DNA of 60,022 nt from an uncultured Eubacteriales bacterium. Its GTDB lineage: Bacteria; Bacillota; Clostridia; Peptostreptococcales; Anaerovoracaceae. A program made the position numbers and the translations under genes. The notes under the pieces were generated by a model. The model was not told where the DNA came from. It did not search any database and worked only from the letters and a program-made list of their open reading frames with translations. How positions within the stretch are numbered: the stretch's first letter is position 1; every line of letters begins with the position of its first letter. Positions 1 through 60,022 of this stretch are shown piece by piece. The DNA is taken from NCBI GenBank assembly GCA_902801255.1, contig CADCHO010000019.1:1-60022 (forward strand), in the 5' to 3' direction.

Positions 1-16
1 CCTAAGCGGGTTTGCA

Positions 17-94
17 TGGAGCTGATGAGCAGACTCGAACTGCCGAAACCTCTTCCTTACCAAGGAAGTGCTCTACCTACTGAGCTACATCAGC
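17..94 (-). tRNA. tRNA-Thr (anticodon GGT)
   Basis: The reverse complement folds as a cloverleaf. The acceptor stem is GCTGATG/CATCAGC, the D arm is GCTC/GAGC, and the anticodon stem CTTCC/GGAAG holds the loop TTGGTAA, which gives anticodon GGT (Thr). The T arm is GGCAG/CTGCT with loop TTCGAGT, and the 3' CCA is encoded. The variable region AGGTTTC is 7 nt, longer than the usual 4-5 nt of a class I tRNA. The discriminator base is T. Confidence 0.95.
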
Positions 95-190
95 ACACAT
101 ATGGGCATAAGGGATCCTCCCGCTGCGCGGGCCCCTCCTTGTGCCAAATGCGCATAGCAAAAACGATAGTACATCATTGCCCCCCTGATG

Positions 191-1477
191 TCAAGTAAAC
201 AGTATGTTTTTAACCGCATCCAGTACCTGTTTTGAGCATGAACCCGCCATCATCATTACCTCAGTCTCGAGAGTGCTGATGGTGCAGCCCATGTCCTCCA
301 TCGTCTTCATGGAAAGCTCATGTCCGCGCCTGTCAGCTGAGTCGCAGCAGTCCTCCAGGACTACTACCTCATATCCCCTCCTGAGGAATCCCGGTACGGT
401 CTGCAACAGTTCTACATTAGTAGCAGCTCCCGCTATGAGAACCTTCCTGAAGTCGATCGCGCCCGTGTATTTCTCAAGATCCGGAGAAGTCCAGACATCA
501 GGATGTATGTGCCGGACCGTTTCCGCCTCTGCGGCATGCTTCTTCACCTGCGGAAGGATCTCGCCCATATCGTACGACTCTGCAATGATGAGCGGCTTGC
601 CCATCCTGCTTACGGAATGAGCGAGCTTTTCGAGATTGCTTATGAACCCGCCTGCATTTTTCATGCGCACCGGCATCTTCTCCTGAGGGTCGATTATCAG
701 GGTGAGGCAATCTGACACCTGTGTAAGGCCTTTGAGCCTCATCAGCGCAGCCGTATCTGAAAGCGTTGTCGGTATCGGCGAGACCGCGACATAGCTGGCC
801 GCGCACCAGTCGATGTCATAGCGCATATTATCGTCTAAATAATCCGCGCCGCCGGTCATCTGATAATTGCCGTTCTTTTTCTTTTCAAAGAAGAACCTTA
901 TCCCGTAACCGCGCGGAGCTGTCTCAGCTACCCCTACGCCTTTTATTTCCCATGAAGGCAAATCAGGTGCATTCACGCTGAGGATGATGCCCGGGTCTAT
1001 CTGCATGGACATCTCCATAAGCTGCGGCAGAAGACCGACCAGATAATCAAAATGCTCGACATCCATGCCGCCCTCTCCGCCCACGGAAAGAGCTATCGAC
1101 CTGATGCCGTTTATCGCACCTTCTCTTGCGCCTGCTACGGTCCCCGAATAATATGCCGCCAGGCCGGTATTGAATCCCAGGTTGATGCCGCTTATAACAA
1201 AATCCAGTGTAATGCCCTCTTCATACTCCAGATAGTCGATAGCCCACATCACGCAGTCAGCAGGAGTACCGTCGAGCTCCCAGGCTGCCACGGCTCCTTT
1301 AACATCCCTCTCCTTTGGAGTGACCTCACGCATGAATGTGATGCTGTGGCTCTTTCCGCTCTGCTGCGTGGCCGGTGCTACAACATATATATCAGCATGT
1401 TCGGACAATGCATCCACCAGGACCCTGAGTCCGTGAGCATCTATTCCGTCGTCATTGGTGACCAGTACCTTTGGCAT
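191..1477 (-). CDS. surE: SurE 5'/3'-nucleotidase fused to isochorismatase-like domain
   Basis: Residues 1-250 are a SurE phosphatase, a metal-dependent 5'/3'-nucleotidase. The ligand positions are intact: Asp9-Asp10 in TNDDG, Ser40, and Asn99 in SGIN. Residues about 255-428 are an isochorismatase-like cysteine hydrolase fold. The conserved Asp263 (IIDPQEK) is present, but the T-x-x-C nucleophile motif reads T-N-V-E, so Glu356 replaces the catalytic Cys and this half is probably inactive or altered. I chose the start at 1477 because AAGGA lies about 8 nt upstream and SurE proteins begin just before (L/V)xTNDDG. An upstream ATG at 1504 overlaps the apbE stop (ATGA) and also has a GAGG, so translational coupling from there (437 aa) is possible. 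The gene lies downstream of apbE and next to tRNA-Thr. Confidence 0.88.
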   Translation of the reverse strand: MPKVLVTNDDGIDAHGLRVLVDALSEHADIYVVAPATQQSGKSHSITFMREVTPKERDVKGAVAAWELDGTPADCVMWAIDYLEYEEGITLDFVISGINLGFNTGLAAYYSGTVAGAREGAINGIRSIALSVGGEGGMDVEHFDYLVGLLPQLMEMSMQIDPGIILSVNAPDLPSWEIKGVGVAETAPRGYGIRFFFEKKKNGNYQMTGGADYLDDNMRYDIDWCAASYVAVSPIPTTLSDTAALMRLKGLTQVSDCLTLIIDPQEKMPVRMKNAGGFISNLEKLAHSVSRMGKPLIIAESYDMGEILPQVKKHAAEAETVRHIHPDVWTSPDLEKYTGAIDFRKVLIAGAATNVELLQTVPGFLRRGYEVVVLEDCCDSADRRGHELSMKTMEDMGCTISTLETEVMMMAGSCSKQVLDAVKNILFT

Positions 1478-1500
1478 ATTGATTTCCTTAGTGTCTCTTT

Positions 1501-2565
1501 TCATTTTGCCGCCTCTAATCCTGCTCCTGATGTTGTGCGAATGTCGCCGTCCGACAATACGAAAACGCCTTCTATGCCGTCCTGCCCTTCTATGAGTTTC
1601 ATTCCCTCGTCAGCTCCCAGTATAAGGCATATTGTGCTGAGAGCATCGATATCCCCAGAGTGCCCTTTGTCTGCAATGAGCGTCACCGCATCGAGATCCG
1701 TCCCTACAGGCCAGCCCGTTTTAGTGTCGAGGATATGATGATATTTCTTTCCGTCGACCTCTATCTGCCGCTCATATACGCCGGATGTAACGAGTGTCTT
1801 GTCTCTCGCGTCGATCTTTCCGATTATCTCTTTGCGGTCGCTGAAAGGAGTCTCAACACCGATGGCAAAATCATCCTCATCGGTCTTGCCTCCTATACAA
1901 ATGACATTCCCGCCGAGATTGATCACAGCCGAAACCACGCCTTTGCTCTCCAGGAGCTCAGACATCCTGTCTCCTATGTAACCTTTAGCTACGCCTCCGA
2001 GGTCGAGCTTTGTTTCGGGATCGGTCAGCCTCACCTTATTGCCTTCGATGACGATATTACGGTAGTTTATATGCTTCACCGCCTCGGCCAGAGCCTCTGC
2101 ATCTGGTATCTTCGCCTCGCCTTCCGGCGCATGGAAATCCCACTGCTCCGTTACGCCTCCTACTGTTATATCAAAGCTTCCCCCAGACGAGTCTGAATAC
2201 TCAATGCCCTTCTGAAGGAGCTCACGGGTGTCTTCACTCACGTCAACCCACTCGCCTTTGGCATTGTTGAGCCTGCTTATATCGGAATCCTTGCGCGTGC
2301 GGCTGATCTTTGATTCAAGGTCGCTGCACAGATCGAATGCTTCAGATATCACGGCATTTGCCTCATCGCTCATGTCCGCTGCAGCCTTCACTTCACCCTG
2401 TCCGTCTGCCATGCGGTATATGGAAATGGTGCAGATGGTATCGAGATAATATCCATCCCCCATGACCGGCTCAGGAGCTTTACCGCCCGCTCTGCTGCAG
2501 CCGGCAAGTGCCATAAGCACTGCAGCCAGCAGTATGATATTCATTTTTTTCAGAGCTCGCTTCAT
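1501..2565 (-). CDS. apbE: ApbE-family FAD:protein FMN transferase lipoprotein
   Basis: A 354-aa exported lipoprotein: the N-terminal hydrophobic stretch ends in the lipobox LAGC at about residue 22. ApbE enzymes use FAD to attach FMN covalently to Thr/Ser of extracytoplasmic flavoproteins. The family features GDGYYLDT, the LGGVAKGY motif, the HHILDTKTGWPV region and the C-terminal GDIDALST motif are all present. The gene is divergent from a NusG_II protein and a Gx-transporter gene, a grouping also found in flavin-based electron-transfer loci. No FMN-acceptor protein is visible in the window, so its flavinylation target is unknown. AAGGA lies 11 nt upstream of the ATG. Confidence 0.93.
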   Translation of the reverse strand: MKRALKKMNIILLAAVLMALAGCSRAGGKAPEPVMGDGYYLDTICTISIYRMADGQGEVKAAADMSDEANAVISEAFDLCSDLESKISRTRKDSDISRLNNAKGEWVDVSEDTRELLQKGIEYSDSSGGSFDITVGGVTEQWDFHAPEGEAKIPDAEALAEAVKHINYRNIVIEGNKVRLTDPETKLDLGGVAKGYIGDRMSELLESKGVVSAVINLGGNVICIGGKTDEDDFAIGVETPFSDRKEIIGKIDARDKTLVTSGVYERQIEVDGKKYHHILDTKTGWPVGTDLDAVTLIADKGHSGDIDALSTICLILGADEGMKLIEGQDGIEGVFVLSDGDIRTTSGAGLEAAK

Positions 2566-2594
2566 CCGGGCGATTATCCTTTCAACAGCTTACA

Positions 2595-2610
2595 TGGTAT
2601 ACTTATTTTA
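2595..2610 (+). promoter_or_regulatory. Extended -10 promoter abutting a start codon
   Basis: TGGTATACT (-10 hexamer 2598-2603 with an upstream TG) places the predicted transcription start at or within a base of the ATG at 2610. No ribosome binding site precedes that ATG, so the NusG_II mRNA may be leaderless. Confidence 0.4.
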
Positions 2611-3059
2611 TGAAACAGTTCATACGAAAAGCAGACATAATACTTTTCATAGTGCTGGTCATCATCGGACTGGCGGCTTCTGCTGCGCTCACGCTGTCAC
2701 ACGGTGAGGCCGGAAGCAGTGCCAAGGTCATAATCGAGTCGGGCGGCGATCTCTACGCCAGATATCCGCTCGCTGAGGACCGCACTGTTGTTGTGCCTGC
2801 TCCAAAGCAGGTCGCTTCGGATGCTCCCGCTGCAGATCCTGATGATGCGCCTTCCGCACAGTATGACTATTACAACGTGGTCGTTATAAGCGGCGGCACG
2901 GTGTCCGTTTCCGAGGCATCATGTAAGAACCAGGTGTGTGTAAAGCACGGAGCTATATCGCGGCCTGGCGAGAGCATCGTGTGCCTGCCGAACCGGCTGG
3001 TGGTCCGCATTGAAAACGGCTCAGAGGAAGGAGGCGGCTATGACTCAGTCACCTCGTAA
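2610..3059 (+). CDS. NusG domain II-containing membrane-anchored protein (EetA-like)
   Basis: 149 aa with one N-terminal membrane segment (about 8-28) and an external NusG_II (DUF1312) domain. The domain is recognisable from the ending CKNQVCVKHGAI...IVCLPNRLVVRIE, with Cys residues in the usual places. Proteins of this kind sit beside Gx-transporter and ApbE genes. In Listeria-type extracellular electron transfer loci the equivalent pair is called EetA/EetB. The exact molecular role is not established. Its 3' end overlaps the next gene by 20 nt. Its 5' end appears leaderless. Confidence 0.8.
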   Translation: MKQFIRKADIILFIVLVIIGLAASAALTLSHGEAGSSAKVIIESGGDLYARYPLAEDRTVVVPAPKQVASDAPAADPDDAPSAQYDYYNVVVISGGTVSVSEASCKNQVCVKHGAISRPGESIVCLPNRLVVRIENGSEEGGGYDSVTS

Positions 3060-3561
3060 GACCTCAAAGAGCAAATCCCTCAGCGCATCCTTCGTTGCTA
3101 GAGTCGGTCTCATGGCTGCCCTGGCTCTTATCTTTTCGTACGTCGAAGCCATTATACCATATAATCCGGGCGTTCCCGGAATCAAACTTGGCATAGCGAA
3201 TGTCGTCACCGTGGTTGCACTGTATAAATTCGGCAGCAAGGATGCCGTCGCAGTCAGCATCATTCGTGTGGTTCTCGCAGGGCTGCTGTTCAACGGTCTT
3301 TTCGGCATGCTCTATGCTCTCGCCGGAGCCGTGGTGAGCCTTACAGGCATGATATTCCTTAAAAAAACCGGTCTCTTTTCAGTGACCGGTGTAAGTATGG
3401 CTGCGGGAGTCCTGCACAATCTGGGTCAGCTGCTCGTTGCTGCTGCCCTCATTGAGGACCTTCGCATATTCTTCTATTTTCCTGTTCTGATGTTCAGCGG
3501 AATCGCCGCCGGAATACTCGTCGGCATAGCATCCACACTCGCTCTGAGAGCCCTGCGCTGA
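3040..3561 (+). CDS. Gx transporter family membrane protein (EetB-like)
   Basis: 173 aa with about five hydrophobic segments. It resembles the Gx transporter family, often annotated as heptaprenyl diphosphate synthase component I, including the signature region NPGVPGIKLGIANVVTV. I chose the start at 3040 because AAGGAGG lies 6 nt upstream inside the NusG_II gene; an in-frame ATG at 3010 has no such site. The overlap implies translational coupling. The substrate is unknown. The family lies within ECF-type vitamin/quinone-related membrane proteins, and pairing with ApbE suggests flavin or quinone handling (inference). The stop codon directly abuts the stop of the convergent anti-sigma gene, leaving no room for a terminator. 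Confidence 0.8.
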   Translation: MTQSPRKTSKSKSLSASFVARVGLMAALALIFSYVEAIIPYNPGVPGIKLGIANVVTVVALYKFGSKDAVAVSIIRVVLAGLLFNGLFGMLYALAGAVVSLTGMIFLKKTGLFSVTGVSMAAGVLHNLGQLLVAAALIEDLRIFFYFPVLMFSGIAAGILVGIASTLALRALR

Positions 3562-4689
3562 TCAGTCATTATCGTCGTCATGGTCATCGTGATCATCGTC
3601 GGCGTCATCCCTGTCATCATCCGCATCATCACGGTCGTCATCTGTGTCATCATCAGAATCGTTATCGTCCTGATCATCATCGACGTCCACATCCGATACC
3701 ATTATCTCCCCGGTCGATGCGTTTATCTCATACTCATAATCCTGCCCGCTGTATTTGAATTCCACTTCATAGACGATCACTCCGTTTTCACAGTCCATTT
3801 CCACTTCGGTGCCGCTGACCTGTGAACTGTCCAGTCCGGCATGGCTGAGGGCTGCTGCAAGCGCTCTTTCATAACCAATGTATTCTCCGGTATATGCTTC
3901 ACCGTGCATGGTCCCTCCGTCAACATTGCGTTCCTGGCCAAGAACGATCAGCTCCTGAGTCGACAGGGAAAGCAATGAGTCTTCCGTCATCTTCGTGCCC
4001 CCTGTCTTGAGCAGACTGCGTATCAGCTGTGCCTTGCCGGTTGAGATCCCGTTATCTGCAGCGAACCCCTTCAGATCATCGCTGTCTTCGACATACTGTC
4101 CCAGCACGGCAGATGTGACAGGCGAGCTGCCCATGTATGAGTTAATGCCGTCCGATAGCTCTGTCTCAATCGCCCGGCCCTTTGACGGATCTCCGGAACT
4201 GACCGACAGAAGTATGGAATTTGACTTATCATTCAGATAGCCCTTAGTCAGCATCGAACCGACGATGGCATTGCAGGCTGTTTTGATATCGCTGCCCTTG
4301 AGATCCATACCGTCGAGTATGGCTTTGCCGTCTTCATTTACCGCGGTGACGTCGACCACCTTCTCTTTTCCGTTGATCGACAGCTCTATACTAGGATTCA
4401 CATCAATGTCTACGACCGCCAGGACTTTCTGGTTCATATTTCTCCATACCGTGACCCCGCCGACCAACAGTATGAATGCAGCTGCACAGCTGATCAGCGT
4501 CCTGAATGTTTTGCTGCGCACAACAGCCTTTTTGTATCTATCCTGCTCATCATCAGAAATCTTTTCTCTCATTGACGGTTCAGGCTTCTCATTGAGATCC
4601 AGCTCCGCCATCAGATCGTCCAGCATATCAGGGGCAGCAGCATTGAGCGCAGAGGCAAGTCTTTTTTCGATTTCATTATTATCGATCAT
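3562..4689 (-). CDS. RsgI-like anti-sigma factor with PepSY domain and poly-Asp tail
   Basis: 375 aa. A cytosolic N-terminus (1-60) is followed by one membrane helix (about 62-82) and an RsgI_N-type region with IDVNPSIEL. In RsgI proteins the Asn-Pro bond of this motif (here N98-P99) is where autoprocessing occurs. A PepSY-like domain spans about 268-332. The last 43 residues (333-375) contain about 30 Asp, interspersed with Arg, His and Ala. The gene overlaps the ECF sigma gene by 4 nt (ATGA), so it is almost certainly that sigma factor's membrane-bound regulator. The Asp tail is exported and could bind Ca2+ or other cations (inference). The PepSY region resembles the neighbouring secreted PepSY protein, hinting at a shared ligand. 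Confidence 0.85.
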   Translation of the reverse strand: MIDNNEIEKRLASALNAAAPDMLDDLMAELDLNEKPEPSMREKISDDEQDRYKKAVVRSKTFRTLISCAAAFILLVGGVTVWRNMNQKVLAVVDIDVNPSIELSINGKEKVVDVTAVNEDGKAILDGMDLKGSDIKTACNAIVGSMLTKGYLNDKSNSILLSVSSGDPSKGRAIETELSDGINSYMGSSPVTSAVLGQYVEDSDDLKGFAADNGISTGKAQLIRSLLKTGGTKMTEDSLLSLSTQELIVLGQERNVDGGTMHGEAYTGEYIGYERALAAALSHAGLDSSQVSGTEVEMDCENGVIVYEVEFKYSGQDYEYEINASTGEIMVSDVDVDDDQDDNDSDDDTDDDRDDADDDRDDADDDHDDHDDDND

Positions 4690-5225
4690 CTTTCTACCCC
4701 CTTCGCTTCCATTTCATTTCTCATTTTCTTTAATGCCCTGTTGTATTTTGACAATACCGTTCCTGTCGGGATATCCAGTATCTCCGCGATCTCCCTGTGC
4801 CGGAATCCGGTCATGGCATGCAGAACGACTATCTGCCTCTCTTCCGCATCCAGCACGTTCATCGCTGTCTCCAGCACCATCCTGTCAAGCACTGCATTGC
4901 TGTCATTCAAAGCTCCTGCAAGATCGTCATATTCCGCCAGCTCTTCACATACTTTGCCTGCACGTATCTTGTTGAGGCACAGGTTGCGGACGATAGTAAG
5001 TATCCACGCCATAGGATTTCCGCTTGGCTTGTATGTGACCGCACTTGTGTAGATCTTTATGAACGCGTCATGCATCACATCCTCTGCATCATGTTTATTG
5101 CGTAGTATCGACATGGCGAATCCGTACACCACGCCCGATGTCTGCTGATACAGTTCGCGGAATGCAGCGCCGTCATTAGAGGCCATCCTGATTATTAAGT
5201 TTTCATCCAGCTGCAGTGTAGCCAT
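4686..5225 (-). CDS. ECF-type RNA polymerase sigma factor
   Basis: 179 aa. Sigma70 region 2 covers about residues 20-88, with the ILRNKHDAEDVMHDAF core. Region 4 covers about 118-170, with the helix-turn-helix GFRHREIAEILDIPTGTVLSKY. Size and layout match ECF sigma factors. It directs RNA polymerase to promoters not visible here. The stop overlaps the start of the RsgI-like gene (ATGA), the classic sigma/anti-sigma arrangement. The secreted PepSY gene begins 19 nt away on the same strand and may be in the same transcript. Confidence 0.93.
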   Translation of the reverse strand: MATLQLDENLIIRMASNDGAAFRELYQQTSGVVYGFAMSILRNKHDAEDVMHDAFIKIYTSAVTYKPSGNPMAWILTIVRNLCLNKIRAGKVCEELAEYDDLAGALNDSNAVLDRMVLETAMNVLDAEERQIVVLHAMTGFRHREIAEILDIPTGTVLSKYNRALKKMRNEMEAKGVER

Positions 5226-5243
5226 TTTCTTCAGTCTGTCCTT

Positions 5244-5768
5244 CTAATATCCTGTTACTTTCCACTCGTATTCAAGGATCTTGCCTGTAGGAGCAAGAAC
5301 TTCGTATTCATAAGCGCGGCCGCCGTCAGTGAACCTTATCTCGTAAGTTCCCTTTCTGTTGTCATATTCATAGGTGCAGCTGCCCTCACTGATAATCTTA
5401 TAGCTTATACCTGAGCTTTTGGCAACTTTCTTCCTCGCAGCCTTCTTGCCGATCTTCTTGTGCGAAGAATTTTTCTTATACTTGTTTTCTACGGATTTTT
5501 TTACGATCGCGCCTGTATCCGCAGCGATCTCATAAGCGTACTCCTTGCCGTTTGACTTCTTAGTGAACTCTACTTCATAAACGCCATCTTCAGCATCGTA
5601 TTCAGCTTCAACGCGTTTTACCTGGGATCTTTTGAGTCCGGCATTATTAAGAGCCGTTACCAGTGCTGCATCATTGCTGCCGACAGCATCTGCGAAAACC
5701 GACACACTCATCGTAATAACCATCGCAAGGGCGGTAAACAGCGCCAGAAGGATATTTCTTTTCTTCAT
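5244..5768 (-). CDS. Secreted protein with two PepSY-like repeats
   Basis: 174 aa with a clear signal peptide (MKKRN, hydrophobic core, ending VFADA at about 28). Two tandem PepSY-like repeats follow, about 30-95 and 110-174, each ending with the yEyEvxAxTGxIl pattern. A Lys-rich linker (about 96-112) separates them. I chose the start at 5768 because AGGAGG lies 6 nt upstream; the reading frame opens earlier but without a start signal. The first repeat closely matches the PepSY region of the RsgI-like protein just downstream. PepSY domains are associated with peptidase inhibition or envelope sensing. Here a role as a ligand or regulator of the sigma/anti-sigma pair is inference. Confidence 0.8.
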   Translation of the reverse strand: MKKRNILLALFTALAMVITMSVSVFADAVGSNDAALVTALNNAGLKRSQVKRVEAEYDAEDGVYEVEFTKKSNGKEYAYEIAADTGAIVKKSVENKYKKNSSHKKIGKKAARKKVAKSSGISYKIISEGSCTYEYDNRKGTYEIRFTDGGRAYEYEVLAPTGKILEYEWKVTGY

Positions 5769-5798
5769 GGTGGACCTCCTACTTGTGTAAAAATAAAA

Positions 5799-5830
5799 AC
5801 TGCCTTCACTGTGTATACACATGAGGCAGT
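5799..5830. terminator. Bidirectional Rho-independent terminator
   Basis: The stem ACTGCCT/AGGCAGT encloses an inner TGTGTATACACA palindrome. It is flanked by T-rich tracts on both sides (CTTTTTATT on plus, TTTTTATTTTT on minus). It closes the five-gene envelope operon that ends at 5857 and separates it from the PepSY gene. Confidence 0.75.
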
Positions 5831-5856
5831 CTTTTTATTGCACATATATTATGTTT

Positions 5857-6243
5857 TTATTTGTTTTTCCACAGTCCTGCTATACTTCCGCTTCGTTTTA
5901 TCATCGCTGCAAGTGCTGCCGCCAGTACGAGCACAGCTGCAACAGGATATATGATCAGCAGCCTGTTTGTGGTGCCGTAGATATCGAGAACGCCTTTCAG
6001 GACGCTCCCGACCGTCAGAGTCACTATGATCGCGAGCTGTGTGTCCCTTGCATTGATCTCAATTCCTTTCATGGCCGCTATCAGATGCGGCAGCGCTCCT
6101 CCCAGCAGAGGTATCATGAAAGCATATATCATGAAGTATGAATAGACTCCGTGGCTGAACAGTCCGTACACCGCCGCAGCTATCGCTATAAATACGGATG
6201 CCGCAAAATATTTCATTCCTGTCTTAATAGCCGATGTATACAA
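5857..6243 (-). CDS. Small four-helix membrane protein of unknown function
   Basis: 128 aa with four predicted membrane segments (about 12-30, 36-53, 68-86 and 92-114). I do not recognise the family. The frame starts at a TTG (6243) preceded by AAGGTGAG inside the upstream gene. An in-frame ATG at 6216 with a weak, close AGGA is the alternative. It overlaps the phosphodiester glycosidase gene by 20 nt, so it is translationally coupled to it and is the last gene of the envelope operon. The role presumably relates to the surface polymer handled by its neighbours (inference). Confidence 0.7.
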   Translation of the reverse strand: MYTSAIKTGMKYFAASVFIAIAAAVYGLFSHGVYSYFMIYAFMIPLLGGALPHLIAAMKGIEINARDTQLAIIVTLTVGSVLKGVLDIYGTTNRLLIIYPVAAVLVLAAALAAMIKRSGSIAGLWKNK

Positions 6244-7336
6244 TGTCGCTCACCTTCCTTTCGCTTCCGCTTCCGTTGCCAATGCCGCCTCCTGTCGGAG
6301 TGTTGACCACGCTTCCGTTGAACACCATGGTGGACGATCCGCCGCCGTCAAGATTGTAAGCAGTCTCCACGCCCAGGGTCTTCATGAACTCCGCGAGCTG
6401 CAGGAGCGATAAACCTTCGCTCTCATCAGTCCTTCCGTCAGATACCACGAATACATATGTTCCGTCAGTCTTGACACCGATCGCAGTACGCGGGTTGCTC
6501 GCCATCGCGCGGCCGACCTCATCATCAGAGTCAACCGAGACTTTTCCGTCCTCGACCAGAGCCGGTCCGAACGACAGTGTCTGCATCGCTCCTTTTGCGA
6601 TCAGCTGCTCAGCTGTAACTTCGCTCTCGCTGATGATCTCAAACGATCCGTCTTTATAGATAACCAGATCCTCGCGACCGCTGACCGCGGTGCTTCTGTA
6701 GAGCTTGCCGTTTCTAATAACATAGCCTTTCTCCTGCGCACCGTAGTAATCGCCGTTTATCGCCAGTACGGCATTGACGCTGTCAGCTATGTCCGAAGTC
6801 GTCGCTGTCACATTCTTTCCGTATGATCCCTGAGCGAATGCAGTCTTGAGGTATTCTGCCGAGTCAGCTTTTACCTCGGCGACGTGTACGACCGAGCCGC
6901 TGACCGTGTATTCGTTCAGTTTGATCGATATATTATCATCGCTGTAGCTGTCGGCATTGCTCATCGAACTTATACTCGCATCTGACGAACTCGAGCTGCT
7001 GTCAGAAGAATCATCTGAAGACGAACTGTCGGAGCTGCTGTTTGACTTGCTGTGTTTTCCGCCGTGGCCCTTTCCTCCCGGTGGAGGACCGCCATGTCCG
7101 TTACCGTTTTTGCCGCCCGGTCCATGGGCGTGGCTGTTTTCTGTATCTTCTGAGGCGCTGTCTTCCGTCTGTTCTGCCTTATCCTCATCACTCCCGATCT
7201 GCAGCTCCGCTTCGCTGCCTTCGCCCGAAGCTTCGCCGTAGACTCTGGTTATGACGAATGTGTCCAAAACAACATATGTTGAAAATATTGTCAGGGCAAG
7301 CAGATATGCCAGCAGCGCTTTATGCTTTTTTATCAT
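6224..7336 (-). CDS. Phosphodiester glycosidase (NAGPA-domain) membrane-anchored protein
   Basis: 370 aa. An N-terminal signal anchor (about 8-30) is followed by an acidic and then His/Gly/Pro/Lys-rich and Ser-rich linker (about 35-125) and a C-terminal NAGPA domain (about 140-370). The domain carries the characteristic VLAINGDYY, NPRTAIGVK, DGR and YNLDGGGSSTM segments. This family removes sugars linked through phosphodiester bonds and is common near exopolysaccharide or wall-polymer genes. It lies 39 nt after the GT2-GtrA gene and overlaps the next gene. AAGGGGG lies 7 nt upstream of the ATG. The linker has GPGG and GHGG motifs like those in the co-localised histidine kinase and carbohydrate-binding lipoprotein. 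Confidence 0.88.
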   Translation of the reverse strand: MIKKHKALLAYLLALTIFSTYVVLDTFVITRVYGEASGEGSEAELQIGSDEDKAEQTEDSASEDTENSHAHGPGGKNGNGHGGPPPGGKGHGGKHSKSNSSSDSSSSDDSSDSSSSSSDASISSMSNADSYSDDNISIKLNEYTVSGSVVHVAEVKADSAEYLKTAFAQGSYGKNVTATTSDIADSVNAVLAINGDYYGAQEKGYVIRNGKLYRSTAVSGREDLVIYKDGSFEIISESEVTAEQLIAKGAMQTLSFGPALVEDGKVSVDSDDEVGRAMASNPRTAIGVKTDGTYVFVVSDGRTDESEGLSLLQLAEFMKTLGVETAYNLDGGGSSTMVFNGSVVNTPTGGGIGNGSGSERKVSDIVYIGY

Positions 7337-7375
7337 TCCGTATCCCCCTTTCCGAGGAGCAGACCAAGTGTCTGC

Positions 7376-8518
7376 CTATCTTTCCTGGGCGTCGAGTTTT
7401 GAAACTCTCGCCGATTCAGCATCATCACTGTCTTCTCTGAAGAAGATCACGTACTTCTGCACTGTCCAGCTTATCGCAAAGAATATAACTTCGGTGATCA
7501 GCTTGGCTGCGAATTTGTTTATCCCGAGCGTGCCGGCAAGCGTGCTCAGCACTATCGTGTTGCCCGCGAGTATGAAGGCCGCCAGCAGTATGTACTGTGT
7601 TGCTGATTTTGCGAAACCGGTCCTGCTTTTGAAGACCAGCTTCTTGTTCATAGTGTAATTGGCTGTTCCGCTCACGAGCCTCGCCCCGATATTTGATATG
7701 ATCAGACCGTTTGTAATGCCTGCTGCTCCGGTCACTGCCAGGAGCAGCGCGTACATGCAGTAGTCGATTGCAAAGCTCGCAAGTGATGAAGCCGAGAACT
7801 TAAGGATCTCCTTATATACTCTGAATGAATCCCTTACTGTTTTGAAGTGTGACCCTCTGTTGTTGTCCTCGTATACAGTCTCGATCCGTTCTTCTATTAT
7901 TGGTACCCCTTCAGCGGCGAGCTGCATGAGCATGTTGATCTCATACTCATAACGGTCGCCTTCGATCTCCAGCAGCCTTGGGATAAGGCTGCGGTGAAAT
8001 GCTCTGAGGCCTGTCTGAGTGTCGTGAACATGCACGCCCGTTGCGGCGCTGTAAACGTGTCTTGTTACCGTGTTCCCGAACCTGCTTCTCGCAGGGATGT
8101 CTTTGTCAAGGGCTCTGCTGCCGAGTACCAGTGCGTCCCTCCTCTGAGCAGAGATCTCAGCTACCCTGCGGACGTCTTCAGGAAGATGCTGCCCATCCGC
8201 ATCAGCGGTCACTATGACCGCATCTCTGCCCGAGACTGTTTCCGTTCCGGACGCAGTCTTTACCGACTCGGTGTATGCCATGTACTTGTTTATATATCTC
8301 ATACCGGTCTTCAGGGCCGCTCCTTTTCCGCGGTTTTCCGTATGAGTCAATACAGTCAAATTTTGCGAGAGTTCATCGAACAGCTCCGCGTAGTCCGGGC
8401 CGCTGCCGTCGTCCACAACTACTATGTCAAACCCTTTTTCTAAAAGCTCATCTGCGATCTTCTTAATCTTTTCATCCGGTTCATAGGCCGGTATAAGTGC
8501 TATGAATCTCTTTCTCAT
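7376..8518 (-). CDS. GT2 glycosyltransferase fused to GtrA-like membrane domain
   Basis: 380 aa. The N-terminal GT2 domain (about 1-230) has the VVVDDGS and TADADGQH (DxD-type) motifs of dolichol/undecaprenyl-phosphate sugar synthases. The C-terminal GtrA-like domain (about 240-365) has four membrane helices. Such fusions load a sugar onto a polyprenyl phosphate and flip or present it for wall-polymer decoration. The gene follows the carbohydrate-binding lipoprotein gene by 17 nt, with GGGGGAGG 7 nt upstream of its start, and sits in the envelope operon. The sugar is unknown. Confidence 0.9.
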   Translation of the reverse strand: MRKRFIALIPAYEPDEKIKKIADELLEKGFDIVVVDDGSGPDYAELFDELSQNLTVLTHTENRGKGAALKTGMRYINKYMAYTESVKTASGTETVSGRDAVIVTADADGQHLPEDVRRVAEISAQRRDALVLGSRALDKDIPARSRFGNTVTRHVYSAATGVHVHDTQTGLRAFHRSLIPRLLEIEGDRYEYEINMLMQLAAEGVPIIEERIETVYEDNNRGSHFKTVRDSFRVYKEILKFSASSLASFAIDYCMYALLLAVTGAAGITNGLIISNIGARLVSGTANYTMNKKLVFKSRTGFAKSATQYILLAAFILAGNTIVLSTLAGTLGINKFAAKLITEVIFFAISWTVQKYVIFFREDSDDAESARVSKLDAQER

Positions 8519-8535
8519 AGCTGCCTCCCCCTTTA

Positions 8536-10299
8536 TTAAGCTGCCGCATCATCATTCATCTGAGTTGCTCCGGTAATATCGTCAGGTGCTTCACCCTGTT
8601 TGTTACCGCCATGATGCATTCCGCCCGGTCCTTTATGCATATTTCCGTTCATACCTCCGTTGGCATCATCAGTCATTCCCCCTCGGGGACCACCTCCGCC
8701 GAAGCTTCCTCCCATACCGCCATTCAATGTGCTGTACATGATGTCGGAAAGGGTTATGCTCTCGCTGTATGATCCGGCTGTAAGGGTGTATGTCTCGCCC
8801 TGAGCCATGTCCTGAGTGCTGACGTAAACCACCGCATAGTCGAGTTCAGGTGTGACTTCAGCGATCACGTCGCCATTGCTGTTGGTGAGCTTAACGCTGC
8901 TTCCGACAGACTGATTGCCCACGCTTACCGCGATGAGACCCTGCTCAGCACTTGTGAAGTTTGATGCCATGCCTGCTCCGCCCGTGCCGATGAATGTGCC
9001 GCCTGTGATAGTCCCTGAAGAATTGAAGTCCAGAACTGATGTGTCACCCTGAGTCGGACCTTCCACTACCGTATATCCGCCTGAGATCTCTACTGATCCG
9101 TTGGAATCTACTCCGTCGCCGCCGGCTGTGATGTGTACATTTCCTCCGCTGATAACGATGCTTCCGTTAGTGCCGCCGTCATTCATGCCTCCTCCCGGAG
9201 CTCCGCCGCCCCAGTCGTCGTTTCCGAAAGTCTGACTTCCGCTCGAAGCGTTACCGCCTGCTGCGTTGAGTCCGTCGTCGCTTGCAGTCACAGTGGTGCT
9301 TCCGCCGCTGATGCTGATCGACAGTCCCTCGATGCCTTCATATGATTCGTTGACTATGATGGTGCCGCCTTCGATGATGACCGATGCATCAGCATGGATG
9401 CCGTCATCGCCTGATGAGATAGTCAGATTTCCGTCTGCGATATAGAAGAAGCTGTCGGACTCAGTACCCTCCTCTTCATCTGCATCATCAGATACGTGGA
9501 TACCGTCTTTATCGCTGCCCGAAGTGATCGTCACATCGGACTCCGCGAGCCTTACGCTGTCGTTGGCCTGCACTCCGTGTTTAGCTGATGTGATTGTGTA
9601 TGTTCCGCCGCCGAACTTGACGTCGTCTTTGCCTACTACACCGTGGCCGGCCGGCGAATTGATGGTGAGGCTTCCGCTTCCGTTGAAAGTGATGTCATCC
9701 TTTGCGAATACAGCTCCGTCTATATTTGTGTCGCCGTCAGCAGTGAAGCTTCCGCCGTTCGCAAGAGTGTTTTCCGTTCCCTCTGCAGTTGTAACGAACA
9801 CCTTGTCAGCCGATTTGACATATATCGCTGCGGAATCGCTGCTGGTAATGGACGCATCCTTGAGCACGATCTGCACTTTTGCAGCATCGTCTGCCTCCAC
9901 TATGATCTGTCCGTCCGAGAGAGTCCCGCTTACGATGTATGTGCCCTCTGCTGTGATAGTGACTGTGCTTCCGTTTACAGTGACACCGGATGACGCTGAT
10001 GTCTTTGCAGAGCTGCCGCTGAGCGTAATAGTCTCCGCTTCGCTCTCGTCATATTCGCCGGAGAGATCTCTCTCAGTAAACATCTCGGACTTGCTGACCG
10101 CGTTGTCTGTCGCAGCTTCTGTAGCTATTGCCGTACCGGTGCCTAAGGATTCCGTTTCGGCACTGCTCCCGCACGATGTGAGTGTCAGCATCAGTGCCAG
10201 AATCAGAGCCAGAGCCGTCGTCATTGCTTTCAGAATTGCGCCGTGTTCCACCCCGGCATCTTTATATATTTTGTTTTTATATCCATTATCATTGTTCAT
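8536..10299 (-). CDS. Carbohydrate-binding lipoprotein (Cthe_2159/DUF4353-type beta-helix)
   Basis: 587 aa lipoprotein. The hydrophobic stretch at 25-43 ends in the lipobox LTSC. The body is made of many short repeats (GS..IxGG....S.DDGIxAxG) typical of the Cthe_2159 family right-handed beta-helix, known for Ca2+-dependent binding of acidic polysaccharide. The C-terminus (about 540-587) is rich in Gly, Met, His and Asn, with GPGG and HHGG motifs. AGGAGG lies 8 nt before the ATG at 10299; a second Met at residue 26 is the alternative start. It sits between DUF4956 and the GT2-GtrA gene, matching a recurrent Firmicutes set of VTC, DUF4956 and this protein. Confidence 0.88.
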   Translation of the reverse strand: MNNDNGYKNKIYKDAGVEHGAILKAMTTALALILALMLTLTSCGSSAETESLGTGTAIATEAATDNAVSKSEMFTERDLSGEYDESEAETITLSGSSAKTSASSGVTVNGSTVTITAEGTYIVSGTLSDGQIIVEADDAAKVQIVLKDASITSSDSAAIYVKSADKVFVTTAEGTENTLANGGSFTADGDTNIDGAVFAKDDITFNGSGSLTINSPAGHGVVGKDDVKFGGGTYTITSAKHGVQANDSVRLAESDVTITSGSDKDGIHVSDDADEEEGTESDSFFYIADGNLTISSGDDGIHADASVIIEGGTIIVNESYEGIEGLSISISGGSTTVTASDDGLNAAGGNASSGSQTFGNDDWGGGAPGGGMNDGGTNGSIVISGGNVHITAGGDGVDSNGSVEISGGYTVVEGPTQGDTSVLDFNSSGTITGGTFIGTGGAGMASNFTSAEQGLIAVSVGNQSVGSSVKLTNSNGDVIAEVTPELDYAVVYVSTQDMAQGETYTLTAGSYSESITLSDIMYSTLNGGMGGSFGGGGPRGGMTDDANGGMNGNMHKGPGGMHHGGNKQGEAPDDITGATQMNDDAAA

Positions 10300-10339
10300 A
10301 TCTGTATCCTCCTGAAGGCCATTTCTGTGTCTGCATTAT

Positions 10340-11032
10340 TTACAGCTCAGTTGCTGCTGTTGCCTGCCTCGAAACATTGATCTCGAGGTTTCCGTTGCGG
10401 CAGCGCAGTTTGTCGATGAGCTCTTTCTCTCTGGCAGGATCTTTCAGCGTAACATCATATGTAAGCCTGAACATGCTTCCCATATTTGTGGTCCTTACGT
10501 TGACCAGTTCGCAAGAGCTCGTATACTCTGCGAACAGATCGTCGAAGACTCCCGAGTAATCGAGATCCTCAGGGATGACAATCCTGAAGCTTTTATATCT
10601 GTCCGCATTCTTTTTAGTTCCGAAATCGAATTTGCCGGAAATCAGTATCACCAGCGAAAGGATTGCCGTGAATGCCGTTGCCAGTCCCAGATATACCATT
10701 CCTGTAGCAAGGCCCGTTGCCATCGCCAGGAATATCGCACATATTTCTTTGGCTGTTCCCGGTACTGAGCGGAACCTTACCAGGCTGAACGCTCCCGCGA
10801 CCGCAATGCCTGCGCCTATGCTTCCGTTCACCATAGCGATGATCACACATATAATGGCCGGCAGCATTGCCAGCGTTACCACGAAGCTCTTGGTATAGCG
10901 CGTGTTATACATATAAGCTGCCGCGATCATTATTCCGAGAAGCAATGATACTCCGAACGCTGCTCCGAACTGAGCCGCGCTTATTGTTGCAGTTGTAGTT
11001 GATCCATAGATGCTGGACAGTAATTCTGTCAT
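10340..11032 (-). CDS. DUF4956 membrane protein
   Basis: 230 aa. Four membrane helices lie in the first 135 residues (about 20-42, 48-68, 70-90 and 100-132). The family motif GAFSLVRFRSVPGTA follows the third helix, and the C-terminal cytosolic region has an alpha/beta character. I chose the start at 11032 because GAGGAGG lies 8 nt upstream; a GTG at 11039-11041 is also in frame. DUF4956 proteins recur beside VTC-type polyphosphate-polymerase-domain proteins and surface lipoproteins, but their biochemical role is not established. It is the first gene of the envelope operon and has its own promoter with operator-like repeats at 11129-11145. Confidence 0.85.
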   Translation of the reverse strand: MTELLSSIYGSTTTATISAAQFGAAFGVSLLLGIMIAAAYMYNTRYTKSFVVTLAMLPAIICVIIAMVNGSIGAGIAVAGAFSLVRFRSVPGTAKEICAIFLAMATGLATGMVYLGLATAFTAILSLVILISGKFDFGTKKNADRYKSFRIVIPEDLDYSGVFDDLFAEYTSSCELVNVRTTNMGSMFRLTYDVTLKDPAREKELIDKLRCRNGNLEINVSRQATAATEL

Positions 11033-11064
11033 AGCTGCCACCTCCTCAATTTTTGTATGTTATG

Positions 11065-11088
11065 CGGGCTGCCATATTTTTCAGCCCG
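11065..11088. other. Leader hairpin upstream of DUF4956 gene
   Basis: CGGGCTG/CAGCCCG is a 7-bp stem with a 10-nt loop in the predicted 5' leader of the DUF4956 transcript. On the plus strand a TCTTTTCC tract follows, so it could instead weakly terminate antisense transcription. Confidence 0.35.
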
Positions 11089-11112
11089 TCTTTTCCTCTT
11101 GTTTTCATTCGC

Positions 11113-11145
11113 ATAATAATGAGCCAAGCTTAAATGAAACTAAAG
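11113..11145 (-). promoter_or_regulatory. Promoter with OmpR-type direct repeats (site b)
   Basis: Reading on the minus strand, CTTTAG-N5-TTTAAG is a direct repeat with an 11-bp period (11129-11145). After exactly 10 nt comes the -10-like TATTAT (11113-11118). The layout matches PhoB/OmpR-family activated promoters and the sites at 12165-12181 and 14396-14413. It would drive the DUF4956-to-small-membrane-protein operon. Confidence 0.55.
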
Positions 11146-11167
11146 CACAGAATATTTTTTCTGAAAT

Positions 11168-11200
11168 GAAAGGAGCCGCGTGATTGACGCGGCCCCTTTC
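11168..11200. terminator. Stem-loop downstream of VTC gene
   Basis: A strong stem (GAAAGG then GCCGCGT, paired with ACGCGGC then CCTTTC, one mismatch, loop GATTG) lies 68 nt after the VTC stop. No clear U-run follows on either strand, so it may end the VTC transcript or act as an mRNA-stabilising hairpin. Confidence 0.4.
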
Positions 11201-11267
11201 AAAGAGTGGTTATGAAGTTATATGAAGTTTTTATATGAAGAAAAAGTGTTTTTGCTATTGTTTTGTT

Positions 11268-12125
11268 TCAGGCAGATGCTCTGCCAAAAGCGGGAGCACG
11301 CCTTCCATGGTGTATTTGCTTTCCGGCAGATCTTGCCGCTGCATAGCTTTCATAGCCGGCATTGGCGATCGCATGTGCGCGGTCTTCCGGAGTCTCTTTC
11401 ATGAAGCTGCAGTATGCCGTACCGTATTTTGAAAATGAAGTTTTGTATATCTTCTCCTCTGAGAGGATTTTTGTCATCCACATAGGGATCGCTCCGGGGC
11501 ACTTCAGTTCCATAAGGAACATTCCTTCCCTGAGCATTGATTTGCCATAAGCTTCCGACCTGAGTGTGAGATCGCTCTCTCTGCAGCGGATGTTGCTGTC
11601 GAATGTAACTCTGAATTCCCTGCCGCCGTCAGATGCCGGTGCGCCGTTCTTCATCCTGTAAGCCTCACGGTCATAGGATAGGAAGATCACAGGCTTAAGT
11701 CCGCAGTACATGTTCTTAAAATATTCGATCTCGCTCGTTACCTGCGCAGATCCCGCGGACAGATTATGTGTGATCGACGGATCTTTCGAGCCGGCCATCC
11801 ATTTCATTGCATCCGTCTCGCAAAGTCCAACCCGCCTTTTATATACAACTCCGTCGAATTTGCGCTTGAGCTCCACGAATACTGTGCTGTCTGCATCGGC
11901 CGTTGAATAGCTCCTTATGCGGAGTTTCTCTTTGAAATCCGGCTTGGCAATGGAATGTCTGGCAAGCACAAAGTCATCAGTGTCGAAGTATATGTTTCTG
12001 ACAGTTGACCTGCCGAACTTATCCATCTCCATGTAAGGCTCCATAGCCTTAAGGATGCGTGCCTTCTGCTCAGCTGTGACCATGTATTTGATTTCGTATC
12101 TTTTGAAAACTGCCTGATATCCCAT
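11268..12125 (-). CDS. Polyphosphate polymerase domain (VTC) protein
   Basis: 285 aa VTC-like (triphosphate tunnel) domain spanning most of the protein. Its charged tunnel strands include FKRYEIKYMV, RNIYFDTDD, KLRIRSY and VFVELKRKFDGVVYKRR. In yeast the Vtc4 domain polymerises ATP gamma-phosphate into polyphosphate. Bacterial homologues next to DUF4956 and surface-protein genes are presumed relatives of unproven product. GGGAGG lies 6 nt before the ATG. It appears monocistronic, with its own operator-containing promoter upstream and a stem-loop downstream, and sits next to the two-component system genes. Confidence 0.88.
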   Translation of the reverse strand: MGYQAVFKRYEIKYMVTAEQKARILKAMEPYMEMDKFGRSTVRNIYFDTDDFVLARHSIAKPDFKEKLRIRSYSTADADSTVFVELKRKFDGVVYKRRVGLCETDAMKWMAGSKDPSITHNLSAGSAQVTSEIEYFKNMYCGLKPVIFLSYDREAYRMKNGAPASDGGREFRVTFDSNIRCRESDLTLRSEAYGKSMLREGMFLMELKCPGAIPMWMTKILSEEKIYKTSFSKYGTAYCSFMKETPEDRAHAIANAGYESYAAARSAGKQIHHGRRAPAFGRASA

Positions 12126-12148
12126 GCATTGCCTCCCTTACAGTACAT

Positions 12149-12181
12149 AAGATACCAGTCAATACTTAAACGAAACTTAAA
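12149..12181 (-). promoter_or_regulatory. Promoter with OmpR-type direct repeats (site a)
   Basis: On the minus strand TTTAAG-TTTCG-TTTAAG (12165-12181) is a perfect direct repeat with an 11-bp period. It is followed after 10 nt by TATCTT (12149-12154) as the likely -10. It lies directly upstream of the VTC gene and downstream of the histidine kinase gene. Confidence 0.6.
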
Positions 12182-12237
12182 TCGGAAAAATATTTTGGGA
12201 GTCCGGCAGAAAGCCGATAGATGGCAATTAATCAAAA

Positions 12238-12260
12238 GCCCCCGCTTTGTAAGCAGGGGC
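12238..12260 (-). terminator. Rho-independent terminator after histidine kinase gene
   Basis: On the minus strand GCCCC(T)GCTT-ACA-AAGC(G)GGGGC is followed by TTTTGATT. It ends the response regulator/kinase transcript 13 nt after the stop codon. Confidence 0.7.
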
Positions 12261-12272
12261 CGGAATTCTGTT

Positions 12273-13637
12273 CTACTGCAGCGGGAATGTCGCAGTTACT
12301 ATGAAATCGTGTCCATTTGTAGTGCGCGCGGATATGTGTCCGCCGTGAGCGTTTACTATGGCGTTTGCCATCGAAAGTCCGATGCCGTGACCTCCGGTCT
12401 GCGAGTTTCTCGAGCTGTCCATGCGGTAGAATCTCTCGAAGACATGCGACAGCTGTTCATTAGTAAGCTCATTTTCTGTATCGTTGGAAACTTCTAAGAC
12501 AGCATTCTTTCCTTCCTTGCGGAGAGCAACGTTTATCTCCGGCGGAACAGGCATTCCGTCTTCCTCCTCTGCGCAGTCTGTTACGCGCGATGAGACCGAG
12601 TATTTGACAGCGTTCTCAAGGAGTATAGAAAGCAGCTTTTCGAGCTCCTTTGTGCTGCCCTTCACCGTGACATCTTCAGATACATCGCCTGATATAGCTT
12701 TGCCGTTCTCCCATGCCAGTGACTCGAAAGAGGAAACCGTCTCGCTGACTATATCGGATAACGGTACATCCGTCATCACAAGGCTGTTGTCCGCCTCTTC
12801 CATGCGTGAAAGATATACAAGATCATTTGTCAGGCCGGTTAGCCTGTCAACCTGGTCATTGATGTCTCCGAGGTTCTCTCTGAGCTCACCTTTGTTTATC
12901 CTCTTATTGTCGAGCTCCATGTCCATAAGATCGATGTTCGCCTTTATGATCGCCAGCGGTGTCTTGATCTCGTGGCCTGCATCGGTAATGAAGCGTTTTT
13001 GCTTCTCATAGCTCTCGGCCACAGGCCTGACTATGCGCCCTGCAAAGTAGAGGATCACGAAGAATATCGCTATCAGTCCGATCAGAGACATGAGAATACT
13101 TGCCCCGAGGAAGGCTCTGAACGATCCGAGTGTTCTGCCGCAGTCCAGGAAAGTGATCATTGAACCGCTCGCGGATTCAGTCACAGCATATCTGAAATCA
13201 CCTACAAAGCCTCTTCCCTTTCCCGAAGCGAGCACCTTCTCTGCGTATCCGGCAGCTTCATCGGCGTCAACTGCGGAGATCCTGTCCGTATAGGTCTGCA
13301 GTACGTTCCCGCTTTCGTCAAAGGTTACCATGAAGAACCTCGACTCCTCCGCCTCGTCTCGTGTCATGGAATGGCCGCCCGGGCCTCTGTGCCCGAAAAA
13401 GTCCCTGTCATTATCATAACCGCTGTCAGCATCATCGTCGAAGTTTCCAAACGGATTAAGCATGTCCTCCAGCATGATTCTGATGGAATTTTGCTCAAGG
13501 ACCATAATCTTTGTGTCGGCATCGGCTACGACTTTTCTGTAATTTACAATATTCATGCCCGCGACAATAACTGACAGCAGAACTGCCAGAGAGACCATCG
13601 CGAGCACTATGAATCTTATTTTGAGTTTCTTTATCAT
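12273..13637 (-). CDS. Sensor histidine kinase
   Basis: 454 aa. Membrane helices at about 7-30 and 176-200 flank an extracytoplasmic sensor of about 145 residues. The sensor holds an acidic stretch (DDDADSGYDND), a His/Gly motif (FGHRGPGGHS) and a PAS-like core. The HisKA dimerisation domain has phospho-acceptor His222 (DAGHEIKTPL). The HATPase_c domain follows, with the N box (LLENAVKYS) and a G box (GGHGIGLSMAN). It lies 32 nt downstream of the response regulator gene and forms the two-component system whose regulon probably includes the neighbouring envelope genes. The acidic/His sensor suggests a cation or phosphate-polymer signal (inference). Confidence 0.92.
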   Translation of the reverse strand: MIKKLKIRFIVLAMVSLAVLLSVIVAGMNIVNYRKVVADADTKIMVLEQNSIRIMLEDMLNPFGNFDDDADSGYDNDRDFFGHRGPGGHSMTRDEAEESRFFMVTFDESGNVLQTYTDRISAVDADEAAGYAEKVLASGKGRGFVGDFRYAVTESASGSMITFLDCGRTLGSFRAFLGASILMSLIGLIAIFFVILYFAGRIVRPVAESYEKQKRFITDAGHEIKTPLAIIKANIDLMDMELDNKRINKGELRENLGDINDQVDRLTGLTNDLVYLSRMEEADNSLVMTDVPLSDIVSETVSSFESLAWENGKAISGDVSEDVTVKGSTKELEKLLSILLENAVKYSVSSRVTDCAEEEDGMPVPPEINVALRKEGKNAVLEVSNDTENELTNEQLSHVFERFYRMDSSRNSQTGGHGIGLSMANAIVNAHGGHISARTTNGHDFIVTATFPLQ

Positions 13638-13669
13638 TTTCTGAGCGTTACATGCTGCTTCAAAGCATT

Positions 13670-14347
13670 CTATTTGGTATCGTCTGAAACGATCGAATAT
13701 CCCGCATTACGGGTAGCCTTTATCTTTACATCAGCGTCAAGAGCCGCGAGCTTCTTTCTCAGATATGACACATACACCCACACCACGTTGCTCTCAGTAT
13801 CGGTATCGTAGCCCCAAATGTGATCCATGAATGTGTCTACGGAAATTATATTGCCCGGTTTTGCCATGAGGAGCTCCATCATCTGGAATTCCTTATTGGC
13901 CAGTTTGACCGATCCGGACGGTGTCGACATCTCAAAGCTCGCTCTGTCAAGCGTCAGATTGCCGCAGCTGAGCTTTGTATCCACCTCATTGCCGGAGCGG
14001 GTTATAGCCCTGACCGCCGCAAGAAGCTCCTTGGCATCGAAGGGCTTAGTGAGGTAATAGTTGGCCCCGCTGTCGAGTCCCAGCACTTTGTCGTCTATCT
14101 CGGACTTTGCAGTGAGCATCAGCACAGGAATATCGGAGCCTGACGCGCGGAGCTTTTTCAGCACAGTTATGCCGTCAACTTTAGGCATCATTATATCGAG
14201 CACGGCAGCGTCATAGTTGCCCGCCTCAAGATAATCGAGAGCCGCCTGTCCGTCATGGACCGCATCTATCGAGTAGTTGTTGTTCTCAAATATTTTGACC
14301 AGCACTTTCGCCAGTGCGATCTCGTCCTCAGCAAGTAAAATGCGCAT
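13670..14347 (-). CDS. OmpR/PhoB-family response regulator
   Basis: 225 aa. Receiver domain (1-118) with acidic pocket E7-D8, phospho-acceptor Asp51 (VLDIMMPKVDG) and the conserved Lys in YLTKPF. The C-terminal winged helix spans about 125-222 and ends with NVVWVYVSYLRKKL...GYSI, which is typical of OmpR-type regulators. GGAGG precedes the start. Its own promoter carries the same 11-bp-period direct repeat found upstream of the VTC and DUF4956 genes, consistent with autoregulation. Confidence 0.94.
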   Translation of the reverse strand: MRILLAEDEIALAKVLVKIFENNNYSIDAVHDGQAALDYLEAGNYDAAVLDIMMPKVDGITVLKKLRASGSDIPVLMLTAKSEIDDKVLGLDSGANYYLTKPFDAKELLAAVRAITRSGNEVDTKLSCGNLTLDRASFEMSTPSGSVKLANKEFQMMELLMAKPGNIISVDTFMDHIWGYDTDTESNVVWVYVSYLRKKLAALDADVKIKATRNAGYSIVSDDTK

Positions 14348-14374
14348 GTATTCCTCCGTTGTTTTATATATCTA

Positions 14375-14413
14375 ATTATAATAAAAACACGCCAGCTTTA
14401 ACTATACTTTAAA
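14375..14413 (-). promoter_or_regulatory. Promoter with OmpR-type direct repeats (site c)
   Basis: On the minus strand TTAAAG-TATAG-TTAAAG (14396-14413) has the same 11-bp period as sites a and b. TATTAT/TATAAT (14375-14383) lies 12-15 nt downstream as the -10. It would drive the response regulator gene. The repeats lie inside the loop of the uvrA terminator. Confidence 0.5.
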
Positions 14414-14431
14414 TCGCTTTGGCCGGCGTGT
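14387..14431. terminator. uvrA terminator with operator in its loop
   Basis: On the minus strand ACACGCCGGC pairs with GCTGGCGTGT (10 bp, one G-T wobble) and is followed by TTTTTATT. The loop is 25 nt and contains the direct repeat of the response-regulator promoter; a further TTTAA/TTAAA inner stem is possible. T5 on the plus side makes it potentially bidirectional. Confidence 0.6.
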
Positions 14432-14455
14432 CGTTTTTGTGTTGTTTAAATGTGT

Positions 14456-17356
14456 CTATAGCATTCGTTTAAGATATTTACCTGTCTTTGACTCTTCTAT
14501 ATCTGCCACTTCTTCAGGAGTACCCTCGCAGACTATGCGGCCACCCTCATCGCCGCCCTCAGGACCGAGGTCGATAATATGATCAGCCTGCTTGATCACA
14601 TCGAGGTTATGCTCTATGACGACAACGGTGTTCCCCTCGTCGACCAGTCTGTTAAGTACATAGAGGAGCTTCTCTACATCTGCGAAATGAAGTCCCGTCG
14701 TAGGCTCATCGAGAATGTACAGAGTCTTGCCCGTGCTGCGCTTTGAAAGCTCGGTCGCAAGCTTTATTCTTTGCGCTTCACCTCCCGACAGCTGTGTGGA
14801 CGGCTGTCCGAGACTGATATAGCCGAGGCCTACATCATCGAGAGTCTTCAGATATCTCAATATGCTCTGCTGGTTCTCAAAGAACGGTATCGCCTCTGCG
14901 ACTGTCATATTGAGCACTTCGGAAATATTCTTACCCCTGTAGCGGACCTCGAGGGTCTCGTGGTTGTATCTTGCACCTCCGCAGACTTCGCAAGGAACGA
15001 ATACGTCAGGCAGGAAGTTCATCTCTACTTTTATGATGCCGTCTCCGCTGCAGTGCTCGCAGCGTCCGCCCTTTACGTTGAAGCTGAACCTGCCCGCCTT
15101 GTAGCCTCTTACCTTGGCTTCAGGCATTTCTGCAAACAGGTTGCGTATATGCGTGAACATGCCCGTGTAAGTCGCAGGATTTGAGCGAGGCGTCTTTCCT
15201 ATAGGCGACTGGTCAATATTGATGACTTTGTCGAAATTCTCTATTCCCTTGATTTCGCGGAACTTGCCCGGACGTTCCTGCGTGCGGTTGGTAACACGCG
15301 ATACGCCTTTGTAGAGGATCTCGTTGACGAGGCTCGACTTGCCCGAGCCTGAAACTCCCGTGACAAGTACCAGCTTGCCCGCAGGTATTCTTACATCTAT
15401 GTTCTTCAGGTTGTTCTCGGCAGCGCCAAGAACCTCCAGATATTTGCCGTTGCCGTCTCTGCGCACCATCGGAACCGCGATATGTCTCTTGCCTGAGAGG
15501 AACTGGCCTGTGATCGATTCAGGGCAGTTCTTTATATCTTCGACTGTACCCTGTGCTACCAGCTCTCCTCCGTTGATGCCCGCTCCCGGACCTATATCCA
15601 CGATGTGGTCGGCAGCGTACATTGTGTCTTCGTCGTGCTCGACTATGATGAGCGTGTTGCCCATGTCGGTGAGACCGCGGAGCGATGCCAGAAGTTTGTC
15701 GTTATCGGCCTGATGCAGACCGATTGATGGCTCATCAAGTATGTAGAGCACTCCGACAAGGCCAGAGCCAATCTGAGTAGCGAGACGTATGCGCTGTGAC
15801 TCTCCTCCGGAAAGCGTGGCAGACGTACGGCTCAGAGTGAGATATCCGAGGCCGACGTCTTTCAGGAATTTCAGCCTCGCCTTGATCTCCTTTGTGACCA
15901 TGGCGCTGATCTTCTTCTCTCTGTCTGTGAGCTTCGTTTCAAGATCTTCGAAGAAGTCCATGGCCTGTACGACTGAAAGGTCTGTCAGCTCCATGATATT
16001 TTTGCCGCCGACCGTGACCGCAAGGACAGTGTCCCTGAGTTTGCGTCCCTTGCAGACCGGACATACGTCCTCTGTCATCATGTCGCTGATCTTTTCTTTT
16101 ATGTAATCGGAGTTTGTCTCACCCCATCTGCGCTCAAGGCTCGGAATGATGCCCTCGAAAGTATGATTCATGTGCGAAACACGGCCGCTGCGGCTTTCAT
16201 ATGTGTATTTCAACCTGCGCGATCCGGTACCATGCAGGAGCTCATCCTTGAATCTCGGCGGAAGCGCCTTGAACGGCACGCCGAGATTAGTGCCGTGGTC
16301 TATCGCCAGGCGGTTGAGCATCTGCCTGTAGAATCCCATAGCATCAAGTGTCGAAAAGACATTTCCAAGAGCGCCGTTCAGGATACTCTTGTTTTCGTCA
16401 GTAACGACTGCTTCGTCGGTGATACGCAGAGTGAATCCCAGACCGCTACAGTTCTCGCATGCACCATACGGAGCATTGAAGGAGAACATGCGCGGCTCCA
16501 TCTCTTCAAGTCCTATTCCGTGATCAGGGCATGAGAACTTGGTTGAGTAGACAGCTTCGTACTCTTCTTCGTCTTTTATTATTTTTCCGTCGGTATCGGC
16601 GCCGTTATTGTCAGGCTGCACGTTATCACGCTTATGCGGTGTAAAGAGCACACTGCAGATACCCTCGCCTTCCTTTATGGCAAGCTCGAGGGCTTCGGCA
16701 ATACGGCTTCTGTTATCACTTCTGAGCACTATGCGGTCGATGATAATATCGATGTTGTGCTTGTTGTTTTTTGCGAGCACGATGTCGCCCTCATCGAGGC
16801 GCGACATCTCGCCGTCGACGCGCACACGTGTATAGCCGTCGCGGCGAAGGCGGTCAAGGACCGCCCTGTGCTCGCCCTTGCGTCCCCTAATGACAGGTGC
16901 AAACACAGTCAGCCTCGTACCCTCTTCATGCGACTGTATATTCTCGATAATGCTGTCTATGTTCTGACTGGTGATCTCGCGTCCGCAAACCGGGCAATGC
17001 GGGATACCTATTCTGGCGTACAACAGTCTCAGATAGTCATAGATCTCCGTGACCGTACCGACAGTCGACCTCGGGTTCTTGTTGGTCGTCTTCTGGTCGA
17101 TACTGATGGCAGGAGACAGACCTTCTATGGACTGCACATCCGGCTTTTTCATGAGACCCAGGAACTGCCTCGCATACGATGACAGCGACTCAACATATTT
17201 TTTCTGCCCCTCTGCGTAGATCGTATCGAAGGCAAGTGAAGACTTGCCTGAACCGGACAGACCGGTCAGTACTATCATCTTGTCACGCGGCAGTGTGACA
17301 TCTATTCCTTTTAAGTTGTGCTCACGCGCACCTTTTATAACTATGTTCTTTTCCAT
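14456..17356 (-). CDS. uvrA: Excinuclease ABC subunit A
   Basis: 966 aa, full length. Two ABC ATPase modules carry Walker [11 protein letters not shown] near the N-terminus and [10 protein letters not shown] in the second half, with LSGGE signatures in each. Zinc modules are visible as CPVC...CPVC-type and CEHCSGDG...CEVC pairs. UvrA scans DNA for helix-distorting damage and loads UvrB in nucleotide excision repair. The start directly follows the uvrB stop, so the pair forms an operon under the uvrB promoter. A terminator lies 25 nt after the stop. Confidence 0.98.
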
Positions 17357-19336
17357 CTATTTTGCTCTGCTGCTCGCTCTAAGCTCGAACAGTATATCAC
17401 GAAGCTCTGCAGCGCGCTCGAAGTCGAGCTGCTTCGCCGCTTCTTTCATATTCTTCTCCACTTCGCGTATTGTTTCGCGGAGCTCCTTGGCAGTCATTGC
17501 CTTCGGATTCTTTATATCCCTCTCGCCGGAGTATTCGGATGTTGCTCTTGCGATCTCACGGACCGGCTTCACGATGGTCTTAGGTACTATTCCATGCGCT
17601 TTGTTGTATTCATCCTGAGTCTTGCGGCGTCTTGCAGTCTCATCAATGCATACTTTCATCGCCTTGCTCACGTAGTCCGCATACATTATTACACGGCCGT
17701 GCTCGTTACGCGCGGCACGTCCGACCGTCTGTATGAGCGAGGTCTCAGTTCTAAGGAAGCCCTCCTTGTCTGCATCAAGAATCGCTATGAGCGAAACCTC
17801 CGGAAGGTCAAGACCCTCTCTGAGCAGGTTGATGCCTACAAGCACGTCGAATTTGCCCATACGGAGATCGCGGATGATCTCAAGTCTCTCGAAATTATCT
17901 ATTTCAGAGTGAAGGTATCTTACTCTTATACCCTGCTCCTGTAAATACTTAGTGAGGTCTTCGGCCATGCGCTTCGTGAGAGTGGTTACGAGCACACGCT
18001 CACCCTTCGCCGCTGTCTCATTTATCTCACCGATAAGGTCATCGATCTGGCCTTTTGTAGGCCTTACCTCTATTTCAGGATCGAGCAGTCCGGTCGGCCT
18101 TATGAGCTGCTCTGCCGTGACTCCGCCCGATCTTTCGAGCTCGTATTTTGCAGGAGTAGCGGAGACGTACACCGTCTGGCCGGTCAATTCTGTAAACTCC
18201 TCAAATCTGAGCGGCCTGTTATCGAATGCCGAAGGAAGTCTGAATCCGTATTCGACCAGCGATTCCTTACGTGCACGGTCGCCGTTATACATCGCTCGAA
18301 GCTGCGGAAGCATGGCGTGCGACTCATCTATTATCGTCAGGAAATCCCCGTCCGGGAAGTAGTCAAGCAGCGTATACGGCCTCTCTCCCGGCTTCAGGAA
18401 GTTGATGTGACGTGAGTAGTTCTCAATGCCCTTGCAGGTGCCGACCTCCATCATCATCTCTATATCGTAGTTGGTGCGCTGCTCAAGCCTCTCAGCCTCA
18501 AGCAGCTTGCCGTTTGATCTGAACCAGTCCAGTCTCTCGCGCAGCTCTTCCCTGATAGATGCCACTGCCATGAGCATGTCTTCTCTGCTCGTGATGTAGT
18601 GGCTTGCCGGGAATATCGAAATATGCGAGCGTGAGCCGGTGATCTCACCCGTAAGCGGATCTATCTCACGAATGCTCTCTATCTCATCACCGAATAGTTC
18701 GACTCTGACTGCGCTCTCACCGCCCGCCGGATAGATATCGACGATATCGCCTCTTGCCCTGAAGCTTCCTCTCGAGAAATCCATATCGTTGCGCGTGTAC
18801 TGGATGTCGGTCAGCTTGCGCAGAAGCTGCATGCGGTCCATCTCCATGCCCGGCCTCAGGCTGATGAGCTGATTGCGGTATGATGACGGACTGCCCAGAC
18901 CGTAAATGCACGAAACTGAAGCAACTATGATGACATCCCGCCTCTCGAGCTGCGCAGCAGTCGCTGAGTGCCTGAGCTTGTCGATCTCGTCGTTGATATC
19001 TGCGTCCTTTTCTATATAAAGATCCGTCGAAGGTACATAAGCCTCCGGCTGATAATAATCGTAGTAAGATACGAAGTACTCCACCGCGTTGTCCGGGAAG
19101 AACTCCTTGAACTCGCCGTGAAGCTGCGCGGCGAGCGTCTTGTTATGTGAAATGACGAGCGTCGGCTTCTGCACAGCCTCGATGATTTTGGCCATCGTAA
19201 AAGTCTTGCCGGAGCCGGTGACACCCATAAGTGTCTGCGCCTGCTCGCCGGCAAGTATGCCGTCTGCGATCTTCTTTATCGCCTGCGGCTGATCGCCCGT
19301 CGGAGCGTATTCACTTTTTACTACAAACTTTCCCAT
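17357..19336 (-). CDS. uvrB: Excinuclease ABC subunit B
   Basis: About 659 aa. Walker [11 protein letters not shown], the beta-hairpin region with [13 protein letters not shown], helicase motifs ([31 protein letters not shown]), and a C-terminal UVR motif ([18 protein letters not shown]) that contacts UvrC. UvrB verifies damage and recruits UvrC. I chose the start at 19336 because the likely -10 (TACAAT, 19344-19349, extended by TG) overlaps the earlier in-frame ATG at 19345. The transcript would then begin at or one base before the ATG at 19336 (leaderless). A LexA-type box covers the -35. Confidence 0.96.
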
Positions 19337-19343
19337 CTGTGAC

Positions 19344-19372
19344 ATTGTATCAGAAAAAGGTCTTTAGAACAA
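19344..19372 (-). promoter_or_regulatory. uvrBA promoter
   Basis: On the minus strand TTGTTC (-35, 19367-19372), a 17-bp spacer and TGA-TACAAT (extended -10, 19344-19349). The -35 lies inside the LexA-type palindrome, so LexA binding would block it. Confidence 0.6.
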
Positions 19373-19379
19373 GTGTTCT
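19366..19379. promoter_or_regulatory. LexA (SOS) box shared by divergent genes
   Basis: AGAAC-AAGT-GTTCT is a perfect palindrome matching the Gram-positive LexA core GAAC-N4-GTTC. It overlaps the -35 of uvrBA on the minus strand and abuts or overlaps the -35 zone of the plus-strand small peptide promoter. Both transcripts would be SOS-inducible. Confidence 0.7.
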
Positions 19380-19383
19380 TTAT

Positions 19384-19392
19384 TGGTATAAT
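19384..19392 (+). promoter_or_regulatory. Extended -10 of small hydrophobic peptide gene
   Basis: TGG-TATAAT is a perfect -10 with an extended TG. The predicted start is near 19399, giving an RNA that begins GAGCTACTATAG. The -35 (around 19364-19369) is poor and falls at the LexA box. Confidence 0.6.
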
Positions 19393-19425
19393 AAATATGA
19401 GCTACTATAGAAGGTAGGCGGTTAA

Positions 19426-19476
19426 CCCTCTTCGGAGGGGCTGGAACCCTCCGATAACATTAAGACCCGAAAGGGA
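19426..19476 (+). other. Structured 5' leader of the small peptide mRNA
   Basis: The leader contains CCCTC-TTCG-GAGGG (19426-19439) and CCC-GAAA-GGG tetraloop hairpins, plus an alternative GGAGGG/CCCTCC pairing (19434-19452). GGCGGTTA at 19417-19424 is complementary to TAACCGCC at 19583-19590 just after the coding region. A 5'-3' closing interaction that hides the ribosome binding site is therefore possible, as in type I toxin mRNAs. Confidence 0.45.
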
Positions 19477-19501
19477 ATCTGAAGAAAGGAGGGCAATGCC
19501 A

Positions 19502-19585
19502 ATGGATGTATTCCAGTTTATGCAGGTCGTGGGTTTCGCACTCGCTTTCCTCATAGCCGGATACGGCCTGGGTAAAAGAAAGTAA
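19502..19585 (+). CDS. 27-aa hydrophobic peptide, putative type I (holin-like) toxin
   Basis: The peptide begins MDVFQFMQVVGFALAF and ends YGLGKRK: one membrane-spanning helix and a basic tail, typical of small type I toxins (TisB/Fst/holin-like). AAGGAGGG at 19486-19493 gives about 9-nt spacing to the ATG at 19502; an in-frame ATG at 19496 is too close. It is divergent from uvrB and shares the LexA box. An opposing promoter at 19666-19693 could make an antisense RNA covering the 3' part. I infer membrane depolarisation under SOS as the role. The family assignment rests on architecture, not on a matched homologue. Confidence 0.6.
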   Translation: MDVFQFMQVVGFALAFLIAGYGLGKRK

Positions 19586-19665
19586 CCGCCCTCAGCGACG
19601 AATGCGGTTACTTCAGTAACTAGTATTTCGGGCTAACCGTCTATCGGTAGCTCATCACTACAACT

Positions 19666-19693
19666 ATTATATCTAATCATTACAAAAAGTAAA
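19666..19693 (-). promoter_or_regulatory. Promoter of a candidate antisense (antitoxin) RNA
   Basis: On the minus strand TTTACT, a 16-bp spacer and TATAAT, with a predicted start near 19659. The RNA would run toward and through the 3' region of the peptide gene. Its 5' end carries GAGCTACCGATAG, nearly the same as the 5' end of the toxin transcript (GAGCTACTATAG). No long ORF follows. The 3' end cannot be placed from sequence. Confidence 0.45.
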
Positions 19694-19707
19694 CAGAGTC
19701 TTCCTGC

Positions 19708-21165
19708 TTACTGCTTTGGAGCCGGAGCAAGCACTTTAAGGCGCGCGATGGCGGTATCAAACAGGTGTGAATATATCAGCTCCCTGTTGTAACCTAATAC
19801 ATCTATTAGCAGCTCCGTATCAGGTTCTCCGCTGTCTTCAGATATTGTGACCAGCACCGGCGCAGCCACTCTGACCACCTTATACAGATCTTCCTCGCTG
19901 ACCGGCATCTCTCCGCCATTCAATCCGCTAAGCACGGTATATAAGCGCTTCGCAGTTTCCCAGTAATCTGCCGAAGGATCTTCTCCTGCGGATTCGTGCT
20001 CAACTCCTACCACAAGGTACATGATGGCTCCTTCAAGTTCTCCCCTCTTTGCAGCCAATCCTTCAAACAGCGATCCCGATGAGTTCTCATTGAACACAAG
20101 ATCCATCAGCTTCACATAAGCTTCCTGCCAGCTGTATGTCAGATCATGATTATTGCCGTCTGCATCTGTCCAGCTGTCTGTTCTCTCTGCCGAGTATTCA
20201 GCCCGTGAAGGTACTTTTGCCTCAAGGTTTTCTACGATCCCGGCGACAACATCGTCCGTGACTATCCTCGCTTTCATACCGGCTGCATCGCTTCCCAGTG
20301 ACACGAGGATCTCATCAAAGCCCTCGTCAGTTTCTTTCGTCTTAAGCTCATGCATCACGCCGTAACGCGTCATTCCCCAAAGAGGTATATGTGTGACTAT
20401 GTCATCGCTGCACACATAATTGTGTATGAACTTATAGTCCCCGGCAGCTTCAGCATCGACCGTAGCAGGCGCCTCAAAAGTATACGCGAATATCTTTGAT
20501 CCACTGAGCTTATCTGACAGCCTTGCCGCAAGAACATTAGCTATTGCGCCTCCGCGGCTATGCCCTGTGATCCAGAATGTTGCTCCGTCTCCGCCCAGTG
20601 ATGCTATATCCTCCGAGACCTTATCCACAGCCTTCATGTAGGCGTAATGCTCTCCGGAAGGATCCGCATTGCCCGGTTCATTTACAGTGAAGTTCTGTTT
20701 CCAGGCCTTGTTCTTCTGTTCCCATCCGTTGTTTACGCTCTGTATGACGACCGCCACGACGGTCTTGTCCCCTATGGTCTTGCGCCCCCAGGTGTAATTG
20801 CAGTCATCCGGATCCGTGCTTCCGAAATCGCTGTATCCGACTTCTTCGAAGCCCATGCTTTTCAGGAATGCCTCCCCCGGGTTATCTGCGTCATCGCTTA
20901 CACATGATGCAACGAGCTGAATTGAGGCCAGCGCAAGTTCTTTATTCTCTGAAGACGGATTATCTTCAAACCATCCGTCAGAGTAGTAGAAAGTGTCCTT
21001 AATGGTCTTCTTTTCTGAATCCTGAGAGCTGACGCTTGAAAGCCACTCGACATCGCCGAATATATACTCATATGACTTTCCGCAGCCGGTAAGCATGAAT
21101 GCCATTAACGTCATCAGCATTGCCAGTGCAAAAACTGCTCTTTTACGAAATAATCTGTTGTGCAT
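19708..21165 (-). CDS. Lipase (class 3)-like lipoprotein
   Basis: 485 aa exported lipoprotein; the signal peptide ends in the lipobox LTGC at about residue 28. The alpha/beta-hydrolase core has the nucleophile elbow GHSRGG at about 200-205 within WITGHSRGGAIANVLAARL, as in fungal-type class 3 lipases, and a YTFEAPATVD segment after it. The catalytic Asp and His are probably in the DDIVTHIP region and later. Substrate unknown. It stands alone between the small-peptide locus and the transport cluster, with no obvious operon partner. The 123 nt before its stop hold the antisense promoter described separately. Confidence 0.8.
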   Translation of the reverse strand: MHNRLFRKRAVFALAMLMTLMAFMLTGCGKSYEYIFGDVEWLSSVSSQDSEKKTIKDTFYYSDGWFEDNPSSENKELALASIQLVASCVSDDADNPGEAFLKSMGFEEVGYSDFGSTDPDDCNYTWGRKTIGDKTVVAVVIQSVNNGWEQKNKAWKQNFTVNEPGNADPSGEHYAYMKAVDKVSEDIASLGGDGATFWITGHSRGGAIANVLAARLSDKLSGSKIFAYTFEAPATVDAEAAGDYKFIHNYVCSDDIVTHIPLWGMTRYGVMHELKTKETDEGFDEILVSLGSDAAGMKARIVTDDVVAGIVENLEAKVPSRAEYSAERTDSWTDADGNNHDLTYSWQEAYVKLMDLVFNENSSGSLFEGLAAKRGELEGAIMYLVVGVEHESAGEDPSADYWETAKRLYTVLSGLNGGEMPVSEEDLYKVVRVAAPVLVTISEDSGEPDTELLIDVLGYNRELIYSHLFDTAIARLKVLAPAPKQ

Positions 21166-21202
21166 ATCTGAACCTCCGAGTGAGGAAATTATATCATAAA
21201 AA

Positions 21203-21224
21203 GGCTGCGGACGAATCCGCAGCC
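21203..21224 (-). terminator. Rho-independent terminator closing the nitrogenase-like cluster
   Basis: On the minus strand GGCTGCGGA-TTCG-TCCGCAGCC is followed by TTTTTAT. It lies 19 nt after the substrate-binding protein stop. Confidence 0.85.
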
Positions 21225-21242
21225 CTGCAGTCCGGTCGGACC

Positions 21243-22409
21243 TTATTGATATGCAAATCCCTCTCCTGCGCTCTGTACAGGCTCGAATATGGATTGTGCC
21301 TGCTCGTCAGTCAGATCAATGCCGAATACTTCCTTGTAGTAAGCTTTTGCCTCTGCGATGACGTCGACATCTTCGAACTTTTCAGGATATGCTGCCTTAG
21401 CCATCCACAGAAGAGTTACCGGGCAGTCGACTCCCGGAGTGTAGCTCCTGTACATACCGAGCGGCATCTTGAAGACTCTCTTGTCCTGGACTGCCTTTAC
21501 CGGGCTCCAGTCGTAGCCTGCTACAGTATTGTTGTACAGATCATCCGGATAGAATGCGTTGAAGTTGGTCATGAAGATCAGATCAGGGTTCCATCCGTAT
21601 ACCTGCTCCATGTTGACTGCTACGGAGTTGTCTGTTGAGAGCTCCTTGGCAACATTCTTTGCTCCGATGGCATCTGCCCACCACTGACCGAAGAACTGCT
21701 GTCCCGAGGTCAGGAGCGTAGTATCGCTGTACTGGAAGAGGAAGAATGCATTGGCTCTCTCTTCATCAGGGATGTCCTTTACTCTCTCCTGAACCATGTC
21801 GTACATTGCGTTGGACTTCTCCTCAACGATGACAGCCTTGTCGCTGTCAGGGAACATCTGGCTCAGCAGGGAGATCCAGTTATTGAGAGTCTCGATGCAG
21901 TTATAGTTCCACTTGTTTACGGAGATAGCGACTGCAGCAAAGCCAGCATTAGTCAGCTGGTCACCGAGTTCGGAGCTCGATGCGCTGTAGAATACTACAT
22001 CAGGCTCAAGCTTTGCGAGCTCTTCCATGTTGACATTCACGTCTTCGATATATCCTGTCTCCGCATTGAGGATCTCAGGATAGAGCTGCCCCAGCAGTCC
22101 GTTCTGTGCAGCTGTCATCGATGGCATCGGCATGCCTACGATCTTGTCAGCAGAGTCGAAGAATACGGCAAGCACGCTCGGGAGCGGATATATATCGCAT
22201 ACCGCTATTCTCTGGATATCTGTCGGTACCTCGACCTGCCTGTCGGCGTGATCCGTTATGGTGATGGTGTCAGAAGTTTCAGCAGGCTCTGCAGATTCCT
22301 CTCCGCCGCCTCCGCCGCATGACGCGAACGCCATCATGCTCATGGCGATCACCATGACAAGCACAAGAAGTTTTAACGTTTTGTTCTTCTTACTCAGAAT
22401 ACTCTTCAT
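21243..22409 (-). CDS. ABC transporter substrate-binding lipoprotein (metal chelate/corrinoid type)
   Basis: 388 aa. The signal peptide has lipobox FASC followed by a Gly run. The mature part is a PF01497-type (BtuF/FhuD/FecB-like) periplasmic binding protein starting ITITDHADRQVEVPTDIQRIAV. AGGAGG lies 9 nt before the ATG. It is the last gene of the cluster, 20 nt after the NifK-like gene. It is far from its presumed permease and ATPase (27.3-28.4 kb) but in the same orientation. The family imports siderophores, haem, cobalamin or other chelates. The ligand here is unknown, and placement inside nitrogenase-like genes suggests the imported compound is what they reduce. Confidence 0.88.
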   Translation of the reverse strand: MKSILSKKNKTLKLLVLVMVIAMSMMAFASCGGGGGEESAEPAETSDTITITDHADRQVEVPTDIQRIAVCDIYPLPSVLAVFFDSADKIVGMPMPSMTAAQNGLLGQLYPEILNAETGYIEDVNVNMEELAKLEPDVVFYSASSSELGDQLTNAGFAAVAISVNKWNYNCIETLNNWISLLSQMFPDSDKAVIVEEKSNAMYDMVQERVKDIPDEERANAFFLFQYSDTTLLTSGQQFFGQWWADAIGAKNVAKELSTDNSVAVNMEQVYGWNPDLIFMTNFNAFYPDDLYNNTVAGYDWSPVKAVQDKRVFKMPLGMYRSYTPGVDCPVTLLWMAKAAYPEKFEDVDVIAEAKAYYKEVFGIDLTDEQAQSIFEPVQSAGEGFAYQ

Positions 22410-22429
22410 AATCAGAAACCTCCTTTGAT

Positions 22430-23719
22430 TTATTTGATTTTAATTAATAGCTCATTTATGTCATCGACCAGATCCGGGATCTCGTCTCTGTAGATGCGGC
22501 CGGAGAAGGCCTCGCTCGGAAGCGAAATGAACTTAGCGCTTTCCGGAACGATAGGCTTGTAAAGAGGATCCGCTATGACAAAGGCTGCGCCTTGAAGTTC
22601 AGGGATGATGTCATCTTCGTCAGGTGTCATGCGATCGCATTCCCGGAGAATATCTTCCGGACATTCCGTCGCACAGAGTACTTTCGCAGGTATGCCGCAC
22701 TCGAGTTCGATAGTGCTCGCGAGCGACAGCGATGTGATGCCCTCGCCAATCACAGCGGCGAAGCCTTTTTCATATGTACTTCCGTTCACACCTTCACTTT
22801 CGTTCAGAAAGACTCCGGAGTCCACACTTATCTCACTCGATTCAAAAGTGTCTGCTCCACCCTGCTCTCTGAATTTCTTTACATTGAGTATTATCTGATC
22901 AGCCAGCAGACCCGGAAGCTCATTTCCGACCGGATACCCAATAGCATACGGCATGCCGAATCTTTCGTACAGCACTTTGGCCGCGCCGTAGCCGGCCGCT
23001 GAAACGACCAGATTCACATCTGCTTCGGCCGAGCGTCTTATCTCGTCAAGGCTGTTGCCCATCGCCCATTTCGACACTACTTCAAAGCCCTCTCTTTCGA
23101 GCCACTGAACTATGGAGTCATCCGTTCCGTTCACGGAGAAATCGAGCGGGGTAAGTCCAAGGACATTGACCTTGATCCCATTCGGGCGCATGCAGCAATC
23201 GTCCAGAACTGATGCAAGTTTCCGCGCAGACATCTGCAAAGTATTTCCTTCACCGTTTTTGCTGTCTCCGGGATCATCTACGAAGCGCTTCGCGATCCCC
23301 GCAAGAGCCATGGACGCACCATGTATGTATGTATTCATGCCGGTAGTCGGAAAGCCGAAGCTCGGAGTACCCGTTCTGCTTTCAATTACCGAAGCGACTG
23401 CTTCGAAGTCGAATCCTGTCATCGTAGGGATAGGTGTGCCCGCTATAGCGATGAAAGCCGGCTTAAGCACTTTTGCAGCATCCACGATATCGCTGATGAG
23501 CTTTTCGTCATCACCCATGATCGCTTCCATCTCGCTGATGCCGGATATGTAGACCATGCTGTCCATGTCGTACCAGCGCGGTTCGTCGTGGGTCGTGTAC
23601 GTCGAGTTGCAGCCTGAAGCGTCATGCATTACAGTCATTCCGTCTAGCTCAAACAACGCCGAGCACACGCCCATGACATCCGCTGAGTATGTAGAAATTA
23701 TTCTTGCTGTCTGTTTCAT
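22430..23719 (-). CDS. Nitrogenase component 1-like protein, beta (NifK-like) subunit
   Basis: 429 aa with the oxidoreductase/nitrogenase component 1 fold. Cys19 (MGVCSALFE) and Cys37 (HDASGCNST) match two of the cluster-ligand positions of NifK/BchB-type subunits. The third position reads IAGTPIPTMTG, with no Cys. The start ATG at 23719 overlaps the NifD-like stop (ATGA), with GAGGTG 8 nt upstream; a GTG at 23728 is the alternative. It should pair with the NifD-like protein and receive electrons from the NifH-like ATPase. The absence of FeMo-cofactor ligands argues against N2 fixation. The substrate is unknown. Confidence 0.85.
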   Translation of the reverse strand: MKQTARIISTYSADVMGVCSALFELDGMTVMHDASGCNSTYTTHDEPRWYDMDSMVYISGISEMEAIMGDDEKLISDIVDAAKVLKPAFIAIAGTPIPTMTGFDFEAVASVIESRTGTPSFGFPTTGMNTYIHGASMALAGIAKRFVDDPGDSKNGEGNTLQMSARKLASVLDDCCMRPNGIKVNVLGLTPLDFSVNGTDDSIVQWLEREGFEVVSKWAMGNSLDEIRRSAEADVNLVVSAAGYGAAKVLYERFGMPYAIGYPVGNELPGLLADQIILNVKKFREQGGADTFESSEISVDSGVFLNESEGVNGSTYEKGFAAVIGEGITSLSLASTIELECGIPAKVLCATECPEDILRECDRMTPDEDDIIPELQGAAFVIADPLYKPIVPESAKFISLPSEAFSGRIYRDEIPDLVDDINELLIKIK

Positions 23720-25086
23720 CGTATACACACCTCACAGCCCAGGCCCTTCACCTGCACAAGCTCACGCATCTCTTTCCTTTCGAGGAAGGCCTCGCGCATA
23801 AGTCTGCAAGTTCTTGTGACTGCCTCATATCCTGTCATGCCTCCGCCTTCAACAACGTTGACGAAGTGGTCGGTCTCCTCAAAGGCAGCCGCTTTCTGCC
23901 CGATCGCCAGGATTTTTCCTTCTTCCTTTTCTTCAGCATTTGCTGTGCGGGCAAATCTCATACCAGGGTGCACCGTCGGATAGAACATAAGGTCCGGGTG
24001 TTCCTTCTGCAGACTTCCGAATGCCGCTTTGTCTCCGCCGGGAATGCCGTCTGCATACACCTTAGTGACATTTATCCCATGGTCGAGCAGCAGCTCCGCG
24101 AGCCCAAGCGGTCTCGGGCAAAATGTATAGTCGATGCTCACCGCTGTATCTCCGATAAGCCTTTTAGTCTCTTCCAGTTCTCTTTCGCATTCAGCTCTGA
24201 GCGCTGCGATCTCCTCACTGCTTCGAGGTTCAATACCAAGGACATCAGCAAGTCCCGCGAAAGTCGCATCGATCTCATCATAATCGAAGCTGAATTTAAG
24301 CGCGTAGTGGATCCCGCCGAGTCTTTCCGAAAGCATATCTCCGCCAGGCGCTGCGTCCGGATTGTACGAGACATAGACGCGACTCTCCGCCATCTGCTGG
24401 TATTCTTCGTAAGTTTTGCACGAAGTGATCTCATGCACCTTAAGGCCGGCACCTTTCAGGACCTTCATCAGGTCGCTGTCCTCATCGGTCGGAAGGTCAT
24501 TGCCGATGATCGCGACCGCCTTTGGATCTATCGTGCGCTCATGCAGGAGCATGTAGAGGCGCGACCTCATCAGCTGGTCCGGAGTCAGACCGCTCTTGCG
24601 CATGATAGGATTCATGTAGCAGTCTGTGAAGTCGATGTCCGGGAAGCGGCTCCTGAGCACAGAGTAAATCATATCGAGGTCGACACCCGTAAAGTGATGC
24701 ACGCAGCTCGTATACACGAGGACTGCAGGGGGGCGCTTCGGTAGCTTTTTGATTATGTCCGTCACGCCTTCTATCACAAGATCTTCCATATCTCCGTCGA
24801 GCAGGTTGTTCTCTCTGACTGCGACAGTAGAGAATCTGTCCATCGTACCCATCTCAGCGGCAGTCAGTACGACTCCGCGCAGGCAGCCCGCAGCGCACAC
24901 GAAGATTTCGTGTGCCTCCGGGATGAGCATCCCGGTGTGGACGATGTTCCACGTGCCGCGGGCCGGAGATGAATACTCCAGCCCCGACCTGAACGGTGCA
25001 GGGAAATTCGCGTCCGCGATCCTTACATGAGGGATCTCTTCGGCATTCAGCCTTTTACTTTGTGATCCATTGATTTTTTTTAGCAT
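23716..25086 (-). CDS. Nitrogenase component 1-like protein, alpha (NifD-like) subunit
   Basis: 456 aa. Three candidate cluster Cys: C64 and C68 (FVCAAGCLRG) and C128 (VYTSCVHHF). This differs in spacing from NifD but is consistent with a bridging [4Fe-4S] site shared with the NifK-like partner. The NifD FeMo-cofactor Cys/His pair is not recognisable. The C-terminus ends in GLGCEVCIR with two more Cys. It is translationally coupled to the downstream gene. Upstream lies a 380-nt region with paired TGCGCA palindromes and a small ORF. It resembles the nitrogenase-like reductases that act on tetrapyrroles (CfbD, BchN) or sulfur compounds (Mar) without clearly belonging to any of them. Confidence 0.85.
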   Translation of the reverse strand: MLKKINGSQSKRLNAEEIPHVRIADANFPAPFRSGLEYSSPARGTWNIVHTGMLIPEAHEIFVCAAGCLRGVVLTAAEMGTMDRFSTVAVRENNLLDGDMEDLVIEGVTDIIKKLPKRPPAVLVYTSCVHHFTGVDLDMIYSVLRSRFPDIDFTDCYMNPIMRKSGLTPDQLMRSRLYMLLHERTIDPKAVAIIGNDLPTDEDSDLMKVLKGAGLKVHEITSCKTYEEYQQMAESRVYVSYNPDAAPGGDMLSERLGGIHYALKFSFDYDEIDATFAGLADVLGIEPRSSEEIAALRAECERELEETKRLIGDTAVSIDYTFCPRPLGLAELLLDHGINVTKVYADGIPGGDKAAFGSLQKEHPDLMFYPTVHPGMRFARTANAEEKEEGKILAIGQKAAAFEETDHFVNVVEGGGMTGYEAVTRTCRLMREAFLERKEMRELVQVKGLGCEVCIR

Positions 25087-25468
25087 TTTACTGTCTTCTC
25101 TATTGTTAGGTTTCTCTCTTCCGGTAACTTAGCTTTGCTTCCGTCAGGTCTCCTCTTATGTACTGTATAGCTTTATGCCTTTTAAGCCCTTTTGACTTTA
25201 CTATTGGTTTGCACTCTTCTGCTGAAAAATAAAACCATGGTAAACTGCGCATCATATCCTTGATAATCAGGGCAAATGCGCAATAAACTCAAACTCAAGT
25301 TTACGATATATCCCTAGTTATCATTATTTAGACATTGTACCGGGCCCAATCACTCATTCACACCCCATTTGGGGCTGATCCAAGTGCTTTCCCTCTTATC
25401 TGTTCTCAACTATTGCGCATATGGCATTTTTATTTTTACCCTCGTGCGCATTTTTTTCTTTACTTTTT
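25087..25468 (-). other. 380-nt region between nifH-like and nifD-like genes
   Basis: AT-rich compared with its surroundings. It holds four TGCGCA palindromes, at 25246, 25277, 25414 and 25445. They form two pairs, each with 31-bp spacing. Two of them are extended inverted copies of ATGCGCAATA. A CCCC-ATTT-GGGG hairpin lies near 25363-25374, and a 49-aa ORF is annotated separately. The region probably contains regulatory sites and possibly a promoter for the nifD-like genes, but no convincing -35/-10 pair stands out. Confidence 0.5.
25106..25255 (-). CDS. Possible 49-aa basic small protein
   Basis: An ORF of 49 codons begins MMRSLPWFYFSAEEC and continues with a Lys/Arg-rich helix-like part ending SYRKRET. 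AAGGA lies just 2-5 nt before the two start codons, which is too close to be ideal. It sits between the NifH-like and NifD-like genes, 19 nt before the latter. I do not recognise it. It could be a small accessory or regulatory protein, a remnant, or chance. One TGCGCA palindrome overlaps its start. Confidence 0.3.
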   Translation of the reverse strand: MMRSLPWFYFSAEECKPIVKSKGLKRHKAIQYIRGDLTEAKLSYRKRET

Positions 25469-26239
25469 TCAGCATAGTCTCATTCCCGAATTGCAAATCT
25501 CAAGCAGCTTCTTTGCCAGCTTGCGGTATTCATCTGCCATCTCGCTGTCAGGGAAAGCCTCTATGACCGTCTTTCCCAGATCCTCAGCATCAGTGACCGT
25601 TTCACTGCGGCTCAGCTCGCCAATTACCTCTGAATGAATGTCGGAAGCGAGCTCAGCTACTTTGGCGTCTTCATCGCGGACATTCCTGCGGTTGAGGATG
25701 ATGCCGCCGAGTGAAGCGTAACCTCTGTCCCTGAACCCGTCGAGCGCGACGGCGATATTCGCGGCAGCATGAATGGCCATATTCTCCCCGGAGGTGATAA
25801 CAAACACCTTATCGGCATAGCCTCCGCGCATAGGCATCGAAAATCCGCCGCAGACTACGTCGCCAAGCACGTCGTAGATAACGACGTCAGGTTTGAACGT
25901 CTCGTAGGCACCCTTCTCTTTGAGCTTGTCAAGAGCCGCTATTATTCCGCGTCCTGCGCATCCGAGGCCGGGAGTAGGTCCGCCCGCCTCCACACAGATC
26001 ACGCCGCCGTAGCCCTCCTTTACCATGTCGGATAATTCGAAGGCATTCTTGCGTTCCCTTACGAGATCAAGCACAGTTGTCATATCTCCCTGGCCATGGA
26101 GGCTCGAAGTCGAGTCCGCCTTAGGGTCGCATCCTATCTGCATGACCTTGTAGCCCATGTCCGCGAGAGCCGCCGACACGTTCGACACCGTTGTCGATTT
26201 GCCGATGCCGCCTTTTCCGTATACTGCGATTTTAATCAT
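25469..26239 (-). CDS. NifH-like iron-sulfur ATPase (reductase component)
   Basis: 256 aa. P-loop GKGGIGKST (9-17), switch Cys37-Asp38-Pro39 (GCDPKADST), and the two [4Fe-4S] ligands Cys94 (GLGCAGRG) and Cys130 (VVCGGFSMP), shared with NifH, BchL and CfbC. It dimerises around one cluster and delivers electrons, with ATP hydrolysis, to the NifD/K-like partner. It is somewhat shorter than NifH (about 275-295 aa). It lies 42 nt after the ABC ATPase gene, with AGGAAAGG upstream. The arrangement transporter-nifH-nifD-nifK-binding protein supports reduction of an imported compound (inference). Confidence 0.92.
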
Positions 26240-26281
26240 TTTGTTACCTTTCCTGTATCCGCCGGGTCCGTCCGCGCGGTT

Positions 26282-27352
26282 CTATTCATATGTGGTTTTA
26301 ACGCTGATGTCCGGGATTAGTCCCAGTCTGTGCGACAGAGCCTCGATGTCCGATGCGGGGCCTTCGAGCATCACGCTTATTATGTATTTTTCAGATCTCC
26401 TGTGAGGCAGGCCCATCCTGCCGATCAGCAGATGATTGTATTCCCTGAATGCTTTGTTTATAAGATCTGCTCTATCGTTGCTCCGCATTATAACGGTTAT
26501 GGACGCGAGTATCGTTTCATCTTTGTCCGATACCGGTATTTCCTGTTGCTTAGCCTGATCCTCACCGCTTATGCCGACAGCCACGACGTTCTTCATTATG
26601 TTGTGCGGTGTCTCCACCTCACCTATTAATGCATCGACTCCGAACGCCCGGCGGATATTTTCTTCGGTCACCACACTTGTAGTATCCCCGAAGATGCTTC
26701 TTCCGTCCTTGGAAAGCATCAGTGCCTTGCCCGCACGCTGAAGTGCATGAGCCGGGTAATGTGTGTTGAATATGCAGGCAACGCCCTCTGCCGCCAGAGC
26801 CGTCATCGCGTCGAGAACGATGAGCTGGTTTTTGAAGTCGAGGTTGGATTCCGGCTCATCGAGAACCAGGATCTCCGGTTCGGCAGCCATTGCACGCGCT
26901 ATCAGCACCATCTGCAGTTCGCCGCCGCTTATCGCGTAGCACGGTTTATCGGCAAGATGCGAAATGCCGAGTCTGTCCATCACGCGTTCCGCCACCTTCA
27001 TGTCTTCACCGGACGGAGCCGAGAAAGCTCCGATACGGCTGCTTCGCCCGAGCAGCACGGTCTGGAATGCCGTATAAGATACTGCCGCAGACCTTGCCTG
27101 AGGCACGTATGCCATCCTGCGCCAGAGCTTTGATGCGGGTATGCTTCGAATATCTTCACCGTCCAGAAGGCTCCTGCCGCTCTGCCAGTGGAGCATGTCC
27201 ATCATGCATCTGAGCAGTGTCGTTTTTCCTGCCCCGTTCGGTCCGAGCACAGCAAGTATCTCTCCCGGCTCAACCTCTATATTTATATCTTTAAGTATCT
27301 GCGGTCCGTTCTTGTATGCGAAGCTGCCGCTTTCTATTCTGAGCAGACTCAT
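26282..27352 (-). CDS. FecE/BtuD-type ABC ATPase with fused TM1266-like C-terminal domain
   Basis: 356 aa. The ABC domain (1-245) has Walker A GPNGAGKTT (about 37-45), signature ISGGE (141-145) and Walker B ILVLDEPES (161-169). Residues about 282-356 form an extra domain closely resembling the stand-alone TM1266-family regulator encoded at 28567-28812. Both share the IGRMG(L/I)P motif, and both have a predicted beta-alpha-beta ACT/NikR-C-like pattern. The linker is polar (about 262-281). I chose the start at 27352 because it overlaps the permease stop by 4 nt (ATGA); the frame is open further upstream only as a shadow of the permease gene. The extra domain may sense a ligand and gate transport (inference). 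Confidence 0.9.
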   Translation of the reverse strand: MSLLRIESGSFAYKNGPQILKDINIEVEPGEILAVLGPNGAGKTTLLRCMMDMLHWQSGRSLLDGEDIRSIPASKLWRRMAYVPQARSAAVSYTAFQTVLLGRSSRIGAFSAPSGEDMKVAERVMDRLGISHLADKPCYAISGGELQMVLIARAMAAEPEILVLDEPESNLDFKNQLIVLDAMTALAAEGVACIFNTHYPAHALQRAGKALMLSKDGRSIFGDTTSVVTEENIRRAFGVDALIGEVETPHNIMKNVVAVGISGEDQAKQQEIPVSDKDETILASITVIMRSNDRADLINKAFREYNHLLIGRMGLPHRRSEKYIISVMLEGPASDIEALSHRLGLIPDISVKTTYE

Positions 27353-28422
27353 ATGCGCCAGCCTCCGCTTCTTCTCATCAGGATTATAAAGAACGGCGCG
27401 CCTATCATGGCAGTCAGTATCGATACGGGAATCTCCGCCGCAGAAATGCTGCGCGCCATGGTGTCTACGATTATCATGAATACGGCTCCGAAGCTTACGG
27501 ATGCCGGTACTATCGAAAGGTGATTGTTGCCGAATAACATGCGGCACATGTGAGGGATCAGAAGCCCGACCCATCCTACCTGTCCGCACATCGTTACGCA
27601 GGATGCCGTGACAGCGGTCGCCGCAACAACGGTGATTCCTCTGAGCAGCCTGATATTGACGCCCGATGCCTTTGCTTCATCATCGGAAAGAGGCAGCAGG
27701 TTCATGCGCCATCTGATGAGCATGAAGAGTACCACTCCTGCGACTATGACAGGAGCACCAAGTGAGAGCGTGCGATAGTTTGCCTTGTCGAGGCCTCCCA
27801 TAAGCCAATATGTGATAGCCGGGAGCTGTGATTCAGCATCCGCTGCGAACTTGACGAAGGATATGAGCGCGGAGAACAGCGATCCTATCATAATGCCTGA
27901 GAGCACTATGTAACTGAGTCCTCCTCTGTCCTTGCCCGAACCCGCAAGCCATGTGAGAGCTACAGCAAAGCTGCCCATTGCCAGACCCATCAGCTGTATC
28001 CCGATCAGATCAAATCCGAGCAGTATCCCGAGCGCGGCGCCAAAAGCCGCGCCGCTTGCCACGCCAAGAGTATCCGGTGTAGCGAGAGGATTTGCGAAAA
28101 GGCTCTGGAACGCACAGCCCGAGACTGAAAGCCCTGCTCCGACCAGGCAAGCCAGTATGATGCGAGGCAGCCTCAGCTGCATGACCGTCTTTTCAATTAG
28201 CTCGCTTTCCGCATGCTTACCGGCCAGTGCAGCGCGGAGCACGTCAAATACCTCGCCCGGTGAGATAGACATACGTCCGATCCCAAGGGCGATGATGGCT
28301 GCTATAAACGGCAGCACAATAAGTATTAATATCCATACGGCTCCAAGCCTTCCGTCCCTTCTGAGGCTCATCTGCTTGTTCTGCTTCCTGCTAATTATCC
28401 TGTTTACGGTGACTCTGCCCAA
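27349..28422 (-). CDS. FecCD-type ABC transporter permease
   Basis: Up to 357 aa with about nine to ten membrane helices. It has the FecCD/BtuC landmarks LRLPRIILACLVGAGLSVSGCAFQ, FANPLATPDTLGVASGAAFG and VGLLIPHMCRML near the C-terminus, where it contacts the ATPase. The frame opens with TTG at 28422, directly behind a terminator-like hairpin. An ATG at 28371 is the alternative start and would leave a 51-nt space, though without a close ribosome binding site. It should dimerise and work with the fused ATPase and the lipoprotein at 21243-22409 to import a chelate. Confidence 0.9.
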   Translation of the reverse strand: MGRVTVNRIISRKQNKQMSLRRDGRLGAVWILILIVLPFIAAIIALGIGRMSISPGEVFDVLRAALAGKHAESELIEKTVMQLRLPRIILACLVGAGLSVSGCAFQSLFANPLATPDTLGVASGAAFGAALGILLGFDLIGIQLMGLAMGSFAVALTWLAGSGKDRGGLSYIVLSGIMIGSLFSALISFVKFAADAESQLPAITYWLMGGLDKANYRTLSLGAPVIVAGVVLFMLIRWRMNLLPLSDDEAKASGVNIRLLRGITVVAATAVTASCVTMCGQVGWVGLLIPHMCRMLFGNNHLSIVPASVSFGAVFMIIVDTMARSISAAEIPVSILTAMIGAPFFIILMRRSGGWRI

Positions 28423-28431
28423 TAATCAAAA

Positions 28432-28459
28432 CAGCCCCGCTCCGTGTGAAGCAAGGCTG
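28432..28459 (-). terminator. Terminator/attenuator directly upstream of permease gene
   Basis: On the minus strand CAGCCTTGCTTC-ACAC-GGAGCGGGGCTG forms a 12-bp stem with several G-U pairs, followed by TTTTGATTATT. It lies 108 nt after the TM1266 stop and 2-60 nt before the permease start, depending on the start used. That location suits attenuation or a riboswitch platform better than simple termination. A perfect AGAGCGCTCT palindrome (28484-28493) lies in the same leader. Confidence 0.55.
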
Positions 28460-28566
28460 CATAAATCAAATCTCAGTACGCAAAGAGCGCTCTAATGAAT
28501 GATCACCTTCGCATCTTGCTTCGGCCTCAAACCCTGTTCATGGGATTTCGGCTTCAGGAGGATGTT

Positions 28567-28812
28567 TCAGACTTTGGCATAGGTCACCTTGGCATTGATA
28601 CCGTCGAGGCGTCCGAGCGCTCCGCTGAGTGAGTTGATCCTGTCCATCGGCGCGTCAATGGCTATGCTGATAATGTTTATCCCCTTCTCTTTGTAAGGGA
28701 TCCCCATGCGTCCGATAATATAACCGGAATATTCATGGAGCAGATCGTTCAGCATTTCCACTTTGTCTGACTGCGTGACGATAATGCTTATCACAGCGAC
28801 TCTGGTTTCCAT
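28567..28812 (-). CDS. TM1266-family putative iron-only hydrogenase system regulator
   Basis: 81 aa covering a single beta-alpha-beta domain of the TM1266 (TIGR03959-type) family, related in fold to NikR C-terminal and ACT domains. The YIIGRMGIP motif is at about 31-39. Family members sit in [FeFe]-hydrogenase maturation operons, but no hydE/F/G or hydrogenase gene is in this window. AGGAGA lies 7 nt before the ATG. A second copy of the domain is fused to the ABC ATPase 1.2 kb downstream. I infer sensing of a metal or its chelate. Confidence 0.85.
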   Translation of the reverse strand: METRVAVISIIVTQSDKVEMLNDLLHEYSGYIIGRMGIPYKEKGINIISIAIDAPMDRINSLSGALGRLDGINAKVTYAKV

Positions 28813-28857
28813 TGTTGATCTCCTGTTTTTTAATTGTAAAGTGATTTTAGCACAACA

Positions 28858-30099
28858 TCAGTCGTGCGGCAATCTCCGGTGGTCCTCTACTTTATCGATG
28901 CTGAGGAACACAACGGCAGCTCCGGCAGCCGTCACAAGGGCTGATATGAAAGTAAGTACCTTTGCCCCGGAAGCATCGAGTATCCATCCTCCTGCAAAGC
29001 TTGCGATGATAGTAGAGAAGGTAAACATCATCGTGAAGAGAGACTGTCCCTTGACCGCCTCTCCCGGGCTCATGATCTCGTTAATGAAATAAACCATGGC
29101 AGGCATCAGAAGCGCGAATGCCACAAGCTGGAATGCCTGTGTGGCAAAGAGCACTCCTACCGAACCCGCGAGCCAGCAGACCACGATCTTCCCGGTGAAT
29201 CCGATAGATGCGATCTTTATGAGCGTGCGGCTCCGGAAGTGTTTCTTTATCTGCCCGATGAAGATCATTGTAGGCATCTCCAGGAGGGCCATCAGAGAAA
29301 GGATCCTTCCTGTCTGCTCGGTAGTGCCTCCTACTCCGTCTGCTATCTGCGGCATGTAATTGGTGAGAATGGCGTTGCTGAAGAGCAGCCCTGAAACACC
29401 AAGATTCATTATGAAGAAGTATTTATTGCGCCTGATGAACGCCTTGAGGTCTATCCTTTCGTCATCATCTGTGTTCGTTGCAGCCGGTCTTCCGCCGGTA
29501 TGCTCAGCGATCTCAATATCGTTTGCCTGCTTTATTTTTGTAAAGCTGTACTTTGTAAGGAATAGCAGCGCTATCAACAGTATGCATGCCGCCTCCGTAC
29601 ATACCGGAACCGACATCTCACCCCTTTTCTCTACCAGAGTTCCGAGCACCGCCACTATGGCGGAAAATCCCAGTGAGCCTCCGGCTCTTCCTATTCCGAA
29701 GTTTACATTTGTACCGCATTCGCTGAGCCTGAAGGAAAGCGTATTAAGAAGCGGCTGAAGCAGAGCGTGTATCGCCAGAACAGCCGCGATAGCCGCAGCC
29801 AGCATGAATGATCTTCCTGCAAAAACGAAATATCCCACACAGATCAGCATCATGAGAAAAGTCATCCATACCGAGGCATCGATTATCTTTATCCCTTTTG
29901 CTCTGTCCATGTGGTCGGCAACAAAAGGCTGCAGTCCAAGCGCCAGCAGGTTTGCCGCAGCCAGCGTTATGCCTATGTGCATATTGTCATAGCCTTTTGC
30001 GAGCATAAAAACCGAGGCAAAACTGCCTGTGATACCGTAGATCATCCAGTATGCCCCGAGTGTTGATGCGTATTCTATATTAAGTTTTAATGATTTCAA
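28858..30099 (-). CDS. MFS transporter
   Basis: 413 aa with twelve predicted membrane helices and a central hydrophilic loop (about 190-220). It is of the MFS_1-like/nucleoside-lactose permease type, with motif-A-like DHMDRAKG between helices 2 and 3. The substrate cannot be read from sequence. It lies between the ATC-hydrolase-family gene (23 nt) and the TM1266 gene (45 nt), so it may export or import the small molecule those enzymes handle. Confidence 0.85.
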   Translation of the reverse strand: MKSLKLNIEYASTLGAYWMIYGITGSFASVFMLAKGYDNMHIGITLAAANLLALGLQPFVADHMDRAKGIKIIDASVWMTFLMMLICVGYFVFAGRSFMLAAAIAAVLAIHALLQPLLNTLSFRLSECGTNVNFGIGRAGGSLGFSAIVAVLGTLVEKRGEMSVPVCTEAACILLIALLFLTKYSFTKIKQANDIEIAEHTGGRPAATNTDDDERIDLKAFIRRNKYFFIMNLGVSGLLFSNAILTNYMPQIADGVGGTTEQTGRILSLMALLEMPTMIFIGQIKKHFRSRTLIKIASIGFTGKIVVCWLAGSVGVLFATQAFQLVAFALLMPAMVYFINEIMSPGEAVKGQSLFTMMFTFSTIIASFAGGWILDASGAKVLTFISALVTAAGAAVVFLSIDKVEDHRRLPHD

Positions 30100-30121
30100 T
30101 TCTGCTTATATCTCCTGTCTG

Positions 30122-30814
30122 TCAGAATTCGTCCGGTGAGAACTCCAGCAGGCAATCATACGCTTCCTGACCAAAAAGTGCAATATAGTCGGCAACAGCT
30201 CTGTCGATTATTTCCTTTGCGTCTTCAGGGAAGTGCTTGCACAGCTCGTCAGCAACAGAGCAGTAAATGTGAGCTGTATGGAAGTTGAAGTCTCTCATAG
30301 CACTTGTTCCGAGTTCAGCTTTCTTGTCAGCAACCATTTTGACTTCTTCTTCGCTGAGAGGCTTGCCCCAGTCGAAGTCACAGCGATCTCCACCCCAGCT
30401 CATAGATGTAGAGATTGGAGTGCATACGGCTCCGCACCCAAAGCCATCGTATACGGCCGCATCCACATTTACACAGTACTCGCGTCCGTACTCAAGGATG
30501 TCGTTCTTCTTCCATGCTTCGCACCATGCGCACTTTGCGATATACGTCTGGTAGGTAGGCTCTGAGCGGAGCATGCCGAACTCCATCTGTCCGGCATAAT
30601 CAGGCTTCCACTCGCCATACGCCTGGTTTGTCCAGAGGTCGACAGGATCACCGGCCTTGCGTGCGCGCTCTGCCATCCTGGCACCGCGCTCTTTTCCATA
30701 ACGGATCATCCCGTCCTGGATGGCCGCCCTGCCTTCTTCGCCTTTAGCCTCTATAGCTGCACGGCTGAGGAAAGCGAACATCATCGCCTGGTTTTCTATC
30801 TTAAGTTCTGCCAT
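30122..30814 (-). CDS. L-2-amino-thiazoline-4-carboxylic acid hydrolase family protein
   Basis: 230 aa matching the ATC hydrolase family (PF14196-type). Cys- and Trp-rich segments include KCAWCEAWKKNDILEYGREYC, followed by a DAAVYDGFGCG motif and a C-terminal His-containing DFNFHTAHIYCSVADE. The founding enzyme opens the thiazoline ring of ATC on the way to L-cysteine. Many relatives in anaerobes have unknown substrates. It is separated by only 2 nt from the thioredoxin-reductase-like gene, so the two are probably coupled. In this cluster it could open a thiazoline in an imported metallophore or process a sulfur compound (inference). Confidence 0.8.
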   Translation of the reverse strand: MAELKIENQAMMFAFLSRAAIEAKGEEGRAAIQDGMIRYGKERGARMAERARKAGDPVDLWTNQAYGEWKPDYAGQMEFGMLRSEPTYQTYIAKCAWCEAWKKNDILEYGREYCVNVDAAVYDGFGCGAVCTPISTSMSWGGDRCDFDWGKPLSEEEVKMVADKKAELGTSAMRDFNFHTAHIYCSVADELCKHFPEDAKEIIDRAVADYIALFGQEAYDCLLEFSPDEF

Positions 30815-30816
30815 TA

Positions 30817-31677
30817 TCAGCTCTCCTTTTCGATCTCGCTAAGGTGTTCAAGGATCGCGTGTGCCGCGACGTTGCCTTCACCCACCGCCTTCGCGATCTG
30901 ATACGGCCTGCCAGTGCAGTCGCCCGCAGCGTAGCATCCTTTGAAATTAGTCTCCTGGCTGCGGCCCACCTTTATATGCGCGCCGTCCATCTCGAGCCCC
31001 GGAAGCACCGTCGACGGCGCGATGGCAGGCCTCAGAATGAAAATGCCATCCACATCGATCTTAGTTCCGTCCGTAAGCTCTATTGAATCACACTTCATGC
31101 CGCCGTCAAGCTTCTTTACCGGAAGCTTCAGGATCTCAGCATTCTCCGCATCGGTCTTATAGCCGAAACTTGTGTAAATGTACAGCTTGCCGCATGTCTC
31201 TTCAAGATACTTTATGTCGTGCTCCATGCGCTCGTCCGTGCAGTAAACGGCAGCAGTCTTTCCTTTGTAGAGAAATCCGTCGCATGTAGCGCAGTAGCTC
31301 ACGCCTGCACCGAGAAGCCTGGCTTCGTTCTCCATGCCTTTAGCAGCTGCGATGCCCGTAGAGAGCAGCACTGTACGCGCTTCAAACATCTCGTTGTCTG
31401 CGAGTATCATGTAGCTGCCGCCCATATCGGCAATGTTGGTAACACGTTTGTCGACAGACTCGAGCCCAAGCTCTTCAGCCTGATCGCGGAACTTCTTATT
31501 CAGTTCCGGACCCGAAACCATAGGCACACCCGGATAGTTAGCTATCTTTTCAGACTTACCTACCTTGTCGCTCAGCTCATTCGAGCCGAACCAGATTATA
31601 TCCTTGTTGTGCAGCTTCAGAGTAAGTGCTGCAGAAAGGCCCGCAGGCCCAGTCCCTATAATTGCTACATCAAACAT
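30817..31677 (-). CDS. Thioredoxin-reductase-like FAD/NAD(P) oxidoreductase
   Basis: 286 aa. FAD-binding GTGPAGLSAA at the N-terminus, redox-active CATC (YCATCDGF) near residue 134, and the FAD-closing motif GCYAAGDCTGRPYQIAKAVGEG near the C-terminus, all as in TrxB. The NAD(P)-binding middle domain lacks a clear GxGxxA: the usual position reads KTAAVYCTDERMEHD. Its electron donor may therefore differ (for example ferredoxin, as in FFTR-type or other flavin thioredoxin reductases). I chose the start at 31677 because AAGGGG lies 5 nt upstream; an ATG at 31692 is in frame. No thioredoxin gene is adjacent. Confidence 0.85.
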   Translation of the reverse strand: MFDVAIIGTGPAGLSAALTLKLHNKDIIWFGSNELSDKVGKSEKIANYPGVPMVSGPELNKKFRDQAEELGLESVDKRVTNIADMGGSYMILADNEMFEARTVLLSTGIAAAKGMENEARLLGAGVSYCATCDGFLYKGKTAAVYCTDERMEHDIKYLEETCGKLYIYTSFGYKTDAENAEILKLPVKKLDGGMKCDSIELTDGTKIDVDGIFILRPAIAPSTVLPGLEMDGAHIKVGRSQETNFKGCYAAGDCTGRPYQIAKAVGEGNVAAHAILEHLSEIEKES

Positions 31678-31749
31678 AGTTACCCCTTTCATAATCAGTG
31701 TAAAGAAGCCTCAAAAGTTCCTCGCTCGGAGCTTTTTGAGCCTTTTCTA

Positions 31750-32427
31750 TTACATTGCTTTATTTAGCTCGATCTGGCGGCGAAGCCAGCTGATCCATGC
31801 ATCGAAGCCTTCGCCTGTCTTTGCCGATACGAAGAAGATCTCCGACAGCGGATTCAGTGCGTGTACTCTTTCTACGAATGCATCGTCATCGAAAGCAAAG
31901 AACTTGCGTGTATCTGTCTTATTTACCAGGACTGCCTGTGTGACCGTGAACATAAGAGGATACTTCAGCGGTTTGTCGTCGCCCTCAGGAACCGACAGAA
32001 TCTCAATATTGATGTTCGCGCCTGTGTCCTGCTCAGCTGTGCATACCAGATTTCCCACGTTCTCAAGGAACACTACGTCGAGGTCCTTAGTGTCAAACTC
32101 GTTGATCGCAGCCTGTGTCATAGCAGCGTCCATGCAGCACTCTCCGCCTGTATGGATCTGCATCGAGCGTACACCTGCCTCTGCCATCTTATCTGCATCG
32201 ACAGTTGCCTCAATGTCTGCTTCCATGACGCCTATGTTATATTCGCCGCCCAGCTCTTCGATGGTGCGCAGGAGAGTCGTAGTCTTTCCTGCTCCCGGCG
32301 ATGCCATCACGTTGACCATGAAAGTTCCGTTCGCCTTGTTCTGCGCTCTTACATCTGCAGCGATACGGTCGTTCTCTTCAAAAATTCCTACATTTACATC
32401 TATTACTCTTACATTGTTATCTGACAT
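31750..32427 (-). CDS. hypB: HypB-type metallochaperone GTPase, copy 1
   Basis: 225 aa SIMIBI GTPase of the HypB family. P-loop ASPGAGKTT, DADK region, ENVGNLVCTAE (third Cys), and NKTD for guanine. The metal-site segment reads TGGECCMDA, whereas HypB proteins usually have Cys-His there, so His is replaced by Cys. I chose the start at 32427 with AGGGG 8 nt upstream; a GTG at 32436 is in frame. HypB normally delivers nickel to [NiFe]-hydrogenase or other Ni enzymes. No hypA, hydrogenase or urease gene is visible. It lies 11 nt after a second hypB. Confidence 0.9.
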   Translation of the reverse strand: MSDNNVRVIDVNVGIFEENDRIAADVRAQNKANGTFMVNVMASPGAGKTTTLLRTIEELGGEYNIGVMEADIEATVDADKMAEAGVRSMQIHTGGECCMDAAMTQAAINEFDTKDLDVVFLENVGNLVCTAEQDTGANINIEILSVPEGDDKPLKYPLMFTVTQAVLVNKTDTRKFFAFDDDAFVERVHALNPLSEIFFVSAKTGEGFDAWISWLRRQIELNKAM

Positions 32428-32438
32428 GTTTTTCACCC

Positions 32439-33116
32439 CTATTCAACATATTCCAGGATTTCCTTGGCACGCTCGCCTACCCACTCGGACAGTGCGATTA
32501 TGCCCTCGCCGGTAGCTGCCGATACCATGAATACCGGTGCATCAGGGCAGCACTCAGCAACATACTGCTTGAATTTCTCAGGGCTGAAGTCAAATACTTC
32601 CATCGCATCGATCTTATTTACTACAACTACGTCTGCCTTTGTGAACATCAGAGGATACTTGAGCGGTTTGTCGTCGCCTTCAGGTACTGACAGGATCACA
32701 AGATTGATCTGAGCTCCCGTATCAAACTCTGCCGGGCAGACAAGATTTCCGACATTTTCAAGAATGACGATGTCGAGGTCCTTCGAATTGATCTCACGGA
32801 GGGCCTGACGGCTCATGTCCGCATCGAGGTGGCACATTCCGCCCGTGTGGAGCTGCACCGAAGGGATGCCCGCATCAAGCATTGTCTTGGTATCAACATC
32901 GCCATCGATATCTGCCTCGAGCACTCCAACCCTGCAAAGCAGTCTGAGCTGCTCCACAAGTCTGAGAATTGTGGAGGTCTTGCCGGATCCCGGTGAGCTC
33001 ATTACATTGATATAAACAGTCTTTTCAGCTGCAAGTTCTTCACGCAGCTTATCCGCATCCGCATCGTTGTCCGCCAGGATGCTTTCCTTAAGATCGATAA
33101 TTCTGATTTCTTCCAT
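32439..33116 (-). CDS. hypB: HypB-type metallochaperone GTPase, copy 2
   Basis: 225 aa paralogue of the next gene, with the canonical HypB metal segment TGGMCHLDA (Cys-His) and third ligand Cys in ENVGNLVCPAE. P-loop SSPGSGKTS and NKID guanine motif. No His-rich N-terminal tail for nickel storage. It is the first gene of the minus-strand cluster, and upstream lies a 370-nt AT-rich region with paired 36-bp elements. AGGAGG is 13 nt from the ATG, a rather long spacing. Two HypBs in tandem with different metal ligands suggest a heterodimer or two metals. Confidence 0.9.
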   Translation of the reverse strand: MEEIRIIDLKESILADNDADADKLREELAAEKTVYINVMSSPGSGKTSTILRLVEQLRLLCRVGVLEADIDGDVDTKTMLDAGIPSVQLHTGGMCHLDADMSRQALREINSKDLDIVILENVGNLVCPAEFDTGAQINLVILSVPEGDDKPLKYPLMFTKADVVVVNKIDAMEVFDFSPEKFKQYVAECCPDAPVFMVSAATGEGIIALSEWVGERAKEILEYVE

Positions 33117-33488
33117 TTCTATACTTCTTCCTCCTTTTTTATTTTATCCCGTTTGCGGGAGGAGTTTTTTCTGAAAAGTTACAAATTCGAAGATCTTATT
33201 TTATATGTGTAACTTTTTTATGTTTCTGTCGTTTATAGCCTTTGCTCTTAGCGTGAGCTCTCCGTAAAAAAGTTACATATACAAAATAGAACACTTATAT
33301 TTGCAACTTTTTCTTTAAAACTCCTCCGGGAACGTGTATTATATGCTCCGCAAACGGATTATATGATATAATGTGATTTCGTAAACTACATTATATGACT
33401 AAGAGTTAATTATTGCACGAATAATATTTCACGAATTATATAGAAACAAAGCAGTTAGCGCAAGCCAACCGCATATCGGGACATTATT
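33117..33488. other. AT-rich divergent regulatory region
   Basis: This 372-nt region separates the hypB cluster (minus) from the acyl-CoA ligase gene (plus). It contains the paired inverted elements described separately, a TATAAT (33367-33372) that may be the plus-strand -10, and a direct repeat CACGAATAAT/CACGAATTAT with 14-bp period (33416-33439). No ORF or known riboswitch is visible. Confidence 0.5.
33148..33357. repeat. Large imperfect inverted repeat with two GTTAC-N26-G(T/C)AAC elements
   Basis: Two 36-bp elements, 33178-33213 and 33272-33307, each read GTTAC-N26-GTAAC or GCAAC with identical spacing and flanking A/T tracts. They are inverted copies of one another around a centre near 33243. 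The symmetry extends outward: GGAGGAGTTTT left versus AAAACTCCTCC right, and CCGTTTGCGG (33149-33158) versus CCGCAAACGG (33348-33357). Confidence 0.65.
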
Positions 33489-35330
33489 ATGAGCAGAAAA
33501 TACACAGACGCAGAATACAGAAACATAAAGAGGCGTGAGCGCGAGGTCATTGAACAGATGCTCAACGAGCTGAAGAAGTCAAAAGACAAGCGCTTTCTCT
33601 TCAAGGAGAAGCATGTCGTGACTGACCTCAAGGACATGCTCAACTACAGTGCAGACGAGCATCCGGATCTTCCGCTCTTCATGCAGAAGTATAAGCCTAA
33701 TCAGCCGTTCAGGGAGATCAGCTTCCGTCAGGCACGTGAGGATGTAAATGCTATCGGAACAGGCCTTCTTGATCTGGGTCTCGAAGACAGACACATCGGT
33801 CTCATCGGCCGTAACTCATCTGAATGGGGCGAATCCTACCTGGCTATAGTCGGCGGAGTCGGAGTCGTAGTTCCTCTCGACAGGGAACTTAACGAAAGCG
33901 AGCTGACTCAGCTCACAGTCAAGGGCGAGCTCGAAGCAGTCATCACGATCAACAACAAATACTATGAGATCTTCAAGCGCATAAAGGCAGGCGGCGAAAC
34001 GAATCTCCGCTATGTCATCAATGCAGACATGGACGAAGACGAAGACGTTGAAGCAGGTCTCATATCGTGGAAGAAGCTCCGCGAAGATGGCCGGCACAAG
34101 GTCTGGAACGGAGACCGTCGCTACATCGACGCACAGGTAGTCAATACTGACCTTGCAGCTATCATCTTCACATCGGGCACGACAGGCGTGGCAAAGGGTG
34201 TAATGCTCTCGCACCGCAACCTGATGCTGGACACCATGCTCGTACAGTCCATGTTCGAAGCCCGTCCGAAAGACATCTGCTTCTCGGTACTGCCGATGCA
34301 TCACTGCTATGAGTGTACTGCTACCTTCCTCAGCTGTGTATACAGCGGAGCTACAGTAGCGTTCAGCCGCGGACTCAAATATATCCGCAAGGACATTCTC
34401 GAAGTAAGGCCGACCATCATGCTGGCTGTGCCTGCCATCATCGAGAACTTCCACAACAAGATAAGGCGTTCGGTCGCAGACAAGCTGAGCGAAAAGCAGA
34501 TGAAAGTATTCGAACTCATGGACCGTGAAGCCAGCCGCTTCAAGGTGAAGCTGCCTAAAAAGGTCACTAAGGACATCGAGGCAGTATTCGGCGGCAGGAT
34601 GCATACGATCATATCGGGTGGTGCGCCAATCGACGGAGCTATTCTCGACTCGTTCTGCAACATAGGCTTCAACGCCATCCAGGGTTACGGCCTCTCGGAG
34701 TGCGCGCCTATCGTCGCTCTGAATCCTGCAAAGCGCAAATTCATGAAGAATGCTTCGGCCGGCCACATCATGCCGTTCACAGAGTGCAAGATACTCGACG
34801 CGGACAGCAATGGCATCGGTGAGATCTGCTTCCGCGGGCCGCAGGTAATGATGGGTTACTACAAGGATCCTGAAAACACCGCTGCTGTGCTCGATGAAGA
34901 GGGCTGGTTCCACACCGGTGATATAGGTTATCTCGACCGCGACAACTATGTGTTCATCACAGGCCGTAAAAAGAACGTCATCATAGCCAACAACGGCAAA
35001 AACGTCTTCCCTGAGGAGCTCGAAAGCTATCTGCAGGCTCTGCCTATCGTAGCGGAATGCATGGTATGGGGCGGCGACCGCGATCCTAACTCACCATGGA
35101 ACGGCATCTGCGCAACCATCAGACTCGACAAGGAAGTCCTCGAGAGAAAGTTCGGACCGGACTACACACCAGAGCAGGCTGAGGCACTTATCGATGCTGA
35201 GGTCGACAAGATCAACAGTGACCTGCCGAGATTCAAGAGGATCGCTCACGTGATAGTGCGTGACCGTGATTTCGACAAGACAACTACGAACAAGATCAGA
35301 CGCTTTGTAGAAGACAACAAACGCGCATAG
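33489..35330 (+). CDS. AMP-forming long-chain acyl-CoA ligase
   Basis: 613 aa of the ANL superfamily. AMP-binding P-loop motif FTSGTTGVAKGV at about 229-240, adenylate motif GYGLSE, the WFHTGDIGY A8 region, and the GRKKNVIIANNGKNVFPEE hinge with the C-terminal catalytic Lys in TTTNKIRR. It activates a carboxylic acid, probably a fatty acid, to the acyl-CoA. The substrate chain length is not readable. The ATG at 33489 has only a weak CGGGA upstream. It is monocistronic and ends in a strong terminator shared with the convergent pta locus. Confidence 0.92.
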   Translation: MSRKYTDAEYRNIKRREREVIEQMLNELKKSKDKRFLFKEKHVVTDLKDMLNYSADEHPDLPLFMQKYKPNQPFREISFRQAREDVNAIGTGLLDLGLEDRHIGLIGRNSSEWGESYLAIVGGVGVVVPLDRELNESELTQLTVKGELEAVITINNKYYEIFKRIKAGGETNLRYVINADMDEDEDVEAGLISWKKLREDGRHKVWNGDRRYIDAQVVNTDLAAIIFTSGTTGVAKGVMLSHRNLMLDTMLVQSMFEARPKDICFSVLPMHHCYECTATFLSCVYSGATVAFSRGLKYIRKDILEVRPTIMLAVPAIIENFHNKIRRSVADKLSEKQMKVFELMDREASRFKVKLPKKVTKDIEAVFGGRMHTIISGGAPIDGAILDSFCNIGFNAIQGYGLSECAPIVALNPAKRKFMKNASAGHIMPFTECKILDADSNGIGEICFRGPQVMMGYYKDPENTAAVLDEEGWFHTGDIGYLDRDNYVFITGRKKNVIIANNGKNVFPEELESYLQALPIVAECMVWGGDRDPNSPWNGICATIRLDKEVLERKFGPDYTPEQAEALIDAEVDKINSDLPRFKRIAHVIVRDRDFDKTTTNKIRRFVEDNKRA

Positions 35331-35336
35331 AAAAAA

Positions 35337-35354
35337 GACGACCTTTCGGTCGTC
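35337..35354. terminator. Bidirectional Rho-independent terminator
   Basis: GACGACC-TTTC-GGTCGTC is flanked by A6 and T5. It serves the acyl-CoA ligase (plus) and the pta locus (minus), which ends at 35372. Confidence 0.9.
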
Positions 35355-35371
35355 TTTTTAATTGTGCTGTA

Positions 35372-36317
35372 TTACAGAGCAGCCGTGATGATCGACATCT
35401 TGTAAACTTCTTCTGCGTCGCAGCCTCTGGAGAGGTCATTGATAGGCGCATTGAGTCCGAGCAGGATCGGTCCGTAAGCAGCGTATCCGCCGAGTCTCTG
35501 CAACAGGCGATCCAGGGAACTTCAGCTGGCCGACTGTAGGCGATACAGCTGCGTCGAACTGCATCTCACCGTCGATGGCCATGTCAGGATTGAGCTCCTT
35601 AGCGATCTTTGTAGCCTCTGCCGAGAGAGCAACAGTGTTGCCCTTGCCGGATCCCTTTGTGGAGAAGCTGAGCATAGCGACCTTAGGATCGATGCCGAAA
35701 GTCCTTGCGCACTTCTCGATCTCTACTGCAACCTCAGCGAGCTTCTGAGCGCCGGTGAATGTAACATTGCCCTCTTTGTCCTTGCTGTCCTCGTACGAGA
35801 GATTGACAGCGCAGTCGCCCATTGCGATAGTTCTGAGGTTCTCGTCTCCGCCCTCTCTGGTAAGAATGAAGCAGGAGCTTACGAGGTGAGCACCCGGTTT
35901 TGTCTTAACGAGCTGGAGTGCCGGACGGATCGTGTCAGCTGTGGAGTATGTAGCTCCGCCGAGCAGGCAGTCTGCCTTGCCCATCTTTACGAGCATTGTG
36001 CCGAAGTAGTTGCCCTTCTTAAGAGCAGCAGCGCATTCTTCTTCAGTCATTTTGCCCTTTCTGAGAGCTACCATGGTCTCGACCATCTCAGCCATTCCTT
36101 CGTACTTCTCAGGATCGATGATCTCAGCCTTGCTGATGTCGAACCCCTTCTCAGCTGCTGCAGCCTTGACTTCCTCTTCATTGCCTACGAGCACTACGCC
36201 CATGAGATCCTCAGCAAGAAGTCTTGCTGCTGCCTCCTGGATACGGGCATCGGAACCTTCTGTGAAAACGATTTTCTTAGGCTCTGCTTTAACTTTTTCG
36301 ATCAGTTTGTCAAACAT
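35372..36317 (-). pseudogene. pta: Phosphate acetyltransferase gene with internal frameshifting deletion
   Basis: The start at 36317 (GGAG 8 nt upstream) opens a normal Pta: FTEGSDARIQEAA, then the CLLGGATYSTADTIRPALQ and SFSTKGSGKG segments. At about 35495-35503 the reading frame runs from FPGSPVA straight into the DNA for LQRLGGYAAYGP in another frame. Roughly 21 residues (normally GKANVLIFP...IGYKL) are missing and the frame is shifted, giving a premature stop at 35436. The rest of the gene, including GLNAPINDLSRGC, is intact to the TAA at 35372. The junction sequence GTTGCAG fits recombination between short direct repeats, with an estimated loss of about 62 nt. Pta interconverts acetyl-CoA and acetyl phosphate. 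No ackA is adjacent. It could be an assembly error. Confidence 0.85.
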
Positions 36318-36499
36318 GTCTTGTCTCCGTATTATTTCTTCATATTGAGCAATAGGGTTTGATTCCGGGGATCGCGGCAGCAGATTTGCAGCCTGCCCCT
36401 TTACACCTGCAATTGTACCATATCCTTGCCAATTCGTGGGTATGTGAAGTATACTTTTTGTGCAAATCGGACCCGCAGAAAGAAAGGCCGGTAAATACA

Positions 36500-37693
36500 A
36501 TGGAAAAAAAGAAAATAATACTGGGGATCTCGGGCGGCATCTCCGCCTATAAATCGGTATACATCGCGAGCGGACTCAAGAAGAAGGGTTATGACGTCCA
36601 TGTCATCATGACAGACGGCGCGGCAAAATTCGTCACACCGCTGACATTTGAGACCATGAGCGGTAATAAGGTCGTTACCGATGTATTCGATCCTGCCAAT
36701 GAGACTCCTACCGAACACATCACTCTCGGGCAGTCCTCTGACGTGGCTCTGATCGCTCCCGCGACCGCAAACGTCATCGCTAAGCTCGCGCACGGCATAG
36801 CGGACGACATGCTGACTACGACCATGCTGGCATGCAACTGCCCTGTACTCATCTCACCGGCGATGAACACGGTGATGTTTGAGAACCCGGCTACTCAGGC
36901 CAACCTTGAAACTCTTCGCGAAAGAGGCTACACGATCATCGAGCCTGCAGAGGGAATGCTGGCATGCGGTGTTGAAGGCAAGGGCAAGATGCCGGAGCCT
37001 GACGTGCTGATCGACTATGTTGAGCAATGGGTTGAAAAAGAGAAAGACATGGCAGGTCTCAAGGTGCTTGTGACCGCAGGTCCGACACAGGAAGCGATCG
37101 ATCCGGTGCGTTACATAACTAATCACTCGAGCGGCAAGATGGGCTATGCGATCGCAAAGATGGCTTCAAGGCGCGGAGCAGAGGTCACACTCGTTTCGGG
37201 CAGGACTGCCCTTCCGCAGGAACGCTTTGTTGAGACAGTAGATGTGCTGAGCGCGCAGGATATGTTTGATGCAGTCACATCGCGAGCTCCGGAAATGGAT
37301 ATAGTCATAAAGGCTGCAGCTGTCGCTGATTACAGACCTGCAGAAGTCGCGACTGAAAAGATCAAGAAGAGCGATGCTGCTTCCGGCCGCAGTGTTGAGC
37401 TTGAGCCGACACAGGATATCCTAGGATACCTCGGAGAACACCGCAAGGAGGGCCAGTTCCTCTGCGGTTTCGCTATGGAAACGCAGAATCTGCTTGAGAA
37501 CGCGGCTGCAAAGCTGGTCAAAAAGAACATCGACATGATCTGCGCCAACAGCCTTAAGACTAAGGGCGCAGGTTTCCAGGGCGACACCAATGTGATCACC
37601 ATCCTCACCAAGGGAGGCATGAAGCAGCTGCCTCTGATGAGCAAGCTCGAAGCCGCAGACGCGATACTGGATGAGATCATGTCACGCAAATAA
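36500..37693 (+). CDS. coaBC: Bifunctional phosphopantothenoylcysteine decarboxylase / phosphopantothenate-cysteine ligase
   Basis: About 397 aa. N-terminal CoaC flavoprotein domain (1-180: GISGGISAYKS, NVIAKLAHGIADDMLTTT, PAMNTVMFENPATQ with the active-site region). C-terminal CoaB domain (about 188-395: TAGPTQEAIDPVRYITNHSSGKMGYAIA, AAVADYRP, KIKKS, GFAMET). Together they convert phosphopantothenate and cysteine to phosphopantetheine in CoA synthesis. I chose the start at 36500 because homology begins there; the frame opens at a TTG at 36359, but that stretch is antisense to the pta leader. A strong terminator follows. Confidence 0.96.
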   Translation: MEKKKIILGISGGISAYKSVYIASGLKKKGYDVHVIMTDGAAKFVTPLTFETMSGNKVVTDVFDPANETPTEHITLGQSSDVALIAPATANVIAKLAHGIADDMLTTTMLACNCPVLISPAMNTVMFENPATQANLETLRERGYTIIEPAEGMLACGVEGKGKMPEPDVLIDYVEQWVEKEKDMAGLKVLVTAGPTQEAIDPVRYITNHSSGKMGYAIAKMASRRGAEVTLVSGRTALPQERFVETVDVLSAQDMFDAVTSRAPEMDIVIKAAAVADYRPAEVATEKIKKSDAASGRSVELEPTQDILGYLGEHRKEGQFLCGFAMETQNLLENAAAKLVKKNIDMICANSLKTKGAGFQGDTNVITILTKGGMKQLPLMSKLEAADAILDEIMSRK

Positions 37694-37707
37694 GAAGTCA
37701 CTAAAAA

Positions 37708-37724
37708 GGACGGCAATGCCGTCC
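37708..37724. terminator. Bidirectional Rho-independent terminator
   Basis: GGACGGC-AAT-GCCGTCC is flanked by A5 and T5. It separates the convergent coaBC and nfnB genes. Confidence 0.9.
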
Positions 37725-37736
37725 TTTTTGCTTGCT

Positions 37737-39149
37737 TTATTTCGAGGAAAGATATTTGTCTATGGATGCCGCAGCGAGTTTGCCTGCGCCCATAGCCGAA
37801 ATTACCGTAGCTGCTCCCGTAACTGCATCGCCGCCGGCATATACTGCTTCACGGCTGGTGAGTCCGTCTTCGTCGACTACGAAGCCGCCCTTGCGGTTGA
37901 CCTCGAGACCCTTGGTCGTGTTCTTGATCAGAGGGTTCGGTCTGGTTCCGAGAGCCATGATGACCGCGTCTACATCGAGCTCGAACTCGCTTCCCTCTAC
38001 AGGGATAGGTCTCCTTCTGCCGCTCGCGTCAGGTTCGCCGAGCTCCATCTTGATGCATCTGATTCCTCTTACGAATCCGTTCTTCGGATCCCTAGGATCA
38101 TCAGGATTGTTGTATCCGAGGATCTCCACAGGGTTGTTCAGCAGTCTGAAATCGATGCCTTCCTCTATCGCGTGCTCGACTTCCTCTTTTCTTGCAGGGA
38201 GTTCTTCCATCGATCTTCTGTATACGATGTATACGTGATCTGCTCCGAGTCTCAGCGCTGTACGAGCAGCGTCCATAGCTACGTTGCCGCCGCCTACTAC
38301 AGCTACCTTGCCGCCCTTCATGATAGGTGTCTTTGGATCATCGAGATATGCCTTCATCAGGTTGGATCTTGTCAGGTACTCGTTTGCCGAGAATACGCCC
38401 TTCAGTGACTCGCCCGGGATGTTCATGAACATCGGGAGTCCTGCGCCGGAGCCGATGAATACTGCCTCGAAGCCCATCTCATCAAAGAGCTCGTCGACAG
38501 TCAGCGTCTTTCCTATGATGACGTTGGTCTCGATATCTACATTGAGGTCCTTCAGACCTTCTACTTCACGAGCAACGATGGCCTTCGGAAGTCTGAACTC
38601 AGGGATGCCGTATACCAGCACTCCGCCTGCAGTGTGAAGCGCTTCGAATACCGATACCTTGTAGCCCTTCTTTGCCAGGTCACCTGCGCATGTAAGTCCT
38701 GCAGGGCCCGAGCCTACGATCGCTACCTTATGACCGTTGCTCTCAGGAGCGACCGCCTTCTCTGTTGCATTTGCGTTATGCCAGTCTGCCGCGAATCTCT
38801 CAAGACGTCCGATGCCTACCGGCTCGAACTTGATGCCCATCGTGCACTTCGCCTCGCACTGTGTCTCCTGCGGACATACTCTTCCGCATACTGCAGGAAG
38901 TGTAGATGTCGCGTTGATGATCTGGTATGCGCCTTCCCAGTCCCCTTCCTTTGCCTTCATGATGAAGTCAGGGATGTTGACGTTTACAGGGCAGCCTTCT
39001 ACACATGGCTTGTTCTTGCAGTTGAGACATCTCTGCGCCTCTGCGATCGCTATCTCCTCTGTATATCCGAGTGCTACCTCGTTGAAATTATGCGCGCGGA
39101 CCTGAGGGTCCTGTGACGGCATTTCATGTTTCTTAGGATCAAGTGCCAT
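37737..39149 (-). CDS. nfnB: NfnB: NADPH-binding subunit of ferredoxin-NADP+ transhydrogenase (GltA-like)
   Basis: 470 aa of the glutamate synthase small-subunit family. The N-terminal Cys sets CLNCKNKPCVEGCP and CGRVCPQETQCEAKC hold two [4Fe-4S] clusters. FAD site GSGPAGLTCA, NAD(P) site GGGNVAMDAART, and a C-terminal AGGDAVTGAATV FAD motif. Paired with the next gene it forms NfnAB, the electron-bifurcating NADH-dependent reduced ferredoxin:NADP+ oxidoreductase of Clostridia. It is often annotated as NADPH-dependent glutamate synthase. No glutamate synthase large subunit is nearby, which supports the Nfn reading. It lies 18 nt after nfnA with AAGGGGG upstream. Confidence 0.9.
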   Translation of the reverse strand: MALDPKKHEMPSQDPQVRAHNFNEVALGYTEEIAIAEAQRCLNCKNKPCVEGCPVNVNIPDFIMKAKEGDWEGAYQIINATSTLPAVCGRVCPQETQCEAKCTMGIKFEPVGIGRLERFAADWHNANATEKAVAPESNGHKVAIVGSGPAGLTCAGDLAKKGYKVSVFEALHTAGGVLVYGIPEFRLPKAIVAREVEGLKDLNVDIETNVIIGKTLTVDELFDEMGFEAVFIGSGAGLPMFMNIPGESLKGVFSANEYLTRSNLMKAYLDDPKTPIMKGGKVAVVGGGNVAMDAARTALRLGADHVYIVYRRSMEELPARKEEVEHAIEEGIDFRLLNNPVEILGYNNPDDPRDPKNGFVRGIRCIKMELGEPDASGRRRPIPVEGSEFELDVDAVIMALGTRPNPLIKNTTKGLEVNRKGGFVVDEDGLTSREAVYAGGDAVTGAATVISAMGAGKLAAASIDKYLSSK

Positions 39150-39167
39150 TTTCTTTCCCCCTTTCCT

Positions 39168-40025
39168 CTACGCGTTCTCTGCCTGTTTGAACAGGTTGCA
39201 TGTTGCTTCGTGTGCATGTCTCTCATAGTCGAAATACATGCGGCCTCTCGAGATCGCCTCGTCGAAGTCGACCTCATATCCGTTGAAGTCAGGGCCGTCC
39301 ACGCATGCGAACTTCATCTTGTCGCCCTCCTCAGTGTGGACTGTCAGTCTGCAGCCGCCGCACATGCCTGTCCCGTCGATCATGATAGGGCTCATTGATA
39401 CCGTGATAGGTGCATCATACTTCTTGGCTGTAAGTGTTACGAACTTCATCATGATCAGCGGTCCGATCGTGATTATCATATCGAACTTCTCGCCTGCTGC
39501 CAGCATCTCATCCAGCGGTACTGTTACGTTGCCGTGTCTGCCGTAGCTGCCGTCATCTGTCATCACGTAGAGCTTATCCGAGCACTCATTGAACTCGTCC
39601 TCGAGGATCACGAGGTCTTCGCTCCTGAAGCCGATGATGCTCGTTACCTCTGCTCCTATCCTGTGGAACTCCTGTGCCACAGGCATCGCGATAGCGCAGC
39701 CTACGCCGCCTCCTACGATGCACACCTTCTTTATACCTTCGGTCTCAGTCGCATTGCCAAGCGGTCCGACGAAATCCTGCAGATATCCGCCTTCCGGTAC
39801 ATGATTGAGCAGTTCCGTTGTTGCTCCGACCACCTGGAATATAATCTTTACTGTCCCCTCTTCAGGATTTGTTCCCGCCACTGTCAGCGGGATCCTTTCG
39901 CCCTCTTCATTAACTCTCAGAATTATGAACTGCCCCGGTTTCGCCTTACGGGCTACCAGCGGAGCCTCGATCTCAAGCTGTGTTACTGTCGGTCTGAGAG
40001 CCTTCCTTCTTACTACTTTATACAT
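39168..40025 (-). CDS. nfnA: NfnA: FAD/NAD-binding, [2Fe-2S] subunit of ferredoxin-NADP+ transhydrogenase
   Basis: 285 aa of the PyrK/sulfide dehydrogenase-like FNR family. FAD-binding KPGQFIILRVNEEGERIPLTV, NAD-binding CIVGGGVGCAIAMPVAQ, and [2Fe-2S] ligands in GTGMCGGCRLTV with a later Cys in FACVDGP. NfnA oxidises or reduces NAD(H) in the NfnAB bifurcating complex, linking NADH, NADPH and ferredoxin pools. I chose the start at 40025 because GAGGAG lies 8 nt upstream; an in-frame start at 40088 has none. A CAACAAA-N6-TTTGTTG palindrome lies about 70 nt upstream. Confidence 0.9.
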   Translation of the reverse strand: MYKVVRRKALRPTVTQLEIEAPLVARKAKPGQFIILRVNEEGERIPLTVAGTNPEEGTVKIIFQVVGATTELLNHVPEGGYLQDFVGPLGNATETEGIKKVCIVGGGVGCAIAMPVAQEFHRIGAEVTSIIGFRSEDLVILEDEFNECSDKLYVMTDDGSYGRHGNVTVPLDEMLAAGEKFDMIITIGPLIMMKFVTLTAKKYDAPITVSMSPIMIDGTGMCGGCRLTVHTEEGDKMKFACVDGPDFNGYEVDFDEAISRGRMYFDYERHAHEATCNLFKQAENA

Positions 40026-40095
40026 CTGCCGTCTCCTCTGTTCTCGAGTCCGAAAAAATATCACATCAATATTATCACGCTGCGTCATCTATAGA

Positions 40096-40115
40096 CAACA
40101 AATGTTGATTTGTTG
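40096..40115. promoter_or_regulatory. Palindrome upstream of nfnAB, possible operator
   Basis: CAACAAA-TGTTGA-TTTGTTG is a 7-bp-arm palindrome lying next to a plausible promoter (TTGTCT...ATAATA on the minus strand). It does not match the Rex consensus orientation, so the regulator is unknown. Confidence 0.35.
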
Positions 40116-40171
40116 ACGATCATTTTTCATTATTCCGTTCATCATATGGACAGTCGTTCCGACAGTAAAAC

Positions 40172-40194
40172 AGAGCACCTTACCGGTGCTCTGC
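40172..40194 (-). terminator. Rho-independent terminator after rubredoxin gene
   Basis: On the minus strand CAGAGCACC-GGTAA-GGTGCTCTG is followed by TTTTA. It lies 39 nt after the rubredoxin stop. Confidence 0.75.
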
Positions 40195-40232
40195 TGCATT
40201 CAGTAGTCTTTTGCTGATCCTTCGTCGAATAA

Positions 40233-40391
40233 CTATTCAGCCTCGAAGTTGTCTTTGCCTACTCCGCACAGAGGGCAAACCCAATCTTCAGGAACATCTT
40301 CCCATGCTGTGCCAGGCTCTACTCCGTTATCCGGATCACCAACTTCAGGGTCATATACATAACCGCAGATAGCGCATACATACTTATCCAT
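40233..40391 (-). CDS. Rubredoxin
   Basis: 52 aa with the canonical iron site [10 protein letters not shown]...[14 protein letters not shown] (two CxxC pairs binding one Fe). Rubredoxins pass single electrons to peroxide- or superoxide-detoxifying enzymes and other oxidoreductases in anaerobes. AGGAGG lies 6 nt before the ATG at 40391; the frame is open further upstream without meaning. It is monocistronic or follows the cyclodeaminase-like gene after 151 nt. Confidence 0.97.
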
Positions 40392-40542
40392 AATTTTCCT
40401 CCTGTTAAATAAAGCAAAGTGAGCTTTCCTACATCTGCATTCTACAATTAAAGACCCTATAAAGCAATAAGGGAAGGTTGGAATACCATCCTGCAAAAGC
40501 TCCGCAGAAAGTGCAAAAGCACAGCGCGCACTTTCCATATTG

Positions 40543-41283
40543 CTATTTCTTCCTGATATCTTCAATAATCTCAGCTGCTGCAGAGATTATACCGGCGGCG
40601 TGCTGGCGCATCTCCGATGCGAGGGCCGGATCGGCCTTCGCGATTGCCGGCAGATTTGCTTCTACATTGTAGCTTGCGCATCTGATGCCGGCATCGAGAC
40701 AGCGCGCTGCAACGTATATGTCACTTTCGAGCATCTTGTTGGAACGGCCTTTCAGTGTCGCAGCAAGACGCAGTGCAGCCAGCGAATCCTCCATCACCAT
40801 TAGAGGCGCCTCAGCAGCAAGGACCGAAACAGAAGATATGGCGGCCTGTCTGTCTGCCTTGAGGGCTTCTTCTATCTGATCCATAATTTCAACGGTCATG
40901 CCCTCTTCATCTATATTGTCTATAGCATGGCCTTCGGATCTGAGTCTTTTTATCTCAGCTGATACCCTGTCTACCTGTATGTCTGAGAACAGACGCGGAA
41001 GTGCATAGGCTTCAGACACCTTGCCGAAAGCTTCAGCATCGTTATCGATTCCGTCTGCAAGACTTCCCATAAGTACTTCAGCTTCACTGAGGATATCCTT
41101 GTTGAGCTCCTCAAACTCAGCGTACTTTGGTTTTCCAATGGTGTGGTTTGCTACCATCATTATCAGGGCGGCTCCCTGCGCTGACATCAGCGCAGCGGCG
41201 GCACCGCCGCCGGGGGTCGGGTCCCCCGACCCGAGCCGCTTCAAATACTCTTCTATACTAACATCCTTGAATGATCTGCTCAT
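40543..41283 (-). CDS. Cyclodeaminase/cyclohydrolase family protein (FchA-like)
   Basis: 246 aa all-helical FTCD-C fold, with the conserved N-terminal [14 protein letters not shown] folate-binding loop and [12 protein letters not shown]. Stand-alone members act as methenyl-tetrahydrofolate cyclohydrolase (FchA) or formiminotetrahydrofolate cyclodeaminase. It lies downstream of the purine genes and a CPBP protease (18-nt gap). A methenyl-THF cyclohydrolase would supply 10-formyl-THF for purN and AICAR transformylase, which fits the location (inference). AGAGG lies 7 nt upstream of the ATG. Confidence 0.88.
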
Positions 41284-41301
41284 TCTTATACCTCTTTCAG
41301 T

Positions 41302-42264
41302 TTATTCTCCCGGGATCTCAACTACCGGGGCTTCCTTTGGCGCCGTTACCGGCATCTCACCTTTCGACTCCCTGCTCTCGCGCAGTTCTCCCAGGCGTCC
41401 CTTCCTCTTTGCCAGTATGAGGATCACGACAACCAGCAGCAGGTCTATGAACACCGCCGGCACGCCGCCTTCAACTCCGAACTCATAGCTGTATATCCAG
41501 TTACTGATACCTGTAGCAGCATCCAGATGGAACACGGATGCCTCCGAAACGAGTCCGCTGTTAGGCAGACCGAAGAGAAAATTCTGCGTGAAGTTCCACA
41601 TGGTATGTATTCCGAAGCATGTCCATATGCTTCCCGAATACCAGCGCAGCAACGAATACGATATGCCGCAGATGATCAGGTCTGCAAGCGCCAGCGCAGA
41701 CATTCCGGGATTGCTGAGGTGCAGTAATCCGAACAGAGTTCCGTTGATAATGATTGCCATCCACAACGGATAATGAACGTTGATCCTGTCATACAGATAG
41801 CATCTGCACCAAAGCTCTTCAGATGCACTCTGGAAGAACACGCAAATCAGTGCGAAAATCATCAGCGGGATCTGTGATGCGGAGAAATCGAAGTATAACT
41901 TGATGTCACCGTGAAGCAGCGCACAGAGTATGCAGAAGAAATTCGTGAGAAATCCCAGCAGGAGCCCAAGCCCCAGCTTGCTCATGCTCTTTCCTTCACG
42001 AGAAGGTTTGAACGTGCTGATCAAGAATCTGTTCTTCTTCACTATCAGGCATAGAAGAACGAAGAACAGACACGACACTATCAGTGGTGTGTAATTCTCG
42101 AGAACAAAGGACAGACCTGCAGACTGATTTGGGACAAGCAGCCTCGGCAGGCTCCCTATAGTCAATATGAGAATGCCGTCCACAAACTCGTAAAGTACAA
42201 ACCATACGATCACTATCCAGATTATCCGGTTAGTGAAATGCGTCTTTGTAAATATTTCTTTCAT
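41302..42264 (-). CDS. CPBP family intramembrane protease
   Basis: 320 aa with about eight membrane helices. The Abi/CPBP motifs are EELWCR (EExxxR, about residue 151), FGLLHL (FxxxH) and HTMWNF (HxxxN/B). These glutamic intramembrane endopeptidases process prenylated or other membrane proteins. Substrate unknown. A charged Arg/Lys/Glu tail (about 285-320) is cytosolic. It lies 22 nt after purL without a strong ribosome binding site of its own, so it is probably the tail of the purine transcript, without obvious metabolic connection. Confidence 0.87.
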   Translation of the reverse strand: MKEIFTKTHFTNRIIWIVIVWFVLYEFVDGILILTIGSLPRLLVPNQSAGLSFVLENYTPLIVSCLFFVLLCLIVKKNRFLISTFKPSREGKSMSKLGLGLLLGFLTNFFCILCALLHGDIKLYFDFSASQIPLMIFALICVFFQSASEELWCRCYLYDRINVHYPLWMAIIINGTLFGLLHLSNPGMSALALADLIICGISYSLLRWYSGSIWTCFGIHTMWNFTQNFLFGLPNSGLVSEASVFHLDAATGISNWIYSYEFGVEGGVPAVFIDLLLVVVILILAKRKGRLGELRESRESKGEMPVTAPKEAPVVEIPGE

Positions 42265-42286
42265 TGCTCAGTTACTTTTTGATCTC

Positions 42287-45200
42287 CTATTTGAAATACC
42301 TTATGCCGCTTTCAAACATGTGCATGAAGTACTCTCCCGGCACGTTCTTGTAGAGTCCGTTTCCGACTCTCTCTGCGTGGCCCATTTTTCCGAATACTCT
42401 GCCGTCAGGAGAAGTGATGCCCTCGATGGCCATCACTGAACCGTTCGGATTGAACAGGATATCTGATGTAGCATTGCCTTCGAGATCGACATACTGCGTA
42501 GCTATCTGGCCCATAGCAGCAAGATTCTTCACAACATCGTCAGGCGCGATGAACCTTCCTTCTCCGTGTGAGACAGGTACTGAATAGATGTCTCCCACGT
42601 TGGTATATCTCAACCATGGCGACTTGTTGGAAGCTACTCTCACGCGGACTATCTTGGACTGATGGCTTCCTATAGTATTGAAAGTCAGAGTCGGGCAGTT
42701 CTCGTCAGTGTCGATGATCTTTCCGTATGGTACGAGTCCGAGTTTGATGAGAGCCTGAAATCCGTTGCAGATACCGCACATCAGTCCGTCGTTCTTGTCC
42801 AGGAGTTCCGTTACGCCCTCTGTCACGGCAGCGTTCCTGAAGAATGCGGTGATGAATTTAGCGGAACCGTCCGGTTCGTCACCGCCCGAGAAGCCTCCCG
42901 GAATGAATACGATCTGAGCTTCTTTCAGAGCTGCTGCAAACGCCTCGACCGATCTGCTGATTTCATCGGAGCTGCGGTTCTTAATCACCATTATTTCAGG
43001 TACTCCGCCTGCCTCACGAATCGCACGTGCGCTGTCATACTCGCAGTTTGTTCCCGGGAATACCGGTATGAGCACCTTAGGCTCCGCACGCTTGAATACC
43101 GGCGTATGCCAGCTGCGTGCTCTGTACTCCAGATTGCTGACCGGACCGGTCATGCCTGCAACCAGTGTAGGGAAGACTGTTTCGAGCCTGCCCTGATAAA
43201 GTGCCAGCAATTCAGCCAGGCTGACGCTCTCCATACCATTGCTGATAGTCTGCTCATCTGTTGTGTATCCGAGCAGTTCTATGTCGAACGAGCGGCCTGT
43301 AAGTTCTGCCCCGTCAGTTACCTCAAGCACAATACTGCCATAGCAGTACCCAAAGATGTCTTCCAGATCCATCGGCTCAAAATTGAATCCGATACCGTTT
43401 CCGTAGCTCATCTTCATCACTGCTTCAGCGATGCCTCCGATGCCAGGTGTGTAGGCTGCGACTGCTTCGCCCGATGCTATCATCTCAGAAGCCTTGTTCC
43501 ACAGTCTGATGAGCGAGTCTGCCTTAGGGAGTCCCTTTCCGGCACCACTTCCGTCTTCATCTATATAAGGCTTCAGCAGCACCACCCTGTGACCTGCCTG
43601 CTTGAACTCCGGTGAAACTATATTGCCGGTCTTGCCCATTGTGACAGCGAAAGATATGAGCGTAGGTGGAACATCGAGGTCCTCGAACGTGCCGCTCATG
43701 GAGTCCTTGCCGCCGATTGAACCGATACCGAGACCCATCTGTGCCTCGAACGCGCCGAGCAGAGCCGCGAAAGGCTTGCCCCATCTTGCTCCGTCCTGCT
43801 TAGGTGAGCCGAAGTACTCCTGGAATGAAAGATATACTTCCCTGAATGATGCTCCTGTCGCAATCAGCTTGGCGACAGATTCAATGACTGCGAGGTATGC
43901 ACCGTGGTAAGGTGATGCCTCGGATATGTAAGGGTTGTATCCCCATGCCATCAGTGAGCAGTCGTCTGTCTGTCCTTTTACAAGCGGGATCTTGTGTACC
44001 ATTGCCTGGATAGGAGTGATCTGGTTGATACCGCCGAACGGCATCAGCACTGTGCCCGCTCCGATAGTTGAATCGAAACGCTGCGACAGTCCCTGCTTTG
44101 AGCAGGTATTGAGGTCAGCAGCCACCTTGCGCATGCCCGTGGCAAAACTTCTGTTACTGCCGTACATACTCGTCGACTTCCAGTCTCCCGGCGCCTCAGG
44201 CGCGATATCTATATGCTTGTCTGCTCCGTTCGAGTTAAGGAACTCTCTGGATATGTCCACTATCTTTTTGCCGTTCCACCACATCACAAGGCGCGGCTCC
44301 TCGGTGACTGTAGCCACCTTTACGCACTGGAGGTTCTCGCCGTTCGCGATGAGCTTGAACAGTTTCTCGTTATCGGCGGCAATTACGCAGGCCATTCTCT
44401 CCTGCGACTCGCTTATTGCGAGCTCTGTGCCGTCGAGGCCTTCATACTTCTTCGGAACTGCATCGAGGTCGATCTCGAGGCCGTCAGCCAGCTCTCCGAT
44501 GGCTACGCTGACTCCACCCGCTCCGAAATCGTTGCATCTTTTGATCATACGAGTCGCTACTCCGTCACGGAAGAGCCTCTGTATCTTTCTTTCTTCAGGG
44601 GCATTTCCCTTCTGGACTTCGGCGCCGCATGTCTCTACGGAATGTACGTCGTGAGCCTTTGAGGAACCTGTCGCACCTCCAATGCCGTCACGGCCTGTGG
44701 AACCGCCGAGAAGCATGACTATGTCGCCCGGCTCCGGCCTCTCTCTTCTGACATTGACTGCAGGAGCGGCCGCCATGACGGCTCCTACCTCCATGCGCTT
44801 TGCTGCGTATCCCGGATGATATATCTCATCGACTATGCCCGTGCACAGTCCTATCTGGTTTCCATAGCTTGAATAGCCTTTTGCCGCTGTGGTCGTGATA
44901 GTTCTCTGCGGCAGCTTGCCCGGCAGCGTATCTGACACAGGCTGAAGCGGATTCGCCGCGCCTGTGACTCTCATTGCGGAGTAAGCGTATGCTCTGCCTG
45001 ACAGCGGATCTCTTATGCATCCGCCAAGACATGTAGCTGCTCCTCCGAACGGCTCTATCTCGGTCGGATGATTGTGTGTCTCATTCTTGAAGAGCAGCAG
45101 CCAAGGTTCTTTCTCTCCGTCTACCTCAACGTTGATCATCACCGTGCATGCGTTGATCTCTTCGGACTCGTCGAGCTTATCGAGCTTGCCCTCTCTCTTC

Positions 45201-46084
45201 AGAAGTCTTACCGCGATCGTTGCGATATCCATGAGAGTGACTGATTTGTCTCTTCCCAGGTCTCTTCTTACAGCAAGATAGTCCTTGTAGGCTTTCTCGA
45301 GCAGAGGATCCTCGAACGTAACGCTGTCGATCACCGTATTGAAAGTCGTATGTCTGCAGTGATCAGACCAGTAGGTGTCGATCATCCTGAGCTCGGTTAT
45401 CGTCGGATCTCTGTGCTCGGTGTCACGGAAGTACTCCACACACATCGCGAGATCTGCCTCGTCCATAGCTAGACCCATCGATCTGATGCATCCTCTCATC
45501 TCGGCTTCGGTCATGTTGTTGAATCCCTCAAGCACCTTCACCTCAGTAGGTATCTCGTAATGCATCTCAAGGGTCTCCGGCTTATCAAGAGAAGCTTCTC
45601 TCGTCTCTACCGGATTGATCACATAATTCATCACTGCATCGATGTCGGCAGGCATGAGCTCGCCGTAAAGCACATATACTCTGGCGAACCTTACCGTAGG
45701 CCTCTCTCCGCGGCTCAGTATCTGTATGCACTGCTCAGCTGAATCCGCGCGCTGGTCGTACTGACCCGGAAGAGCTTCCACGGCAAATATGAACGCCCTT
45801 TTGCTCTCCCTTTCCTCATCATCATATGCATAACCGTTGCCGTCTACGAAAAGGCCGGTCAGTTCTTCAAGTGAATCCGCTGTATTGTCGAGCTGCGGTT
45901 CGGCGAATACCTTCCACCTGCAGTCCGCAAACAGCGTCTCGTCGATGTTCTCAACATCATATCTGTTTACGACCCTTACATCCTCGATGCGCTCAATGCC
46001 CAGCAGTGTTTTCAGCTCACTCCTGAGCGCTGCCGCATCGTTTGTAAGACCTTCTTTTTTCTCTACGTAGATCCTGTAGACCAT
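42287..46084 (-). CDS. purL: Phosphoribosylformylglycinamidine synthase (single-chain, with glutaminase)
   Basis: 1265 aa long-type FGAM synthase. An N-terminal PurS-like part is followed by the linker and two AIRS-type ATPase halves (DCNFGAGGVSVAIGELADG region; KDSMSG). The C-terminal class I glutaminase has nucleophile Cys in MCGICNGFQ and the HGEGRF motif. It converts FGAR, glutamine and ATP to FGAM. AAGGAG lies 6 nt upstream. It is the last pur gene of the operon, 11 nt after purD. The single-chain form differs from the PurSQL complex of Bacillus and is common in Clostridia and Gammaproteobacteria. Confidence 0.97.
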   Translation of the reverse strand: MVYRIYVEKKEGLTNDAAALRSELKTLLGIERIEDVRVVNRYDVENIDETLFADCRWKVFAEPQLDNTADSLEELTGLFVDGNGYAYDDEERESKRAFIFAVEALPGQYDQRADSAEQCIQILSRGERPTVRFARVYVLYGELMPADIDAVMNYVINPVETREASLDKPETLEMHYEIPTEVKVLEGFNNMTEAEMRGCIRSMGLAMDEADLAMCVEYFRDTEHRDPTITELRMIDTYWSDHCRHTTFNTVIDSVTFEDPLLEKAYKDYLAVRRDLGRDKSVTLMDIATIAVRLLKREGKLDKLDESEEINACTVMINVEVDGEKEPWLLLFKNETHNHPTEIEPFGGAATCLGGCIRDPLSGRAYAYSAMRVTGAANPLQPVSDTLPGKLPQRTITTTAAKGYSSYGNQIGLCTGIVDEIYHPGYAAKRMEVGAVMAAAPAVNVRRERPEPGDIVMLLGGSTGRDGIGGATGSSKAHDVHSVETCGAEVQKGNAPEERKIQRLFRDGVATRMIKRCNDFGAGGVSVAIGELADGLEIDLDAVPKKYEGLDGTELAISESQERMACVIAADNEKLFKLIANGENLQCVKVATVTEEPRLVMWWNGKKIVDISREFLNSNGADKHIDIAPEAPGDWKSTSMYGSNRSFATGMRKVAADLNTCSKQGLSQRFDSTIGAGTVLMPFGGINQITPIQAMVHKIPLVKGQTDDCSLMAWGYNPYISEASPYHGAYLAVIESVAKLIATGASFREVYLSFQEYFGSPKQDGARWGKPFAALLGAFEAQMGLGIGSIGGKDSMSGTFEDLDVPPTLISFAVTMGKTGNIVSPEFKQAGHRVVLLKPYIDEDGSGAGKGLPKADSLIRLWNKASEMIASGEAVAAYTPGIGGIAEAVMKMSYGNGIGFNFEPMDLEDIFGYCYGSIVLEVTDGAELTGRSFDIELLGYTTDEQTISNGMESVSLAELLALYQGRLETVFPTLVAGMTGPVSNLEYRARSWHTPVFKRAEPKVLIPVFPGTNCEYDSARAIREAGGVPEIMVIKNRSSDEISRSVEAFAAALKEAQIVFIPGGFSGGDEPDGSAKFITAFFRNAAVTEGVTELLDKNDGLMCGICNGFQALIKLGLVPYGKIIDTDENCPTLTFNTIGSHQSKIVRVRVASNKSPWLRYTNVGDIYSVPVSHGEGRFIAPDDVVKNLAAMGQIATQYVDLEGNATSDILFNPNGSVMAIEGITSPDGRVFGKMGHAERVGNGLYKNVPGEYFMHMFESGIRYFK

Positions 46085-46095
46085 TATTCGCTCCT

Positions 46096-47361
46096 TTATC
46101 TGAAAGCTTTCAAAGCTCTCTGTCCTATATCCGCTCTGTAATATTTGTTTGCAAAATCTATTCTGTCGAGCATGTCGTACGATGCTTCTATGGCTTCAGC
46201 CAGAGTCGGCTCTACAGCCGTGACTCCAAGCACCCTTCCGCCTGATGTGAGCAGTCTGCCCTCTTCTTCGACTGCTCCTGCCACATACACATTCGGAAGA
46301 ACATCCTCAGGTATCTCTATCTCATATCCCTTTTCATAGCTGACCGGGTATCCGTCCGAAGCGGCGATAACACAGCATGCGCTGCCATCCTTCCACCTGA
46401 CATCAACGTCTGCCAGCCTCTCCTCTGTAACTGCCTGCATTATTGTAAGAAGATCCGTATCGAGAAGCGGGAGCACCACCTGCGCTTCAGGGTCTCCGAA
46501 CCTGCAGTTGTACTCGATGACCTTCGGTCCTTTTGCGGTAAGCATCAGACCAAAGTAAAGGCAGCCCTTGAATGTGCGTCCCTCTGCGTTCATCGCGCGC
46601 ATCGTCGGCACGAAGATCTCCTCCATGCAGCGTGCCGCCGCCTCATCCGTATAATACGGATTCGGTGCGACGGTTCCCATGCCGCCCGTGTTGAGGCCCG
46701 TGTCACCGTCGCCTGCGCGCTTGTGGTCCATCGAGCTTATCATCGGAACTATGGTTTTGCCGTCCGTGAACGCAAGCACGGATACCTCCGGTCCTTCGAG
46801 GAACTCCTCTATGACGATGCGGTCGCCGCTCTCTCCGAATTTGTGGTCTTCCATCATCGACTTAACGGCAGCCACGGCATCCTCGCGTGTCTCCGCTATC
46901 ACGACTCCCTTGCCCAGCGCCAGGCCATCTGCCTTGATGACAGTAGGTATAGGTGCGCTTTCGAGGTAATACAATGCATCGCTGATGTTATCGAAGGTAT
47001 GATAGCGCGCGGTCGGTATGCCGTATTTCTTCATGAGGTTCTTTGAGAACACCTTGCTTCCCTCGATGACTGCAGCTGCAGCCTTCGGTCCGAAGCACGG
47101 TATTCCGATGTTTGTGAGCTCATCAACACAGCCCATCACGAGAGGATCGTCAGGCGCCACTACTGCGTAGTCCGGCCTGTGCTCCTTAGCGAAAGCTTTT
47201 ATACCCTCAATATCTGTCGCCTTGATCGGAAAGCATTCCGCATCCATAGCGATACCACCATTGCCGGGCAGTGCGTAGATCCTGTCTACGCCGGCATTCT
47301 CTCTCAGTTTTTTTATAATGGCGTGCTCACGGCCGCCTCCGCCGACTACCAGAATATCCAT
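46096..47361 (-). CDS. purD: Phosphoribosylamine-glycine ligase (GARS)
   Basis: 421 aa ATP-grasp enzyme. N-terminal GGGGREHAI, central KADGLALGKGVVI and the grasp signature GCLYFGLMLT...NCRFGDPEAQ. It makes GAR from phosphoribosylamine and glycine. I chose the start at 47361 because homology begins there and GGAG lies 8 nt upstream; the frame is open 31 codons earlier within the intergenic space. It lies 32 nt after the AICAR transformylase gene. Confidence 0.97.
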   Translation of the reverse strand: MDILVVGGGGREHAIIKKLRENAGVDRIYALPGNGGIAMDAECFPIKATDIEGIKAFAKEHRPDYAVVAPDDPLVMGCVDELTNIGIPCFGPKAAAAVIEGSKVFSKNLMKKYGIPTARYHTFDNISDALYYLESAPIPTVIKADGLALGKGVVIAETREDAVAAVKSMMEDHKFGESGDRIVIEEFLEGPEVSVLAFTDGKTIVPMISSMDHKRAGDGDTGLNTGGMGTVAPNPYYTDEAAARCMEEIFVPTMRAMNAEGRTFKGCLYFGLMLTAKGPKVIEYNCRFGDPEAQVVLPLLDTDLLTIMQAVTEERLADVDVRWKDGSACCVIAASDGYPVSYEKGYEIEIPEDVLPNVYVAGAVEEEGRLLTSGGRVLGVTAVEPTLAEAIEASYDMLDRIDFANKYYRADIGQRALKAFR

Positions 47362-47393
47362 CCCATGCGCTCCTTCCGATTTATCTTTCCTTA

Positions 47394-48578
47394 TCAGTGA
47401 TGGAACAGGCGCATGCCGGTAAATGCCATCGCTATCCCCAGTTTGTTGCAGCAATCTATCACTGCGTCATCGCGGATCGATCCGCCCGGCTGCGCAATAT
47501 AACTTACTCCGGATGCAGCCGCTCTCTGTACATTATCGAAGAACGGGAAGAAGGCGTCCGATCCGCATGAAACTCCGCTGATCGAGTCGAGATATTCCCT
47601 CTGCTCTTCATCGGTAAAATACTCCGGCTGCTTTGTGAAATACTTCTGCCATACGCCATCGGCGCAGCAGTCCTCTTCATTCTTATTTATGTAAGCGTCT
47701 ATGACATTATCTCTGTCCGGACGCCTGATCTCATCTTTAAAAGGCAGATTCAGCACCTTGTCGTGCATGCGCAGGAACCATGTGTCGGCCTTGCCGCCCG
47801 CGAGCCTTGTGCAGTGCACTCTGGACTGCTGGCCTGCGCCTACGCCTATCGCCTGACCGTCATGCGCGTAGCATACGGAATTTGACTGGGTATATTTAAG
47901 TGTAATAAGTGCCACGATGAGGTCGCGGACAGCTTCCTCAGGCAGATCTTTCTTTTCAGTCACGACATTCGTAAGAAGCTCGCGGTCGATTTTGAAGAAG
48001 TTATGTCCCTGCTCAAATGTGACTCCGAATACCTGCTTTCTCTCTTTCTCAGGAGGCAGATAATCCGGATCGATCTGTACAATGTTGTAGCCGCCCTTTT
48101 TCTTCTGTTTCAGAAGCGCAAGCGCTTCGTCAGTATAACCGGGAGCGATGACTCCGTCCGACACCTCGCGCTTGATGATACGTGCTGTCGTTTCATCGCA
48201 GATATCCGAAAGCGCGATCCAGTCACCGAAGGAGCACATGCGGTCGGTTCCCCTTGCCCTTGCATATGCACAGGCCAATGGAGAATCGTCAAGACCTTCT
48301 ATGTCGTCAACGAAGCATGCCTTTTTCATTTTATCGGTGAGCGGCAGCCCTACGGCGGCGCCTGCCGGGCTGACGTGTTTGAAAGAAGCGGCAGCCGGCA
48401 GTCCGAGAGCTTCTTTGAGCTCGCGGACGAGCTGCCACGAGTTCAGCGCGTCAAGAAAATTAATATATCCCGGTCTTCCGTTGAGGACCTCGAGTGGCAG
48501 CTCAGCGCCGCCCTCCATGAATATCCTCGCAGGTTTCTGATTAGGGTTACAGCCGTATTTGAGTTCAAATTCTTTCAT
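47394..48578 (-). CDS. Stand-alone AICAR transformylase (PurH C-terminal-type)
   Basis: 394 aa, homologous to the AICAR formyltransferase half of PurH: KYGCNPNQKPAR at the start, KHVSPAGAAVG, the NSVCYAHDGQAIGVGAGQQSRVHC segment and AQPGGSIRDD near the end. It lacks the N-terminal IMP cyclohydrolase domain. That second step is probably supplied by the PurO-type gene 418 nt upstream. Uses 10-formyl-THF to formylate AICAR. Only a weak GAAAGAG precedes the ATG. It is preceded by an unexplained 417-nt AT-rich gap in an otherwise tight operon. Confidence 0.95.
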   Translation of the reverse strand: MKEFELKYGCNPNQKPARIFMEGGAELPLEVLNGRPGYINFLDALNSWQLVRELKEALGLPAAASFKHVSPAGAAVGLPLTDKMKKACFVDDIEGLDDSPLACAYARARGTDRMCSFGDWIALSDICDETTARIIKREVSDGVIAPGYTDEALALLKQKKKGGYNIVQIDPDYLPPEKERKQVFGVTFEQGHNFFKIDRELLTNVVTEKKDLPEEAVRDLIVALITLKYTQSNSVCYAHDGQAIGVGAGQQSRVHCTRLAGGKADTWFLRMHDKVLNLPFKDEIRRPDRDNVIDAYINKNEEDCCADGVWQKYFTKQPEYFTDEEQREYLDSISGVSCGSDAFFPFFDNVQRAAASGVSYIAQPGGSIRDDAVIDCCNKLGIAMAFTGMRLFHH

Positions 48579-48995
48579 TGTGCGTTTCTCTTTCTTTAGT
48601 ATGCCAATATAGTTATGCTCTTGTTGTTCAAAAGTGGGAAAAATGTATGAAATCTGCAGTCTATTTCAAAGATGATACTGACTTCAGCATGGTTTCGACA
48701 CAAAATCTTGTATAATTCCATCCCCTTTATTATCTTTTTCAAGATCCCCTACCTCTTCAATATGATTTCAGCAGTTAATCTTGTATTGGTGCGTCCATAA
48801 CGCATTGATTTTCAAGAAATTTCGAGAGTTGTCTTGAAAAAAGACTTCTAAAAGGACTTTACTTCAAACTTTGTGTTGATATTTGCAGTTTTTGTCTTTG
48901 AAGCAGTCACCAATCTTGAAAGAAAGCCTCTTAACGAAGGAATCTTCAATATTATGTCGGAGTCACTACTTAAAAAGGTCGACAGATCTGATACG
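48579..48995. other. 417-nt AT-rich gap inside purine operon
   Basis: No recognisable gene. The motif ATCTTG/CAAGAT recurs at least five times, and two segments share TTCAGCA...AATCTTGTAT. Short TTTTCAAG/CTTGAAAA inverted repeats are present. Both strands have a stretch of about 40-60 codons without stops near 48850-49014, but neither has a start signal. It may be a decayed element or a promoter region for the AICAR transformylase-purD-purL part. No ZTP riboswitch motif was recognised. Confidence 0.4.
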
Positions 48996-49718
48996 TTACC
49001 TGTTTTTATTCAATAAGCGCGATTCAGTGGCTCCGCCTGCTATATCTGTATAGCGGACATACAGCGATATCTTGTTGTCCGTATCCAGCGCGTTCCAGAT
49101 CTCATTTGTGAACGCGTCGATGTCGTCAGGTATCTCCACCCTCTCAGGCTCTCCTTGGAATGTAGGAAGCGGGTTGCCGTCATGTTCATATGTATGGATG
49201 AAATGTCCGACTCCGCAGACCGGCGTATAATCGTATCCGAAGCGGTTGCAGGCATTTCCTTCAGCGTCAGCGCTCTTGAGGATGCTCATTCTGTATCTGA
49301 AAGTTCCGTCATCGCCAAATACAGCCTCTGCGCTGATGCGAGGTGTGAAGTTCGGGGCATCCGGCTCGAAACATCTCGACTCCAGTGCCTCATAGAAAGA
49401 CTTCCCTTCGGCGAGGCCGTCGTAAATTGTATCAGTCTGGTCGCCGTTGGTGACGATCAGGTGGTTTTTGAAGTTCCTTACCGCCGCATAGATGATGAGG
49501 CTCGGATCCTCAAGCTTCGAAACGTCGAACGGCTCTGTGAACACTGCTCCGTCTCTCTCAACAAATATGCGGTTTCTCGAATTGACGGACCGTCCCATAA
49601 TAAAATATGCGATGACCGCTTTGGTGCCATCGCAGGACTGTCCGGCCACGATGCCGCGGCCGGGATATCTGTTTCCCTCTACCGCATCACCGAATTTCCT
49701 GACTTTATAAACGTCCAT
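48996..49718 (-). CDS. purO: IMP cyclohydrolase, PurO type
   Basis: 240 aa of the archaeal-type IMP cyclohydrolase family (PF07826). N-terminal NRYPGRGIVAG, IMGRSVNSRNRIF and the middle segment PNFTPRISAE match the family. It closes FAICAR to IMP, replacing the PurH N-terminal domain missing from the transformylase downstream. AAGGAG lies 4 nt before the ATG. It overlaps purN by 14 nt. Such PurO homologues occur scattered in Clostridia. Confidence 0.9.
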   Translation of the reverse strand: MDVYKVRKFGDAVEGNRYPGRGIVAGQSCDGTKAVIAYFIMGRSVNSRNRIFVERDGAVFTEPFDVSKLEDPSLIIYAAVRNFKNHLIVTNGDQTDTIYDGLAEGKSFYEALESRCFEPDAPNFTPRISAEAVFGDDGTFRYRMSILKSADAEGNACNRFGYDYTPVCGVGHFIHTYEHDGNPLPTFQGEPERVEIPDDIDAFTNEIWNALDTDNKISLYVRYTDIAGGATESRLLNKNR

Positions 49719-50328
49719 GTCTCTCCTTTACTATCTTGCGGCAGATCTTTGCCACCGCTACCGGCAGGATAAGCCACTCGGCCTGTTCCATAACACGCCT
49801 CTGGAGTACCTCCGGCGTATCGCCTTCTTCCACATAGACTGCCTTCTGGGCGATTATCTCACCGCCGTCAGCAATCTCGTTCACATAGTGTACCGTAGCG
49901 CCGGTCACCTTAACGCCTCTTTCGAGTGCCGCGATGTGAGGCTTGAGTCCGTAGAATCCGTCTCCGCAGAACGACGGTATTAATGACGGATGTATGTTTA
50001 TGATCTTATGATCATAGCGCGTCACGAAGTCTTTGCTGAGTATCATCAGGAAACCCGCAAGAACTATGAGATCTATGTTCCTGGAATCGATGAGTTCGCA
50101 GCACGCCTCCTCGAAACCTTCCTGCCCTCCGCTTGCCTTGCGGCTTATGGCAAAAGCTTCAATATCGTTTTTGCGGGCACGCTCAAGCGCGTACGCATCC
50201 TCCCTGTTGGAGATGACGAGTACGATCTCCCCCTTTTCAATGAGGCCTGATTTCTGGGCATCTATCAGGGCTTGCAGATTGGTGCCTGTGCCGCTTACCA
50301 TTACGGCTATCCTTGCTTTATCTGTCAT
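49705..50328 (-). CDS. purN: Phosphoribosylglycinamide formyltransferase
   Basis: 207 aa. VMVSGTGTNLQALIDA at the phosphate-binding loop, the catalytic Asn-His-Asp set visible as HPSLIPSF and later GATVHYVNEIADGG. It transfers a formyl group from 10-formyl-THF to GAR. GAGGGA lies 7 nt before the ATG. The 3' end overlaps purO, so the pair is translationally coupled. Confidence 0.97.
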   Translation of the reverse strand: MTDKARIAVMVSGTGTNLQALIDAQKSGLIEKGEIVLVISNREDAYALERARKNDIEAFAISRKASGGQEGFEEACCELIDSRNIDLIVLAGFLMILSKDFVTRYDHKIINIHPSLIPSFCGDGFYGLKPHIAALERGVKVTGATVHYVNEIADGGEIIAQKAVYVEEGDTPEVLQRRVMEQAEWLILPVAVAKICRKIVKERHGRL

Positions 50329-50395
50329 ACGTAATCCCTCAAAATAATAATACTATTGAAATAATTATATAACAGAAACAGAGCTAATATCTATT

Positions 50396-51457
50396 CTATT
50401 CTATCGTAATCTTCTCTGATCCGCGGATGATATCGCCGATCACATAGGCGTCCTCGCCGTTCTGCCGCAGCACGTTGAGCGCTGCCGGTGCATCTTCGCG
50501 CGACACGATTACAACCATTCCGACACCCATATTGAATGTATTGAACATATCGTGGTCACTGATGACTCCGACCTTCTGTATGAGCTCGAAAATCGGCAGT
50601 ATCCTGATCGCCTTGCGTGCTACTCTTGCAGTCAGGCCTCCAGGGACCGAGCGCGGGATGTTCTCATAGAAACCGCCTCCGGTGATGTGCGAAATACCTT
50701 TGATCTTCTCCGGTCCCAGCTTGTCAATAAGAGCAAGTATTGGCTTGACGTAGATCTTTGTAGGCTCGAGCAGCACATCTCCCAGAGATTTTCCTCCGAG
50801 TTCTGTGTTGCCGGCTTTCATCGCCATAACGTCCGGTTTATCAAGGGCGAAAACCCTGCGCACCAGCGAGAATCCATTCGAATGAACTCCGCTTGACGGA
50901 AGCGCTATTATGATATCCCCCTCAGCCATGCGGCTGTTGTCGATGATTTTATCCTTATCTACAATGCCGGTGCAGTATCCTGCGAGATCATACTCGTTAA
51001 TAGGGTAGAAGCCCGGCATTTCCGCTGTCTCACCTCCGATGAGAGCAGCTCCCGACTGAACGCAGCCTTCGCATACTCCGGCAACGATCTGCTCGATCTT
51101 CTCCGGAACGTTTTTGCCGCATGCGATATAGTCGAGGAAATACAGAGGCTTAGCGCCTACACAGATCACGTCATTGACGCACATCGCCACGCAGTCGATA
51201 CCGATCGTATCGTGCTTATCGAGCATGAACGCCAGCTTGAGTTTTGTGCCTACGCCGTCAGTACCGCTGACCAGCACCGGTTTATTGATACCTTCCAGAT
51301 CGAGCTCAAAAAGCCCGCCGAAGCCGCCGACCTGGCCCATCACTCCCGGCACTGTTGTCCTTGCGATATGCTTCTTCATGAGCTCCACCGCTTTATAGCC
51401 TGCCGTGATATCTACGCCGGCTGCCTTATAGCTGTTTGATGATGAATTTGTGATCAT
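50396..51457 (-). CDS. purM: Phosphoribosylformylglycinamidine cyclo-ligase (AIR synthetase)
   Basis: 353 aa. YKAAGVDITAGYKAVE start, GTDGVGTKLKLAF, GGETAEMPGFY and GVHSNGFSLVR motifs, and the C-terminal FNMGVGMVVIV segment. It cyclises FGAM to AIR. AGGTG lies 4 nt before the ATG. It lies 39 nt after purF and 67 nt before purN. Confidence 0.97.
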   Translation of the reverse strand: MITNSSSNSYKAAGVDITAGYKAVELMKKHIARTTVPGVMGQVGGFGGLFELDLEGINKPVLVSGTDGVGTKLKLAFMLDKHDTIGIDCVAMCVNDVICVGAKPLYFLDYIACGKNVPEKIEQIVAGVCEGCVQSGAALIGGETAEMPGFYPINEYDLAGYCTGIVDKDKIIDNSRMAEGDIIIALPSSGVHSNGFSLVRRVFALDKPDVMAMKAGNTELGGKSLGDVLLEPTKIYVKPILALIDKLGPEKIKGISHITGGGFYENIPRSVPGGLTARVARKAIRILPIFELIQKVGVISDHDMFNTFNMGVGMVVIVSREDAPAALNVLRQNGEDAYVIGDIIRGSEKITIE

Positions 51458-51496
51458 TGGACACCTTCTGTTCTGTCTGCTGCGATACCTGTATCT

Positions 51497-52927
51497 CTAG
51501 TCGTCCCTTCCTGTCCAGCAATATTTGCATAGTTTGCATGATGGAAGTCCGATCGCCTCAACTACTCCGTCAAGAGTCTGGAATTCCAGTGTTTCGAATC
51601 CCATCTTCTCGGCGATGACTTCACGCATCCTGCGTCCGCGTTCGGTGTTCGCATCCGAATACTCGTCCAGATGCTTCAGGCCCTCTTCACCTTCGATCTC
51701 TGCAATTATCCTTCTCGAGAGGAGTTCCATGTCGCTCCTGTTACGCGAGAAATTCAGATATTTGCATGCGTACATGATAGGCGGGCAAGCCGATCTCATG
51801 TGCACAGCCTTTGCGCCGTTGTCGTAGAGGAACTCGACTGTTTCACGAAGCTGTGTTCCGCGCACAATAGAGTCATCTACGAAGAGAAGGTTCTTGCCTT
51901 TTATAAGCTCCATCACCGGGATCTGCTTCATCTTTGCGACCTTATTGCGCTCCGCCTGTGTAGTAGGCATGAAGCTGCGGGCCCATGTAGGAGTGTATTT
52001 AATGAATGCTCTTGCAAACGGCAGATGCGTTTCATTGGAATAGCCGATAGCATGCGGCGTTCCGCTGTCAGGTACCCCACCTACATAATCGACCTTGGAA
52101 GTGTCGAAACCGTGCGCCATGTCGTTGCGGGCCATTATGCAGCCGTTTTTATAGCGCATCACCTCTACATTCATACCCTCGTAAGTAGTTGTCGGGTAGC
52201 CGTAATAGCTCCAGAGGAATGCGCAGATCTTCATCTCTTCGCCCGGAGCCATCAGCTGTCTGCAGCCGCCCGGTGTGAGTTCTACTATCTCTCCCGGACC
52301 GAGATCCCTGTACTCTTCGAAACCGGCCTTTTGAAGAGCGAACGATTCGAAGCTGACCGCTGAAGCGTTTTCGCTCACTGCCACGCTCATAGGAAGTCTT
52401 CCCTTGATATCGCGGGCTGCGATAATGCTGCCGCCCTCCCTGAGCACGAGTATGGTTGCAGAACCGTCGATGGTTTCCTGTGCATATCTGATGCCCTCGA
52501 CGAGATCGTCCTTTTCAGATATAAGAGCCGCGACCAGCTCTGTCTGATTGATCCTTCCACCCGTCATTGCCTCAAGATGCCCATGGGATCCCTTGAGCAC
52601 TATATCCGCTATCTCGTTGACATTATTGATTATGCCGACCGTACAGATAGCGTATGTGCCTGCGACCGAACGAAAAAGCAGCGGCTGGGGATCCATGTCG
52701 CTGATGCATCCTATAGCTGCCTGACCTTTTATCTTGTTGAGTACGCCCTCGAATTTTGTGCGGAATGGTGCATTTTCTATATTATGGATCTCACGCTGAA
52801 ACCCCTGCTCTTTGTCGTATGAAGCCAGACCGCCCCGGCGGGTGCCGAGGTGGGAATGGTAATCTACGCCGAAATAGACGTCCAATATGCAGTTTTCGTT
52901 CGATGTGATACCGAAAAATCCTCCCAT
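51497..52927 (-). CDS. purF: Amidophosphoribosyltransferase lacking N-terminal Cys nucleophile
   Basis: 476 aa. The C-terminal phosphoribosyltransferase domain has the PRPP loop LLFVDDSIVRGTQL. The N-terminal Ntn glutaminase-like domain begins MGGFFGI, so Gly replaces the Cys that is the nucleophile right after Met in canonical PurF. Several other Cys (KICAF; ACPPIMYAC; and CKLCKYC at the extreme C-terminus) could hold the [4Fe-4S] cluster known from Bacillus PurF. A subfamily starting the same way is known in Bacteroides. AAGGACAGG precedes the start. It is the only purF in this operon, so it may use free ammonia or a partner glutaminase (inference). Confidence 0.9.
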   Translation of the reverse strand: MGGFFGITSNENCILDVYFGVDYHSHLGTRRGGLASYDKEQGFQREIHNIENAPFRTKFEGVLNKIKGQAAIGCISDMDPQPLLFRSVAGTYAICTVGIINNVNEIADIVLKGSHGHLEAMTGGRINQTELVAALISEKDDLVEGIRYAQETIDGSATILVLREGGSIIAARDIKGRLPMSVAVSENASAVSFESFALQKAGFEEYRDLGPGEIVELTPGGCRQLMAPGEEMKICAFLWSYYGYPTTTYEGMNVEVMRYKNGCIMARNDMAHGFDTSKVDYVGGVPDSGTPHAIGYSNETHLPFARAFIKYTPTWARSFMPTTQAERNKVAKMKQIPVMELIKGKNLLFVDDSIVRGTQLRETVEFLYDNGAKAVHMRSACPPIMYACKYLNFSRNRSDMELLSRRIIAEIEGEEGLKHLDEYSDANTERGRRMREVIAEKMGFETLEFQTLDGVVEAIGLPSCKLCKYCWTGRDD

Positions 52928-52949
52928 ATAACCTGTCCTTTCGGTAGAT

Positions 52950-53630
52950 CTATGCGAAGAAGAGTTCGTTCAGCTTGAGCGGCTCAATGTATTCGCCGTT
53001 CTTGTAAACGCGCATGTTGCCCGATGCGATCTCGTCGATCAGCATGACTTTGCCGTCTGCATCATAGCCGAACTCGAACTTGATGTCGTAAAGCTCAAGG
53101 CCTTTCTCTTTCATGTCGTCGGCAACGATCTTTGTGATCTTCTGAGTCATGTCCCTGAGGTCATCGTACTGCTCCTCTGTCATGACGCCAAGCACCACGA
53201 GTCCGTCTTTAGTAACGAGAGGATCGCCCAGCGCGTCGTTCTTGAAGGTAGTCTCCACATAGTAAGGGAGATCTGTACCTGCCTCTACATACTCACCATA
53301 TCTCTTGATGAAGCTGCCCACAGCCTTGAGCCTGCATATGACCTCGAGTCCATGTCCGAATACCTTGGCCGGCTTTACTTCCATCGTAGTATCTTCGAAA
53401 TTGGCCTTCACATAATGAGTCCTGATGCCTGCCTCGTTGATCTTTTTGAAGTAGTAATCTGTCATCTGAAGGTTGATGTCTCCGACGCCCTCAATAGTCA
53501 GTCCGATCTGATTTTCGCCCGGATCGAACTTTCCGTCTTTGCCTGTAACATCATCCTTGAACTTAAGAAGATAGTTGCCGTTCTCGAGCTCAAATACGTT
53601 TTTGGTTTTGCCTGTGTAAACCAGTTTCAT
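52950..53630 (-). CDS. purC: SAICAR synthetase
   Basis: 226 aa. N-terminal YTGKTKNVF nucleotide-binding region, FKDDVT (substrate-binding strand), [16 protein letters not shown] and [11 protein letters not shown] near the end. It condenses CAIR with aspartate. It is slightly shorter than typical (about 235 aa), and the C-terminal helix after EYIEPLK is brief. AGGAGG lies 8 nt before the ATG. The gene sits between purE and purF. Confidence 0.96.
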
Positions 53631-53659
53631 CAGTAGTCCTCCTTTTATTCTTATACAAC

Positions 53660-54148
53660 CTAAATGCGGTCCATAATGCCCGCATCTTTTTTAAGTACCG
53701 CTTCTGACTCTGCATTGCGGCGCGCGATGAGCGCCTGTGCCAGCTCTTCGTCAGACAGAGCCAGGATCTCGGCGGCAAGCAGCGCTGCATTTTTGCCTCC
53801 GTCGATCGCGACCGTTGCAACAGGGATGCCACTCGGCATCATTACGGTCGATAAAAGTGCGTCCATGCCGTCGAGCGCAGCGCTTTTGCATGGTACGCCA
53901 ATAACCGGGAGCGTCGTATTCGCTGCTATCGCTCCCGCCAGGTGGGCTGCCATGCCGGCGAAGGCTATTATGACGCCGAAGCCTTCGTCCCTTGCCGCTA
54001 GAGACCATGACCTTGCCTCAGCAGGCGTACGGTGTGCCGAATACACATGCGCTTCATAAGGTATGCCGAGCTCTTTCAATACGGACGCCGCCTTCTGCAC
54101 TACCGGCAGATCACTGTCGCTTCCCATGATAAGTCCTACCTTCTTCAT
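53660..54148 (-). CDS. purE: N5-carboxyaminoimidazole ribonucleotide mutase
   Basis: 162 aa. [22 protein letters not shown] and [16 protein letters not shown], with the conserved Ser-Asp and His of the class I mutase. It converts N5-CAIR to CAIR. I chose the start at 54148 with AAGG 8 nt upstream; a GTG at 54157 is in frame. It is the first gene of the purine operon. A TATAAT lies on the minus strand at 54173-54178 near the stop of the upstream gene. No purK is visible. Confidence 0.96.
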
Positions 54149-54182
54149 CGCTCCCACCTTTCTTCTCTTGTTATTATAACGC

Positions 54183-54635
54183 CTATTTATCGTCCAGGTT
54201 CAGTTCGTCTCTTGAATAGACCTTTGTTTTACGGTTATCCGTTTTCACCATCGTTTTTACGCCGTGATAAAGGCCCCTGAGGATGGCGAAAATAAGGAAC
54301 ATCACAAGAAAGCCGGTAATACCGTATGCGATATCCTGACTCTCCATCACGCCCGTACCTGTATACCATTGACCCACTTCGATAGCGAATGACAGCACTA
54401 TTATCAGAGTGAACACATAAAGCCATGTGACCACCATTGTGTGATCGTGCTTCGCAAGAAATTTAAACAGCGGGTACAGCACAAATATAAGCAGCATGCC
54501 GAACATGCCGAAAACGATAAAATGCAGCTGTTTGTCATCAAAGTACCAGCCGCCTGCGTCATTGATGCGGAGAACACGTTCATGTACTCTCGCAACCCAT
54601 GTTGTAAATGTATAAATCAATTCCCACATACTCAT
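54183..54635 (-). CDS. VanZ-like membrane protein
   Basis: About 150 aa with four membrane helices. The VanZ-like pattern consists of DDKQLHFIVFGMFG before helix 2, AIEVGQWYTGTG after helix 3, and QDIAYGITGFL in helix 4. VanZ-family members occur near glycopeptide resistance or envelope genes; many have unknown function. The start is uncertain. An ATG at 54635 follows a perfect TATAAT by 6 nt (possible leaderless mRNA), an ATG at 54629 is next, and a GTG at 54704 is in frame with a weak AAGG. It lies upstream of purE in the same direction. Confidence 0.65.
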   Translation of the reverse strand: MSMWELIYTFTTWVARVHERVLRINDAGGWYFDDKQLHFIVFGMFGMLLIFVLYPLFKFLAKHDHTMVVTWLYVFTLIIVLSFAIEVGQWYTGTGVMESQDIAYGITGFLVMFLIFAILRGLYHGVKTMVKTDNRKTKVYSRDELNLDDK

Positions 54636-54746
54636 AGCGATATTATAATACGAAGCTCCTCGATTTTTGTGTTCTAATTGCGAAACCTCAACGCCTTGCG
54701 GCACAAAGCCTTAAGAATTATAAAGGTTTTTGTTTGTATAGGTTTG

Positions 54747-54776
54747 TTGAGAGCTTCCCGCCTTACTTTTTATAAT
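54747..54776 (+). promoter_or_regulatory. SigA-type promoter of the SH3/C-terminal-domain protein gene
   Basis: TTGAGA (54747-54752), an 18-bp spacer and TATAAT (54771-54776). The leader of about 70 nt has inverted GCCGGC copies that could form a hairpin. Confidence 0.6.
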
Positions 54777-54852
54777 CTGAATGGACCCTTGCCGGCTTTT
54801 GACAGACGACAGCTGCCGGCCAGTTCGCATCTGATGAGAAGGTGGAATTATC

Positions 54853-56214
54853 ATGAGAATCAAAAGCAATCTAACAAAGAACAGGGTGATCACTGTCATG
54901 CTGGCAGCTGTGATGATCTTTACAGCCATGCCGGTGCTGTTCGCTCCGGACTTCACGTCTTCGGCAGCAGCAATCACCGCGACAGGAAAAGTAAGTGACA
55001 GCGACGTCAACCTGAGAGCTTCCTCAGGCACCGGCTCCGCATCGGTGGCGACTCTAAGCAAGAACCAGGTGCTGACGATCCATAAAGAGGTCTTCACAAA
55101 AAAGAAGAGCTCCAATGCAGAGGACAGATGGTACTACGTAACAGCGGGTCAGGCAGAGGGCTATATACGATCCGACTTTGTCAAGGATATTGCCTGGAGC
55201 AACACTTCAGCGGTGACAACCGATGAGCTCAACTACAGGACCGGTCCTGACACATCATTCGATAAACTCGGAACTACCGGAATCGGTACGCCGGTCACTC
55301 TTCTGCTTACAGCTGTGTACTCCGGCAGCTCGTCAATATGGTACAAAGTAAGTGTGAACAACACGACAGCATATGTAAGTGCAGACTACATAAAACTCGG
55401 AGCATCACTCTTTGATCAGAAATCCGCAAAGGATCTCGAAGGCAAATCTGACCTGGCAAAGGCTCTGCTGATCAACCCTACAAGAGGCGGCAGTGCACGA
55501 GTCGTGTATACATTCTCCACTGCAAACTGCACAAAACGTTTTGCGATCAAAGGATATAAGAAAGCAAAAGTTCCTCAGGGATTTACCTTTAACGGAAGTC
55601 AATACCATATACTCTACGGTATGGCAGCCGGCCAGAGCATTGTAACGTACTCCGCAGACGGCAAGCGCCTCGCTAATTCGAAGTTCGCATTCTCAATAGG
55701 CCACCCTAACGGAATCACATGGGATCCTGTAACTGGATTATGCTACATCTTCAAGGGCAATCAGAAGAAAATATATACCTGGGATCCTGCAACCAACACG
55801 TTCGGCAAGGCAAAGACTCCTTATTCATCATCAGGTGCAGGATACGACAATGAGACCAATATGATCTACGCCACTTCACATACCGGCATCAGAGGGTACT
55901 CTTCAGACGGAACGTTCACACATCAGCAGCTCTTCCCGAGATGCAAGCCTGGATTCTTCCATTACATCCAGGATTGCGGAGCGGGTGAAGGTTTCATCTT
56001 CCACGGTATCAGCGGAAGGAACAAGAAGACCAAGAATCAGCTCGATATCTACAGGGCAGCAGACATGGCTTACCTGGGATCCATCAAGATCACGATAGGT
56101 GAGGTTGAAAGTGCGGCAGTAGGACCGGACGGATTCCTGGAGTTGCTCATCAATACAAAAGGCAACACTGATTACATATGGAGAACACCTCTGAACATAA
56201 ATGAGCTGAAATAA
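54853..56214 (+). CDS. Secreted protein with two SH3b domains and an unrecognised C-terminal domain
   Basis: 453 aa. Signal peptide (1-38), two bacterial SH3 domains (about 42-112 and 115-182, each with a VNLRA/LNYRTGPD start and a GYIRSDFV/AYVSADYI end), and then a 240-residue domain (about 213-453). This last part is homologous to the C-terminal part of the protein at 57313-58863. Shared landmarks are PQGF/LxYxG, YGM, GHPNG(I/F)T, a central GxGYD, QDCG and a DYIW(R/K)T-LNI-EL terminus. It looks like a beta-propeller or jelly-roll repeat fold, but I do not recognise the family. SH3b domains suggest wall binding. AAGGTGG lies 7 nt upstream. Confidence 0.85.
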   Translation: MRIKSNLTKNRVITVMLAAVMIFTAMPVLFAPDFTSSAAAITATGKVSDSDVNLRASSGTGSASVATLSKNQVLTIHKEVFTKKKSSNAEDRWYYVTAGQAEGYIRSDFVKDIAWSNTSAVTTDELNYRTGPDTSFDKLGTTGIGTPVTLLLTAVYSGSSSIWYKVSVNNTTAYVSADYIKLGASLFDQKSAKDLEGKSDLAKALLINPTRGGSARVVYTFSTANCTKRFAIKGYKKAKVPQGFTFNGSQYHILYGMAAGQSIVTYSADGKRLANSKFAFSIGHPNGITWDPVTGLCYIFKGNQKKIYTWDPATNTFGKAKTPYSSSGAGYDNETNMIYATSHTGIRGYSSDGTFTHQQLFPRCKPGFFHYIQDCGAGEGFIFHGISGRNKKTKNQLDIYRAADMAYLGSIKITIGEVESAAVGPDGFLELLINTKGNTDYIWRTPLNINELK

Positions 56215-56238
56215 CAGTCATGATAATTGCAGCAAAAA

Positions 56239-56259
56239 GGGGCATCAGTATGATGCCCC
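56239..56259. terminator. Bidirectional Rho-independent terminator
   Basis: GGGGCATCA-GTA-TGATGCCCC is flanked by A5 and T5. It separates the convergent SH3-domain protein and ketopantoate-reductase-like genes. Confidence 0.9.
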
Positions 56260-56281
56260 TTTTTAATATCTGTATTCACGC

Positions 56282-57208
56282 TTAGCCTTTACGGAGTTCA
56301 GCGATCTTCTGACGCGCTGTAATCGCCAGATAGAGGATCTCGTTTGCCGGTGTCGGTATGCCGTGCTTTTTTCCGAGCCTCACTACTTCGCCGGCATATT
56401 CATCGATCTCAATAGGTCTTCCGGCCTCATAGTCCTGAAGCATCGACATCTTCTTGTCCGGCGGGAAATTTACAAGGATCTCTATGATCTCGTCCCGGTC
56501 CTCCTCATTTAGGTCAACTCCCTCGGCCCATGCGATCTCAAGGATCTCATCCATCAGCATTTTCATCAGGGATCTGACCTCTTCAACCTGTCCGAAGAAT
56601 CCGCATTCAGCCTGGACTTCTACGGCCGTCTGGCTTGCCCCTGTGTTAAGCATCCATTTACGCCATTTTGCCCTACGCATATCCTCATAAACTTTTACGT
56701 TTACTCCGAGTTCCTTAAGCCTCTCATATGCTTCTATTACCTCAGGCTTAGGATCATGGTTTTCCGCATATCCAATCTGCATCTCGCCCAGTGTTGTGTA
56801 ATAGACCCTGCGGCTCATGCGGTGAGCGTCAGTTCTGAGAACTACCCCGTAAAACACGCGGTTCTCCGGGAACTCTCTTTCGAGGCGGGTAGAGGTTGTT
56901 ATGCCGTTCTCGATTGGGAGCAGGATGGTATCCTCGCTGATCAGCGGGCGTATATCCTCAATGACCGAATCCATGCTGTATGTTTTTGCCGCAAGTATGA
57001 GCAAATCGATATTTATGCCCTGTGAAGGATCTGAATATACCTTCGGAGAAAACACCTCATTGTTTACGGAAATGCCCTTGCTTACAAGCCTCTCTGCACG
57101 TGCGCCTGTTGCCAGAAGGTAAACATTCTCAGGATCCCTTTTATACATTTCATACATCAGAGCGCTGCCGACTGAGCCAGCGCCGATAATGCCTACTGTT
57201 TTGATCAT
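56282..57208 (-). CDS. Ketopantoate reductase family protein
   Basis: 308 aa. N-terminal NAD(P)-binding GAGSVGSALMYEM (a Gly-x-Gly-x-x-Gly variant), the ApbA/PanE middle region LAAKTYSMDSV...PIENGI, and the C-terminal helical domain with KWRKWMLNTGASQTAV (the Lys region of the active site) and DEILEIAWAEGV. The family reduces ketopantoate to pantoate, but many paralogues act on other 2-keto acids. No other pantothenate gene is adjacent, although coaBC lies 19 kb away. I chose the start at 57208 because GAGG lies 9 nt upstream; starts at 57226 and 57229 are in frame. Confidence 0.8.
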   Translation of the reverse strand: MIKTVGIIGAGSVGSALMYEMYKRDPENVYLLATGARAERLVSKGISVNNEVFSPKVYSDPSQGINIDLLILAAKTYSMDSVIEDIRPLISEDTILLPIENGITTSTRLEREFPENRVFYGVVLRTDAHRMSRRVYYTTLGEMQIGYAENHDPKPEVIEAYERLKELGVNVKVYEDMRRAKWRKWMLNTGASQTAVEVQAECGFFGQVEEVRSLMKMLMDEILEIAWAEGVDLNEEDRDEIIEILVNFPPDKKMSMLQDYEAGRPIEIDEYAGEVVRLGKKHGIPTPANEILYLAITARQKIAELRKG

Positions 57209-57312
57209 TTCTATTTTCCTCTTCATCAAAGAAACAGCCTGATTTCCGACATAAGGATATCAGATTTCAGACTGTTAAATCCATCATAACAGGGAAATAA
57301 TCCCTTCAGCTG

Positions 57313-58863
57313 CTAAAGTCCTTCTCCAAGTGTTTCTATATTAAGATCTGTCTTCCAAATATAGTCTACACTGCTTGAATTGTTGGACAGTATCTCAAGG
57401 AAACCGTCTTTGTCTACAATACAGCTCTCCACTTCAGACAGATCGCAGGAAAGTGTTCCGAGGTACCTGCCGTTCTTCATGTCGTAAAGATCGATGTAGT
57501 TGGTGCCGTGCTTGTTGCCGCCCGACAGGCATCTGAGCATTATCCCGGCATGGCCGCCGCAGTCCTGTGTATAGACTGTTCCGCTGTGCTTTACCACACC
57601 GCATCTGTACTTAACGCTGTACCCATCGCTTATATCGTAAGCAACCATAGCAGTACGTGAACATGTATATAGCAGCTTTTCTTTTCTGTCATAGCCGATG
57701 CCCGAGCATCCGTACGACAGATTGACTGAACCATAGCTGTTTGAAGTCGGTTCATAAGTATATGCCTTTGATGTCCAGCCTTTTACGCAGTAGCATCGTC
57801 CGTTTTCGTTTGCATATGTGAATCCGTTCGGATGCCCCATTGAGACCTTCGGTACACTGACACTCTTGCCGTCATCGTCAACATCAAAGCTGATGATACG
57901 GTTAGGACTTCCCATACCGTAAGAAACGATGTATTTATCTCCTGTATATCCAAGGCCTTGCGGTATGACTGCCCCGTCGGCACCGGTGATTTTCTTTACC
58001 ACCTCGCAATTGTCAGGGTCGAGATGATAGATTATATGGGCCGATGCTCCTCCGGCGCTCACAGCATAGGAATCAATAACTTTGAGTTCCACTACCTTGC
58101 TGGCGCTCTCATATTCAGTTGAAGATTTGGCTGTAACCGTGATCTCAGCTTCACCTTCCCCGGTTATATTTATCTCGTGCGTCTCAGGGTCGACTACAGC
58201 GACCTCCGGATCGCTTGATTCGTACATGAGATCTGTCTCAGCGTCTGCCTTCAGTCTGAACGGCTTGCTGAATGTGAATTTGGTTATCTTTTTGCTGGCC
58301 TTTATCTTCTGGGTCTTCTTAGTGCTGAAACTTCGCGGTGCCGTCGCAACGCCCTCTTTGTCTTTGCTGTCAGCCCTGATGATGAATGAGTATGATGTAT
58401 CCTTCTTGAGGTCATTGACCGTGATCTCCGGCACATCAGTCTCAAGCGCTGTCCAGCTGTCATCGATCACCGTCTCTTCCTTTTCGCCTTCAGTTTGGCT
58501 CTCTTCCGAAGACGCTTCTTCCGCATCAGTATCCTCTTCAGCAGCGGCATTCTCCTTATACCAGACCTTGTAAACATCAGTATTGTGAGTGCCATCCCAG
58601 CCGACAATTATGTAATCAGAGCCTCTCCCCGGAGAGCATATTGAATCCCTTTCGACTCTTCCGGGATATAGCTTGTAATGATTGATCGCCGTAACTACAG
58701 TAGTTGCAAGAGCTGCAAAAAGCAAAATCAGGGCAACAGAAAAGAACCGGCGCCACATGCGTGCTTTTTCAGGACTCAACCTTGTGCGCCTTATGAGTTC
58801 GCCATTCCCGGCATTTTTCTTCCCAATTCCCTTAACTCTCTCTTCGCTTATTTTATCCGGCAT
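57313..58863 (-). CDS. Membrane-anchored protein with FN3-like, Ig-like and unrecognised C-terminal domains
   Basis: 516 aa. A basic cytosolic N-terminus (1-37) is followed by one membrane helix (38-60), an FN3-like domain interrupted by an acidic insert (about 66-185), and an Ig-like (Big_2-type) domain (about 190-265: [30 protein letters not shown]). The C-terminal domain of about 240 residues is shared with the protein at 54853-56214. A continuous reading frame from rpsR into this gene arises only because rpsR is frameshifted; the rpsR terminator lies between. The start at 58863 has a weak AAAAGA upstream. Function unknown, probably surface-exposed. Confidence 0.75.
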
Positions 58864-58882
58864 GATCTTTTTATTAGAAAAA

Positions 58883-58907
58883 ATCCGCAGGATCATATCC
58901 TGCGGAT
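58883..58907 (-). terminator. Rho-independent terminator of rpsF-ssb-rpsR
   Basis: On the minus strand ATCCGCAGGAT-ATG-ATCCTGCGGAT is followed by TTTTTTC. It is a perfect 11-bp stem, 13 nt after the rpsR stop. Confidence 0.9.
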
Positions 58908-58919
58908 CCTCCAGTCTTT

Positions 58920-59169
58920 TTACTGATCTGCGTCGAATGGCAGTATCGCGACTACTCTGGCTCTCTTGATAGCCTTCGCAACTGCTCTCTGGTGCATTGC
59001 GCATGTGCCTGTGACTTCTAGGGAGGATCTTGCCTCTCTCTGTGATGTATTTCTTAAGAGTCTCTGCATCTTTGTAGTCGATCTTCTTGTCCTGGTCAGC
59101 GCAGAACTGGCAGACTTTGCGTCTTCTGATACCTGTATTCATGCGCTTCGGTCTTGAATTTCTTTCCAT
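58920..59169 (-). pseudogene. rpsR: Ribosomal protein bS18 gene with a frameshift
   Basis: The first part encodes a normal bS18 ([20 protein letters not shown]...ERGKILPR). After LPR the frame breaks. The DNA CCTAGAAGTCACAGGC should read CCTAGAAGAGTC..., two bases more, to give LPRRVTGTC. The remainder, ending [11 protein letters not shown] with TAA at 58920, is intact in the other frame. The total is 250 nt, one short of a multiple of three after the loss of two. bS18 is essential and binds next to bS6 in the small subunit. A sequencing or assembly error is therefore the likeliest cause, with a second genomic copy or frameshifting less likely. Confidence 0.85.
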
Positions 59170-59189
59170 GATTCGTGCTTTCCCCTTTC

Positions 59190-59666
59190 TTAGAATGGAA
59201 TATCATCTTCAGCGGCCTGGAATGTATCCGGCATGTCGTCGAAACCTGTGAAGGTATCCTGCGGTGCGCTGAAGCCGGTGTCCTGTGTCATGCTGCCGAA
59301 GCTCGGCTCTCTGCCGGTGAACGTATCGCGGCTTACACCCTGTCCACCATTGCCGCTGCCGAGGAATTCTACTCTGTCGGCTACGACATCAGTCGTATAG
59401 ACTGTGACACCTTCTCTGTTTTTGTAGCTTCCTGTCTGGATCCTACCCATGACGGCGACCTGTCTTCCCTTGCTGAGGTAGCGGTCGCAAGTCTCAGCCT
59501 GTCTGCCCCATACAGTTATGCGGATGAAGTCCGCTCCCTGATCTTCGCCCTGTCTTCTCGGTCTGTCCACTGCGATTGTGAAGCGGCATACCGCGGACTG
59601 GGTATTCGGCGTGTAGCTGAGTTCAGGGTCTCTGGCAAGTCTTCCGATAAGTATTACACTGTTCAT
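59190..59666 (-). CDS. ssb: Single-stranded DNA-binding protein
   Basis: 158 aa. OB-fold at 1-105 ([20 protein letters not shown]...FTIAVDR...[13 protein letters not shown]) and a flexible Gly/Ser/Asp-rich tail. It ends in the acidic peptide DDIPF, which recruits partner proteins of replication and repair. It lies between rpsF and rpsR, the standard Bacillota arrangement. Confidence 0.98.
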
Positions 59667-59685
59667 AACTTACCTCCCCTTTTAA

Positions 59686-59973
59686 TTACTCTTCGTCCTG
59701 GCAAACGATGATATGTCTCATAACGTTTTCATTGATCCTGAGTCTTCTGTCGAGTTCCTTCGGCAGGTCTGCTTCGGCCTTGAACGGGATTACTACGTAG
59801 TATCCTGTGTTCTTCTTGTTGATGCTGTAAGCAAGTCTTCTGTCGCCCCAAACATCAGCTTCGCCGGCCTCACCACCAGCATTGATAACAGTCTTTACTG
59901 TCTCAATGAGGTTTGCCTTAGTTTCTTCGTCCAGGCTTGGATCAAGCACGAATAGAAGTTCATAATCTCTCAT
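59686..59973 (-). CDS. rpsF: Ribosomal protein bS6
   Basis: 95 aa. RDYELLFVLDPSLDEE start, GEADVWGDRRLAYSINKKNTGYYVVIPF and RRLRINENVMRHIIV end. It binds bS18 in the 30S platform. AGGAGG lies 7 nt before the ATG at 59973. It is the first gene of the rpsF-ssb-rpsR operon, and the leader contains a hairpin at the window edge. Confidence 0.98.
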   Translation of the reverse strand: MRDYELLFVLDPSLDEETKANLIETVKTVINAGGEAGEADVWGDRRLAYSINKKNTGYYVVIPFKAEADLPKELDRRLRINENVMRHIIVCQDEE

Positions 59974-59998
59974 GTTGACACCTCCTGTGGTCTTTTTG

Positions 59999-60017
59999 GC
60001 GCAGGTTTGCCCTGCGC
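59999..60017 (-). other. Hairpin in rpsF leader
   Basis: GCGCAGG-GCAAA-CCTGCGC lies 25 nt upstream of the rpsF start, without a following U-run. It might belong to the S6:S18-binding mRNA leader known in Bacillota, but the window ends before this can be judged. Confidence 0.3.
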
Positions 60018-60022
60018 AGAAA

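Follow-up and report, generated by a model that had tools for sequence, protein, structure and literature searches.

Hydrogenase maturation and nitrogenase-like clades

In maturation of the [FeFe]-hydrogenase, HydG converts tyrosine to CO and cyanide; HydE and HydF then complete the HydG product, which is placed in HydA. The H-cluster is not known to obtain its CO and cyanide ligands from anything but HydG. The available text of a survey of acetogens (PMC9431212) records HydE and HydF in the absence of HydG, as well as HypCDEF in the absence of HypAB, and leaves this pattern unexplained; for C. carboxidivorans it reports HydE and HydF and no motif-complete HydG, and suggests an atypical HydG-like gene. 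Nitrogenase subunits carry three P-cluster cysteines each (Dos Santos et al. 2012, PMC3464626), and the available part of the same paper describes a different pattern in Coprococcus catus, Dorea longicatena and Dhaf_1539/1540, where one subunit has two conserved cysteines and its partner a single one. ABC transporters are linked there to the Group IV nitrogenase-like clades, as are "hydrogenase maturation proteins" in C. catus and other Firmicutes, and one sentence offers the guess of a role in active-site metallocluster assembly.

The locus analysed here has a core of this kind (TM1266, FecCD, an ABC-TM1266 ATPase, NifH, NifA, NifB and a lipoprotein) that is probably an [FeFe]-hydrogenase maturation module replacing HydG.

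The locus and its proteins

The window (the whole stretch of DNA that was analysed, 60,022 nucleotides of contig C19 of a gut bacterium) holds between 21243 and 33116 a gene set that the earlier note had placed in one orientation; all of the named genes do lie on the minus strand, and family matches were found for them (Table 1; the Pfam scan covered 20 window proteins). The name NifB denotes here a PF00148 subunit, not the radical SAM NifB.

Table 1. Features of the locus, by position in the window (scores in bits)
Feature	Position	Strand	Evidence
Promoter-like site 5' of first hypB	33358..33385	-	10/12 consensus matches only
HypB-like GTPase a	32439..33116	-	TIGR00073 222.2, cut-off 121.2
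HypB-like GTPase b	31750..32436	-	TIGR00073 216.7, cut-off 121.2
TrxR-like flavoprotein with CATC	30817..31692	-	PF07992 68.1; TIGR01292 162, below cut-off 343.45
ATC-hydrolase-family protein	30122..30814	-	PF14196 91, cut-off 28.1
MFS transporter	28858..30099	-	PF12832 71.3
Separate TM1266-family protein, 81 aa	28567..28812	-	TIGR03959 107.4, cut-off 60.8; PDB 2nzc
Terminator- or attenuator-like stem between TM1266 and FecCD	28431..28460	-	13 pairs, then T-rich
FecCD-type permease	27349..28371	-	PF01032 271.1; ORF extends to 28422
ABC ATPase with C-terminal TM1266-like domain	26282..27352	-	PF00005 108.4, PF21699 56.2; ORF extends to 27589
NifH-like ATPase	25469..26239	-	PF00142 295.5
Non-coding insertion between nifH and nifA, ~0.4 kb	25087..25468	-	
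NifA, NifE-like subunit	23716..25086	-	PF00148 63.9, cut-off 28.6
NifB, second subunit	22430..23719	-	PF00148 85.6, cut-off 28.6
Substrate-binding lipoprotein of the importer	21243..22409	-	PF01497 (Peripla_BP_2) 55.7; lipobox FASC
Terminator-like stem 3' of last gene	21201..21226	-	11 pairs, then T-rich

The permease, ATPase and binding protein of the importer all score above the cut-offs of PF01032, PF00005 and PF01497, which makes it one of the FecBCD/BtuCDF type. A TM1266 regulator is present as first read, but it is not single: the family, which we take to be a marker of [FeFe]-hydrogenase systems, is represented both by the separate gene and by the C-terminal domain fused to the ABC ATPase. 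In HypB-like GTPase a, TGGMCHLDA and GNLVC preserve the C-H pair and the C of what is presumably the usual HypB metal site, whereas GTPase b has C-C at this position (TGGECCMDA). The ORF text and the relatives point to likely starts at 27352 for the ABC ATPase, 28371 for FecCD and 23719 for NifB. Promoter-like sites number 23 in the region by consensus match, with 12.0 expected, and the stem between TM1266 and FecCD is a weak call because 13 such sites occur where 9.6 are expected. The first 38 bases alone of the nifH-nifA insertion match L081 and L083, its remainder matches only this genome's own copies, and no full-length match was found among the relatives' loci compared. An Rfam search gave no riboswitch, a tRNA being the sole match.

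The nitrogenase-like proteins were placed against Cfb, Bch, Mar and Nif by curated models and solved-structure profiles, and NifH, NifA and NifB all fall short of the NCBIfam cut-offs of every known group tested (NifH scores 324 bits with the nifH model, cut-off 394.35). The best solved relative of NifH in a profile search is 9fmg_D (252.4 bits), and NifE is the nearest by sequence profile to both NifA (74.1 bits) and NifB (104.7 bits); a fold search confirms the superfamily, with nitrogenase-family matches at TM ~0.6, and does not prefer NifE over other subunits. Residues C68 and C128 of NifA are cysteine in 55 of 55 alignment rows and C37 of NifB in 54 of 54, giving the two cysteines in the E-like and one in the N-like subunit of the Group IV NifHEN-like clade. 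Membership in Nif (nifHDKENB) was rejected on the unreached nif cut-offs and because NifA and NifB are the only PF00148 genes found in a genome that is 78.5% complete; CfbCD on scores of 312.8 against 402 bits for CfbC and 19.7 against 268.4 bits for the CfbD model; and DPOR/COR on BchL (196.2 against 345.15), BchX (166.2 against 331.2) and BchB (29.2 against 490.35 bits). MarHDK was rejected since the invariant cysteines are two plus one rather than the P-cluster set in both subunits, which we took to be three per subunit.

Linkage with HydE and HydF and exclusion of HydG

The earlier note saw no hydrogenase context, which is correct for the window but not for the genome (G000). PF02906 has no match on the window's contig and two elsewhere in the genome, which encodes a group B1 [FeFe]-hydrogenase (579.2 bits with TIGR04105, cut-off 450) and, on other contigs, HydE (589.6 bits) and HydF (556 bits). 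HydG of the HydEFG set was not found in this genome, the best match (82 bits) being the genome's HydE. HypD is also absent, and no [NiFe] large subunit (PF00374) was found in this incomplete genome. Since no nickel user (sought through PF00374 and HypD) and no fitting neighbours were found, three roles offered earlier were dropped: release of nickel from a metallophore, and tetrapyrrole or corrinoid reduction and reductive sulfur salvage, for which neither tetrapyrrole nor methionine-salvage genes occur among the labelled neighbours, many neighbours being unlabelled.

The decisive context is HydE and HydF, which lie outside the window in this genome and within the operon in relatives. HydE and/or HydF are in the same locus in 43 of 80 named relatives and neither is visible in 37; HydE is found in 30 and HydF in 26 (one partial, L092, and one on the opposite strand, L116), and all 13 loci that have both carry them on the same strand. 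The operon order in relatives is TM1266-FecCD-ABC-HydE-NifH-NifA-NifB-lipoprotein-HydF, examples of both maturases score above their curated cut-offs, and a TM1266 gene is present in 64 of the 65 named loci having at least 4.5 kb upstream. The core stays together across genera, which together with the unreached cut-offs bears out the proposal of an undescribed nitrogenase-like system; of the wider set in that proposal, HypB pairs and the ATC hydrolase each occur in 14 of 80 named loci, with the core found elsewhere without them, and the MFS transporter in 10. HypB, TrxR, MFS and the ATC hydrolase would be accessory proteins particular to certain lineages.

Among 296 genomes of the window's family HydE is present in 133, and these contain HydG in 86 cases, NifA in 42, both in none and neither in five (Fisher p = 2e-29 for the exclusion, kinship ignored). 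In family genomes negative for HydG, HydE accompanies NifA in 42 of 44 and occurs in 5 of the 156 that are NifA-negative. HydG is absent from all 44 NifA-positive genomes at E <= 1e-100, a threshold that may overlook HydG fragments where an assembly among the 296 is poor; it is likewise absent from the 29 near-complete genomes having NifA, and at 0.001 no match in 13 NifA-positive family genomes exceeds the cut-off. HydF is found in 39 of the 44 and in all 29 near-complete ones. One NifA-positive genome was scored from a contig-end fragment (G474), and G407, from a 183-bit match, shares with G319 the lack of both HydE and HydF. In a HydE tree of 80 rows (40 of the 42 NifA-positive genomes, 38 of the 86 with HydG and 2 of the 5 with neither, frames chosen by similarity) the HydG/NifA state changes at least nine times, three of them forced by well-supported branches; the CxxxCxxC motif is kept in 40 of 40 and 38 of 38 rows. 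Within the window's own genus, G439 carries HydG-HydE-HydF-HydA and lacks NifA. HydG and this clade do occur together in four genomes of another family (G177, G180, G205, G232) and in 4 of 50 named genomes.

A second form of the system, type B, lacks the importer and instead carries an additional NifH-NifA-NifB set together with HypF-HypC-HypD-HypE. All 24 two-copy NifA-positive family genomes have HypD, as do two of the 20 one-copy genomes (G407 and G456; G460, with one NifA gene in two pieces, was counted as one-copy). The nine HypF-bearing loci all hold HypD, HypE and a HypC-like ORF as well, and examples of HypC, HypD, HypE and HypF exceed curated cut-offs. PF00374 is found in 2 of the 44 NifA-positive genomes, which among the 26 with HypD are the two without HydE. 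The complete genome of C. carboxidivorans P7 is of type B, and its best HydG match is 198 bits (cut-off 312). In type A, the one-copy form, no cyanide source is visible.

A proposed stand-in for HydG and its rivals

Replacement of HydG by a NifHEN-like complex is the best reading of these data, and we infer the following chemistry for it. The importer would carry in an iron-containing precursor, the TM1266 domain of its ATPase perhaps acting as a ligand-sensing brake. NifH, using ATP, would send electrons to an Fe-S cluster held between NifA (C68, C128) and NifB (C37), as homology and the invariant residues suggest, and the NifEN-like site may then build or reduce an Fe-CO-CN unit equivalent to the HydG product. 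This unit would be handed over to HydE and HydF, whose presence and operon linkage are observed, for completion. In type B, with a second NifHAB set and HypFCDE and no importer, cyanide would probably come from carbamoyl phosphate, judging from Hyp chemistry. Put forward more tentatively, and somewhat more doubted than believed, is an additional way of making the H-cluster that does not use tyrosine: the NifHEN-like scaffold would assemble the Fe-CO-CN unit, supplied in type B by HypCDEF and in type A by an iron-cyanide or iron-carbonyl precursor that the importer takes up.

The FecBCD-kind importer of type A also fits a module that aids HydE/HydF maturation without taking over HydG chemistry. 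It would import iron and free it reductively, for use in the H-cluster or at some other step, and CO and cyanide would be drawn from an unrecognised source: the environment, HypCDEF or a radical SAM lyase of divergent sequence. HypD is absent from 18 of the 20 one-copy genomes, some genomes hold both HydG and the clade, and the available text of PMC9431212 cites weak activation by HydE and HydF without HydG; yet this explanation, judged unlikely, leaves unaccounted for both the exchange of the importer for HypCDEF in type B and the lack of any genome with both HydG and NifA among the 128 HydE-positive family genomes having either.

Metallophore import followed by reductive liberation of nickel or some other metal, with a merely coincidental tie to hydrogenase, would explain why a FecBCD-type importer, a NifH-type reductase and two HypB stand in one set, and HydE-less importer-plus-reductase sets in HydG-positive genomes (L050, L051, L056, L058) are in keeping with it; against HydE or HydF in more than half of the 80 loci, HypB in only 14, the exclusion of HydG in the family and a window genome lacking the [NiFe] large subunit, it is very improbable. 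HydE is missing in 97 of the 227 HydA-positive family genomes, so that in this family hydrogenase-like genes often stand without known maturases, and NifHAB, HydE and HydF might then make another organometallic cofactor beside hydrogenases that are inactive or matured otherwise. This is very unlikely, as HydA is present in 43 of the 44 NifA-positive genomes, one locus (L054) joins HydA-HydE-HydF-TM1266-NifHAB in one stretch, and L1, L2 and L3, taken here as the H-cluster motifs, are intact in 19, 20 and 20 of 20 NifA-positive genomes sampled, their HydA being hand-picked from a longer list.

A module replacing HydG would answer the puzzle posed in PMC9431212 by HydE/HydF lacking HydG and HypCDEF lacking HypAB, would provide a large unassigned branch of the nitrogenase superfamily with a function, and would account for how many bacteria of the rumen and gut metabolise H2. 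If the proposed chemistry is true, nitrogenase homologues would build a hydrogenase cofactor, a categorically new function for the NifHEN-like part.

Comparison with known systems

The system resembles HydEFG maturation in its HydE, HydF, HydA and TM1266, often in one operon in relatives, and differs in that HydG is absent and a NifHEN-like complex stands in its place, with an importer or with HypCDEF. Type B shares HypC, HypD, HypE and HypF with the maturation of [NiFe]-hydrogenase, but 24 of the 26 HypD-positive NifA-positive genomes lack the [NiFe] large subunit. NifE is nearest by profile to both subunits, as in a NifEN scaffold with NifH, whereas the present set is linked to hydrogenase genes in a genome without further PF00148 genes. 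MarHDK (PDB 9FMG; available text of PMC12552129) is likewise a nitrogenase-like three-protein set and supplies the closest solved relative of NifH, but sulfur-salvage genes do not occur among the labelled neighbours here and the cysteines are two plus one instead of the P-cluster set. The Group IV nitrogenase-like clades (PMC3464626) have the same two-plus-one cysteine pattern across their two subunits; the available part of that paper does not report the features added here, namely the loss of HydG, the linkage with HydE and HydF specifically, and the two alternative forms.

The gene cluster and its variable segment

The genes named in the earlier note, among them twin HypB GTPases, a TrxR-like flavoprotein, an ATC hydrolase, an MFS transporter, the importer and the NifH/D/K-like subunits, are all present within a run of 12 genes, together with a separate TM1266 gene that is additional to that list. 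The source genome (2.24 Mb, completeness 78.5%) has as its closest named relatives MAGs of Mogibacterium from the gut of goats and sheep. Neighbouring genes of the cluster overlap or almost abut with two exceptions: a gap 5' of FecCD that contains a terminator-like stem, and a ~0.4 kb non-coding insertion between nifH and nifA. The latter is single copy in the window and peculiar to the window genome among the loci compared; its first 38 bases alone match relatives (L081, L083). The TM1266 domain occurs both as a protein of its own and as the C-terminal tail of the ABC ATPase, a tail that we take to be akin to the regulatory tail domains known from some ABC importers; the two may possibly form a shared ligand sensor. 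A divergent AMP-binding enzyme adjoins the first hypB, and it is retained next to the cluster in L033 and L035.

Features of the window and of related loci (L numbers)
Feature	Location	Positions	Strand	Remark
Gene cluster	window	21243-33116	-	
nifH-nifA insertion	window	25087-25468		
TM1266 protein	window	28567-28812		
AMP-binding enzyme	window	33489-35330	+	
Sulf_transp permease, BcrAD-type ATPase, HGD-D protein	L034	13471-17728		in place of HypB/TrxR/ATC hydrolase
NifA-NifB fusion look-alike	L042	9299-11827		single ORF, 842 aa
NifA-NifB fusion look-alike	L044	12006-14750		single ORF, 914 aa

Of 247 genomes from the window's order, 29 contain a match to NifA, one of the two PF00148 subunits (here NifA and NifB); many of these matches are distant paralogues. 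Of the combination of genes that the earlier note proposed to survey, the core recurs. FecCD, ABC ATPase, NifH, NifA, NifB and the binding lipoprotein are found together repeatedly in other loci, and among 80 named loci NifB is present in 79, NifH in 78, TM1266 in 69, the lipoprotein in 65, and FecCD and the ABC ATPase in 64 each, whereas TrxR is present in 16, HypB pairs and the ATC hydrolase in 14 each, and MFS in 10. Since these last are rare where the core is common, they are an accessory segment of the window's lineage. A Mogibacterium-like copy with 71% identity to the window's NifA occurs in a MAG labelled Actinomycetaceae (L107), reflecting either transfer or a binning error.

Linkage to HydE and HydF

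The radical SAM genes that adjoin the core in relatives are the [FeFe]-hydrogenase maturase HydE (525.9, 568.0 and 529.3 bits; cut-off 254.6), and the HydF of L113 is likewise above its cut-off at 564.1 bits. Many Oscillospiraceae and Lachnospiraceae MAGs share the operon order TM1266-FecCD-ABC-HydE-NifH-NifA-NifB-lipoprotein-HydF, and in L054 HydA, HydE, HydF, TM1266, a second NifH-NifA-NifB set and HypF-HypD-HypE are all neighbours. Among the 80 named loci 30 hold HydE, 26 HydF, 43 either and 13 both; neither was seen within the stretch of DNA compared in 37, including the window's nearest kin (L079-L088). The window's NifA lies inside a fully supported clade of 47 in a 55-row tree, together with HydE- and HydF-linked loci, C. 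carboxidivorans and the first copies of loci with two sets, while second copies and other importer-linked paralogues fall outside; deep joins of this tree are unsure because of long branches. That the module is part of [FeFe]-hydrogenase maturation is well supported.

Some other importer and NifH-NifA-NifB sets with neither HydE nor HydF nearby (L050, L051, L056, L057, L058, L061) are a separate nitrogenase-like system; of their genomes G171, G029, G016, G073 and G052 have HydG and G028 lacks it.

Mutual exclusion of HydG and NifA within the family

One set of 296 genomes from the window's family was searched for HydG (96 positive), NifA (44), HypD (122), the HydA domain (227) and HydE (133). 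The 133 genomes with HydE divide into 86 with HydG, 42 with NifA, none with both and five with neither. Among HydG-negative genomes HydE is present in 42 of 44 with NifA versus 5 of 156 without it, the Fisher values for which ignore kinship; in an 80-row HydE tree the HydG/NifA state switches at least nine times, three switches being forced by starred branches. HydF is present in 39 of 44 NifA-positive genomes (29/29 of the near-complete ones), and in a sample of 20 HydA the H-cluster motifs are preserved, L1 in 19 of them. Within the window's genus, 17 of 21 sampled genomes have NifA and lack HydG, and G439 carries a HydG-HydE-HydF-HydA run and no NifA. The exclusion has limits: HydG and the NifA clade occur together in four genomes belonging to a different family (G177, G180, G205, G232) and in 4 of 50 named genomes (L112, L116, L132, L157), the other 46 having no HydG over the cut-off. 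Of the 227 genomes whose HydA domain is strong, 97 lack HydE and would use either different cofactors or a further way of maturation. G319 and G407 have NifA with no HydE or HydF, being the only NifA-positive genomes with a (partial) [NiFe] match. The best reading is that the module probably replaces HydG.

Two arrangements occur. Type A has a single NifH-NifA-NifB set with the importer, and HypD is absent in 18 of 20 one-copy genomes (counting G460, whose NifA is one gene in two pieces); type B has two sets, and HypD is present in all 24 two-copy genomes, C. carboxidivorans P7, with no HydG above cut-off, being of this type. All nine HypF loci also hold HypD, HypE and a small ORF starting MCVG; one of these ORFs scores above the cut-off of the HypC model (60.1 against 48 bits). 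Because no importer genes were seen in these nine loci, and no [NiFe] large subunit was found in 24 of 26 genomes with both HypD and NifA, HypCDEF and the second set stand where type A has the importer, and we infer that both supply the same precursor. CO and cyanide would derive from HypF/HypE chemistry in type B and from an imported precursor in type A.

Comparison with known systems

No report of HydG replacement by nitrogenase-like genes was found in the open-access literature. According to PMC9431212, whose organisms include C. carboxidivorans P7, every acetogen examined there has HydE and HydF but just three have HydG, and several carry HypCDEF while lacking HypAB; its authors proposed an atypical protein resembling HydG, or ligand sources still to be identified. 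Profile comparison gives NifE as the nearest solved structure to both NifA and NifB. AlphaFold models of the pair are confident (pLDDT 87.1 and 85.0), with top Foldseek matches varying among AnfK, NifN, NifK and DPOR B at TM ~0.6; as various nitrogenase-family subunits rank first, the NifE likeness rests on sequence. Cysteines C68 and C128 of NifA (55 rows) and C37 of NifB (54 rows) are invariant. PMC3464626 (Dos Santos 2012) places ABC transporters near such nitrogenase-like genes, and in Coprococcus catus hydrogenase maturation proteins, with metallocluster assembly guessed as the role; the two-Cys/one-Cys pattern found here is the one given there for this part of group IV.
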